DNA from: Kordiimonadaceae bacterium
GTDB lineage: Bacteria > Pseudomonadota > Alphaproteobacteria > Sphingomonadales > Emcibacteraceae
Assembly: GCA_018675425.1 (NCBI GenBank)
Contig: JABGYD010000006.1
Location: forward strand, 1-48,895
Direction of reading: 5' to 3'
DNA length: 48,895 nt
The translations under genes and the position numbers were made by a program. This document shows, in pieces, positions 1 through 48,895 of this stretch. Below the pieces are notes generated by a model. That model was not told where the DNA came from. It searched no databases and worked only from the letters and a program-made list of their open reading frames with translations. Within the stretch, counting starts at the first letter, position 1. Each line of letters starts with the position of its first letter.

Positions 1-22
1 ATCATGCAAATTGTAATATAAA

Positions 23-151
23 TTACAAAATTTCTTTTACCGCACGGTAGGCCATATCAATGGCGGATTTTGTATTTGATCCCGCGTTAGCATCACTATT
101 GGCGATCGCAATATTTCCAAATACCGCACGACCCTTAACCCGATGACAAAA
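23..151 (-). pseudogene. C-terminal remnant of an FAD/NAD(P)-dependent oxidoreductase
   Basis: The minus strand has a 42-codon open stretch ending in TAA. It reads like the C-terminus of a family of FAD/NAD(P)-binding oxidoreductases, with the segments GNIAIANSDANAGS and SAIDMAYRAV typical of their last 35 residues. The frame is closed upstream by a stop at 152-154, and the lysK stop codon lies only about 20 bases further, so there is no room for the rest of the protein. No start codon fits. I read it as the tail of a decayed or deleted gene, possibly left by a rearrangement next to lysK. Family assignment is from memory of the C-terminal motif and is moderate only. Confidence 0.45.
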
Positions 152-171
152 TTAGACTAAAGTCTAAGTTA

Positions 172-1767
172 CTATGTTTTCAGATTTTTATTGATTAAAA
201 GAATAAATTTCTCTTTTCCGTATAGGGCAATGAATGAACCCATTCTTGGCCCTTCTTTTTGACCAAAAAGAATTTCGTAAAGTGCCCCAAACCACTCGCG
301 AAGGTTCTCATACTCAAACTCTTTACCGACAGAGAATACGAGAGTTTGTAATTCACCAGCATCGATACCGTCATCAGATGCTGATACTGCGTCGCGAAGT
401 GAAAGAAGTGCTAAATTCTCTATATCTGTTGGTATACGATAGTTCTTATTGGGCTTAACAAAATTTTCGTAGTAAACAAGTGCATACCCGACCAGCTTAT
501 CAAGAACTGGAAACTGTTCCGGCGTTGCACCTTCAGAATAACTACTGATGAACCCCCAAAGAGTTTCTTTATCTACAGCATTGCTGGCACTTACTAGATT
601 AAGAAGTAGAGCAAAGCTTACTGGCACATTTTCTTTTGGTGGATGATCGCCGTGAATATGCCATATAGGGCTTGCATATTTTTTAGCCCCCTCAAGTACG
701 GAATACTTACTCAAATGGTTAAGGTATTCGTCCACAGTTTTTGGAATAATGTCGAAATGAAGCTTTTTTGCTTTACGGGGCGACTGATACATATATAGAG
801 ATAGGCTTTCCTGGGTCCCATATTTCAGCCATTCCTCCATTGAAATGCCATTTCCCTTTGACTTGGATATTTTTGAACCGTCTTCGTCTAAGAAAAGTTC
901 GTAACTTAGGCCTTCTGGTGGTGTATTTCTGAGAATGCGGGTAATGGCTGAAGAAAGTTTTACGCTCTCGCTTAAATCCTTGCCAGCCATTTCATAATCA
1001 ACACCAAGCCCGACCCAGCGCATGGCCCAATCGGCCTTCCATTGCATTTTGCAGTTTCCGCCAGTCACTAAAACAGTTACTGCGTCTTCAGTTTTTTCAT
1101 CACGGTACGTAATGGTTCCCGCCTCTAGATCTCGATCGATTATGGGGACTTGAAGGACTATCCCCGTACGTGGGCAAATCGGTAAAAACGGGCTATAAGT
1201 CTTCCGGCGCTCCTCACCAAGGGTTGGAAGTATTACATTCATGATGGCGTCGTATGCGCCGAGCATCTTAAGAAGTGTTTCATCCATTAACCCACTTTTG
1301 TAAACTTCGGTAGCACTTACAAATTCGTAATCAAATCCAAAACTATCGAGGAAACTGTTAAGGCGTGCATTATTATTATGAGCAAAGCTTTCGTGGGTGC
1401 CAAAGGGGTCCGGTACTTTGGTGAGGGGTCTACCTATGTGTTGTGCGAGCATTTCTTGGTTAGGGAGGTTGTTGGGCACCTTTCTAAAGCCATCCATATC
1501 ATCTGAAAAACAAACAATCTTAGTTTTTTTTCCAGTGAGAAGCTCAAACGCGTTGCGAACCATGGTTGTACGAGCGACTTCACCAAAGGTTCCAATATGT
1601 GGAAGCCCAGACGGGCCATAACCTGTTTCAAAGAGCACAAAATCTTTTGTATTACCGGATTTTTCAAGACGTTTGACTAGCTTTTCAGCTTCTAAAAAAG
1701 GCCACGCTTTGCTCTCGCGAGCAAATTCAATAATTTCCGGTGTCGCAGACATTGTATTCGCTTTCAT
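172..1767 (-). CDS. lysK: Lysyl-tRNA synthetase, class I
   Basis: Charges tRNA-Lys with lysine in the cytoplasm. This is the class I (archaeal-type) enzyme, used instead of class II LysS by most alphaproteobacteria. The class I signatures are visible: a HIGH-like HIGTFGE at residues 57-63 and a KMSKS-like KISKS at 299-303, both within the Rossmann catalytic domain; the C-terminal third is the helical anticodon-binding region. The length, 531 residues, is normal for the family. Two starts are possible, 1767 and 1752 (Met6); neither has a strong ribosome binding site, and many relatives begin near Met6. The gene is divergent from the DinG-like helicase, and a plausible promoter precedes it. Confidence 0.95.
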   Translation of the reverse strand: MKANTMSATPEIIEFARESKAWPFLEAEKLVKRLEKSGNTKDFVLFETGYGPSGLPHIGTFGEVARTTMVRNAFELLTGKKTKIVCFSDDMDGFRKVPNNLPNQEMLAQHIGRPLTKVPDPFGTHESFAHNNNARLNSFLDSFGFDYEFVSATEVYKSGLMDETLLKMLGAYDAIMNVILPTLGEERRKTYSPFLPICPRTGIVLQVPIIDRDLEAGTITYRDEKTEDAVTVLVTGGNCKMQWKADWAMRWVGLGVDYEMAGKDLSESVKLSSAITRILRNTPPEGLSYELFLDEDGSKISKSKGNGISMEEWLKYGTQESLSLYMYQSPRKAKKLHFDIIPKTVDEYLNHLSKYSVLEGAKKYASPIWHIHGDHPPKENVPVSFALLLNLVSASNAVDKETLWGFISSYSEGATPEQFPVLDKLVGYALVYYENFVKPNKNYRIPTDIENLALLSLRDAVSASDDGIDAGELQTLVFSVGKEFEYENLREWFGALYEILFGQKEGPRMGSFIALYGKEKFILLINKNLKT

Positions 1768-1811
1768 TAATTGTTGGCTTGATCATTCAAAAACCTCGCC
1801 CAATTCAAGGT

Positions 1812-1840
1812 TTCATAGGACTAAAATTGGATCAGGTCAA
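1812..1840 (-). promoter_or_regulatory. Candidate sigma70 promoter for lysK
   Basis: On the minus strand, TTGACC (1840-1835) is followed after 17 bases by TATGAA (1817-1812). The -35 box matches 5 of 6 consensus positions and the -10 box 4 of 6. It sits about 45 bases upstream of the lysK start. Confidence 0.4.
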
Positions 1841-1856
1841 TATCTGTCGCTACAAT
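1827..1856 (+). promoter_or_regulatory. Candidate promoter for the DinG-like helicase gene
   Basis: TTGGAT and TACAAT are separated by 18 bases, in the divergent gap and overlapping the candidate lysK promoter on the other strand. The -10 box is good (5 of 6) and the -35 box weak (3 of 6). The region is AT-rich, so chance matches are likely. Confidence 0.25.
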
Positions 1857-1932
1857 TTATCTATGAATTTAGCTTCCCCCCAGACGAATGGCTGCTTATA
1901 GTCCTTTTAATTATAATGAATGATTAGACCTC

Positions 1933-4674
1933 ATGACTAACCCGTCACCACAATTTTCAGACCCTATGGATACACTGTCAAGGCTTGCCGCGCTTGTTGT
2001 GGGCCCGCTCGGTGGCGTAATTGTGACCCCTGACGGTGAAGTGGAGATATATGAATTATCTGAACTTCGAAAAATTTTACATAACCATGATTTTTTGATA
2101 TGCAACCGTCCAATAGCAGAACGTCACCTGAAGACTAATATGTCCGGATGTTTTGACATACTCGAATTATTTGCCTTTATTCGCCCCGCAGAATTTTGTT
2201 TACCGCTACCCCTAGGGCTTTCAGTTGCACTTGATCTTCCGGGTACGGGCGACAATCAAGAAGATGAGGCGGCGGTACTTATCAAAAGTGCTCAAATTCT
2301 TATAAACGAACTATCTTCACCAGATTATAAATATCCAGAAGGAGTGCAGGCAACGGCTTACACTATGGGTGCTGCAGGGTGGAAATGGGGCCCTCTTATT
2401 CTTGGAGCCTTGAAAAGTGTTGCAAAAAAACAAAGTTATCAAGTTTGGGAACACCTTTCCGAATGGGAAGAGAAAGCACCCGGCCCCCCTCCGGGGCAGG
2501 CACGGGTTAGTGAGGAAGAAACTAAGCAGAGACTAAAAAAACTTCTTGGTAATGGAGCGGAAAATAGACAAGGTCAGATTGATTATTCTATTAAAGCGGC
2601 ACGCGCTTTTGAAATTCCAGAAAGTGAGGAAGAGCCTACTCTGGTATTATCAGAAGCTGGAACTGGTATTGGTAAAACACTTGGTTATATTGCACCCTCT
2701 AGTTTATGGGCAGAAAAAAACGGCGGAACTGTGTGGCTTTCTACCTATACCAAAAACCTGCAGAGACAACTCGATCAGGAACTTGATCGTCTGTATGTAA
2801 ATGAAAAGGAAAAAAAACAGAAGGTAGTAGTTCGCAAAGGGAGAGAAAATTATCTATGCCTTTTAAATTTACAGGAGATAGGTACGGCAGCGTCGCAACC
2901 TCAAGGAAAATTTTTGCTGGGGCTCGTAAGTAGGTGGGTTCGTTATAGTCGGGATGGCGATATGATTGGAGGAGATTTTCCTTCTTGGCTTGGAGAAACT
3001 TTTGGAGCGGGCCGACTATCACAACTTACTGACCGGCGCGGTGAATGTGTTTATTCCGCGTGTAGTCATTATAAAAAATGCTTTATTGAAAAGGCACAGC
3101 GTAAAGCAAAGTTTGCTACCCTGGTAATTGCTAACCATGCGTTGGTTATGGTGCAAAGTGCTACTAGGCAGGGAGAAGTGGATCTTCCAACTAGATATGT
3201 ATTTGATGAAGGGCATCATTTGTTCGATGCGGCAGACAACGTTTTTTCAGCCCATCTGACCGGCCAGGAAGGGCTAGAACTGAGACGCTGGATCCGTGGT
3301 GCTGAAATCAAAGGTCGACGTGGTAAAGGTCTTAAAGGGCGACTTGATGATTTAATTATAGACGAAGAGGAAGCAGGAAAATTTCTCCATAAAACCTATG
3401 CTGCCGCCGCATGCCTTCCTGCTGACGGCTGGCATGGGCGGCTCATAGACGGTGGCCCATTTGGACCAATGGAAACCTTTTTGTCGTTGATTAGAGAGCA
3501 AATATTTACAAGGACTAACGCTAATGAGGGGTATCATTCTGTTGAATGTTACACGAGCGAGCCTAGTGAGGCACTTATAGTAGCTGCTAAATTATTGAAA
3601 ACTGCCTTAGATGAATTGAATAAACCCCTAAAGAAACTATCGATGCTTCTTCTTAAAAAACTTGATCAGGAGGCGGACGAACTTGACAGCGCTACCCGAA
3701 ATAGGCTCGATTCTGTATCCAGAAGCATCACGCGCCGAGGTGAAACTATTTCAGACGGCTGGATCCCTATGCTTGAGGGTTTTATGAATGGTGTTATCAC
3801 AGATAAAAAATTTGTTGACTGGTTTGAGCTTAGTCGTGCGGGTGGCAATGAGCGAGACATAGGTATGTATCGCCACTGGATTGACCCCACTCTTCCATTT
3901 GCCAACGTAGTCCTGAAACCTGCCCATGGCGCCATGATTACTTCCGCAACACTGCGCGACAGAATATCTGAAAATCAAAATCCAGATATAGAATGGAACA
4001 GTGCTGAAATCAGAACAGGGGCAGCACACTTTATAACACCCCCCGCCCGTTACAGCCTTAATTCACCATTTGATTACGCAAAGCAAGCCCGGATTTTTAT
4101 TGTGGGGGACCTTAATATTCGTTCACTAGACCATTTAGCGGCAGCATATCGAGAACTATTTTTGGCATCAAATGGAAGTGCTCTTGGTCTATTTACAGCT
4201 ATTGGCAGATTAAAAGAAGTATACAAACGCTTGCTCAAACCCCTCGAGGAGGCACAATTACCTATTTTTGCTCAGCACGTTGACCCCATAAACGTAGCAA
4301 CGCTAGTGGATATATTTAGAACCGTTGAGCACAGCTGCCTCCTTGGGACAGATGCAGTCAGGGATGGAGTAGATGTGCCAGGAAACTCACTTCGTCTCTG
4401 CGTATTTGATAAGGTTCCGTGGCCTCGACCAACCATATTGCATAAAGCCAGGCGGGAGCATTTTGGCAAAAAATCATATGATGATCTGATTACTAGGTTG
4501 CGCATGAAGCAAGCCTTCGGCCGTCTGATCCGCAAACAGAGTGATAAGGGCGTGTTTGTGATGCTTGATGGGGCCACACCCACTCGATTATTGAGTTGTT
4601 TTCCAGAAGATGTCATCGTTGAAAGAATTGGGCTTGCAGACGCCATTAAAAAAACAAAGGACTTTCTTGGGTAA
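1933..4674 (+). CDS. DinG/XPD-family ATP-dependent DNA helicase with Fe-S cluster
   Basis: Superfamily 2 helicase, probably 5'-3', acting in DNA repair or on damaged replication forks. Walker A EAGTGIGKT lies at residues 241-249, the DEGH Walker B box at 425-428 and the motif VI segment QAFGRLIR at 860-867. Four cysteines between motifs Ia and II (one in YLC, then C-x4-C-x5-C in CVYSACSHYKKC) are the expected [4Fe-4S] ligands of DinG/XPD helicases. The roughly 230-residue N-terminal extension is usual for the alphaproteobacterial branch of about 900-950 residues; I cannot assign a fold to it. The 913-residue frame looks intact. The branch is not orthologous in detail to E. coli DinG, so no symbol is given. 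No clear ribosome binding site precedes the ATG. Confidence 0.9.
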   Translation: MTNPSPQFSDPMDTLSRLAALVVGPLGGVIVTPDGEVEIYELSELRKILHNHDFLICNRPIAERHLKTNMSGCFDILELFAFIRPAEFCLPLPLGLSVALDLPGTGDNQEDEAAVLIKSAQILINELSSPDYKYPEGVQATAYTMGAAGWKWGPLILGALKSVAKKQSYQVWEHLSEWEEKAPGPPPGQARVSEEETKQRLKKLLGNGAENRQGQIDYSIKAARAFEIPESEEEPTLVLSEAGTGIGKTLGYIAPSSLWAEKNGGTVWLSTYTKNLQRQLDQELDRLYVNEKEKKQKVVVRKGRENYLCLLNLQEIGTAASQPQGKFLLGLVSRWVRYSRDGDMIGGDFPSWLGETFGAGRLSQLTDRRGECVYSACSHYKKCFIEKAQRKAKFATLVIANHALVMVQSATRQGEVDLPTRYVFDEGHHLFDAADNVFSAHLTGQEGLELRRWIRGAEIKGRRGKGLKGRLDDLIIDEEEAGKFLHKTYAAAACLPADGWHGRLIDGGPFGPMETFLSLIREQIFTRTNANEGYHSVECYTSEPSEALIVAAKLLKTALDELNKPLKKLSMLLLKKLDQEADELDSATRNRLDSVSRSITRRGETISDGWIPMLEGFMNGVITDKKFVDWFELSRAGGNERDIGMYRHWIDPTLPFANVVLKPAHGAMITSATLRDRISENQNPDIEWNSAEIRTGAAHFITPPARYSLNSPFDYAKQARIFIVGDLNIRSLDHLAAAYRELFLASNGSALGLFTAIGRLKEVYKRLLKPLEEAQLPIFAQHVDPINVATLVDIFRTVEHSCLLGTDAVRDGVDVPGNSLRLCVFDKVPWPRPTILHKARREHFGKKSYDDLITRLRMKQAFGRLIRKQSDKGVFVMLDGATPTRLLSCFPEDVIVERIGLADAIKKTKDFLG

Positions 4675-4769
4675 TTCTAGATTAATTATTTCATATATAT
4701 TTGATCTTTAGGTAAAACAAAAAAAATGTACTCAAAAATTATTTTGTGCCATGTGTGAATTTTTATCAC

Positions 4770-4798
4770 TTGCATGTTATTTTATGCTAATTTCTAAT
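4770..4798 (+). promoter_or_regulatory. Candidate promoter of the formaldehyde/formate operon
   Basis: TTGCAT and TCTAAT (5 of 6 to TATAAT) are separated by 17 bases, about 80 bases upstream of the preferred frmA start. The leader that follows is very AT-rich and I see no convincing operator in it. Confidence 0.3.
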
Positions 4799-4880
4799 AT
4801 GATTTTTGATAAAGCTAATTGATACCTATAAGATCATTAAATATCTTATATTACCAAAAGTAAAATTGAAGGAAGTAAGA

Positions 4881-5984
4881 ATGGAAACAAAAGCAGCAGT
4901 TGCATTTAAAGCTGGCGCTCCGCTCAGTATAGAAACAGTAACTCTTGAAGGTCCACGGGCCGGTGAGGTTATGGTCGAACTGAAGGCTACTGGTATTTGT
5001 CACACTGACGCCTTTACTTTATCGGGTGACGACCCTGAGGGCGATTTTCCGGCCATACTTGGTCATGAGGGTGCCGGTATTGTTGTGGAGATTGGTGAGG
5101 GGGTTACCTCGGTTGAGGTTGGCGACCATGTTATTCCGCTTTATACGCCTGAATGTCGTGAGTGTGATTACTGTCTTCATCCAAAAACAAACTTATGTCA
5201 GAAAATTCGCGAAACACAGGGTGCGGGACTTATGCCAGACGGAACCAGTCGGTTTAAATTAGACGGTGAGCCCATCCTTCATTATATGGGCTGTTCTACT
5301 TTTTCAAACCATACCGTGCTGCCGGAAATTGCTGTGGCAAAGGTCCGTAAAGACGCAGACTTTGAAAAAATATGCTATATAGGCTGCGGAGTAACCACAG
5401 GTGTTGGTGCGGTGGCATTTGATGCAAAAGTTGAACCTGGATCGAACGTTGTAGTCTTTGGTCTGGGTGGAATTGGCCTTAACGTTATTCAAGGTGCTCG
5501 CATGGTTGGTGCCAATAAGATCATTGGTGTTGATATTAACCCAGCAAGAATTGAAATAGCTAAAAAATTTGGTATGACCAATTTTCTCAATCCAAAAGAC
5601 TGTGATATTATGGAGGCCATTATGGATCTAACCAAAGGTGGAGCAGACTATAGTTTTGAATGTATTGGTAATATAAATACAATGCGTCAGGCCCTCGAAT
5701 GTTGCCATAAGGGTTGGGGTGAGAGTATTATTATTGGGGTTGCAGGTGCCGGACAGGAAATTTCAACGAGACCATTTCAGCTAGTAACAGGGCGTGTTTG
5801 GCGCGGGTCTGCATTTGGGGGAGCGCGCGGCCGAACCGACGTTCCTAAAATTGTAGATTGGTATATGGATGGTAAAATCAATATTGATGACCTGATCACC
5901 CATACTATGCCACTTGATGAGATTAATAATGCTTTTGATTTAATGCACGAAGGTAAATCAATTCGTAGTGTGGTGGTTTATTAG
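4881..5984 (+). CDS. frmA: S-(hydroxymethyl)glutathione dehydrogenase / class III alcohol dehydrogenase
   Basis: NAD-dependent oxidation of S-hydroxymethylglutathione, the spontaneous or enzymatic formaldehyde-glutathione adduct, to S-formylglutathione. Catalytic zinc ligands are seen at Cys40 (GICHTD) and His62 (GHEGAG); the structural zinc lobe has Cys92, 95, 98 and 106 (ECRECDYC then C); the NAD-binding glycine motif is GLGGIG. I start at 4881 rather than at the upstream in-frame ATG at 4806: AGGAAG lies just before 4881, the 367-residue product matches the family length, and the extra 25 residues are lysine/isoleucine-rich and unlike the family N-terminus. First gene of a C1 operon; fghA follows after 2 bases. 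Regulation is not visible. Confidence 0.96.
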
Positions 5985-5986
5985 AT

Positions 5987-6826
5987 ATGAAACTTAAATC
6001 AAGTCATAGCTGTCATGGGGGCATAGTGAGTTACTATAGCCATGCTGCAAATAGTACTAAGTGCGATATGAATTTTAGTGTATTTTTACCCGAACAAGCC
6101 CGGTATGGCAATTGTCCTGCGCTTTATTATCTGGCGGGATTAACCTGCACTGAAGATACTTTTACTACTAAATCCGGTGCTTACCGTTTAGCAGCAGAGC
6201 TTGGATTGATAATGATTGCACCGGACACATCTCCGCGCGGAGACCATGTTCCTGATGAGGAAGGGTGGGATTTTGCAAAGGGTGCGGGCTTCTATGTAGA
6301 TGCTACAGAAGAGCCTTGGAATGAAAACTATAATATGTACAGTTATATTACCGAAGAGCTATACGAGCTAATACTAAACAAATTTCCACTTGATAATAAC
6401 CGAATTGGAATTTTTGGTCATTCTATGGGTGGGCATGGAGCGTTAACTATTTATTTAAAAAATAAAGATAAGTTTCAGTCTGTTTCGGCCTTTGCGCCGA
6501 TTGTCAGCCCTCTTAATTGTCCTTGGGGCCATAAAGCGCTTAGTAATTACCTTGGTGAAGACCGTGCCACCTGGGCTAAGTATGATGCTTGCGCCCTTAT
6601 TTCCGCTGGGGGTAATGTAACGTCCTCACAGCCAATTCTAATTGATCAGGGTATTAATGACCCGTTCCTGGAAAGCCAACTTATGCCGGAACGTTTTGAA
6701 AGCGCCTGTGAAGACGTTGGCCAGAAATTAATTCTTCGGCGGCATGAGGGTTATGATCATGGGTATTTTTTCATCTCAAGTTTTATTGAAGATCACCTTA
6801 AACATCATGTAAAAATATTGGATTAA
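5987..6826 (+). CDS. fghA: S-formylglutathione hydrolase
   Basis: Hydrolyses S-formylglutathione to formate and glutathione, the second step of glutathione-dependent formaldehyde detoxification (frmB/fghA, esterase D family). An alpha/beta-hydrolase with the nucleophile Ser146 in GHSMGGHG; the acid lies in the ILIDQGINDPFL segment (about 217-228) and the general-base His258 in the GYDHGYFF segment. At 279 residues it has the usual length. It starts 2 bases after frmA and is followed 3 bases later by fdsG, so all three are surely co-transcribed, linking formaldehyde oxidation directly to formate dehydrogenase. Confidence 0.95.
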   Translation: MKLKSSHSCHGGIVSYYSHAANSTKCDMNFSVFLPEQARYGNCPALYYLAGLTCTEDTFTTKSGAYRLAAELGLIMIAPDTSPRGDHVPDEEGWDFAKGAGFYVDATEEPWNENYNMYSYITEELYELILNKFPLDNNRIGIFGHSMGGHGALTIYLKNKDKFQSVSAFAPIVSPLNCPWGHKALSNYLGEDRATWAKYDACALISAGGNVTSSQPILIDQGINDPFLESQLMPERFESACEDVGQKLILRRHEGYDHGYFFISSFIEDHLKHHVKILD

Positions 6827-6829
6827 ATT

Positions 6830-7282
6830 ATGGATGATTTCTTGCAAGCCACAAATATAGTTCATAGGTTTAAAAAGATGCCTGGCGGCTTGCTCGAATG
6901 TTTACACGCAATACAAGATTTTTATGGCTACGTTCCCAAGGAAACTATTAATATTATGGCAAACGGTTTCAATATATCTCGTGCTGAAGTCCATGGCGTA
7001 ATAAGTTACTATCATGATTTCAAGACGTTACCACTAGGCAGGAATGTCGTTCGAGTTTGTCAGGCTGAGGCTTGTCAATCGATGGGTAGCCGAGAACTTA
7101 CAAGCCGTATAGTTGATCTTCTCGAGTTGGATCTAGGGGAAACAAACGAAGAGTACACCCTTGATGCAGCCTATTGTTTTGGAAACTGTGCTTTATCACC
7201 TAATGTAGAGATTAATGGAAAGCTTCACCCCCGTGTAAGTCCTGATAAGTTTGAAAAGCTAATAAAGGCAGGGGCCTTATAA
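6830..7282 (+). CDS. fdsG: NAD-dependent formate dehydrogenase, gamma subunit
   Basis: NuoE-like [2Fe-2S] subunit of the soluble molybdenum or tungsten formate dehydrogenase; it passes electrons within the diaphorase module with FdsB. Ligands follow the thioredoxin-like ferredoxin pattern: Cys77 and Cys82 (C-x4-C in CQAEAC), Cys116 and Cys120 (C-x3-C in CFGNC). At 150 residues it is slightly short for FdsG, but helical N-terminal and ferredoxin parts are both present. Its stop codon overlaps the fdsB ATG by one base (TAATG), a typical translational-coupling arrangement. Confidence 0.93.
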   Translation: MDDFLQATNIVHRFKKMPGGLLECLHAIQDFYGYVPKETINIMANGFNISRAEVHGVISYYHDFKTLPLGRNVVRVCQAEACQSMGSRELTSRIVDLLELDLGETNEEYTLDAAYCFGNCALSPNVEINGKLHPRVSPDKFEKLIKAGAL

Positions 7283-8775
7283 TGATAAATGTATACGTAC
7301 CAAGAGATACAGCCTCTATTTCTATGGGTGCAGACGATGTGGCTGCTTGTATTTCGGCGCTTTCGACGGAAATTAATGTCATTCGGAACGGCACTTGGGG
7401 CATGACCTACCTGGAGCCTTTGGTAGAAGTAGAAACAAATAATGGACGCGTAGCGTATGGTCCGGTTAGCGTAGCGGATGTCAGCTCGTTATACGCCGCG
7501 GGCTTTTTGAATGGCGGTGATCACCTTCTTTTTCAGGGACTGACGTCCGAAATTGATTACCTCAAAAAACAAGAGCGTCTGACTTTTGCTAGATGTGGTC
7601 TCATCGACCCTCTATCTATAAATGATTACAAGGAAAATGATGGATTTAAGGGGCTAGAAAAAGCACTTAAATTATCATCTAAAGAAATAGTTGATGAGAT
7701 CATAACGTCAGGCTTGCGCGGCCGTGGTGGCGCCGCCTTTCCTACGGGCATTAAGTGGAACACGGTTATGGAGGCAGAAGCGGAGCAAAAATATATTTGT
7801 TGTAATGCCGATGAAGGGGATAGCGGTACTTTTTCAGATAGGATCCTAATGGAAAGTGATCCCTTTTGTTTAATAGAGGGTATGACTATCGCCGGGTTAG
7901 CGGTTGGGGCTACTATGGGATACATCTATCTGCGCAGCGAATATCCGCTATGTAAATCTATTTTAAAAAAAGCGATAGCAATTGCAAATATTAATAATTA
8001 TTTAGGCAAGAATATATGCGGAAGTGGCAAGTATTTTGATATTGAGGTACGACTTGGTGCAGGATCCTATGTATGCGGGGAAGAAACTGCAATGCTCGAA
8101 AGCCTCGAGGGAAAGCGTGGTATGGTCCGTGCTAAGCCGCCGCTACCCGCCCATATAGGACTATTTGGAAAGCCAACAGTTATTAACAATGTGCTATCAC
8201 TAGCCAGTGTGCCCATTATCCTTGATAAAGGCGGTGACCATTATGCAAATTACGGAATTGGTCGTTCTCGTGGAACAATAGCCTTCCAGATAACCGGCAA
8301 CATCAAGCGTGGTGGATTAGTAGAAAAAGCATTTGGTGTTAACCTTGGTACCTTGGTAAATGATTTTGGGGGTGGTACCTGGTCTGGAAAAGAATTAAAG
8401 GCAATACAAGTAGGGGGTCCTCTAGGGGCATATCTCTCTCGAGACGATTTGGAATTATTGTTAGATTATGAAGCTTTCTCTGAAGTAGGGGCCGTACTTG
8501 GTCATGGAGGTATAGTCATCTTCGATGAAACGGCAAACATGAAGGATCAAGCAAAATTTGCTTTTGATTTCTGTGCTATTGAAAGCTGTGGAAAGTGTAC
8601 ACCCTGCCGTATTGGCTCTACACGGGGCACGGAACTTATAGAAAATCAAGATTATGAATTATTAGAAGAGCTTTGTGACCTTATGGATACATCATCGTTA
8701 TGTGCCATGGGTGGTATGACGCCAATACCGGTGAAAAGTGCGCTAAATAAATGGCCAGACGACTTTAAGGATTAA
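7282..8775 (+). CDS. fdsB: NAD-dependent formate dehydrogenase, beta subunit (NADH/FMN)
   Basis: NuoF-like flavoprotein that carries FMN and reduces NAD+ with electrons from the formate-oxidising alpha subunit. The N-terminal ~120 residues form the extra domain typical of FdsB; the FMN/NADH region begins at GLRGRGGAAFPTG (from residue 144), with the CNADEGDSGTFSDR and GAGSYVCGEETA segments following. Four [4Fe-4S] ligands are Cys436, 439, 442 (ESCGKCTPC) and Cys474 (SLCAMGG). Length, 497 residues, is close to known FdsB proteins. Four bases separate it from fdsA. Confidence 0.95.
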   Translation: MINVYVPRDTASISMGADDVAACISALSTEINVIRNGTWGMTYLEPLVEVETNNGRVAYGPVSVADVSSLYAAGFLNGGDHLLFQGLTSEIDYLKKQERLTFARCGLIDPLSINDYKENDGFKGLEKALKLSSKEIVDEIITSGLRGRGGAAFPTGIKWNTVMEAEAEQKYICCNADEGDSGTFSDRILMESDPFCLIEGMTIAGLAVGATMGYIYLRSEYPLCKSILKKAIAIANINNYLGKNICGSGKYFDIEVRLGAGSYVCGEETAMLESLEGKRGMVRAKPPLPAHIGLFGKPTVINNVLSLASVPIILDKGGDHYANYGIGRSRGTIAFQITGNIKRGGLVEKAFGVNLGTLVNDFGGGTWSGKELKAIQVGGPLGAYLSRDDLELLLDYEAFSEVGAVLGHGGIVIFDETANMKDQAKFAFDFCAIESCGKCTPCRIGSTRGTELIENQDYELLEELCDLMDTSSLCAMGGMTPIPVKSALNKWPDDFKD

Positions 8776-8779
8776 TGAA

Positions 8780-11584
8780 ATGAGCCTAATTAAGGAAAAA
8801 GATTACGGTACGCCAAAAATAAAGTCGGAAAAATTAGTAGACCTTGTGATTGATGGTAAAAAAGTAACTGTTCCTGAAGGTACGTCTGTGATGCGCGCAG
8901 CCCGACAAATTGATACCGATATTCCAAGTCTTTGTGCCACAGATAGTATTAAAGAATATGGTTCCTGCCGTCTTTGTCTAGTGGAAGTAGACGGTATACG
9001 CGGTACGCCGGCATCTTGCACCACACCTGTCTCAGAGGGAATGTCAGTTAAAACAACTTCGGAGCGATTAACCAGAATCCGACGTGGCATTATGGAACTT
9101 TATATTTCCGACCACCCTGATGAAGATAGTCCCCTACACGATATGGCCCGACTTGTGGGCCTCGAAGAAAATAGATATGGCACAAAGGGCCATAACCACT
9201 TAAAGACAATCATTGATGACAGCAATCCCTATTTTAGTTTTGATTCAGCTAAATGTATTCTTTGTGCCCGCTGCGTAAGGGCGTGCGAAGAAGTTCAAGG
9301 GACATTTGCTCTTACTATTGATGGCCGTGGTTTTGACAGTAAAATCGCGGCAGGTACAGATCAGAGCTTCCTTGCTTCGGACTGTGTTTCTTGTGGCGCC
9401 TGTGTTCAGGCGTGTCCAACCGATAGTTTGTTTGAAAAACGTGTTGCAGAAATTGGACAACCTGAACGAAGTGTTTTGACCACTTGTGCATACTGCGGCG
9501 TTGGATGTGGATTTAAAGCTGAAACTAAAGGTGAAGAAGTTGTTCGCATGATGCCGTGGAAAGACGGCATGGCAAACCACGGCCATTCTTGCGTAAAAGG
9601 ACGTTTTGCTTGGGATTATGCGATCCACAATGATCGTATACTAAGCCCGATGATCCGAGATAAAATCACTGATCCTTGGAAAAAGGTTGACTGGGATGAG
9701 GCAATAGATTTTTCTGCGGATAGATTGATGACGATACAGAAAAAGTATGGTCGTAAGTCTATAGGGGGCATCACATCGTCAAGATGTACCAACGAGGAAG
9801 TTTTTGTGGTTCAAAAGCTTATTCGCGGGGCTTTTCAGAATAATAATGTAGATACCTGCGCCCGCGTCTGTCATTCACCAACTGGGTACGGTCTTCGTGA
9901 AACCTTAGGGACGTCTGCCGGAACACAAACTTTTGATAGTGTAATGGATACAGACGTAATGATGGTAATCGGAGCGAATCCCCCTGATGCGCATCCAGTT
10001 TTTGCTAGCCAAATGAAAAAAAGACTACGGGACGGGGCTAAGTTAATTGTGATCGACCCACGCAAAACAGGACTAGTTAAATCCCCTCACATCAAGGCTG
10101 ATTATCATTTGCCGCTTCGGCCAGGTACTAATGTGGCAATGATTAATGCCATTGCCCATGTGGTGATAAGTGAGGGCTTGATGGATCAAGACTATATTGA
10201 CGAACGCTGCGATATTGACGCCTTTAGCGATTGGCACAATTTTATATTGGATCCTATTAATAGCCCAAAAGAGGCGGAAAAACATACTGGAGTACCTGCA
10301 GAAGATATCTGCGCAGCTGCTCGACTTTATGCTTCTGGTGGTAATTCAGCCATTTATTACGGACTTGGTGTTACAGAACACTCCCAAGGTTCGACGATGG
10401 TGATCGGTATGGCAAACCTTGCGATGGCTACGGGTAATATAGGTAAAGCAGGAGTGGGTGTTAATCCCCTGCGTGGTCAGAATAATGTTCAGGGCTCCTG
10501 TGATATGGGATCGTTCCCAAACGAACTTCCAGGGTATAGACCTATAAGCGACGATGTTGCCAGGGCAGAATTTGAGAAAGAGTGGAGTGTAAAGCTAGAT
10601 CCGGAACCCGGACTTCGTATTCCAAATATGTTTGATGCTGCTGTGGATGGTACTTATAAAGCTATGTATATTCAGGGCGAAGATGTGGCCCAATCAGACC
10701 CTAATACCCATCACGTAGAAGCGGCAATGAAGGCGCTTGATTGCTTAATCGTACAAGACCTTTTTCTGAATGAAACAGCGCGATTTGCTCATGTGTTTTT
10801 ACCAGGCACTTCGTTTCTTGAAAAAAATGGTACATTTACAAATGCTGAGCGACGGATCAGTCGAGTACGTAAGGTAATGGAACCAATCACTGGTATGAAT
10901 GAGTGGGAGGTGACTTGTCGATTGGGTCGAGCAATGGGCTACGATATGTCCTATTCGAATGCTTCCGAAATAATGGATGAAATTGCCCGCCTAACGCCGA
11001 CCTTTGCTGGAGTTAGTTTTGATAAGCTTGATGAAAGAGGTTCTATTCAGTGGCCTTGCAATGAAGCTGCTCCTGAAGGTACGCCAATTATGCACATTGA
11101 TAGTTTTGTTCGTGGAAAGGGAAATTTTATTGTTACTGAGTATGTTCCAACTACAGAGCGGACAAACCGTAAGTTTCCACTCATTCTTACCACTGGACGT
11201 ATACTTAGCCAGTATAACGTTGGCGCGCAAACTAGACGAACGAAGAATAATATTTGGCATGACAAAGATATTCTTGATATTCACCCGCACGACGCGGAGA
11301 ACAGAGGCATTTCTGATGGTGATATGGTACGTATACAAAGTCGAATGGGGGAAACCGTCCTTGAGGCAAAACTTACCGAAAATATGCAGCCTGGTATAGT
11401 TTATACTACATTCCATATGCCAGAATCGGGTGCGAATATTATCACTACTGATAATAGTGACTGGGCGACAGCTTGCCCTGAATATAAAGTAACAGCTGTG
11501 GAAGTTCGTTCCACTAATCGAAAATCGAACTGGCAGGAAGAGTTTGACGGCTTTTCAGAGTCTACTAGACATATATCGAAATAA
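8780..11584 (+). CDS. fdsA: NAD-dependent formate dehydrogenase, alpha (molybdopterin) subunit
   Basis: Catalytic subunit oxidising formate to CO2 at a bis-MGD Mo or W centre. In order: an N-terminal [2Fe-2S] domain (Cys52, 63, 66, 80); two ferredoxin [4Fe-4S] sites (Cys159/162/165/169 and Cys202/205/208/212); the molybdopterin-domain [4Fe-4S] site starting at Cys236-x2-Cys239-x3-Cys243; and the metal-ligand Cys364 followed by His365 in ARVCHSPTG. The ligand codon is TGT, so this is a cysteine, not selenocysteine, enzyme. Unusually, the His-Cys3 cluster motif that follows the [2Fe-2S] domain in FdsA of Cupriavidus (recalled as HPLDCLTC...C) is replaced by a shorter, cysteine-free HPDEDSPLHDMA at residues 112-123. 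Otherwise the sequence is collinear with FdsA to its C-terminus. Confidence 0.95.
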   Translation: MSLIKEKDYGTPKIKSEKLVDLVIDGKKVTVPEGTSVMRAARQIDTDIPSLCATDSIKEYGSCRLCLVEVDGIRGTPASCTTPVSEGMSVKTTSERLTRIRRGIMELYISDHPDEDSPLHDMARLVGLEENRYGTKGHNHLKTIIDDSNPYFSFDSAKCILCARCVRACEEVQGTFALTIDGRGFDSKIAAGTDQSFLASDCVSCGACVQACPTDSLFEKRVAEIGQPERSVLTTCAYCGVGCGFKAETKGEEVVRMMPWKDGMANHGHSCVKGRFAWDYAIHNDRILSPMIRDKITDPWKKVDWDEAIDFSADRLMTIQKKYGRKSIGGITSSRCTNEEVFVVQKLIRGAFQNNNVDTCARVCHSPTGYGLRETLGTSAGTQTFDSVMDTDVMMVIGANPPDAHPVFASQMKKRLRDGAKLIVIDPRKTGLVKSPHIKADYHLPLRPGTNVAMINAIAHVVISEGLMDQDYIDERCDIDAFSDWHNFILDPINSPKEAEKHTGVPAEDICAAARLYASGGNSAIYYGLGVTEHSQGSTMVIGMANLAMATGNIGKAGVGVNPLRGQNNVQGSCDMGSFPNELPGYRPISDDVARAEFEKEWSVKLDPEPGLRIPNMFDAAVDGTYKAMYIQGEDVAQSDPNTHHVEAAMKALDCLIVQDLFLNETARFAHVFLPGTSFLEKNGTFTNAERRISRVRKVMEPITGMNEWEVTCRLGRAMGYDMSYSNASEIMDEIARLTPTFAGVSFDKLDERGSIQWPCNEAAPEGTPIMHIDSFVRGKGNFIVTEYVPTTERTNRKFPLILTTGRILSQYNVGAQTRRTKNNIWHDKDILDIHPHDAENRGISDGDMVRIQSRMGETVLEAKLTENMQPGIVYTTFHMPESGANIITTDNSDWATACPEYKVTAVEVRSTNRKSNWQEEFDGFSESTRHISK

Positions 11585-11590
11585 ATCGAT

Positions 11591-12454
11591 TTGGAACCCT
11601 ATATCTTAGATGCGTTTCTTGGTGCCGTCATGTTCGGTCTTGGCGGTGTTTTATTTAAATGGAACGCCCATAACCTAGGGGATGATAATTATTTTTTTGG
11701 CGGCCTTTATAGTGTGGGAGCTACCTGTTTTTTTATTGACGGGTTTGATACTCTCAGTGAACTTAATGATGCTAAATATTTTATAATGGCAGCTATAGTC
11801 GGCCTTGGTGCTGCAGGAGGAAACTTCGCCCTTTCACAAGGTATGCGCTACGGCCCTGCAGGATTAACATCTGCCTTTGCAAAAGCAAATATTATAATTG
11901 TTATTCTTTTATCCTCCGTTTATTACGGCGAGACTATAACTTGGATAGAAGGCTTAGGAATACTATTCTTTTTTCTGGCGATGATAGTCGTGAACTTAAA
12001 AGTAAATAAACTCAATAAACCAACTAATAGGACTTGGATCCTTATTATGATGGCCTGCATTATTTTACTGGCCTTTCGCAATGGCGGCTTAAAGGTGGTT
12101 AACGAATTGGGACTATCGGGAGTACTTGTTGCTGCTGTGGCTTATACCTATTGCGCCATGGTATCAATAATGTTGATTTTAAAAAATAGAAAAAAACCTT
12201 CTCAGTCAAAGGTCACAAAATTAAAGACAGCAGTTATAGGTATTTTAACAGGCATAGTATCATATGGTGGATTATATTTTTATATTACTGCCATTAAGGG
12301 TGGACCAGGGAGTGTAGTAATTACGATTTTTTCACTTGATATGTTCTTTATATTGCTGTTGTCGTACCTATTATTTGGAGAGAGGTTAAATAGAAATCAA
12401 ATATTTGGTTTTTTATTATCTGCTATTGGCCTTATTCTTATTGGTTTAAAATAG
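11591..12454 (+). CDS. EamA/DMT-family permease
   Basis: An integral membrane protein with about ten hydrophobic segments arranged as two five-helix EamA repeats (about residues 1-135 and 147-287), the layout of drug/metabolite transporters. The segment GMRYGPAGLTSAFAKANIIIV in the first repeat and TIFSLDMFFILLLSYLLFGERL in the second are typical of the family. Substrate cannot be read from sequence. It begins with TTG six bases after the fdsA stop, with no strong ribosome binding site; the next in-frame Met (residue 14) lies inside the first helix, so TTG is preferred. Spacing suggests transcription with the formate dehydrogenase genes; it converges on ribA. Confidence 0.82.
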   Translation: MEPYILDAFLGAVMFGLGGVLFKWNAHNLGDDNYFFGGLYSVGATCFFIDGFDTLSELNDAKYFIMAAIVGLGAAGGNFALSQGMRYGPAGLTSAFAKANIIIVILLSSVYYGETITWIEGLGILFFFLAMIVVNLKVNKLNKPTNRTWILIMMACIILLAFRNGGLKVVNELGLSGVLVAAVAYTYCAMVSIMLILKNRKKPSQSKVTKLKTAVIGILTGIVSYGGLYFYITAIKGGPGSVVITIFSLDMFFILLLSYLLFGERLNRNQIFGFLLSAIGLILIGLK

Positions 12455-12462
12455 AACAAAAT

Positions 12463-13572
12463 TTAGAGTAAATGGCCGGAGCGTTTTTTCTTAGTTTTCA
12501 AATAAAGGTCATTATGATTATTGGACGGAAACTTATGGGAAATACGCTCGATCACCTTAATACTGCAGGCTTCAAGCCCAGCAACTTTTTCGAGGTTGTT
12601 GGTCAGGAGTTTTATAGAATGATATCCCATCTTTTTGAGCATTTGAGCGGCTGGTTCAAATATACGTTCATCACTAAGAAACCCTAACCTTTCGTTGGCA
12701 TCTACGGTATCAAAACCCTGATCTTGTAGATGATAGGCGCGAAGCTTATTAATAAGACCGATACCGCGCCCCTCTTGAGCTAAATAAAGAAGTATCCCAC
12801 CCCCAGTTTCATCCATATATTTAATAGCACCACGCATTTGTTCGCCACAGTCACATTTAAGAGAGCCAAGTAGGTCCCCGGTAAAGCATTCGGAATGGAT
12901 ACGAGTAAGAACAGGGGTGTCTCGCGGGGGGTCACCAATTAAAATGGCAAAATGTTCTGTGCCACCATCCTCGGGACGAAAAGCAACCATGGTTGCTTCC
13001 TCTGCCCCCGCAAGCGGAATACTCGCTGACGTGATAATTTTGAGCGATAGTGCTTCATTTAAAGAATGGCCTAGAACATCTGAGGCCGAAACAACAAGAA
13101 CATTATTTTTTTTTGCCCATTCGGCAGCATGATCAAGTGGCGTTGAAAAAATTGTAGCAGGAAGCAAATTTGCTATCTTGCATATCTTAATGCCCGCGTC
13201 GTGTATATCAATTGGCATCTGTTTGGAAACTTGAAATGGTCCACGCATAATCTTAATAAGATCTTCTGCAGGGTCCGCCATTGATGCGATAATACTACTA
13301 TCCATATAATCTTTGATGCAAACTAATGCAACATCGCCGGAGCGTGGTGAAATTTTAAGGATATTAGCCCGATTATAGGTAAGGCCTAAAAGTGGTTCAC
13401 ATCCTGATAAGTCCATGAATAACTTAAGACGGCTATCGGTAATTAATTCTGCGGATGTGACGAGGAGGGCAAGGTTCTTAGCAGTTATCACGATGCTACC
13501 CCCGCGCCTGATATCTGATGCGGCGCGCTCAACGTTAATAAGTTTCTGATTGATGACGGAATTGTTATTCAC
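12463..13572 (-). CDS. ribA: GTP cyclohydrolase II with degenerate DHBP-synthase-like N-terminal domain
   Basis: First committed step of riboflavin synthesis: GTP to 2,5-diamino-6-ribosylamino-pyrimidinone 5'-phosphate, formate and pyrophosphate. The C-terminal half (about 205-369) is a clear GTP cyclohydrolase II with zinc ligands Cys229, Cys240 and Cys242 (C-x10-C-x-C) and the EGRGIGL motif near 267-273. The N-terminal ~195 residues resemble DHBP synthase (RibB) in outline but lack the acidic Mg-binding DRE-x-EGD loop and the RxGHTEA signature, so RibB activity is unlikely. This RibBA-like form with a dead RibB half is common in alphaproteobacteria. The gene is divergent from the PTPS-like/SDR pair and convergent with the permease. 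I saw no FMN riboswitch upstream. Confidence 0.88.
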   Translation of the reverse strand: MNNNSVINQKLINVERAASDIRRGGSIVITAKNLALLVTSAELITDSRLKLFMDLSGCEPLLGLTYNRANILKISPRSGDVALVCIKDYMDSSIIASMADPAEDLIKIMRGPFQVSKQMPIDIHDAGIKICKIANLLPATIFSTPLDHAAEWAKKNNVLVVSASDVLGHSLNEALSLKIITSASIPLAGAEEATMVAFRPEDGGTEHFAILIGDPPRDTPVLTRIHSECFTGDLLGSLKCDCGEQMRGAIKYMDETGGGILLYLAQEGRGIGLINKLRAYHLQDQGFDTVDANERLGFLSDERIFEPAAQMLKKMGYHSIKLLTNNLEKVAGLEACSIKVIERISHKFPSNNHNDLYLKTKKKRSGHLL

Positions 13573-13775
13573 GGTGCCCTCAAGTATATTTTAATTAGAT
13601 TATGGATTATTATAGGACTTATATAATATGAAGTTAAGATAAAAAATTAGAAAGATAGATAACCTATATTTATATATAAATACTCCTCGGTTATGGCGTT
13701 GACAGCTTTGAGAAAGGGCTTATGAAGTTTGGAAAATTGCTAGACTCTTCGTCTATCATTCTATATGAAGCGAAC

Positions 13776-14324
13776 ATGATGTTTGAGATATTTTTTACAC
13801 GACGTTACTGTATGAGCCATAGGTTATTTAATTTAAAAGATAGCAAGTGTTTTGTGCCCCACGGTCATAATGAATTTGTTAAAGTTCGTTTAGTGAGTGG
13901 AGGCGATGATAAACTCGATGGTAATGGAAACATGAGTAATGGCTTTAAATCATTAAAAGATACTTGGCATAACTGGATAGATAATTCGGTTGATCATAGT
14001 ATGCAGCTCAGTAACAAAGATCCTCTTCTTAATTATTTTAAAGAAAATGAACCGGAAAACCTTAAGCATATTCTTATTACACCAGGAGACCCTACAACAG
14101 AAGCCCTTGCCGCCTGTTTTTATGCTAAAATTAATGCATTTCTTTCGAATGAAGGCATAAAAATGCACTGCCAGCAGGTTGAAATTGAAGAAACTCCAAC
14201 TAATTCAGTTATTTTTTCTGGTGATCCAGACAGAGTAATATCAACAGCTCATTACGAAGGGCCTTTGATACCGTGGTGGAAACGTCCAGATATGTCTATA
14301 AATGATCTTGAGTTTGCTAAATGA
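13776..14324 (+). CDS. 6-pyruvoyl-tetrahydropterin synthase (PTPS/QueD)-like protein
   Basis: A tunnel-fold pterin enzyme. Numbered from this start, the zinc-binding histidines are His15 (CMSHRLF), His29 and His31 (VPHGHNE), and the catalytic Cys25 of the C-x3-HGH motif is retained, unlike the Glu-containing PTPS-III enzymes of folate synthesis. The C-terminal part, with TPGDPTTE and EETPTN, matches a longer ~180-residue branch I associate with Rhodospirillales rather than compact 120-residue QueD. The frame extends upstream to an ATG at 13722 preceded by GAGAAAGGG, but relatives align from the MFEIFFTRR segment, so I prefer the Met pair at 13776/13779. It overlaps the following SDR by 4 bases (ATGA), implying a shared pterin pathway. 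The exact product is unknown. Confidence 0.8.
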   Translation: MMFEIFFTRRYCMSHRLFNLKDSKCFVPHGHNEFVKVRLVSGGDDKLDGNGNMSNGFKSLKDTWHNWIDNSVDHSMQLSNKDPLLNYFKENEPENLKHILITPGDPTTEALAACFYAKINAFLSNEGIKMHCQQVEIEETPTNSVIFSGDPDRVISTAHYEGPLIPWWKRPDMSINDLEFAK

Positions 14325-15088
14325 CAGATGCGGTATTGGTAACAGCAGCCAACAAACGTATTGGAAAAGAAATTGCCAAAGTGCTTAGCCAGGCGGGATT
14401 TTATATCTATCTGCATCATCATGACAGTGCAGCGGAGGCCTCCCAAGCACTGGGTGAATTTGAAGCCGATGGCGAGTGTGTTCAATGTGATCTAGGAGAT
14501 TACGGCGAAGTTGAAAAAATGATCGCAGTTCTTGCTGAGGGTAGCCACACTTTAAAGCATGTTGTTAATAATGCCTCTCTATTTTCTGTTGATCAAGCTG
14601 TAGACTTTACGGAAAAAAGTTTTGCAGATCACATGAATATAAACCTGCGTGGCCCCATGCAGCTAACGCGCGGGCTATATAGGATGTTGGGTGATAATGA
14701 TCGAGGTAGTGTTGTTAACATTCTTGATAGTAAAGTATTTTCTCTTAATGCAGATTTTTACAGCTACACTCTCAGTAAATTCGGTCTTTATGGTGCAACA
14801 GAAATGATGGCCCAAGCCTTCAGTCCTAAAGTGAGGGTCAATGGTATTGCGCCGGGCCTAACTCTTATTAGTAAGACCCAATCTATGAAAAATTTTAGTC
14901 TTGCTAACCACCTTAATTTTGTTGGCGCACCACTTAAGGTTGGTGATATAGCCTCCACCGTACTACACATAATTAAGACTACATCAATAAATGGAGCAGT
15001 GATCCCGGTTGACGGTGGACAAAAAATGATGAACTTTACCAAAGATGTTGTTGATGTGGCTTCAGGTATTCTTAATAAGAATAAATAA
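14321..15088 (+). CDS. Pteridine reductase-like short-chain dehydrogenase (FolM/PTR1 type)
   Basis: NAD(P)H-dependent SDR, 255 residues. The cofactor motif is TAANKRIG (residues 8-15), in which the Arg after Lys is the signature of NADPH-using pteridine and dihydromonapterin reductases, rather than the usual TGxxxGxG. The catalytic set is Asp136, Tyr149 and Lys153, i.e. D-x12-Y-x3-K, with Asp in place of the usual SDR serine as in Leishmania PTR1. NNAS (83-86) and a C-terminal PVDGG segment complete the fold. Co-translation with the PTPS-like gene supports a role in reducing a dihydropterin to a tetrahydropterin; E. coli FolM makes tetrahydromonapterin. Substrate is inferred. Confidence 0.85.
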   Translation: MTDAVLVTAANKRIGKEIAKVLSQAGFYIYLHHHDSAAEASQALGEFEADGECVQCDLGDYGEVEKMIAVLAEGSHTLKHVVNNASLFSVDQAVDFTEKSFADHMNINLRGPMQLTRGLYRMLGDNDRGSVVNILDSKVFSLNADFYSYTLSKFGLYGATEMMAQAFSPKVRVNGIAPGLTLISKTQSMKNFSLANHLNFVGAPLKVGDIASTVLHIIKTTSINGAVIPVDGGQKMMNFTKDVVDVASGILNKNK

Positions 15089-15089
15089 T

Positions 15090-15887
15090 TTAAAGTTCAA
15101 TATCTACCAGCACCGGCGCATGGTCTGACGGTTTTTCCCACCCTCTTGCGTCTTCTAAAACTTCCATTGATTTCATATTATCTTTAAGTCCGTGACTGCA
15201 CCAGACATGATCTAGACGACGTCCTTTATTTGACGCACGCCAATCACGTGAACGGTATGACCACCAGCTATATAGTTGTTCAGGTTCTGGAACGAAATGC
15301 CGCATAACATCAATCCAATTGTGAGCCTCCTTTACTGAATTCAACGCCCTGCATTCCTCTGGGGTGTGGCTAACTACCTTTGAGAGCTGCTTATGTGACC
15401 AAACATCAGTTTCTAGCGGCGCTATGTTCAGATCACCAACCAAGATATATTTTCCATTTTTCGGGAGCTCATGAGACCAATTCTCCATCTCGGTAATAAA
15501 GTTCATCTTATGTGCAAATTTTTCATCAAGAACAATATCTGGTATATCACCACCAGCAGGAACATAGAAATTGTGGAGCATAAGACCATTGTCAAATACT
15601 GTTTCGATGTGGCGGGCATCGCCCTTTTCGCACCAATTGATCCTGTTGGTCGACGAAATAGGTATTTTGCTTAATGTTGCAACCCCATGATAACTTTTCT
15701 GACCAGCAAGACCGTGGTGCTTGAGGCCGTATTTATCAAAAATATCTGTCGGGAAGATGTGATCTTGTACTTTTGTTTCCTGCAGGCAGAGGATATCTGG
15801 GTTATATTGGTCAAGAAGTCTTTCAATGATGGCAAGCCGGGCACGAACGCTATTAACATTCCATGTAATGAGACGAATTTTTGTCAT
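15090..15887 (-). CDS. xthA: Exodeoxyribonuclease III (AP endonuclease)
   Basis: Exonuclease III-family enzyme of base-excision repair: cuts at abasic sites and removes 3' blocking groups. All family landmarks are present in order: ITWNVNSVRAR near the N-terminus, LCLQETKV with the metal-binding Glu, GDLNIAP, RLDHVWCS and the C-terminal SDHAPV with the catalytic His. The length of 265 residues is standard. The gene ends one base from the SDR stop on the other strand (convergent, no room for a terminator) and lies 17 bases after the 198-residue unknown gene, with which it is probably co-transcribed. Confidence 0.96.
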   Translation of the reverse strand: MTKIRLITWNVNSVRARLAIIERLLDQYNPDILCLQETKVQDHIFPTDIFDKYGLKHHGLAGQKSYHGVATLSKIPISSTNRINWCEKGDARHIETVFDNGLMLHNFYVPAGGDIPDIVLDEKFAHKMNFITEMENWSHELPKNGKYILVGDLNIAPLETDVWSHKQLSKVVSHTPEECRALNSVKEAHNWIDVMRHFVPEPEQLYSWWSYRSRDWRASNKGRRLDHVWCSHGLKDNMKSMEVLEDARGWEKPSDHAPVLVDIEL

Positions 15888-15904
15888 TTAAATTCTCTTT
15901 TAAG

Positions 15905-16501
15905 TTAAAAAATATTTAGGCTGTTTCCCGCAATGCCAATGGGCCAATGGCCATCTTCATAAAGACGAAATTTAAGAGCAAACGGATGATTTTCTTCTTC
16001 ACCAGCTGCGATAACTAGTGCTGCTTGATAACAGCACTGCACACCAGCACCAATTGCTGCGCGTAATAGTTCCTCGTCTTCTATTCCCCAACGGATGGAG
16101 GCACTTTCAACAGCATTAGTTATATGTTCGGACGCTTTACTTGTGATATTTGTTAGGGCGACTTCCAACACGTCTTCTTCAATGAACCCTAGGGTTTCAG
16201 TAATCAGCGAAGCAGCAAGTTGTTCTTCTGCTTCCCAAGCAGGACTATTCCAGTCATTTGTCTCAAGGCAGGAAATTGTGTCCTGCCAGTCACATACTTC
16301 AGCTGGGTAACCTTCCGGAAATCCTAGTGCTTCAAGATAATGACGTGAGGTTTTAATGGTTTCAAGGCTTAACGCCTCACCAATATGATGAAACCATTTA
16401 GTTTTATTTATGAGGTCAGCAAATCGTGTAACTTGCATCAATGTAGGATATTCCTCACTGACATTAAAATCATCAAGTTCGTTTTCGCAACTTTCGGTCA
16501 T
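15905..16501 (-). CDS. Conserved protein of unknown function
   Basis: A 198-residue acidic, mostly helical protein that I do not recognise by name. It has no signal peptide or membrane segment. Visible features are an acidic N-terminus, a central region rich in Glu/Trp (about 75-110), two closely spaced cysteines (GVQCCYQAA, about 153) and a strongly conserved-looking C-terminus rich in aromatic residues and glycine (FALKFRLYEDGHWPIGI). It lies between lolA and xthA on the same strand, 17 bases before xthA. From memory, similar proteins occur in the same place in other alphaproteobacteria, suggesting a conserved lineage-specific gene. No function is proposed. Confidence 0.75.
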   Translation of the reverse strand: MTESCENELDDFNVSEEYPTLMQVTRFADLINKTKWFHHIGEALSLETIKTSRHYLEALGFPEGYPAEVCDWQDTISCLETNDWNSPAWEAEEQLAASLITETLGFIEEDVLEVALTNITSKASEHITNAVESASIRWGIEDEELLRAAIGAGVQCCYQAALVIAAGEEENHPFALKFRLYEDGHWPIGIAGNSLNIF

Positions 16502-16604
16502 TTAATTTCTTTCTATCGAAAAATTAGTTTGGTCAGTAATAATCTAGATTTATTATTAAAATAAAATCTTTTTCATATAGATGGGTATCCCAATTGTTAG
16601 TTTA

Positions 16605-17300
16605 TTATCTTCTTGGTCCTCTATTTCTCTTTATTCTTGGATCATCAAAGGTGAATTTTATATTATCCACCGAAATATTATATTCCGGGTTGAGAAGTGT
16701 AATTCGGGTTGTATAGCCCTGTGTATCAACTATTTCCCATGACTTTAGATCCATACTTTTTTCTTCGAATATTAAGGTAATATAACCTAATTCTTTTTGA
16801 TTAAGTCGGCGAACTGACACTTTAATTAGCCCAGAAAATCGAACTATTTCAGGAATTTCTATATCTTTATTATGGAGGTCTATGTACTCGTCAACAAGCA
16901 GGCTTAAGGGAGTCTTATCGACGGGCCAGCGACTTACTTGCTTAATCTCATAATCTATAAATGAGAGCATTTCGCCGTCACTAACAACAAGGATAGGGTT
17001 TTCACCAGCATATTCAAACCGTATCTTACCGGGTCTTTCGAGGAAAATAGTGCCTTGTTCAATATCTCCTTGAGGACCATACTGAATAAAGGATGATTTT
17101 AAGGATTTTATTGCGTTTAAATTGTGTTCAATTTTTTTAAGAATTTTATCATGAGCCTCACCTGAAATTATCGATGGTGGAACGCTTGAACCCACTATTT
17201 TAGTCTTTGGTTTAGGGAGTTCAAATATATTTTCTTGTAATGCGCTACTCGATTGGCTCATTACTAGAAAAATTAAGAGTGCATTTAGAGTGTTTTTCAT
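16605..17300 (-). CDS. lolA: Outer-membrane lipoprotein carrier LolA
   Basis: Periplasmic chaperone that takes lipoproteins from LolCDE to the outer membrane. An N-terminal signal peptide (MKNTLNALLIFLVMSQ...SSA, likely cleaved near residue 20) precedes a LolA-type half-barrel with the family segments LKSSFIQ, GTIFLERPGKIRFEY and LVVSDGEMLSFID (about 68-115). The total of 231 residues is usual for the alphaproteobacterial form. It follows ftsK by 27 bases, a common arrangement. I see no LolB in the window. Confidence 0.9.
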   Translation of the reverse strand: MKNTLNALLIFLVMSQSSSALQENIFELPKPKTKIVGSSVPPSIISGEAHDKILKKIEHNLNAIKSLKSSFIQYGPQGDIEQGTIFLERPGKIRFEYAGENPILVVSDGEMLSFIDYEIKQVSRWPVDKTPLSLLVDEYIDLHNKDIEIPEIVRFSGLIKVSVRRLNQKELGYITLIFEEKSMDLKSWEIVDTQGYTTRITLLNPEYNISVDNIKFTFDDPRIKRNRGPRR

Positions 17301-17327
17301 CTTATGTCAGTCTTTTAATTACTATTT

Positions 17328-19736
17328 TTAATAGTCTTCCGAATGATCCGCTACTAGAACTTCCCGTTTACCAACATGGTTTGCGCTGCTAACCACACCC
17401 TCGCGCTCCATTTTATCAATAATATTTGCTGCGCGGTTATAACCAATTTGCAGTTGACGTTGGACGTAACTTGTAGATGCTTTCTGGTCCCGGGCCACGA
17501 TTGCAACGGCTCGGTCATAAAGTTCGTCACCGCTTGGTTTTCCAGCATTTGGTGTCATTTGTGAGTTTTGTAAAAAGTCGCTGTCAAACCCTTCATCTGG
17601 TTCTTCTATAATATTAGTAAGATAATCTGGTTTTCCCTGTTTTTTAAGTGCATTAACGACCCGCTCTACCTCGTTATCGTCAACAAAGGGACCGTGAACG
17701 CGGGTAATGCGGCCTCCTCCAGCCATGTGTAGCATGTCGCCCATTCCTAAAAGTTGTTCCGCCCCTTGTTCACCTAAAATAGTACGACTGTCAATTTTTG
17801 AGGTGACCTGAAAAGCAACTCGGGTTGGGAAATTAGCCTTTATGGTACCGGTGATAACATCAACGGAAGGGCGTTGTGTTGCCATGATTAGATGTATACC
17901 TGCGGCCCGTGCCATTTGTGCAAGGCGTTGAATAAGTGCCTCAATATCCTTGCCCGCCACAAGCATTAAATCGGCCATTTCATCGACAATGACTACAATC
18001 ATTGGCAAGGGTGTTAGGTCGAGGTTTTCTTCTTCATAGATTGGTTTTCCATTATCTTGATCAAATCCTACTTGTACTTTACGAGCTATATTTTCACCTT
18101 TTTGACGAGCGTCTGCGAGGCGCTTGTTATAGGCGGATATATTCCTTACTTGTAGTTTGGACATATTTTGATACCGATGCTCCATCTCCCTAACTGCCCA
18201 CTTGAGAGCTATAACTGCCTTTTTAGGATCAGTTACCACTGGGGTTAGTAAATGTGGAATATCGTCATAGACGGAAAGTTCAAGCATTTTGGGATCAACC
18301 ATGATCAGGCGGCATTCTGCAGGTGTCAGTTTATAAAGAAGTGACAATATCATTACGTTGATAGCAACTGACTTGCCGGATCCAGTGGTTCCGGCAACTA
18401 ATAAATGTGGCATAGAGGCTATATCAGCGACAATGGGGTCGCCACCAATATCCTTACCTAGGGCCATTGGGAGCTTAGCTTTACTGTCTTCATATACACT
18501 TGAAGAGAGAATTTCACGCAAGGAAACTATTTCACGTTTACTATTAGGTAGTTCAATGCCGATGGCGTTTTTCCCCGGGATAACAGCGACCCGAGCGGAT
18601 GTTGCGCTCATGGATCGGGATATATCATCAGCTAGGTTGATCACGCGAGAGGATTTTGTACCTGGTGCAGGCTCCAGCTCATATAAAGTAACCACTGGTC
18701 CAGGCCTTACTTTAGTAATTTCGCCCTTTACCCCAAAATCATCAAGTACAGCCTCGAGCATTCGAGCATTTTGTTGTAATGCGTCATGAGTTAGACGCTC
18801 CTTGTCGCTAAGCGGTTTTGGTGGCGCTAGTAAACTCAATGAAGGTAAAACAAATTCCCCACTTGTGATGATATCAAAATCTGGTTGACGCTCAACCGTC
18901 GCACGTTTGCCTTCCTTGGCACCTTTTTTTTCTGAATCAACTATTGGTATATCTTTTTTGTCCCCATGGTTTTTTCTAATTAAGGGGTCTTTTCCTCTGA
19001 TTGATTTTTTTCGACTTACATCAAATTCTGCACCTTTCATATTTTTTGATTTTTTTCCAAACAGACTTATTGTTCCCAATACAAAAATAACAATCTTTTT
19101 TAAAAAGGTTTTAATGATATTTTTGATACCAGTATAAATTGCATTCCATTCGCCTTTTTCCAATCCAGCGGTATAGAAAAAGAAAATGAATGTTAAAATA
19201 CCAAAAAAACCAGCAATAATATGAGGATAGAAATCAACCCCACCCCAGGCAATAGCACTTTGTATGTAGCCAAGCAGCATCTGACCTATAAATCCACCAA
19301 GCCCTATATTATCAAGAGGCCAACTATTATGTATAGGTAGCGTTGATAGGGTGACTGCCGCGGCCATAACCAGAAGAGGTAGAATGAGAAGATGCATAAA
19401 TATAAATGGAAGGCCTTTTAAAGTAATAATCCGCCAACCCCACGTGAAGAGTGGGAGTGCCAGAACATAGGCGCTAAAGCCAAGGCTCTGGATCAATAGG
19501 TCTGATACGTATGAGCCGGGCAGCCCAAGAAAATTAGCAACTGTTTTATCAATAACATTGTTCCAGCTTGGGTCGTTTATATCATAACTTAAGAAAGCGA
19601 GGGTGGCCGCTACGAAGATCAAAATTAGCATAACACCCCAAATACGAATAAGAAATTTAACGAGAAAACTTGTTACCGAGGTTGGTAGTAAGGGTTTACG
19701 CGTTGGTTTTTTTATGGTGTTGCGTCTACTCGCCAA
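17328..19736 (-). CDS. ftsK: DNA translocase FtsK
   Basis: Septum-anchored motor that pumps chromosome dimers towards dif for XerCD resolution. The N-terminal ~200 residues hold four to five membrane segments; a charged linker (about 215-300) follows, then the alpha/beta RecA-like motor with Walker A GTTGSGKS at 449-456 and a Walker B VIVDEMADL segment near residue 590. The C-terminal gamma winged helix (SYVQRQLQIGYNRAANIIDKM region) should read KOPS. At 802 residues it is intact and has the short linker usual in alphaproteobacteria. Its partner recombinase XerC is also encoded in this window. Confidence 0.97.
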   Translation of the reverse strand: MASRRNTIKKPTRKPLLPTSVTSFLVKFLIRIWGVMLILIFVAATLAFLSYDINDPSWNNVIDKTVANFLGLPGSYVSDLLIQSLGFSAYVLALPLFTWGWRIITLKGLPFIFMHLLILPLLVMAAAVTLSTLPIHNSWPLDNIGLGGFIGQMLLGYIQSAIAWGGVDFYPHIIAGFFGILTFIFFFYTAGLEKGEWNAIYTGIKNIIKTFLKKIVIFVLGTISLFGKKSKNMKGAEFDVSRKKSIRGKDPLIRKNHGDKKDIPIVDSEKKGAKEGKRATVERQPDFDIITSGEFVLPSLSLLAPPKPLSDKERLTHDALQQNARMLEAVLDDFGVKGEITKVRPGPVVTLYELEPAPGTKSSRVINLADDISRSMSATSARVAVIPGKNAIGIELPNSKREIVSLREILSSSVYEDSKAKLPMALGKDIGGDPIVADIASMPHLLVAGTTGSGKSVAINVMILSLLYKLTPAECRLIMVDPKMLELSVYDDIPHLLTPVVTDPKKAVIALKWAVREMEHRYQNMSKLQVRNISAYNKRLADARQKGENIARKVQVGFDQDNGKPIYEEENLDLTPLPMIVVIVDEMADLMLVAGKDIEALIQRLAQMARAAGIHLIMATQRPSVDVITGTIKANFPTRVAFQVTSKIDSRTILGEQGAEQLLGMGDMLHMAGGGRITRVHGPFVDDNEVERVVNALKKQGKPDYLTNIIEEPDEGFDSDFLQNSQMTPNAGKPSGDELYDRAVAIVARDQKASTSYVQRQLQIGYNRAANIIDKMEREGVVSSANHVGKREVLVADHSEDY

Positions 19737-20037
19737 TGATTTTTCCTAATTTTTTCGAAAATAAAGCATAATTAAAATACAATATTATTATGTTATAGAA
19801 CAAGGCAAATATATGATTATATTAGCCTTAAATAAATGAAAAAATTACTTTATTTATTCAAAGATGCTTAACCATCCTATAATATCGGTTCATCTTAATG
19901 GAAAACCGCTAGCAGATTCACCTTGATCCTTTGAACGGCAAAGGTCTGGCTCATATATTAATTTTGTCATAAAAGTCGAATGTAATTGCACCTTTGTAGT
20001 AGCACTTTTATAATAGAACCCAAATAGAGAGGTAATA
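19737..20037. other. 301-base divergent intergenic region between ftsK and ubiH-like gene
   Basis: No coding frame of note. It contains a small perfect hairpin at 19928-19944 (CCTTTG/CAAAGG, 5-base loop) in a local island of more balanced composition (about 19890-19960), and a promoter facing the ubiH-like gene. The half nearest ftsK is extremely AT-rich and probably holds its promoter. A small RNA is possible but unsupported. Confidence 0.4.
19986..20014 (+). promoter_or_regulatory. Candidate sigma70 promoter of the ubiH-like gene
   Basis: TTGCAC (19986-19991), a 17-base spacer and a perfect TATAAT (20009-20014). Transcription would start near 20021, about 17 bases before the ATG, leaving room for the ribosome binding site GAGAGG. 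Confidence 0.55.
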
Positions 20038-21246
20038 ATGACAAAAGTAGATTTGCTAATTTCAGGTTCTGGTGTTGTAGGTATGACGCTTGCTTATGCG
20101 CTTGCACAGCAGGGTCTGAAGGTAATTATCGTGGATGCTTTAGATGTAGAAGGATCGATGGGGGATGAATTTGATGGGCGTTCTTATGCTATTTCCTACG
20201 CGCCCTTTGTTATGCTGAATACAATTGGTTTATGGGATAAAATCGGCGGAGAGTCCCAACCTATTAATGAGATCCATGTAACTGATGGGGAAAGTCCAGT
20301 TTTTCTTCATTTTGATCAGGCAGAATTGGGCGATGGGCCACTTGGTTATATGGTCGAAGTTAGACATATTCGCGCTGGACTTTTTGATGCTATCAAAAAT
20401 CATAAAAATATAACACTCTGTGCGCCTGATACAATTAGCCATACTAAAAATTATCCGGGTCATGTAGATGTGACGCTTAAAAGCGGTATGACGATAAAAA
20501 CAACTTTATTAATAGGGGCGGAAGGACGCAATTCAAAGCTTCGCCAACAAAATGATATTAAAATAAGGTCTTGGGATTATAATCAAACTGGCATTGTTAC
20601 AACGGTTGAGCATGATCTTGATCACCAAGGTATTGCGCATGAGAAATTCTTTGCAAGCGGACCCTTTGCTATATTACCACTACAAAACAATCGCTCATCT
20701 ATAGTTTGGTGTGAACCACCAGATCGTGCAATTACTATTATGAGGCTTCCGGAGCGATCATTTAATGCAGAATTAAAGAAAAAATTTGGAAGTTTTCTGG
20801 GTGATGTTAAATCTTTAGGTCTTCGCTGGTCACACCCACTTAATATGCAGCTTGCTGATAACTACACGGCGGAACGTTTTTGTTTGATTGGTGATGCGGC
20901 ACACGGTATTCACCCAATTGCTGGGCAGGGTTTTAACCTTGGACTAAGAGATATTGCAGCACTGTCTGAGGTGCTTGTCGATGCTCACCGACTGGGGGGT
21001 GATATTGGTTCTGATCTGGTACTTCAGCGATATGTTCATTGGCGGCGCACCGATAATAATATTCTTGCTTTGGCTACGGACGGTCTCAACCGTTTGTTTT
21101 CAAATGAGAATCCAATTGTTACCTTCGCAAGGCGTGCGGGTGTATCAGCCGTTGAAAAAATGCCAACTGTGAAAAAGTTTTTTATGCAGCATGCTCGCGG
21201 CTCTACTGGCAAGCTTCCTAAGCTATTGCGTGGGCAGCACTTATAA
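20038..21246 (+). CDS. UbiH/UbiF/COQ6-family FAD-dependent ubiquinone hydroxylase
   Basis: Aromatic-ring hydroxylase of ubiquinone biosynthesis. FAD-binding GSGVVG lies at residues 10-15, the second FAD motif [14 protein letters not shown] starts at 285, and the ribityl-binding [14 protein letters not shown] segment follows. The protein is 402 residues, normal for the family. Alphaproteobacteria use variable sets of UbiH, UbiF, UbiI and UbiL hydroxylases with different regiospecificity, so the ring position cannot be assigned. A good ribosome binding site (GAGAGG) and a strong-looking promoter precede it. A YceI-family gene follows 44 bases later; some YceI proteins bind isoprenoid quinones, which may connect the two. 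Confidence 0.9.
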
Positions 21247-21290
21247 AAGCAAACCTTGCTACAGATGCAGATATAATCTAAAGATTAAGA

Positions 21291-21887
21291 ATGATAAATA
21301 AAAAAACAGTACTATTTTTGATTTTTGTAATCTGGAGCCCATTTTGCCTTGCAGATGAAATTTTAAGCTGTACTGAAAGGTACGCAATTGATAATGACCA
21401 CACTATTATCTCTTGGTATGCTAAAGGACTGGGCTTTATACGAACTAGTGGGAAATTTGAAAATTTTGATGGCTTTATAAATTTAAATACTTGCAATCCC
21501 GCGGCTAGTAAAATTTACATCACAATCGAAACAAGTAGCATCTTAAGTGGGGTTAAAAAGCTTGATAAGCAACTTAAGGGCCCTATATTTTTTGACATTG
21601 AAAATTACCCAAAGGTTATTTTTGAAAGTACTAAAATTGCTATTCAGGAAAAAAACTCAGCTAACATCAAAGGCGATTTCACTATGCTAGGAAAAACTCG
21701 TGAGGTCGTATTAAGCACTCGCTTTAATAAACGTGCTATGGACCCTATCGTCAATCGCATGAGAATTAGCTACTCTATAAAAACTTCTATTCAACGGTCC
21801 CTATGGGGAATGGATCAGTGGTTGAAAGTTGTTTCAGATAATATTGATATTGTGATTGAGGCAGAAGCATTAAAAGTTATTGACTAA
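21291..21887 (+). CDS. YceI-family periplasmic lipocalin-like protein
   Basis: A signal peptide (MINKKTVLFLIFVIWSPFCLA, cleavage near residue 22) is followed by the ~170-residue YceI beta-barrel. Family features include the opening ...IDNDHTIISWYAKGLG, F-x-N-F-x-G near residue 53, LDKQLKGPIFFDIENYPKVIFES, and GDFTMLGKTREVVL. YceI proteins bind polyisoprenoid lipids, sometimes quinones. It is exported and soluble. Two free cysteines near the N-terminus (Cys27, Cys50) could form a disulfide in the periplasm. It converges with the Trm112-like gene, separated by 3 bases. Confidence 0.87.
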   Translation: MINKKTVLFLIFVIWSPFCLADEILSCTERYAIDNDHTIISWYAKGLGFIRTSGKFENFDGFINLNTCNPAASKIYITIETSSILSGVKKLDKQLKGPIFFDIENYPKVIFESTKIAIQEKNSANIKGDFTMLGKTREVVLSTRFNKRAMDPIVNRMRISYSIKTSIQRSLWGMDQWLKVVSDNIDIVIEAEALKVID

Positions 21888-21890
21888 GTA

Positions 21891-22097
21891 TTAATCCAGC
21901 ACTCTCGCCTCATCAATTAACATTATAGGAATGCCATCTCGAATTGGAAAAGCTAATTTTGCTTTTTTACTAATTAGCTCCTGTGCTTTTTGATCGTATG
22001 TAAGAGAACATTTTGTTATAGGACAGGCGAGTATGTCAAGTAACTTAGGATCAAGTATTCCAAAATTAATATTTTTATTTTTAGATTTATCTGCCAT
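21891..22097 (-). CDS. Trm112/YcaR-family small protein
   Basis: A 68-residue protein with the Trm112-like opening [18 protein letters not shown] and the closing [16 protein letters not shown]. In eukaryotes and archaea Trm112 activates methyltransferases; bacterial YcaR-type proteins are poorly characterised. The pair Cys-x4-Cys (CPITKC) replaces the more usual C-x2-C, so metal binding is uncertain. It lies 11 bases after the Lon-N-domain gene and is probably last in a four-gene minus-strand operon. Confidence 0.85.
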
Positions 22098-22108
22098 TTT
22101 TGTGGCTC

Positions 22109-22786
22109 CTAGTGAACTTTATTTTCTGACACCATAGCATGTTGGTTCAAATTAAAATCCATAATTTTTATCATAATTTGTGTGCGCTCTTCCAAAGCAA
22201 TAATCTCGATGATTAATTGTTTTTCGGCAGAATCAAATGGGCAAACCATTGCCAGTGAATTAATCAATTCTTCATCTTCCAAATTATCAAAATATTGCAT
22301 ATCAACATTCACATTAATGTGTTTAAAATATTGACTAATTTTGTCCATAAATTTTTCTCTTAATCTCGATTTTTCGTCAAACTTTTGGACACCATCGTTC
22401 TTATAATTCAAATAGCTAACCCTTGCTTTTCGGAAAGTCCTTTCAACCAAAAGTTCTTCAACAATTTCAAATCTCTTTACTCCCGTTAGTACAATAGAAT
22501 AACGACCATCATTATTTTTTTCGATACCAGTTATTAATCCTGCACACCCAAACTTATAAAGGTGGGAATCTTGATTAGGTACACTTAAAACTGCGCTATT
22601 TTGGGAGGGTGCTGAAAAATTTGTTTTTTGTGGCTGGATCATACCGATCATCTTATTACCATCATTTGCCATCTCTACCATTTCCAAGTAGCGTGGTTCA
22701 AATATAGAGAGCGGCAAGTGGCCTTTGGGCATTAAAATAGCTCCAGTGAGGGGAAATAAAGGAATATTGGTAGGTAATTTTTTCAT
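22109..22786 (-). CDS. Lon-protease-like N-terminal (substrate-binding) domain protein
   Basis: Stand-alone Lon N-domain protein (COG2802 type), 225 residues, with no ATPase or protease domain. The opening [28 protein letters not shown] and the later [28 protein letters not shown] are diagnostic. Function is not well known; it may bind unfolded substrates. It follows the CnoX-like gene by 10 bases, a common pairing in alphaproteobacteria that hints at protein quality control. Confidence 0.88.
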
Positions 22787-22796
22787 AGTTTAATAC

Positions 22797-23681
22797 TCAA
22801 CAGAACAAAAGGCTTGAAAGTTTTCTACGTGCTGTGATTGTAAATGGATCCATTGGTCCCGCCTCTTCAAAAAACTTAACAAGCTGTTTACGTGCACCGT
22901 CGTCCTCCCACTCCTTGTCAGCAGCGATTATATAAAGCAGTTGATCTGCTGCTTCTTTCCTCTTTTCTATGGCCCAGAGAGCTAATGCTAAATCAAAACG
23001 GGCCTGGTAATTCTCACCATTTTTATCCACACTAGCCCGTAATGTATCAATATCACCTATATCCTTAATTTGGAATGCCGTTTCGAGGGCAGCTTTTGCC
23101 GCCTCTATGGCTGGGCTTTCAGGATTAGGGGCGCCACTTAATACGTGGCGGGCATTTTCTAACTCACCCAATTTAATTAGTGTTAGAATCATTCCCGAAA
23201 TTCCTGCTTCATTTTCTGTATCAAGCTGAAGTACCTGAGAAAAAACTTCACCCGCTTCTTCTAAGTTACCTTCGGCAAGTGCCCCGTTGGCAAACTCCAG
23301 CATTGTATCAACCTCAAAAGGTACTATATCGGGTGCAATTTTTTTTATAAAATCACGAATTTCACTTTCCGTCTTGACACCCGTAAAGGCATCCGCGGGG
23401 CGACCGTCGATAAAAGCAACCACGGTTGGTACCGACCTAATTTTCATTTGCGCAGCGATTTCCTGAGCATCATCAATATTTACCTTGGCGAGAATAACGG
23501 TTCCGCCAGCCTCATTTACTACTTTTTCAATTATTGGACCTAGGGTTTTACATGGTTCACACCAAGGTGCCCAAAAATCGACTATTACCGGCACTTGAGA
23601 TGACTTTTCAATGACTTGTACTGCGAATTCTGCTGTATCTACGTCAATAATATGGAGGGATGGCTCGCCTGGTTGGTGCAT
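22797..23681 (-). CDS. CnoX/YbbN-like thioredoxin-fold co-chaperone with TPR domain
   Basis: The N-terminal thioredoxin domain (about 10-115) has the active-site-like WCEPCK with Cys41 and Cys44; the C-terminal ~170 residues are helical TPR-type repeats. This is the YbbN/CnoX architecture, in which the protein holds oxidised clients for DnaK and GroEL. E. coli CnoX lacks one active-site Cys, whereas here both are present, so thiol-disulfide activity is plausible. It has no signal peptide, so it is cytoplasmic. It lies in the ProXp-ala/CnoX/Lon-N/Trm112 run. Confidence 0.9.
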   Translation of the reverse strand: MHQPGEPSLHIIDVDTAEFAVQVIEKSSQVPVIVDFWAPWCEPCKTLGPIIEKVVNEAGGTVILAKVNIDDAQEIAAQMKIRSVPTVVAFIDGRPADAFTGVKTESEIRDFIKKIAPDIVPFEVDTMLEFANGALAEGNLEEAGEVFSQVLQLDTENEAGISGMILTLIKLGELENARHVLSGAPNPESPAIEAAKAALETAFQIKDIGDIDTLRASVDKNGENYQARFDLALALWAIEKRKEAADQLLYIIAADKEWEDDGARKQLVKFFEEAGPMDPFTITARRKLSSLLFC

Positions 23682-23693
23682 ATTTTTTCTCTT

Positions 23694-24197
23694 TTAAAGT
23701 TGATCAAAGTCAATAATAATGGGTATAAATCCCAAGTGTTCTATGAATTTTATTAAATCGTTTTTGTGTATAGTTGTAGTAGCTTCATTATGAAGTGGGT
23801 GATAATTAAGATAGTTAAAATTTAACATGTCCTTATCTAGTACAACTATCAGATCCTTATGAGTTACGTTGATCAAGGAAAAAGGTGTCACCGATCCCGG
23901 TTTAATTCCTAGCATGCTGATCATTCGTTCGGCACTTGCAAAACTCAGTCGCCCTATATTAAGTTTTCCAGATTTAAATAACGCCTTCATATCTAGCCGT
24001 CTATCTTCTAACAACACAGCTAGAATGAAGTTACCTTTTTTATCCTTTAAAAAAAGGCTTTTACAATGTTTGCCAGGAATTTCGCCACGTAAGGACTTTG
24101 AATCCTCAACTGTAAAGAGTGGAGCATGTCGAAAAGTGGATGTTTGGATCTCTAGTTCGTCCAGCAAACTAAATAAAGCATCTTCTGTTGTGGTCAT
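23694..24197 (-). CDS. ProXp-ala/YbaK-family aminoacyl-tRNA deacylase
   Basis: Trans-editing enzyme that probably hydrolyses mischarged Ala-tRNA-Pro (PrdX/ProXp-ala type). The single YbaK/ProRS-associated domain spans almost all 167 residues, with a central KSLFLKDKKGNFILAVL segment carrying the conserved Lys, then LSFASAERMISMLGIKPGSVTPFSL and a FNYLNYHPLHNEATT-type C-terminal motif. Size and motifs fit the PrdX branch better than INS-domain YbaK (Cys-tRNA-Pro deacylase). It is the first gene of the minus-strand run that continues into the CnoX-like gene, 12 bases away. Confidence 0.88.
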   Translation of the reverse strand: MTTTEDALFSLLDELEIQTSTFRHAPLFTVEDSKSLRGEIPGKHCKSLFLKDKKGNFILAVLLEDRRLDMKALFKSGKLNIGRLSFASAERMISMLGIKPGSVTPFSLINVTHKDLIVVLDKDMLNFNYLNYHPLHNEATTTIHKNDLIKFIEHLGFIPIIIDFDQL

Positions 24198-24286
24198 ATT
24201 AATTCTTTGAAATTAAAAGGATGTTATAGAAAAATTTATAGCCGTTGTTTGCGCTTACGCCAATCAATTTTTTTTTGAATTTGAGC

Positions 24287-24314
24287 TTGCAATTCAAAAA
24301 TTGTTGCGTATATT
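24287..24314 (+). promoter_or_regulatory. Candidate promoter of tRNA-Gly
   Basis: TTGCAA (24287-24292), a 16-base spacer and TATATT (24309-24314) lie about 44 bases before the mature tRNA 5' end, a suitable leader length for RNase P processing. Confidence 0.45.
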
Positions 24315-24357
24315 CCCCTTCACATACAATGGTTTGTTGTATGCATACCATGAATAT

Positions 24358-24432
24358 GCGGGCGTAGCTCAGTGGTAGAGCATCACGTTGCCAACGTGAA
24401 TGTCGAGAGTTCGAATCTCTTCGCCCGCTCCA
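24358..24432 (+). tRNA. tRNA-Gly (anticodon GCC)
   Basis: A 75-base cloverleaf with the 3' CCA encoded. The acceptor stem GCGGGCG pairs with CGCCCGC; the D arm is GCTC/GAGC; the anticodon stem TCACG/CGTGA encloses loop TTGCCAA, with anticodon GCC at 24390-24392; the variable loop is 5 bases; the T arm GAGAG/CTCTT has one G-T pair around TTCGAAT. Discriminator base T is normal for bacterial tRNA-Gly. Reads GGC and GGU codons. Confidence 0.98.
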
Positions 24433-24541
24433 TACCTTCTGATATATACTCCTAAAATTAAATTGCGTGACCTTGATGCAATTTTAACATAGCATTATTT
24501 TAAACAAATCTTGCAAGGGGAGCGGCTTTAGTCGCGCTATT

Positions 24542-25903
24542 ATGCTAAAAAAATTATTATTTATTATTGGAAGTGGGTTGTTCGTGGTTCTCTGCTTTAT
24601 TTATTTTAGCAGAGCCGCGCTTTATAATTATGATGTTACGGCGGATCATGTTTATGACTTCACTAATAAACAAGCCACTATTACTAGCCTTGTGTTAAAA
24701 TCAAGCACTCTTAAGCTGCCCCAAAAAATACCAACAAGAAGATCATCATTTTTAAAAGTTAGGGTAAATTCAACTCTAATGGGAAATATTTATAGGCCCT
24801 TTTTTGAAATTTCGGATGGAATATCTACGGAAGTTGAGTATTTTGAACATGGCGCAGCCGGAATAAGGTATTTGAATATAAGCAAATTTGTAGAAAATGG
24901 TGCAACTGACCTTAATATCAATGGATATAACGTATCGGTTATAAATGGGCCGGTTGAGTTAATTCAGTTTGATAATGTTAATCTTGAAGGAAAAAGAGTT
25001 CTAGTTCTGGCTCCTCATCCTGACGATGCTGAAATAGCTGCATTTGGGTTGTATAGCCAGCATGAAGACGTTTATGTAGTGACTGTAACTTCTGGTGACG
25101 CGGGTTCATTTTTGTACGATGAAATATATAATGATCCGATAATTCATTATCTTAAGAAGGGGGAAGCAAGAACTTGGAATAGTCTTACGGTCCCAATGCT
25201 GGGTGGTGTTCATCCCGAAAAAATATTAAATCTTGGTTTTAATGATGCGCGACTTAAAAAAATGGCCACCGATCGGGGCTATGTGGCTTCTGGTCTTTAC
25301 ACGGGCGTTTCTGATATTAGCACCTTTAGAAAGCAAAATTCATCAAGTTTAGCCCAAGGACTTAAGGGTATAAATAATTGGGATTCACTTATAGAAAACT
25401 TTATTTATCTTCTTAACGAAATAGAGCCTGACGTTATTGTTACCCCGTCGCCAAAACTGGATATGCATAGCGATCATCAATATACTACTCATGCCTTGGT
25501 TGAGGCACTAAAAAAAATTAATAAGCATGATGGCACATTATTGCTTTATAGTAACCATCAGGTAGTTTTTAACGAACGCTTTCCTTATGGTGAAGCGGGC
25601 GCAACGATTTCATTACCGCCAACCCCGCGAGGAAGCAATTATTTTAGCCGTATTTATTCTCACCCGATGACGGTGGAGCAGCAAAAAAGCAAGATATTTG
25701 CCTTAGACGCTATGAATGATCTTAGGCTTGGCACTGATTTTCGGTTTCCACTTATGGCTTTCACTCAGGCCTTTCAAACTTTATGGTTTGATATAAGCGG
25801 CAAAAACGAAAGTTACTTTCGTCGCGCAATTCGAAGTAACGAGTTTTTTTTCATGGTAGATATTGAGGACATATATGACCAAACGAAATTAGCTGAGTTA
25901 TAG
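24542..25903 (+). CDS. Membrane-anchored PIG-L family deacetylase
   Basis: Zinc-dependent de-N-acetylase fold (LmbE/PIG-L). An uncleaved-looking N-terminal hydrophobic helix (about residues 4-26) would anchor the protein with its domain outside the cytoplasm. Then come a ~110-residue beta-rich region of unknown role, the metal motif HPDDAE at 159-164 and a second histidine motif DMHSDHQYTTH at about 312. At 453 residues it is longer than typical soluble PIG-L enzymes (~250). The substrate is unknown; an acetylated sugar of lipid or cell-surface glycan is plausible. No strong ribosome binding site precedes the ATG directly: GGGGAG lies 22 bases upstream, separated by a possible small hairpin. 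Confidence 0.85.
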   Translation: MLKKLLFIIGSGLFVVLCFIYFSRAALYNYDVTADHVYDFTNKQATITSLVLKSSTLKLPQKIPTRRSSFLKVRVNSTLMGNIYRPFFEISDGISTEVEYFEHGAAGIRYLNISKFVENGATDLNINGYNVSVINGPVELIQFDNVNLEGKRVLVLAPHPDDAEIAAFGLYSQHEDVYVVTVTSGDAGSFLYDEIYNDPIIHYLKKGEARTWNSLTVPMLGGVHPEKILNLGFNDARLKKMATDRGYVASGLYTGVSDISTFRKQNSSSLAQGLKGINNWDSLIENFIYLLNEIEPDVIVTPSPKLDMHSDHQYTTHALVEALKKINKHDGTLLLYSNHQVVFNERFPYGEAGATISLPPTPRGSNYFSRIYSHPMTVEQQKSKIFALDAMNDLRLGTDFRFPLMAFTQAFQTLWFDISGKNESYFRRAIRSNEFFFMVDIEDIYDQTKLAEL

Positions 25904-26002
25904 ATAAATCAGTATGCTTGATTGTATGTTAAGTCAGCACGATATAAACTTAATTATAAAATGAATTATTTTTTTATGAGAAATTTTTAGCGTCAGTAAA
26001 TT

Positions 26003-26536
26003 ATGAATATTCTTGTTATTCCAACATCTAAAAATCCGTCACGCGGTCTATTAAAATTTGGTTCAAAAGCCTATCCATGCGCCCTCGGGAAAGAGGGAGT
26101 GACACTACAAAAAAAAGAAGGCGATTATAAAAGTCCTGCTGGAAAATTTGTTATTCGTAATATCTATTATCGTTATGATAAACTCTGTCAGCCACTTTAT
26201 AGTCAGGTGCCTCTCATGGCCATACTTAAAGAAGATGGGTGGTGTGATGATCCAGATGATAAAGCTTATAATAGGCCCGTCAATTTACCTCACCATGCCA
26301 GCGCGGAACAATTTTGGCGTGATGACGATCTTTACGATGTAATTGTGGTCCTTGGCTATAACGATACGCCAGCTGTAGCTGGTAAAGGCAGCGCAATATT
26401 TATGCATATATCGAAAAACCTTAATGATAGGAATTACCTCGGAACGGAGGGGTGCGTAGCCTTGAATAAAAGTGATTTACTTGAAATTCTTCCAATGCTT
26501 ACCAGCAACATGGCACTTGAAATTAAATTTGACTAA
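26003..26536 (+). CDS. YkuD-type L,D-transpeptidase-family protein
   Basis: A 177-residue protein almost wholly made of the YkuD-like domain (COG3786 type). The catalytic pair is His135 and Cys151, the latter in TEGCVALNKSDL, a variant of the SxGCxR motif. The opening residues include KKEGDYKSPAGKF, the usual 'REGDGxTPxG' segment of the family. No signal peptide is visible, common for this branch but odd for an enzyme expected to act on periplasmic peptidoglycan. It could instead have a different substrate. It sits between a PIG-L deacetylase and ZapE, on the same strand, with loose spacing. Confidence 0.85.
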   Translation: MNILVIPTSKNPSRGLLKFGSKAYPCALGKEGVTLQKKEGDYKSPAGKFVIRNIYYRYDKLCQPLYSQVPLMAILKEDGWCDDPDDKAYNRPVNLPHHASAEQFWRDDDLYDVIVVLGYNDTPAVAGKGSAIFMHISKNLNDRNYLGTEGCVALNKSDLLEILPMLTSNMALEIKFD

Positions 26537-26580
26537 ATTTTTGGGAACTATTTAAACTAATAAACTATATTAATTTTTTA

Positions 26581-27777
26581 ATGTATAATGATGGACTTTT
26601 TGAGCATAGTTTTATGAATAAAAAATATTCAGACCCAATAGGTCATTACCAAAAAATGATAGAGTGCGGTGAACTCAAGGAAGATGTCATGCAGGCTCAA
26701 GTTGTAGCTAAACTTCAGTTGCTTCATCAAGGCTTAGAGGATAAAAAATTACTGACCAACAAATATTTCTTGGAGAAAATATTTTCAAACTCTAAAAATA
26801 TTAAACCTTTGAAGGGGCTTTATATATACGGGGGTGTGGGTCGAGGAAAATCTATGTTAATGGATTTGTTTTTTGACCTAGCGCCAGTTAAAGATAAAAG
26901 AAGAGTGCATTTTCATGCTTTTATGCTTGAAATTCATAAGAATATACATGAATGGCGTTACATGGGCGCTAAAGCCCGTGTAGAAAAATATTTAACTGCA
27001 AATGATGATCCAATAGCAGCAATCGCAAATAAGATTTCAAAATCAATTAGGCTTCTCTGCTTTGACGAATTTCATATAACGGATGTAACAGACGCAATGA
27101 TCCTTGGTCGCTTATTCGGAGCTCTTTGGGAACGAAACGTGACTTTGGTGTTGACTTCAAACCGGAGCCCAGATGATCTTTATAAGAACGGATTAAATCG
27201 TGGTCTGTTTCTTCCTACAATTCAAATTATCAAAGAAAAGTTAGATATTGAGGCACTTAATGGTTCTACTGACTATAGACTTGAGCGAATGAAAGGTATG
27301 GAGGTCTATCATCATCCACTTGGAGACATCGCGACGAAGGCTCTTTCAAACTCATTTTGGCGCCTTACAGACCATGAGGTGGGTGATAGATCGGAAGTAG
27401 GGTCAGATAATATAGAAGTTCAAGGTCGAGTTCTGCATATACCCTTGTCTTCGCGGGGTGTTGCGGTTGTTTCGTTTAAAAAAATGTGCGCTGCCGCATT
27501 GGGTTCTGCAGATTACCTTGCTCTAGCATGGAAATATCATACATTAATTATGGTTGGTATACCAGAACTGGGGCCGGAGAATCGTAATGAAGCGAAACGT
27601 TTTGTAACGTTTATTGATGCTCTTTATGAAAATAACGTCAAGTTTCTTTGTTGTGCGGAGGTTAGTCCGGAAAAACTGTATGCAGAAGGGCATGGCCATT
27701 TTGAGTTTCAGCGAACAGTTTCAAGGTTAATGGAAATGCAATCAAAAGAATATTTAGCAAAAGGACACGCAGTCTAA
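26581..27777 (+). CDS. zapE: Cell division ATPase ZapE (AFG1 family)
   Basis: AAA-type ATPase associated with the Z-ring; mitochondrial homologue AFG1/LACE1. Walker A GGVGRGKS is at 84-91, Walker B LLCFDEFHITD near 158-168, then TLVLTSNRSPDDLY, the sensor region, and NGLNRGLFLPTI. The C-terminus carries FVTFIDALYENNVKF and CAEVSPEKLY. Its length of 398 residues fits the alphaproteobacterial form. The true start may be Met12 (26614) rather than Met1; neither has a clear ribosome binding site. ZapE often precedes mdh in alphaproteobacteria, as here. Confidence 0.93.
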   Translation: MYNDGLFEHSFMNKKYSDPIGHYQKMIECGELKEDVMQAQVVAKLQLLHQGLEDKKLLTNKYFLEKIFSNSKNIKPLKGLYIYGGVGRGKSMLMDLFFDLAPVKDKRRVHFHAFMLEIHKNIHEWRYMGAKARVEKYLTANDDPIAAIANKISKSIRLLCFDEFHITDVTDAMILGRLFGALWERNVTLVLTSNRSPDDLYKNGLNRGLFLPTIQIIKEKLDIEALNGSTDYRLERMKGMEVYHHPLGDIATKALSNSFWRLTDHEVGDRSEVGSDNIEVQGRVLHIPLSSRGVAVVSFKKMCAAALGSADYLALAWKYHTLIMVGIPELGPENRNEAKRFVTFIDALYENNVKFLCCAEVSPEKLYAEGHGHFEFQRTVSRLMEMQSKEYLAKGHAV

Positions 27778-28970
<1,193 letters not shown>

Positions 28971-29019
28971 ACTTTAAAGAAAGTATTAAAATATCTCTAA
29001 TGGGAAAAGGTAAATACCT

Positions 29020-30189
29020 ATGAATATTCATGAATATCAGGCCAAAGAACTTCTTAAGCAGTATGGGGCGCCCGTGCTGAGAGGTGGTATTGCTTATACT
29101 GCTGAAGAAGCAGAAAAAGTGGCTATTGACCTTGGTGGTCCGGTTTGGGTTGTGAAAGCGCAAATTCATGCTGGTGGTCGCGGTAAGGGCGGTGGGGTGA
29201 AGGTGGTTAAGTCAATTGAAGAAGTAAAAAAAGTTGCTTCAGAAATAATTGGAATGAACCTGATCACCCATCAAACGGGCCCAGCTGGAAAGCAAGTGAA
29301 TCAGGTCTATATAGAAGATGGCTGCGCTATAGCTAATGAGCTTTATGTAAGCTTGTTAGTGGACCGCGAAACAAGCCGTATCGCTATTATTGCTTCATCA
29401 GAAGGTGGTATGGATATCGAGGAGGTTGCGGCGTCGACCCCCGAAAAAATTATTTCTGTAAATATTGATCCAGTTTCAGGATTGTCAGGCTTCCACTGTC
29501 GTAAAATTGCTTTTGCAATAGGGCTTTCTGGCAAAGCGGCAGGAGCAGCTGCCAAAGTTATCGCGGCTTTATATAAAACATTCGTTGAAAAAGATGCCGC
29601 CATGTTAGAGATCAATCCGCTTGTGGTGACTACTAATGACGAGGTAGTGGTTCTTGATGCAAAAATGGGTTTTGATGGTAATTCCCTGTTTCGCCATAAG
29701 GATGTGATCGAACTTCGGGATCCGAGTGAAGAAGATCCAATGGAACTTGAGGCAGCTAAACACGAACTAAGTTATATTAAACTTGATGGTAGCATTGGTT
29801 GTATGGTCAACGGTGCTGGCCTGGCTATGGCAACAATGGACATTATTAAACTTAAGGGTGGTTCTCCAGCTAACTTCCTTGATGTTGGTGGTGGGGCAAC
29901 TAAAGAGAGAGTAACAGAAGCATTTAAGATTATTCTTAGTGATCCGGCTGTTAAAGGTATCCTCGTAAATATCTTCGGAGGAATTATGCGTTGCGACGTA
30001 ATAGCCGACGGAGTTGTTGCTGCCGCTAAGGAACTTTCTTTAAACGTTCCGCTAGTAGTTCGTCTTGAAGGAACAAATGTTGAAAAAGGTAAGGAAATTA
30101 TGAATAATTCTGGCCTTAATATTATCGCTGCGTCCCATCTTGGGGATGCTGCAGTTAAAATTGTAAAAGCTGTAGAGGAGGCAAACTAA
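29020..30189 (+). CDS. sucC: Succinyl-CoA synthetase, beta subunit
   Basis: ATP-grasp subunit that binds nucleotide and succinate in the interconversion of succinyl-CoA and succinate. The family opening [19 protein letters not shown], the [12 protein letters not shown] segment (about 47-58), LEINPLVV (196-203) and the C-terminal [15 protein letters not shown] are all present. The 389 residues match the family. Its TAA stop overlaps the sucD ATG by one base, so the two subunits are translationally coupled. Confidence 0.98.
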
Positions 30190-31064
30190 TGTCTATATTT
30201 GTTAATGCAGAAACAAAAGTAATTTGCCAGGGATTTACTGGAGCGCAGGGTACTTTCCACTCTGAGCAAGCCCTAGCTTACGGTACAAAAATGGTTGGTG
30301 GAGTAACGCCTGGTAAAGGTGGTACAGACCATCTAGATCTACCAGTCTACAACACTGTTGAAGAAGCACTTCATAAAACTGAAGCAAACGCATCGGTTAT
30401 TTATGTACCACCACCATTTGCTGCAGATGCTATTTTAGAAGCAATAGATGCTAATGTTGACTTAATTGTTTGTATCACTGAAGGCGTTCCTGTTCTTGAT
30501 ATGGTTAAAGTAAAGCGCGCGCTTCAGGGATCAAAATCACGCCTGATTGGGCCAAATTGTCCTGGTGTTATTACGCCGGGTGAATGTAAGATTGGTATTA
30601 TGCCAGGACATATACACATGAAAGGCTCCGTCGGGTGTGTTTCCCGTTCTGGAACGCTTACTTATGAGGCAGTGCATCAAACAACAGCCGTTGGCCTTGG
30701 TCAAACGACTTGTGTTGGTATTGGCGGGGACCCAGTAAATGGGACTAATTTTATCGATGTGCTGGACGGATTTTTACATGATGATGATACTCAATCTATT
30801 ATTATGATAGGTGAAATTGGTGGTTCCGCAGAAGAAGAAGCGGCTGAATTTCTAAAATACCATAAGATAAAAAAACCTATAGTTGGCTTTATTGCTGGTC
30901 GTACAGCGCCTCCTGGTCGAACCATGGGTCATGCTGGCGCGATTGTGTCCGGTGGTAAGGGTGGAGCAGAAGACAAGATTGAGGCGATGAGAAGTGCGGG
31001 TGTTGTTATTTCTGAAAGCCCTTCAGAATTGGGAACAACACTTATGGAAGTTCTAAACTCTTAG
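30189..31064 (+). CDS. sucD: Succinyl-CoA synthetase, alpha subunit
   Basis: CoA-binding subunit carrying the phosphohistidine. The opening [22 protein letters not shown] is the CoA site; the phosphorylated residue is His248 in [12 protein letters not shown], equivalent to His246 of E. coli. It has 291 residues with no anomaly. sucA follows about 50-70 bases later, across an AT-rich gap with no clear terminator, so read-through is likely. Confidence 0.98.
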
Positions 31065-31132
31065 ACGTTTTTAATTTTTTTTAAATATAAATTGATATTA
31101 GCTTTTGAATAATGAAAACAGGCTCGAATATT

Positions 31133-34054
31133 ATGAGTATAGATAATAAAGAAAATCTTTTTAATAGCTCAAGTGGGGCATTTGTTGAGGAGCTCTTCGC
31201 AAGATATTCTCGTGATCCATCATCGGTGGATCAATCTTGGCAAACTTATTTTGAAGAACTTTCGGAAGATACAAACCTACATATGGAAGCTGGTGTTGGG
31301 GCTTCTTGGGAACGTAAAGATTGGCCCGATGATAATAGTGACGACCTTATGGGGGCGCTTAATCCAGGGTTTGAGTTTAAGTATAAAAAGGCCCTGGGGA
31401 CAGCCTCTGACGCAGATATCCGAAAAGCTACTCTCGATAGTATTCGTTGCTTAATGATGATCCGTACATATCGGGTGCGTGGCCATCTTCATGCAAACCT
31501 CGATCCGCTCCGTCTTACCAAGAAACCTTATCACTCTGAACTTGATCCTGAAACATATGGTTTTGGGGAAGGCGATCTAGACCGTGAAATTTTCTTGGAT
31601 AATGTACTCGGTCTAGAAAGTGCAACAGTTCGGGAAGTTTTAAAAATTCTTGATAGAACATATTGTTCGACTTTTGGCGTTGAGTTTATGCACATTAACA
31701 GCGCAGAAGAAAAAGGTTGGATATTAGAAAAAATCGAAGGCCGAGATAAGGAAATTCAATTTAGCATTGAAGGTAAAAAGGCGATCTTACAAAAATTAAC
31801 CGAAGCAGAGGGTTATGAAAGTTATCTAGCAAAAAAATATGTTGGTACTAAGCGGTTTGGCCTTGATGGGGCGGAAACATTAATCCCAGCTCTTGAGGCT
31901 GTAATAAAAACTGGTGGGCAAAATGGTATTAAAGAAATTGTTCTTGGAATGCCACATCGGGGACGCCTTAATGTATTGACTAATGTTATGAGAAAACCGT
32001 TTCAGGCAATCTTTCATGAATTTCATGGTGGCTCTGCCACACCTGATGAAATTGAAGGTTCGGGTGATGTGAAATATCATCTTGGTGCTTCATCGGATCG
32101 TATTTTTGATGGTAACGAAGTTCACCTATCTTTAACGGCTAACCCATCTCATTTGGAGGCTGTCAACCCCGTCGCTCTTGGTAAAACACGGGCTAAACTT
32201 GTGCAGAGAAACGATAATGCTGGTAGCAGTGTTCTAACATTACTAATGCATGGAGACGCTGCATTTTCTGGTCAGGGGATTGTTGCGGAATGTTTTGCTC
32301 TCAGTGATCTTAGTGGTTATAGGACTGGCGGAACCATTCACGTGGTGGTTAATAATCAAATTGGTTTTACTACCTCACCACACTATTCTCGATCTTCGCC
32401 CTACCCGTCTGATATGGCTAAAGCTATACAAGCCCCTGTATTTCATGTGAACGGTGATGATCCTGAGGCAGTTGTTTTTAGTATGAAGCTGGCTACGGAA
32501 TATAGACAAAAATTTAAGAAAGACGTTGTCGTAGATATGTTTTGTTACCGTCGATTTGGTCATAACGAAGGTGACGAACCATCATTTACACAACCCTTAA
32601 TGTATAAGCGTATAAAAAATCATCCGACATCAAGGACAATATACGCGGATAGACTAGTACTTGAAGGTGTTATGACAAAGAGTGATACAGATCTGATGGT
32701 TAAAGATTTTCATGACTATTTAGATTTAGAATTTGAAGCGGCAAAAAATTATAAGCCAGAGAAAGCCGACTGGTTTGCCGGTAGTTGGAGCGGTTTAGAG
32801 CGCCCTGATGATGATACCCGTCTTGGGAGCCAAACTGGTGTAAGTGTGGCTGAGCTTAAAGACCTTGGTAATCTTTTAACTTCTGTACCCGAAGGCTTTA
32901 ACATTCATAAAACTTTACAACGAACGTTAGATGCTAAAGCACGTATGTTTGAAGTAGGAAAAAACTTTGATTGGGCTACTGCAGAAGCGCTAGCTTTTGG
33001 AACGCTGATCCGTGAGGGCCACCGCGTCCGCCTATCTGGTCAAGATAGTAAACGGGGCACTTTCTCGAATCGTCATAGTGTGTTTATTGATCAAGAAACA
33101 GAAGAATCCTATGTGCCACTCGCTCACGCGGGTGATGGGCCAAATTCTCATGCTACGTTTGAAGTAATTGACAGTGCTCTTTCGGAAGAAGCGGTTCTTG
33201 GTTTCGAATATGGTTATACTATGGCGGAACCAAATGCATTGGTGACTTGGGAGGCTCAGTTTGGTGATTTCGCCAATGGGGCACAAATGATATTTGATCA
33301 ATTTATTTCAAGTGGTGAAAGTAAATGGCTTCGCTTTAGTGGTCTCGTTGTTTGTTTGCCACACGGGTATGAAGGACAGGGTCCCGAGCATTCGTCCGCC
33401 CGTTTAGAACGGTTTCTTCAACTTTGTGCAGAAAGAAATATGCAGGTAGTTAATTGTACTACGCCGGCAAACTTTTTTCATGTTCTTCGTCGGCAAATGA
33501 AACGTAAATTCCGCAAGCCGCTAATTATTATGACCCCCAAATCTTTACTAAGACATAAACTTGCAACTTCAAAAATTGAAGATATGGCCGAAGGAAGCGA
33601 ATTTCATAGACTTCTCTGGGATGATGCAGATTCTGATCCAGACAAAACAATTAAGATTAATAAACCAAGTGGTATTAAGCGTTTAATACTTTGTAGCGGA
33701 AAGGTTTATTATGAAATTATGACCGAACGTGATGCCCGTGATCAAAAAGATACATATATCATGCGTGTTGAGCAGCTCTATCCATTCCCAGCGGTGGCTT
33801 TGATAAAAGAACTTAAGCGATTTAAAAACCTTGAAACAGTGATTTGGTGTCAAGAAGAGCCGAAAAATATGGGTTCTTGGAGCTTTATAGACCCTAATAT
33901 TGAAGAGGCTCTTTCTGGGGTAAAGGGCAATGTATCACGACCTATTTACGCAGGACGCAAAGCTTCTGCTTCGCCGGCTACAGGGCTCATGGAAAGACAT
34001 AAAAAGGAACAGGCAGATCTTATTGATCGGGCTTTAACAATAGAAAAAAGATAA
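31133..34054 (+). CDS. sucA: 2-oxoglutarate dehydrogenase E1 component
   Basis: Thiamine-diphosphate-dependent decarboxylase of the 2-oxoglutarate dehydrogenase complex. The N-terminal E2-binding segment (GAFVEELFARYSRDPSSVDQSW) matches the family; the ThDP motif region GDAAFSGQGIVAE is near residue 373, and HNEGDEPSFTQP, GYEGQGPEHSSARLERFLQL and the C-terminal LYPFPA segment follow. I choose Met8 of the longest frame as the start because relatives begin just before this N-terminal motif; the upstream ATG at 31112 would add seven residues. Neither has a strong ribosome binding site. About 973 residues, intact. Confidence 0.96.
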   Translation: MSIDNKENLFNSSSGAFVEELFARYSRDPSSVDQSWQTYFEELSEDTNLHMEAGVGASWERKDWPDDNSDDLMGALNPGFEFKYKKALGTASDADIRKATLDSIRCLMMIRTYRVRGHLHANLDPLRLTKKPYHSELDPETYGFGEGDLDREIFLDNVLGLESATVREVLKILDRTYCSTFGVEFMHINSAEEKGWILEKIEGRDKEIQFSIEGKKAILQKLTEAEGYESYLAKKYVGTKRFGLDGAETLIPALEAVIKTGGQNGIKEIVLGMPHRGRLNVLTNVMRKPFQAIFHEFHGGSATPDEIEGSGDVKYHLGASSDRIFDGNEVHLSLTANPSHLEAVNPVALGKTRAKLVQRNDNAGSSVLTLLMHGDAAFSGQGIVAECFALSDLSGYRTGGTIHVVVNNQIGFTTSPHYSRSSPYPSDMAKAIQAPVFHVNGDDPEAVVFSMKLATEYRQKFKKDVVVDMFCYRRFGHNEGDEPSFTQPLMYKRIKNHPTSRTIYADRLVLEGVMTKSDTDLMVKDFHDYLDLEFEAAKNYKPEKADWFAGSWSGLERPDDDTRLGSQTGVSVAELKDLGNLLTSVPEGFNIHKTLQRTLDAKARMFEVGKNFDWATAEALAFGTLIREGHRVRLSGQDSKRGTFSNRHSVFIDQETEESYVPLAHAGDGPNSHATFEVIDSALSEEAVLGFEYGYTMAEPNALVTWEAQFGDFANGAQMIFDQFISSGESKWLRFSGLVVCLPHGYEGQGPEHSSARLERFLQLCAERNMQVVNCTTPANFFHVLRRQMKRKFRKPLIIMTPKSLLRHKLATSKIEDMAEGSEFHRLLWDDADSDPDKTIKINKPSGIKRLILCSGKVYYEIMTERDARDQKDTYIMRVEQLYPFPAVALIKELKRFKNLETVIWCQEEPKNMGSWSFIDPNIEEALSGVKGNVSRPIYAGRKASASPATGLMERHKKEQADLIDRALTIEKR

Positions 34055-34075
34055 GAAAACTAAGGAGAAGGTCAG

Positions 34076-35269
34076 ATGACCATTGAAGTCCGCGTACCGG
34101 TACTCGGTGAATCAGTAGCTGAAGCAACTGTGGGAAAATGGTATAAAGCCGTTGGTGATGCCGTAGCTATTGATGAGGTGATTTGTGAGCTTGAAACAGA
34201 TAAGGTCGCTCTTGAAGTAACTGCATCAGCTGCGGGGGCTTTAGCAGAAATTAGTGCCTCAGAAGGAGATAATGTTGAAGTGGGTGCACTACTTGGTAAA
34301 ATAGATGAAAATGCAAACGCCCCTTCTGAAACCACAACAGCAAATTCGGTCTCTGATAAACCAGAAATACCTCTAGAGGCGCCTGCAAAGGCTCAAGAAA
34401 AAGTGGTGTCAAATATCAGGCCCGCTGCCGCAAAATTAGTAAGTGAAAAAGGGATCGATCCGCTTAGCATTCAGGCTACTGGTGCCGGAGGCGTCATAAC
34501 CAAAGCTGACGTACTATCTCATTTATCTGATCCTCATACTCCGGCTGCTGTTGCCCCTTTAACAGAGGCAATGCAAGAAGAAGTAGTCCCTATGACGCGG
34601 TTGCGCCGAACTGTTGCTAAGCGTCTCAAGGAAGCGCAAAATACAGCTGCAATGCTAACTACATATAATGAGGTTGATATGACCGCAATTATGGATCTTC
34701 GCAAGAAATATCAAGACAGTTTTGAGAAAAAACATGGCTGCCGTCTTGGTTTTATGTCCTTTTTTGCTAAGAGCTGTACTGCAGCACTTAAGGAAATTCC
34801 TGAAGTAAACGCTGAAATCCGTGAGGACAGTATCGTTTATAAAAACTATTATAATATTGGTGTTGCAGCAAGCACGCCAGCTGGGCTGGTAGTTCCAGTT
34901 GTACGCAACTGTGAAAATCGTAGTTTTGCTGATATTGAAAAAGAAATAAGTCGTCTTGGAGGTCGCGCTCGTGATGGTAAGCTTAGTATGGACGAGATGA
35001 TGGGCGGAACTTTTACTATATCTAATGGCGGTGTTTTTGGCTCGCTCTTGTCATCACCAATTCTTAACGCCCCTCAATCTGGAATATTAGGGATGCATAC
35101 AATTCAAAAACGACCAGTGGTGGTGGATGATGAAATTGTTATTCGGCCAATGATGTACCTTTCATTGTCATATGACCACCGGATTGTTGACGGAAAGGGA
35201 GCGGTTACGTTCTTAGTTCGCGTCAAAGAAAATCTGGAAGATCCACAGAGGTTGGTTCTTGATCTTTAA
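34076..35269 (+). CDS. sucB: Dihydrolipoamide succinyltransferase, E2 of 2-oxoglutarate dehydrogenase
   Basis: Core of the 2-oxoglutarate dehydrogenase complex. One lipoyl domain (1-77) with the lipoylated Lys43 in [11 protein letters not shown], a proline/alanine-rich linker (to about 115), the E3/E1-binding domain ([15 protein letters not shown] ... [10 protein letters not shown], about 118-155) and the catalytic acyltransferase domain ending with the active-site SYDHRIVDG. The length of 397 residues is standard. A clear AAGGAGAAGG ribosome binding site precedes it. Between sucA and lpdA, it completes an operonic E1-E2-E3 set. Confidence 0.97.
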
Positions 35270-35290
35270 TTTTATAGAAATTGGAAATTC

Positions 35291-36700
35291 ATGATGAGTA
35301 ATAATTATGATCTTGTCGTTATTGGCGGTGGACCGGGTGGTTACGTTGCGGCTATTAGAGCAGCTCAACTTGGGCTTAAAGTAGCTTGCGTTGAAATGCG
35401 CGGCGCACTTGGTGGAACTTGTCTTAATGTAGGCTGCATCCCATCAAAAGCTCTGTTGCATGCGTCAGAACTATATAATGAAGCAAATGGCGGCATGGAA
35501 AAATTCGGTATTTCAATGGGAAAAGTCTCTGTCGATATATCTAAATTAATGGACCATAAAGATGGAGTTGTTAACGACCTCACAAATGGTATTGCTTATT
35601 TATTTAAGAAAAATAAAGTTGATTATATTAAAGGTCGTGGCTCTGTGGCTAGTTCTGGCAGAGTTGAGGTAAAAATTAATGGTGGTGGTACGGAAACGCT
35701 AACGACTAAAAATATTGTTATTGCCACCGGATCAGATGTTACCGACCTGCCCGGCATCGAAATTGATGAAAAAATTATAGTATCTTCCACCGGTGCACTT
35801 AGTCTTTCAAAAGTCCCAAACCATTTGGTGGTAATAGGTGGAGGGGTTATAGGACTAGAACTTGGCTCTGTATGGAAACGTCTTGGTTCGGATGTAACGG
35901 TTGTTGAATTTATGGATCGTATTATACCCGAAATGGATAGTGAAATTTCAAAGACATTTGCGAGAATTTTAAAAAAACAAGGATTTAAGTTTAAGTTAAA
36001 ATCGAAAGTAACAGCTGTTAAAAGTACAAAAAATGGTGCGACTATAACTGTTGAGGCAGTGACAGGTAGTAAAAAAGAAGAGATAAAAGCTGACGTCGTA
36101 CTGGTAGCTGTTGGTCGCAAACCTTTCACGGACGGCCTTGGCTTAGTTGGGTTAGGCATTAAATTGACGGAGCGTGGCCAAGTGGACATTAATAATTATT
36201 TCGAAACTAATATCCCAGGTATTTATGCTATTGGCGACGTTGTTCGGGGGTCTATGTTAGCCCATAAAGCTGAAGACGAGGGGGTAGCCGTTGCAGAAAT
36301 TATAGCAGGGTATGCGGGCCACGTTAATTATGACGCTATTCCGGGTGTGATTTATACTATGCCTGAAGTAGCATCGGTTGGTATGACCGAGGAAGAATTA
36401 AAAAAAATCGGTGTTTCTTATGAAGTTGGGAAATTTCCATTTACCGCTAATAGTCGTGCTAAAGCTAAAGTACAAACGGATGGTTTTGTTAAAATACTCT
36501 CATCCAAGGATACAGATAAAATACTGGGTGCGCATATTATTGGCGTAGATGCAGGGAATATGATTGCTGAAATGACCTTAGCAATTGAAAAAGGTCTTAC
36601 AGCTGAAGATATCGCCTATACTAGTCATGCCCATCCCACTGAAACTGAAGCGATTAAAGAAGCAGCAATGGCGGCGGGTGGTAAGCCAATTCATATGTGA
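35291..36700 (+). CDS. lpdA: Dihydrolipoamide dehydrogenase (E3)
   Basis: Flavoprotein that reoxidises the dihydrolipoyl group of E2 with NAD+. FAD-binding GGGPGG at 12-17; the redox disulfide Cys44/Cys49 in [13 protein letters not shown]; the NAD-binding GGGVIG segment near 186; and the C-terminal catalytic His in [14 protein letters not shown]. It has 469 residues. The first two codons are both ATG; either may start. By position it serves the 2-oxoglutarate dehydrogenase complex, but it could be shared with other lipoyl complexes. Confidence 0.97.
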
Positions 36701-36754
36701 ATATTTTTGTAAAAATTCGTTGAATAAAAGAGACTACGTAAATAAACTCATCTC

Positions 36755-38401
36755 ATGAACTCAATTCAAGCAATACAAATGGCGGCGAGGTTGGCTAATC
36801 AAGGTAAACTTGTGAAGGCCCAAAAAATTTGTCAGGACATTATTACCTCTAATGAAAAATTTCATCCTGCATATCATTTACTGGGTCAACTAGCATTTCA
36901 GGACGGCCGTCTAGATATTGCCGCTCAACTATTAAAAAATGCTTCGGATCTGGATCCAAAACGAGCTAGTTACTACCGTGATTTAGCAGAAGTTTTATTT
37001 CATAGTAATAAATTAAAAGACACACTTTTATTCGTTAGGCGGGCATTGGATATTAATAGCGAGGATCCTAAAACCCATTTTCTTTCTGGCCTGACACTCA
37101 TGAAAAATGGTGAGGGAGAACTAGCTATAAAATCTTTCGAAACGGTCATAAATTTGGCACCTAATTTTGGTGCCGCTTATAATAATATTGGCTCATTATT
37201 GGAAAGTTCGGGGAGGTTGGACGAGGCTATAAAAAATTATAAAGAGGCCATTAGAATTGATGCTAATAATATTCAAGCTCAGAATAACCTTGCCTCGACC
37301 ATGATTGCGACCGGGGATATGGAGAGAGCAAAAAAGCATCTATTTTTAGCTATCAAAACTGACCCTTCCTATATTGAAGCTCATCATAATTTATCAGGTT
37401 TAAAAAAATATAAAAAAAGTGATCAAGATTTAAAAAACTTAAAAAAAATTGCGAAAGATCCTATAAAATTATCATCAATAAATCAGGTGCGACTTCATTT
37501 TATTCTTGCTAAAGCCCATTCAGATATAGGTGAGCATGATAGAGCGTTTTTCTATTATCAATTAGCCAATACTAAAATGCGGTCAAACCTTGAATATAAT
37601 CAGAAAGTTGCGGAGAAAGTTAATATTGATTTAATAAATGTTTTTAATATTGATTATTTTGGTTCTGATCAGATATTAGATAATGAGGATCCCACTCCAA
37701 TATTTATTGTTGGGATGCCCCGTTCGGGATCTACATTAGTAGAACAAATAGTTGCCAGTCATAGCGAAGTTTATGCAGCAGGCGAACTGACCCTCCTTGG
37801 AGATATTATAAAATCTAAAATAGACAAATTTCCGGTTGATTTAGAAACGCTGAACAAGGATGAGTTGAAAAATATCGGTAAAGACTACTTGGCTGAAATA
37901 AAAAAAATAGCCCCTAACGCGAAGAGAATAGTTGATAAAATGCCCGGAAATTATCAATTTATTGGTTTAATTTCAAAAATTCTACCGGGTGCGCGTATTA
38001 TTCATACCAAAAGAAATCCTATAGATTGTTGTTTTTCTATTTATACCCGTTTGTTTCTAGAAAAAGTGCATTATGCTTATGATCTAGGTGAATTAGGTAA
38101 TTACTATAAACTCTATGAGGACTTAATGGATTATTGGAGAGATCTATTATCAGATGGTATTATGATAGAAGTTAATTACGAAGGTGTAGTTGGAGATTTT
38201 GAGGGTGAGGCTAGAAAAATATTAGATTTTATTGACTTAGAATGGGAGGATAGTGTGTTAGGTTTTCATAAACAGGCTGGGGTAATTAAAACAGCTAGTG
38301 CTGCTCAAGTCAGGAAACCTATTTATCAAACGTCTATTCAGCGTTGGAGAGTTTATGAGAAACACCTTCGTCCATTAATAGAATTGTTAGAGCAGAAATA
38401 A
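36755..38401 (+). CDS. TPR-repeat sulfotransferase-family protein
   Basis: A fusion: the N-terminal ~290 residues are tetratricopeptide repeats (for example AAYNNIGSLLESSGRLDEAIKNYKEA in sequence pattern), and the C-terminal ~235 residues are a PAPS-dependent sulfotransferase. The 5'-phosphosulfate loop is GMPRSGST starting at residue 320, followed by LVEQIVASHSEV and the AAGEL segment; a 3'-phosphate-binding segment HTKRNPIDCCFS lies near residue 417. No signal peptide. This architecture is common in marine alphaproteobacteria and related to tyrosylprotein-type sulfotransferases, but substrates are unknown. It follows lpdA by 54 bases on the same strand; no functional link to the TCA genes is evident. 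Confidence 0.88.
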   Translation: MNSIQAIQMAARLANQGKLVKAQKICQDIITSNEKFHPAYHLLGQLAFQDGRLDIAAQLLKNASDLDPKRASYYRDLAEVLFHSNKLKDTLLFVRRALDINSEDPKTHFLSGLTLMKNGEGELAIKSFETVINLAPNFGAAYNNIGSLLESSGRLDEAIKNYKEAIRIDANNIQAQNNLASTMIATGDMERAKKHLFLAIKTDPSYIEAHHNLSGLKKYKKSDQDLKNLKKIAKDPIKLSSINQVRLHFILAKAHSDIGEHDRAFFYYQLANTKMRSNLEYNQKVAEKVNIDLINVFNIDYFGSDQILDNEDPTPIFIVGMPRSGSTLVEQIVASHSEVYAAGELTLLGDIIKSKIDKFPVDLETLNKDELKNIGKDYLAEIKKIAPNAKRIVDKMPGNYQFIGLISKILPGARIIHTKRNPIDCCFSIYTRLFLEKVHYAYDLGELGNYYKLYEDLMDYWRDLLSDGIMIEVNYEGVVGDFEGEARKILDFIDLEWEDSVLGFHKQAGVIKTASAAQVRKPIYQTSIQRWRVYEKHLRPLIELLEQK

Positions 38402-38453
38402 GTAAACCCAAAAACCATCACTTAATTAACTTTTGGTGTACTTTATTTATAAA

Positions 38454-38882
38454 TTACTTGCGTGCACTGTCGATGCTCCAGATGCCGCTACCACGTGCTG
38501 CAATATACAACATCGAAAAGCAGAACATAACAGCTAACTCGCCGTTGTTAACAATAGGAAGCGTTAATTCTAAGAAGCTATTAGTTGTATCAGCTGGGGG
38601 ATTAAAAGCTTTGCTGCCGTAATACATCCAGTATGCTACGGCCATCATGCCGGATGCTAGCAATGCTGCGGGCCGTGTGAATATGCCTAGAAATACGAAA
38701 AGACCTCCAAAAGCTAATATGGGCATACCTATATAGGCCATATAGGCTGGTGCATCGGCCATGCCTCTAGCAATCGGCCAGCTGAGGATATAGTTTGTTC
38801 CGTGAAATAGAAATAAAAAGCCCGTGACTAACCTTAATAAAGCGTAACACTGTGGTTCATAATTATTTATAAAACTATTCAT
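38454..38882 (-). CDS. DoxX-family membrane protein
   Basis: A 142-residue protein with four hydrophobic segments, the usual DoxX layout. The segments LRLVTGFLFLFHGTNYI at the N-terminus and ILAFGGLFVFLGIFTRPAALLASGMMAVAYWMYY in the middle are characteristic of the small DoxX/SURF4-like proteins. Biochemical role is unknown for most bacterial members; some act in redox stress or quinone-linked electron transfer. It converges with the sulfotransferase gene; a weak inverted repeat lies between them. Confidence 0.88.
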   Translation of the reverse strand: MNSFINNYEPQCYALLRLVTGFLFLFHGTNYILSWPIARGMADAPAYMAYIGMPILAFGGLFVFLGIFTRPAALLASGMMAVAYWMYYGSKAFNPPADTTNSFLELTLPIVNNGELAVMFCFSMLYIAARGSGIWSIDSARK

Positions 38883-39028
38883 TTTTTATCTTTCATATTT
38901 TCTTACTTATTACTTTTTGTCGTTATTTTTAAGATGGATTTAGTATATAACAATTTTTTAGACTGGTCAAAAGTGGGCATTATTCTGGATAAACTCATCT
39001 AATATATTTTTATTATTAATCATGAAAA

Positions 39029-39997
39029 TTATTTTTTGGCACTTGGGTGGGCGTTATTATAAACGTCCATGAGGTAAGCCGTATCAACATCAGTATAATG
39101 TTGAGTTGTGCTGAGATCGGCATGCCCAAGTAGTTCTTGAATGGTACGAAGGTCACCACCTGCGGTTAAAAGGTGAGTGGCAAAACTATGACGTAGTGCG
39201 TGGGGAGTTGCAGTTGAGGGTAGCCCCAGGGCAATACGGACCTTCTTCATTGCGAGTTGTATGTTTCTAGCGTTTAATCTTTTGCCGCGTACGCCGATGA
39301 AAAGTGCATCGCCTTTTTCAATTACAATGGGACAGGCTCGAACATAGTTATCAATAGCGTCTGTAACTACGGTTAGTAACGGCACTATACGCTCTTTATT
39401 GCGTTTGCCTTTCACGATCATAATATCACCTTTATCCAAGTCTCCAAAATCCAAAGCCAAGGCTTCAGCGATACGAAGACCACAACCATAAAGAACTGTT
39501 AGAACGGCTATATCACGAAGTGCAACCCAGTTATTAACTGTCGGGACGGCAAAATCTCCAACAATATTTATACTACGCTTTGCATCATCTTCGCTAATAG
39601 GTCGCGGCATGCGGCGTTTAAGCTTTGGGCTATTGACGGCATCAATAGCATCGTTTTCAAGTATGTTCATGCGCCTCATATACTTATAAAAGGAGCGGAC
39701 GGCGCTGAATGACCTTGCCATACTGGCGGGGGTCAATCCATCTCGCCGTCGCGCGGCAAGGTAACTTCTGAAGTCTGATGGTTTTAGATTTTCCAAGATT
39801 TTTTTGTCAGTTGCAACACCTTTATATTCGCAAAGGAATGATAAAAACTTACTTACATCACGCATATAAGCACTATATGTGTGCTTGGAAGCACGCCTTT
39901 CTGATATTAGATAATCTTGCCACTGATTCAGAATAGGCATAATCGCAGGATAATGGATATGATCTAATTTTATTGTTTGAGCCATTGGATCATACAT
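39029..39997 (-). CDS. xerC: Tyrosine recombinase XerC
   Basis: Site-specific recombinase that resolves chromosome dimers at dif together with XerD and FtsK. The N-terminal SAM-like core-binding domain spans about 20-115; catalytic residues are Arg175 (GCGLRIAEAL), a Lys in the VKGKRNKER hairpin, His266 and Arg269 (HALRH), His292 (GHADLS) and the nucleophile Tyr301 (QHYTDVD). The start overlaps the end of the DUF484 gene by 28 bases; Met5 (39985) is an alternative and shortens the overlap. The DUF484-xerC pairing, seen widely in proteobacteria, separates it from phage integrases, and no att-like repeats flank it. Confidence 0.93.
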   Translation of the reverse strand: MYDPMAQTIKLDHIHYPAIMPILNQWQDYLISERRASKHTYSAYMRDVSKFLSFLCEYKGVATDKKILENLKPSDFRSYLAARRRDGLTPASMARSFSAVRSFYKYMRRMNILENDAIDAVNSPKLKRRMPRPISEDDAKRSINIVGDFAVPTVNNWVALRDIAVLTVLYGCGLRIAEALALDFGDLDKGDIMIVKGKRNKERIVPLLTVVTDAIDNYVRACPIVIEKGDALFIGVRGKRLNARNIQLAMKKVRIALGLPSTATPHALRHSFATHLLTAGGDLRTIQELLGHADLSTTQHYTDVDTAYLMDVYNNAHPSAKK

Positions 39998-40668
39998 TTG
40001 TGATAGGATTTACCAAGGAAGCGAAGAAGCTCGGTTCCCTGACCAGGATAAAACATGTCTAAATCACGACTTCCAAACGCTAAAATACCAGGAGGGTTAT
40101 ATTTAGTTTTAGGTATTTTTATCAAAGCTTCTGTTTTAACCAGAGGCTTAGCAGGACCAAATATATCCTCAGAAACATTAGCTTCTCCACGTAATAGAAT
40201 AATATCTTCTTGATTTAGATATTCATTTACACGACCTTTTTGAAGTAAAGTGATTTCTTTTAATGCGGGAGGATTAATAGGATGGTCAACCTCAAAGCAT
40301 ATTCTTATTACATCGATGTGCAGCATATCAGCCCAGTCTTGAGTAACTATATGGCCGATATGATTTAAAGCTTCCGTTTCAAGGAGGCACAGAACTGCTT
40401 CATGGACTTGAGCTTGGGTAGTTAAATTATTGCGTGAAGTATCAATTAGATGCCCCTGGTTATGTTGAAGGTCCTTTAAATTTTTTTTGATTTTTTCAAT
40501 CATTATGTTTTGAAAATCAACGATCCGATCACCTTCTGAGCGGTCGGGGGGTGTAAGAATGCTATATAAGTCAGGATTGTTGATAAGAAAGTCAGGATTT
40601 TGCATCAAAAATTTTCTAGCTACTGAAGCATCGATAATATTTTTCAATTGTTCTTTTTTACCTGACAT
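39970..40668 (-). CDS. DUF484-family protein
   Basis: A 232-residue GAF-like protein of the DUF484 family. The opening VARKFLMQNPDFLINNPDLYSIL and the middle EAVLCLLETEALNHIGHIVTQDW match the family; the later part, with ILAFGSRDLDMFYPGQGTELLRFLGK, is the usual C-terminus. It is found next to xerC in many proteobacteria, but its biochemical role is unknown. Here it overlaps xerC and starts 3 bases after the transaldolase gene ends, so all three are probably one transcript. Confidence 0.88.
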   Translation of the reverse strand: MSGKKEQLKNIIDASVARKFLMQNPDFLINNPDLYSILTPPDRSEGDRIVDFQNIMIEKIKKNLKDLQHNQGHLIDTSRNNLTTQAQVHEAVLCLLETEALNHIGHIVTQDWADMLHIDVIRICFEVDHPINPPALKEITLLQKGRVNEYLNQEDIILLRGEANVSEDIFGPAKPLVKTEALIKIPKTKYNPPGILAFGSRDLDMFYPGQGTELLRFLGKSYHKCMIQWLKQ

Positions 40669-40671
40669 ATT

Positions 40672-41328
40672 CTAGTCCGTTATAGATTGCCCTGTCTTCT
40701 CCCAATCGGCCACAAAGGCTGCTAAACCACTATCTGTGAGAGGGTGCTTAAACAACTGATGAACCAATTTTGGTGGGATTGTTGCAACGTCGGCACCTAT
40801 TAGTGCGCTATCAATAATATGAAGGTTGTGGCGGGTGCTTGCAACAAGAATTTCAGTATCAAAATTATAATTATCATAAATAATTCGAATTTCTTCGATC
40901 AGCGCCATCCCACTTTGACCAACATCATCATGGCGACCAACAAAGGGTGAAATAAAAGAAGCGCCAGCCTTGGCGGCGAGTAAGGCTTGAGCTGCTGAGA
41001 AGCAGAGGGTAACGTTGACCATCTTTCCTTGGTCGGAAAAATATTTACAAGTTTTAAGCCCGTCTGGCGTCATTGGAACCTTGAGGCAGACATTATCGGC
41101 AATATTATAAAGAGCAACGGCCTCTTCAACCATTGTTTTATAATCGGTTGATGCAACTTCGGCACTTACTGGACCATCCACCAAATCGCAAATTTCTTTT
41201 GTTACTTCAAAGATATTTCTACCAGATTTCAAAATGAGTGATGGGTTAGTGGTAACTCCATCCACAAGCCCAAGCTCAACGAGAGGTTTTATTTCTTCTA
41301 TTTCTGCGGTATCAATAAAAATTTTCAT
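40672..41328 (-). CDS. tal: Transaldolase, small TalC/MipB type
   Basis: Class I aldolase of about 218 residues that transfers dihydroxyacetone units in the non-oxidative pentose phosphate pathway. The Schiff-base lysine is Lys83 in CLKVPMT; Asp6 (FIDTAEI) and the TTNPSL loop are also present. Automatic annotation often calls this family fructose-6-phosphate aldolase, but the ISPFVGR segment has Phe, the transaldolase-type residue, where FsaA has Tyr (APYVGR). I therefore favour transaldolase. It is divergent from priA and upstream of DUF484-xerC. Confidence 0.88.
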
Positions 41329-41462
41329 ATGAATGAGTCCTTAGTTAACTGATTTTGTCCTATGCGCCCTGTATTCGTCTTTTGTGCCCCGATTTTATCT
41401 ATTATGCAAGAGTATATTAAGATAATGTAACCGTAAAATTTTAATTCGCAAGGTACTGTTTA

Positions 41463-43649
41463 TTGTCAAAGCTTTTATCAGATAAAATAATACAAGTCCT
41501 ATTACCGCTTCCTCTAGTTGGTGTATTTGATTATCTGGCCGATGAAAATCTAAATCTAAAGTTGGGTGATTTTGTTACTGTTCCACTCTCTGGCCGGGAA
41601 ATTCAAGGTGTTGTCTGGAAGTTATCGCCAGGAAAAAAAGACGTCCCGCTAACTAAGCTAAAATATATCTTGCGCAAATCCGAACTTCCAACGGTACCTT
41701 CAAGTTTAATGGATTTTGTCCAATGGGTTGCTGGGTATACACTTTCGCCCCTTGGGTCTGTGTTAAAGATGGCTTTAAGCGTACCCCGTAAATTTGGTAA
41801 AGAAAAAAAGAAGATTTTTTATCGCCTTTCAACTGATGTAAATACTAAACTTACAACGGCGCGAAAGCGAGTGATTAACGCTGCGGTTTCCGACATGCCT
41901 ATGGCTGTTAGAACATGGGCCGAGCAAGCAATAGTCAGCGAAGGCGTTATTCGCGGCATGATCAAAGCAGGACAGCTCATTCCAGTGAAAGTGAGTGGTG
42001 AGGAGAGTTTTCTTGAGCCTGATCAGGAAATGCCACGGGCAACTTTATCTGATGAACAGCAAATAGCGGCAGACCATATAATTGTAAAACAGCGTTTGGG
42101 TACTCACCAAACTATCTTACTTGAAGGGGTAACAGGCAGCGGTAAGACAGAAGTTTATTTTGAGGCTATTGCAGAAGCACTAAACGATAAATCTTCACAG
42201 ATCCTTGTATTAGTGCCGGAAATATCCCTCACAGCTCAATGGCTTGATAGATTTAAGGAACGCTTTGGTGCAGCTCCAGTTATTTGGCACTCCGAAATGA
42301 CACCGGCTCAACGCAGACGTACCTGGTGGGCAACTATTCGTGGTGAAGCAAGGGTCATTGTTGGTGCGCGCTCAGCACTATTTTTGCCACTTCAAAACCT
42401 TAAACTTGTTATTGTCGATGAAGAGCACTCGCAAACATTTAAACAGGATGAAGGGGTAATGTATCATGGACGAGATATGGCCGTGGTTCGAGCAATGCAG
42501 GCCGGTTGTACAATTATTTTGGCCTCTGCTACACCATCCCTAGAAACTATGATTAATGCTGAAAATTCCAAATATGATTGGCTTTATCTTGGAGAGCGAC
42601 ACGGCTCGGCGGAGCTTCCTCAAATGAAGAGTATTGATTTGCGCCACCATAAGCTCAAAAGTGGATCATGGATCAGCACCCCATTGCAAAATGCTCTGAC
42701 TGAAAACTTTAAAAATGGTGAGCAATCACTTCTCTATCTTAATCGGCGTGGTTATGCTCCGCTGACTTTGTGCCAGTCGTGTGGTCACCGAATGGAATGT
42801 CCTCACTGTTCAGCATGGCTGGTGGAGCATCATAAATGGGATCGCCTTGAATGTCATCATTGCGGCTTTAATTTAAGAAAGCCAGAGGGATGTCCACAAT
42901 GTGAAAAGAAAAATAGTCTTATTGCTTGCGGTCCAGGTGTTGAGCGGGTTGCAGAGGAAGTAGCGACCTTATTCCCTGAAGCTCGCCTTGCAGTGATGTC
43001 GAGCGATGAAATATCTAGTCCAAGCGTCCTAAAAGAAGTTATTGAAAGCATAGAACGTCATGAGATTGATTTTATCATCGGCACTCAGATTGTAACTAAA
43101 GGATATCATTTTCCGATGCTAACTCTAGTCGGTGTTATTGATGCCGATCTTGGTATATCAGGAGCAGATCCTAGAGCAGCAGAACGGACATGGCAGCAAC
43201 TTGAGCAGGTGGCGGGTCGTGCTGGCCGTGCAGAGCGTGCGGGCCGAGTGCTTTTTCAAACTTATCAGCCAGACCATCCGGTGCTGCGGGCGCTTATTTC
43301 TGGTGATAAAGATCTGTTTCTTGAACAAGAAGCAACAGCAAGAGAGGCGCAGAATTTGCCTCCGTATGGTAAGCTTGCATCACTGATTATTTCTGGGCCA
43401 GATAAAAATAATGTCATAATATATTGCAAAATGTTATCAAGATCCGCACCTCATTATAAGGATGTTAAAATCCTTGGGCCGGTTGCTGCCCCCATATCGT
43501 ATTTACGTGGTAATTACCGCTACAGATTTCTCATTAAAGCAAATGCAAGTGTCAATATTCAAAATGAATTGAGCCAATGGCTAGCTCAAATTACTATGAA
43601 ACGTGGCGTAAGGATCCAGGTTGATATTGATCCCTACAGTTTCTATTGA
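41463..43649 (+). CDS. priA: Primosomal protein N' (replication restart helicase PriA)
   Basis: 3'-5' DNA helicase that rebuilds stalled replication forks. An N-terminal 3'-DNA-binding domain (1-~105) precedes Walker A GVTGSGKT (222-229) and the DEEH box (319-322). Two zinc sites use Cys437, 440, 446, 449, 464, 467, 477 and 480 (CQSCGHRMECPHC, then CHHCG and CPQC), interrupting helicase lobe 2. The start is TTG with AAGG about 10 bases upstream; no ATG fits the N-terminus of relatives. It is 728 residues, complete. It is divergent from tal; the ATP synthase operon follows after a gap of about 320 bases. Confidence 0.95.
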   Translation: MSKLLSDKIIQVLLPLPLVGVFDYLADENLNLKLGDFVTVPLSGREIQGVVWKLSPGKKDVPLTKLKYILRKSELPTVPSSLMDFVQWVAGYTLSPLGSVLKMALSVPRKFGKEKKKIFYRLSTDVNTKLTTARKRVINAAVSDMPMAVRTWAEQAIVSEGVIRGMIKAGQLIPVKVSGEESFLEPDQEMPRATLSDEQQIAADHIIVKQRLGTHQTILLEGVTGSGKTEVYFEAIAEALNDKSSQILVLVPEISLTAQWLDRFKERFGAAPVIWHSEMTPAQRRRTWWATIRGEARVIVGARSALFLPLQNLKLVIVDEEHSQTFKQDEGVMYHGRDMAVVRAMQAGCTIILASATPSLETMINAENSKYDWLYLGERHGSAELPQMKSIDLRHHKLKSGSWISTPLQNALTENFKNGEQSLLYLNRRGYAPLTLCQSCGHRMECPHCSAWLVEHHKWDRLECHHCGFNLRKPEGCPQCEKKNSLIACGPGVERVAEEVATLFPEARLAVMSSDEISSPSVLKEVIESIERHEIDFIIGTQIVTKGYHFPMLTLVGVIDADLGISGADPRAAERTWQQLEQVAGRAGRAERAGRVLFQTYQPDHPVLRALISGDKDLFLEQEATAREAQNLPPYGKLASLIISGPDKNNVIIYCKMLSRSAPHYKDVKILGPVAAPISYLRGNYRYRFLIKANASVNIQNELSQWLAQITMKRGVRIQVDIDPYSFY

Positions 43650-43971
43650 GGGGAAGGTTGAGGGTTTTGTTGAATTTATAGTCGTAACTCCAGACATAAG
43701 GTTGTCTGACAATAAAAAAATATTCCTAAATTTAATACGTATTTTTGTATTGTTAAAAGAAAATATTTCATAAGCTTAAATTGCCTTCTTGCAGTATGGG
43801 AAACTGTGTGATAGTTATCGCGCGACTATTGATAATTTATAACAGTTTTTCGCACCAGAATAGTATAATTAAATATGACTTTTTAGTGAATAATATGTTA
43901 GAAATTATTTGTTTTTATCGGTAGAATGATTCTAAGTTTGACCATTCTTGAACAAAAAGGAAGACATCAAA
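43650..43971. other. Non-coding gap between priA and the ATP synthase operon
   Basis: About 320 bases without a credible gene. A short inverted repeat (CAGAC/GTCTG, 43691-43708) lies shortly after priA but has no U-tract, so it is a poor terminator. A perfect TATAAT at 43864-43869 could serve the atp operon, though I find no good -35 at 16-18 bases. The part nearest atpH holds the ribosome binding site AAGGAAG. Confidence 0.35.
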
Positions 43972-44556
43972 GTGTCATCTGAAAAAGTAGATAATATTGC
44001 TTCAGAAAAAATTTCGCTATCCGGCCTTGCAGGCCGTTACGCATTAGCGTTATTTGAGCTTGCTGAAGAGGGAAAAACGTTGGATCAAGTTGCGAAAGAA
44101 CTAGATGCTCTCGGCGTGTTGCTTGATGAAAGTGTTGAACTTCGGGTTTTGACCACAAGTCCAATTATATCTTTATCTAATCAATCCGCAGCGATGGCCA
44201 TAATGGTCAAAACAGTAGGATTTTCAAAAACGGTTGCAAATTTTATCGGTGTGGTAACTTCTAATCGCCGCCTTGACCAACTAGTAAATATTATAAATGA
44301 ATTTAACAGATTGCTTTCTCATCACCGTGGTGAAGTGAACGCATTTGTAACAACTGCCTTTAGGCTTGATAAATCACAGCTCGGCGCGCTCAGTGCTAAG
44401 CTTAAATCTATGGTTGGAAGTGATGTTAATATGGAAGCAAATGTAGACGATGAACTGCTTGGTGGCATGGTTGTTCGTATTGGTTCTCGTATGATAGATA
44501 ACTCACTGAAGACTAAACTTGCTAATCTTGAAGCAACAATGAAAGAGGTTGGATAA
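43972..44556 (+). CDS. atpH: ATP synthase F1, delta subunit
   Basis: Stalk subunit joining F1 to the b subunits (OSCP homologue). The N-terminal domain opens with [16 protein letters not shown] and the C-terminal third has [26 protein letters not shown], both typical. I place the start at GTG 43972, eight codons inside the longest frame (TTG 43948): AAGGAAG lies about 8 bases upstream of the GTG and inside the longer version, which has no ribosome binding site of its own. This gives 194 residues, normal for alphaproteobacterial AtpH. One base overlaps the atpA start. Confidence 0.94.
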
Positions 44557-46085
44557 TGGACATCCGTGCAGCGGAAATTTCTAAGATATTGAAAGAACAG
44601 ATCGCCAATTTTGGTGACGAAGCAGAAATATCTGAAATTGGTAAGGTACTTTCAGTTGGTGATGGTATTGCTCGTATTTATGGTCTGGACAATGTACAGG
44701 CTGGTGAAATGGTTGAGTTTCCTGGGAGTGTACGTGGAATGGCACTTAACCTTGAAGCTGACAATGTTGGCGTTGTTATTTTCGGTTCTGATAGTAATAT
44801 TAAAGAAGGTGATACAGTTAAGCGTCTTGGAACAATTGTTGACGTGCCAGTTGGTAAAGGTCTTTTAGGTCGGGTTGTAGATGCCCTTGGTAATCCTATC
44901 GACGGCAAGGGACCTATCACTGACGTCACTCGAGAACGAGTAGAAGTTAAGGCTCCGGGTATTATCCCTCGTAAATCTGTACATGAGCCAGTCCAAACAG
45001 GTCTTAAAGCAATTGATGCTCTTGTGCCTGTTGGTAGAGGTCAACGCGAGTTGATTATTGGCGACCGCCAAACAGGTAAAACTGCGGTAGCAATTGATAC
45101 CTTCTTAAACCAAAAAGAAGTAAATGCTGGTGATGATGAAACTAAAAAACTTTATTGTATTTATGTTGCTGTTGGCCAAAAACGCTCAACTGTTGCACAA
45201 ATTGTTAAAACTCTTGAAGAGCGTGGTGCAATGGAATATTCTATCGTTGTTGCCGCAACTGCTTCTGAGCCAGCACCAATGCAGTTTCTCGCACCCTATT
45301 CTGGCACAGCAATGGGGGAGTTCTTTCGTGATAATGGAATGCACGCCTTGATCGTTCATGACGATCTTTCGAAGCAAGCTGTTGCATACCGTCAAATGTC
45401 TCTTCTTCTTAGACGTCCTCCTGGACGCGAGGCTTATCCGGGTGATGTATTTTATCTTCATTCACGCCTTCTCGAGCGCGCAGCTAAGATGGGGGATAAA
45501 GCTGGCAACGGTTCCCTTACTGCGTTACCTATTATTGAAACGCAAGCTGGTGATGTATCTGCTTATATTCCAACTAACGTAATATCAATTACGGATGGTC
45601 AGATTTTTCTTGAAACGGAACTTTTCTACCAAGGTATTCGCCCGGCAATTAATGTGGGTCTTTCAGTTTCTCGTGTTGGTTCTGCTGCTCAAGTGAAAGC
45701 CATGAAGCAGGTTTCTGGTTCAATTAAACTTGAGCTGGCTCAGTACCGTGAAATGGCCGCTTTTGCACAGTTTGGTTCTGACCTAGATGCGTCAACTCAA
45801 CATCTTCTCAACCGCGGTGCGCGTCTAACAGAACTCTTAAAGCAGGCGCAATATTCACCGATGACAGTTGCTGAACAGGTTGTTTCCATTTTCTCTGGTG
45901 TAAATGGTTATCTGGATAAGATTGCTGTTAGTGATGTAACACGTTTCGAAGAGGCACTTATATCAGAGATGCATTTAAATCACAGTGATGTGATGGGAAC
46001 AATTACTAAAGAAGGTAAAATTTCTGATATAACAATAGCTAAATTGAATGACATTATAGGCAAATTTGCAGGTAATTTTGTATAA
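44556..46085 (+). CDS. atpA: ATP synthase F1, alpha subunit
   Basis: Non-catalytic nucleotide-binding subunit of the F1 hexamer. P-loop GDRQTGKT is at 169-176, the same position as in E. coli; the alpha-type opening [14 protein letters not shown] and the signature [17 protein letters not shown] are present. At 509 residues the frame is intact. It overlaps atpH by one base (TAATG), so they are translationally coupled, and is followed by atpG after 28 bases. Confidence 0.98.
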
Positions 46086-46113
46086 AGTATTTGAAATTAT
46101 AGGATAAGTCAGC

Positions 46114-46992
46114 ATGGCTAACCTCAAAGACCTCAGAAACCGAATTGCTAGTGTAACTTCGACACAGAAAATTACTAAAGCAATGAAGATGGTTTCTGCA
46201 TCAAAACTTAAAAGGGCTCAAGACGCTGCAGAATCGGCACGGCCTTTTGCCGAGCGTATGGAAAATGTTCTCTCTTCGCTAGCTTCTAGTATGAAGGGGC
46301 AGAGTGGCGGGCCAAAACTTCTCTCGGGGACGGGCAGTGACCAAAAACAGCTGGTTGTCGTTGCTACGTCTGAGCGTGGACTTTGTGGTGGGTTCAATAC
46401 AAATATTGTTAAAGCGGCCAAAGTAAAAATCAATCAACTCCTTCGTGATGGTAAGGACGTAACAATTATTACTATAGGTAAAAAGGGCGCGGGCGTTCTC
46501 AAGCGTGAATACTCGGACAAGATGGTAAAACATTTTGATATGTCCCAAGTAAAGAACCTAGCATTCACAGATGCTGCCCCAATATCAAACCAGCTCATAG
46601 AGAAATTTGAAGCAGGTGAATTTGATGTTTGTACACTTTTCTTTGCTAAGTTTGTTAATGTACTGACACAAATTGTTACACCACTTCAACTCATCCCAGC
46701 TTCAATTAATGGAGAGGATAAGGCCGGTTTAGATGGTTCTTGTTATGAATACGAACCAGATGAAAATGAAATTTTGGAAGATTTACTACCTCGTAATGTG
46801 GGTATTCAACTTTTCCGTGCGTTACTAGAAAACGCAGCCAGTGAACAGGGTTCTCGCATGACAGCGATGGATAGTGCAACACGGAACGCTGGTGACATGA
46901 TTGACAGCCTTCGTACGACATATAACCGATCACGTCAGGCTGTAATTACAAACGAACTTATTGAAATTATTTCGGGCGCGGAAGCGCTTTAA
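46114..46992 (+). CDS. atpG: ATP synthase F1, gamma subunit
   Basis: Central rotor shaft of the F1 motor. The N-terminal helix MANLKDLRNRIASVTSTQKITKAMKMVSASKL and the C-terminal helix (SRMTAMDSATRNAGDMIDSL ... NRSRQAVITNELIEIISGAEAL pattern) form the coiled coil; SERGLCGGFNTN in between is conserved. At 292 residues it is normal, with no chloroplast-type regulatory cysteine insert. Confidence 0.98.
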   Translation: MANLKDLRNRIASVTSTQKITKAMKMVSASKLKRAQDAAESARPFAERMENVLSSLASSMKGQSGGPKLLSGTGSDQKQLVVVATSERGLCGGFNTNIVKAAKVKINQLLRDGKDVTIITIGKKGAGVLKREYSDKMVKHFDMSQVKNLAFTDAAPISNQLIEKFEAGEFDVCTLFFAKFVNVLTQIVTPLQLIPASINGEDKAGLDGSCYEYEPDENEILEDLLPRNVGIQLFRALLENAASEQGSRMTAMDSATRNAGDMIDSLRTTYNRSRQAVITNELIEIISGAEAL

Positions 46993-47010
46993 GATAAATG
47001 AAGCGGGTAA

Positions 47011-48459
<1,449 letters not shown>

Positions 48460-48479
48460 ATAATAAGGAATATACATCT

Positions 48480-48890
48480 ATGGCTGAAAAGCTTCATTTT
48501 GAACTGGTTTCGCCAGAAAAACTTCTTAAATCGGCAGATGTTGATATGGTTGTTGTTCCGGGTACTGAAGGTGACTTTGGGGTGCTACCAAAACATGCGC
48601 CGCTAGTTTCAACGCTCCGTACCGGTATTATAGAAGTACATAACGATAGTGAAGCTGAAAAATTACTTGTTGTTGGTGGTTTTGCTGAAGTGAATTCTGA
48701 GGGCCTTATAATCCTTGCTGAGATAGTCAGGCCTTTAGCAGATGTTGATAGAGAGACATACCTCTCTGAGCTTAAAGATCTTGAAGAAACTGTTTTACAT
48801 GCAAAAGATAATGATTCTAAAGCTCGTGCTGAAAAGGCTAGGGACGGCATAGCTTCTATAATAGAAGTATTGGACCGCGAAGTAGCATAA
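48480..48890 (+). CDS. atpC: ATP synthase F1, epsilon subunit
   Basis: Rotor and regulatory subunit. The N-terminal beta-sandwich contains FELVSPEKLL, VVPGTEGDFGVLPKHAPL and VVGGFAEV; the C-terminal helical hairpin (about 90-136) follows. The 136 residues are complete, ending four bases before the window does, so any downstream operon partner is outside view. The F0 genes (atpI, B, E, F) are not here, as in alphaproteobacteria, where F1 and F0 operons are separate. Confidence 0.96.
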   Translation: MAEKLHFELVSPEKLLKSADVDMVVVPGTEGDFGVLPKHAPLVSTLRTGIIEVHNDSEAEKLLVVGGFAEVNSEGLIILAEIVRPLADVDRETYLSELKDLEETVLHAKDNDSKARAEKARDGIASIIEVLDREVA

Positions 48891-48895
48891 ATCTA

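Follow-up and report, generated by a model that had tools for sequence, protein, structure and literature searches.

We analysed a window of 48,895 nucleotides, the whole stretch of DNA presented above, from a Kordiimonadaceae genome of 2.2 Mb in 94 contigs. Among named genomes, its closest relatives are MAGs that go under the labels Kordiimonadaceae, Emcibacteraceae, Emcibacter, Sphingomonadales or merely Alphaproteobacteria. The locus under study has the following features:

12463-13572, minus strand: ribA, encoding RibA (GTP cyclohydrolase II), by PF00925 and TIGR00505.
13573-13775, no strand: intergenic gap, the place of an OmpR-family response regulator gene in relatives that is missing in the window, by locus comparison and tblastn.
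13722-14324, plus strand: PTPS open reading frame as read open, 200 aa.
13776-14324, plus strand: long-form QueD of PTPS-I type, a putative 6-carboxy-5,6,7,8-tetrahydropterin synthase of 182 aa, by PF01242 over cut-off, motif and homologue context.
14321-15088, plus strand: pteridine-reductase-like SDR of clade II (defined below), 255 aa, by FolM PDB match, PRK09134 and tree.

An earlier note, made from the sequence alone, had called RibA, the PTPS open reading frame and the SDR, and all three genes are real at these coordinates. The 4-base overlap that it described between the PTPS stop and the SDR start is present as ATGA. Relatives do not conserve the 18 residues at the upstream end of the 200-aa frame, and some have stops in that stretch; the PTPS start was therefore set at the ATG at 13776, which is conserved among homologues and gives 182 aa. 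RibA is found close by in 24 of the 24 family genomes carrying the long PTPS, and the SDR lies at most ~120 bp from the PTPS gene in 23 of these 24 and ~2.1 kb away in the remaining one (G027); hence the arrangement is not a matter of chance. Some genomes are shared between the 17 named loci that form the window's group and the set of family genomes (e.g. L057/G048), so that the two sets are not independent. At gathering scores, an Rfam search of the window, L031 and L032 returned nothing beyond rRNA and tRNA, and a plasmid megablast gave zero matches.

RibA scores 188.1 bits on PF00925 (cut-off 23.3) and 206.1 bits on TIGR00505, barely over the cut-off of 205.85; its N-terminal half has no Pfam match. 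The earlier note had drawn this divergent, GTP-consuming gene into the making of a reduced pterin. The gene is divergent and does encode a GTP cyclohydrolase II, whereas the proposed role does not hold. GTP cyclohydrolase II makes a riboflavin precursor, not dihydroneopterin triphosphate, and RibA thus cannot feed the PTPS. As a source of pterin substrate it is ruled out by this established chemistry, and a FolE is encoded in the same genome on another contig than the PTPS. For comparison of neighbourhoods, the best 80 of 282 relatives of the long PTPS in named genomes were kept, 17 of them forming the window's group and 63 lying outside it; RibA is near the long PTPS in none of these 63 outside loci. 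An OmpR-family response regulator gene is located between ribA and the QueD gene in all 17 related named loci (L055-L071), with only 131 aa aligned in L063. A tblastn search of the whole window for a remnant of the regulator gave a lone match with E 8.7, located elsewhere. Further along the window, positions 15905-16501 encode a 198-aa protein which is conserved beside an exonuclease-like gene in relatives and has no Pfam match at E 1e-5.

The PTPS-like protein carries the C-x3-HGH motif recognised in the earlier note, as C25-F-V-P-H29-G-H31, and exceeds E. coli QueD in length, as also noted there, by ~60 residues, with a WWxRxD tail. C-x3-HGH is published as the signature of QueD, C-x5-HGH as that of biopterin synthase and E-x2-HGH as that of the folate bypass enzyme (PMC5041015). 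By these signatures, the window protein has the PTPS-I (QueD) motif; a PTPS-II (biopterin) assignment is rejected, with Ser23 at the Cys position, and so is a PTPS-III (folate bypass) assignment, with Phe26 at the Glu position. Across 32 aligned PTPS rows, position 26 is A in 19, F in 11, D in one and G in one. C25, H15/H29/H31, D73-H74 and E139 are invariant in 32/32 rows (window included); in the PTPS family, these Cys, His, Asp-His and Glu positions have catalytic roles. The motif Cys was found in 74 of the 80 loci (best 80 of 282 relatives), the other six having been missed by the extraction pattern. Shorter PTPS proteins in which Tyr replaces the Cys of C-x3-HGH are encoded at L051:1031-1489 (G014) and L049:8335-8751 (G003).

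Concerning profile scores, the protein is over the PF01242 cut-off, fails the QueD equivalog TIGR03367 (51.1 vs 89.25 bits) and is also below the 6PTHBS NCBIfam cut-off. Six more long proteins reach 52-58 bits on TIGR03367. For five of them the locus also contains queC and/or queE (L073, L079, L088, L103, L134), which indicates that TIGR03367 under-calls the long branch; the sixth, L076, has neither and scores 52 bits too, so the TIGR03367 score cannot separate linked from unlinked groups. A PDB sequence search gave no match at E 0.01. The AlphaFold2 model is T-fold-like with a mean pLDDT of 89.7, and Foldseek placed Wolinella succinogenes WS1659 first (3jyg, 180 aa, uncharacterised), a protein of similar length and 19% identity, followed by an E. 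coli PTPS homologue, Acinetobacter QueD2 and C. elegans PTPS, with identities of ~20%. Since QueD and C. elegans PTPS both appear at this level of identity, the fold speaks for family membership and not for QueD as against biopterin synthase. With the QueD/PTPS-I proteins of E. coli (4ntk) and A. baumannii (QueD2, 7v0f) the window protein has in common the C-x3-HGH motif, the conserved His, Asp-His and Glu positions and the fold. It differs from the solved QueD structures by its identity of only ~20%, and from QueD in general by falling under the NCBIfam cut-off and by a gene that stands apart from queC-queE in the window genome.

Homologues of the window protein, by contrast, do adjoin queC/queE. 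Of the 63 outside loci (best 80 of 282 relatives), queE lies beside the long PTPS in 55, queC and queE are both there in 36, and neither is there in eight; in the linked loci of the same 80, the distance to the long PTPS is at most 0.81 kb. Within the window's group, none of the 17 loci (best 80 of 282) has queC or queE. Weaker matches account for eight of the 55 queE calls. Four of these were sampled (L072, L103, L107, L134), and for each the best fit is the QueE model of B. subtilis type; L103 passes the cut-off of that model and the other three match as fragments. The gene-neighbourhood analysis of the long PTPS branch, which the earlier note had proposed as a check, thus yielded a queuosine context, and the claim that the product would be a reduced pterin "rather than queuosine" is not supported. 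C-x3-HGH is the QueD signature, and queC, queE and tgt are all present in the window genome, which has no second PTPS match.

The PTPS tree comprises 77 rows, namely 74 of the 80 loci, the window and two canonical proteins; six loci were dropped since the pattern missed them or they were too short. The window clade of 18 rows (100/99) lies inside a group of 25 rows (97/88) that holds the queC/E-linked L079 and L134 as well as rows without queC/E (L111, L074, L075, L076, L082). Hydantoinase A/B-like and catechol-dioxygenase-type genes flank the long PTPS in three of four inspected loci among the eight unlinked ones; these are L074, L076 and L095 (PTPS at ~6001), from Rhodospirillales/Acetobacteraceae MAGs. 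Pfam was run on all three genes of L076 and on the dioxygenases only of L074 and L095. Seven tree rows bear the label "_hyd", given after inspection of the neighbours for these three loci and without inspection for L075, L077, L082 and L084. The long PTPS beside such genes is possibly a catabolic paralogue.

In the window genome, QueE scores 316 bits (cut-off 240) and QueC 203 bits (cut-off 150). Both genes are adjacent on contig C3, not on the PTPS contig, and TGT is found in two pieces, each at a contig end. Profile search detected no second PTPS in this genome. Divergent to queC lies a DUF2889 gene (L031:10430-10984), with homologues in the same place in three other genomes (L045, L048 and L050). 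The earlier note had also proposed a search for folE, folB/folX and phenylalanine hydroxylase elsewhere in the genome. Besides FolE, queC and queE, we found a single match of PF02152, a family that spans both FolB and FolX, and no match for phenylalanine hydroxylase, which nine of the 32 family genomes have. PF00174 has three matches in the window genome, in frames of 425, 468 and 329 aa, none of them of the size of PruR (~170 aa, periplasmic), which together with DcpA makes up the PruA signalling system.

Across the order, QueC matches occur in 115 of 118 genomes, with only weak or partial ones in G033, G102 and G104, and PTPS profile matches in just 32 of 118. Identifying QueD by elimination is therefore weak. 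Profile search can miss a PTPS, since the copy in G072, to be added to the 32, was detected solely by protein search. When 19 PTPS-negative genomes were searched again at E 10, six weak matches and none over cut-off were obtained; the strongest of the six, in G009, resembles the terminal part of a PTPS gene truncated at a contig end. Adjacent queC-queE pairs are present in L042 (G005), L043 (G013) and L044 (G004). G004 and G005, single-contig genomes that have the pair, stay without a PTPS match when the threshold is relaxed to E 10, and G013 gives only one at E 0.35. Que genes thus seem to occur in the order in genomes with no PTPS detectable by these searches.

Motif and homologue context make QueD, which supplies 6-carboxytetrahydropterin to the queuosine pathway, the most likely identity of the PTPS-like protein. 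A dedicated tetrahydropterin route, biopterin-like or monapterin-like, with the PTPS producing 6-pyruvoyltetrahydropterin for reduction by the SDR, would agree with the conserved PTPS-SDR neighbourhood (23/24 family genomes) and with the row of SDR, FolB2 and PTPS on one strand in G014, a genome of another family. We regard it as very improbable, given that the motif is of the QueD and not the biopterin type, that PTPS homologues sit in queC/queE clusters, that the window genome has no phenylalanine hydroxylase match and that the SDR resembles PruA/FolM. The joint biopterin or monapterin pathway of PTPS, SDR and RibA put forward in the earlier note has little support in view of the same motif and queC/queE homologues, and of RibA being no source of substrate. 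The SDR as a partner of phenylalanine hydroxylase is likewise not supported.

As the earlier note had it, the SDR belongs with the pteridine reductases: its top PDB matches are Brucella FolM structures 5bt9 and 5tgd (E ~3e-35). Its best NCBIfam match is PRK09134, at 227.7 bits below the cut-off of 281, compared with 377 and 353 bits for the clade I proteins of L148 and L155, 291 for G014 and 265 for G105. TAANKRIG, which the earlier note had read as PTR1-type, is there from residue 8, and so is D136-x12-Y149-x3-K153. The D-x12-Y-x3-K pattern occurs in 29/29 compared SDRs of this kind (window included) and so does not point to PTR1 in particular. The published pteridine-reductase motif is TGx3RxG, together with YX3K (PMC13259868). 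Compared with it, TAANKRIG retains the Arg and has Ala for the Gly of TGx3RxG, and Y149-x3-K153 is present. Our SDR tree contains 29 sequences: the window, seven cassette-bearing family members, G014 and 20 chosen from 99 genomes with a match. Clade I unites 13 sequences (100/100), the window belongs to another group, clade II, and the fork uniting clade II SDRs with those of G014, G105, G053 and G007 has moderate support (93/86). The window SDR shares with PruA/FolM (PRK09134; Brucella 5tgd, 5bt9) the SDR family, the Arg of the N-terminal motif and D-x12-Y-x3-K; it differs by its separate clade, TAxxxRxG, the score below the PRK09134 cut-off and its linkage to QueD instead of CaCA and FolB. 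By sequence comparison we classify it as a divergent relative of Brucella FolM/PruA.

This relationship, and FolB neighbours, would also suit an alternative dihydrofolate reductase in the role of FolM, folate-linked and adjacent to QueD merely since both use FolE products. We consider such a role unlikely. An ordinary DHFR is encoded in 29 of the 32 family genomes, the window genome among them, so that the SDR as sole DHFR is not supported. Agrobacterium PruA is reported to be a reductase that reduces dihydropterins and does not reduce dihydrofolate effectively, although the Pseudomonas homologue prefers dihydrofolate (PMC13259868).

A CaCA exchanger gene lies directly upstream of the SDR in 13/13 clade I relatives examined; in the other seven of the 20 fetched SDR loci there is no CaCA gene within the few hundred bases of flank covered. 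In 7/7 cassette-bearing genomes examined, the CaCA-folB junction is present without an SDR. This empty slot, set against the position of the clade I SDR after CaCA, suggests that the window SDR plausibly displaced a native PruA-type reductase. In G008, another member of the family, no long PTPS match was obtained; this genome encodes a shorter PTPS with 87.4 bits on the QueD model and retains the CaCA-SDR-FolB order. From this single genome we infer that the cassette may also have displaced a canonical QueD. In G015, G027 and G054 the SDR is followed by a neighbouring FolB2.

The cassette could be taken instead as one queuosine module, in which the SDR serves QueD by turning oxidised 6-carboxy-7,8-dihydropterin back into the tetrahydro compound required by QueE. 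The ATGA overlap, the conserved pair, the same-strand SDR-FolB2-PTPS row of G014 and the PTPS C-terminal fragment of G009, which is convergent to an SDR at the contig end, are in keeping with it. Against it, FolB adjoins the SDR in 15 of 20 fetched SDR loci, 12 of which come from genomes that gave no PTPS match, and this SDR was seen at none of the 63 outside loci of the long PTPS (best 80 of 282), which leaves this module with little probability. An extended version, in which the clade II SDR is a repair reductase that keeps 6-carboxytetrahydropterin reduced and the cassette swapped out native QueD and pteridine reductase in one event, also seems improbable to us.

We thus probably deal with a long-branch QueD for queuosine and a cassette SDR that stands in for the native PruA-type reductase, RibA being merely a divergent neighbour. 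The observations behind this reading are the gene content and gene order, the homology and motifs, and the CaCA-folB slot without an SDR; catalysis and functional replacement are extrapolated from them. FolE, encoded elsewhere, would make dihydroneopterin triphosphate, which the long QueD would convert to 6-carboxytetrahydropterin, and the queE-queC pair on the other contig would carry this on towards queuosine. In most Emcibacteraceae-like genomes examined, the long QueD is part of a cassette with the clade II pteridine reductase, which in three of them has a second FolB after it, and the native reductase gene of PruA type is missing from between the CaCA exchanger and folB. The SDR, probably cotranscribed with QueD, would then have taken over the job of the native reductase, the NADPH-dependent reduction of a 7,8-dihydropterin to its tetrahydro form. 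RibA is an ordinary enzyme of riboflavin synthesis, its divergent position being incidental. The locus is most likely a modest variant of known enzymes and not a new tetrahydropterin pathway. In the literature, we found no paper joining QueD with a pteridine reductase.

These results are of interest in three respects. They correct a likely misannotation, since the long alphaproteobacterial PTPS falls under the QueD cut-off, yet queC/queE adjoin it in most of the outside loci examined (best 80 of 282). The QueD-plus-reductase cassette, seemingly replacing the native reductase, offers a natural case in which the role of the PruA-type pteridine reductase becomes testable. Moreover, many genomes of the order have QueC and no PTPS match, with queE beside queC where checked, and which enzyme makes 6-carboxytetrahydropterin in these bacteria is now a concrete question.
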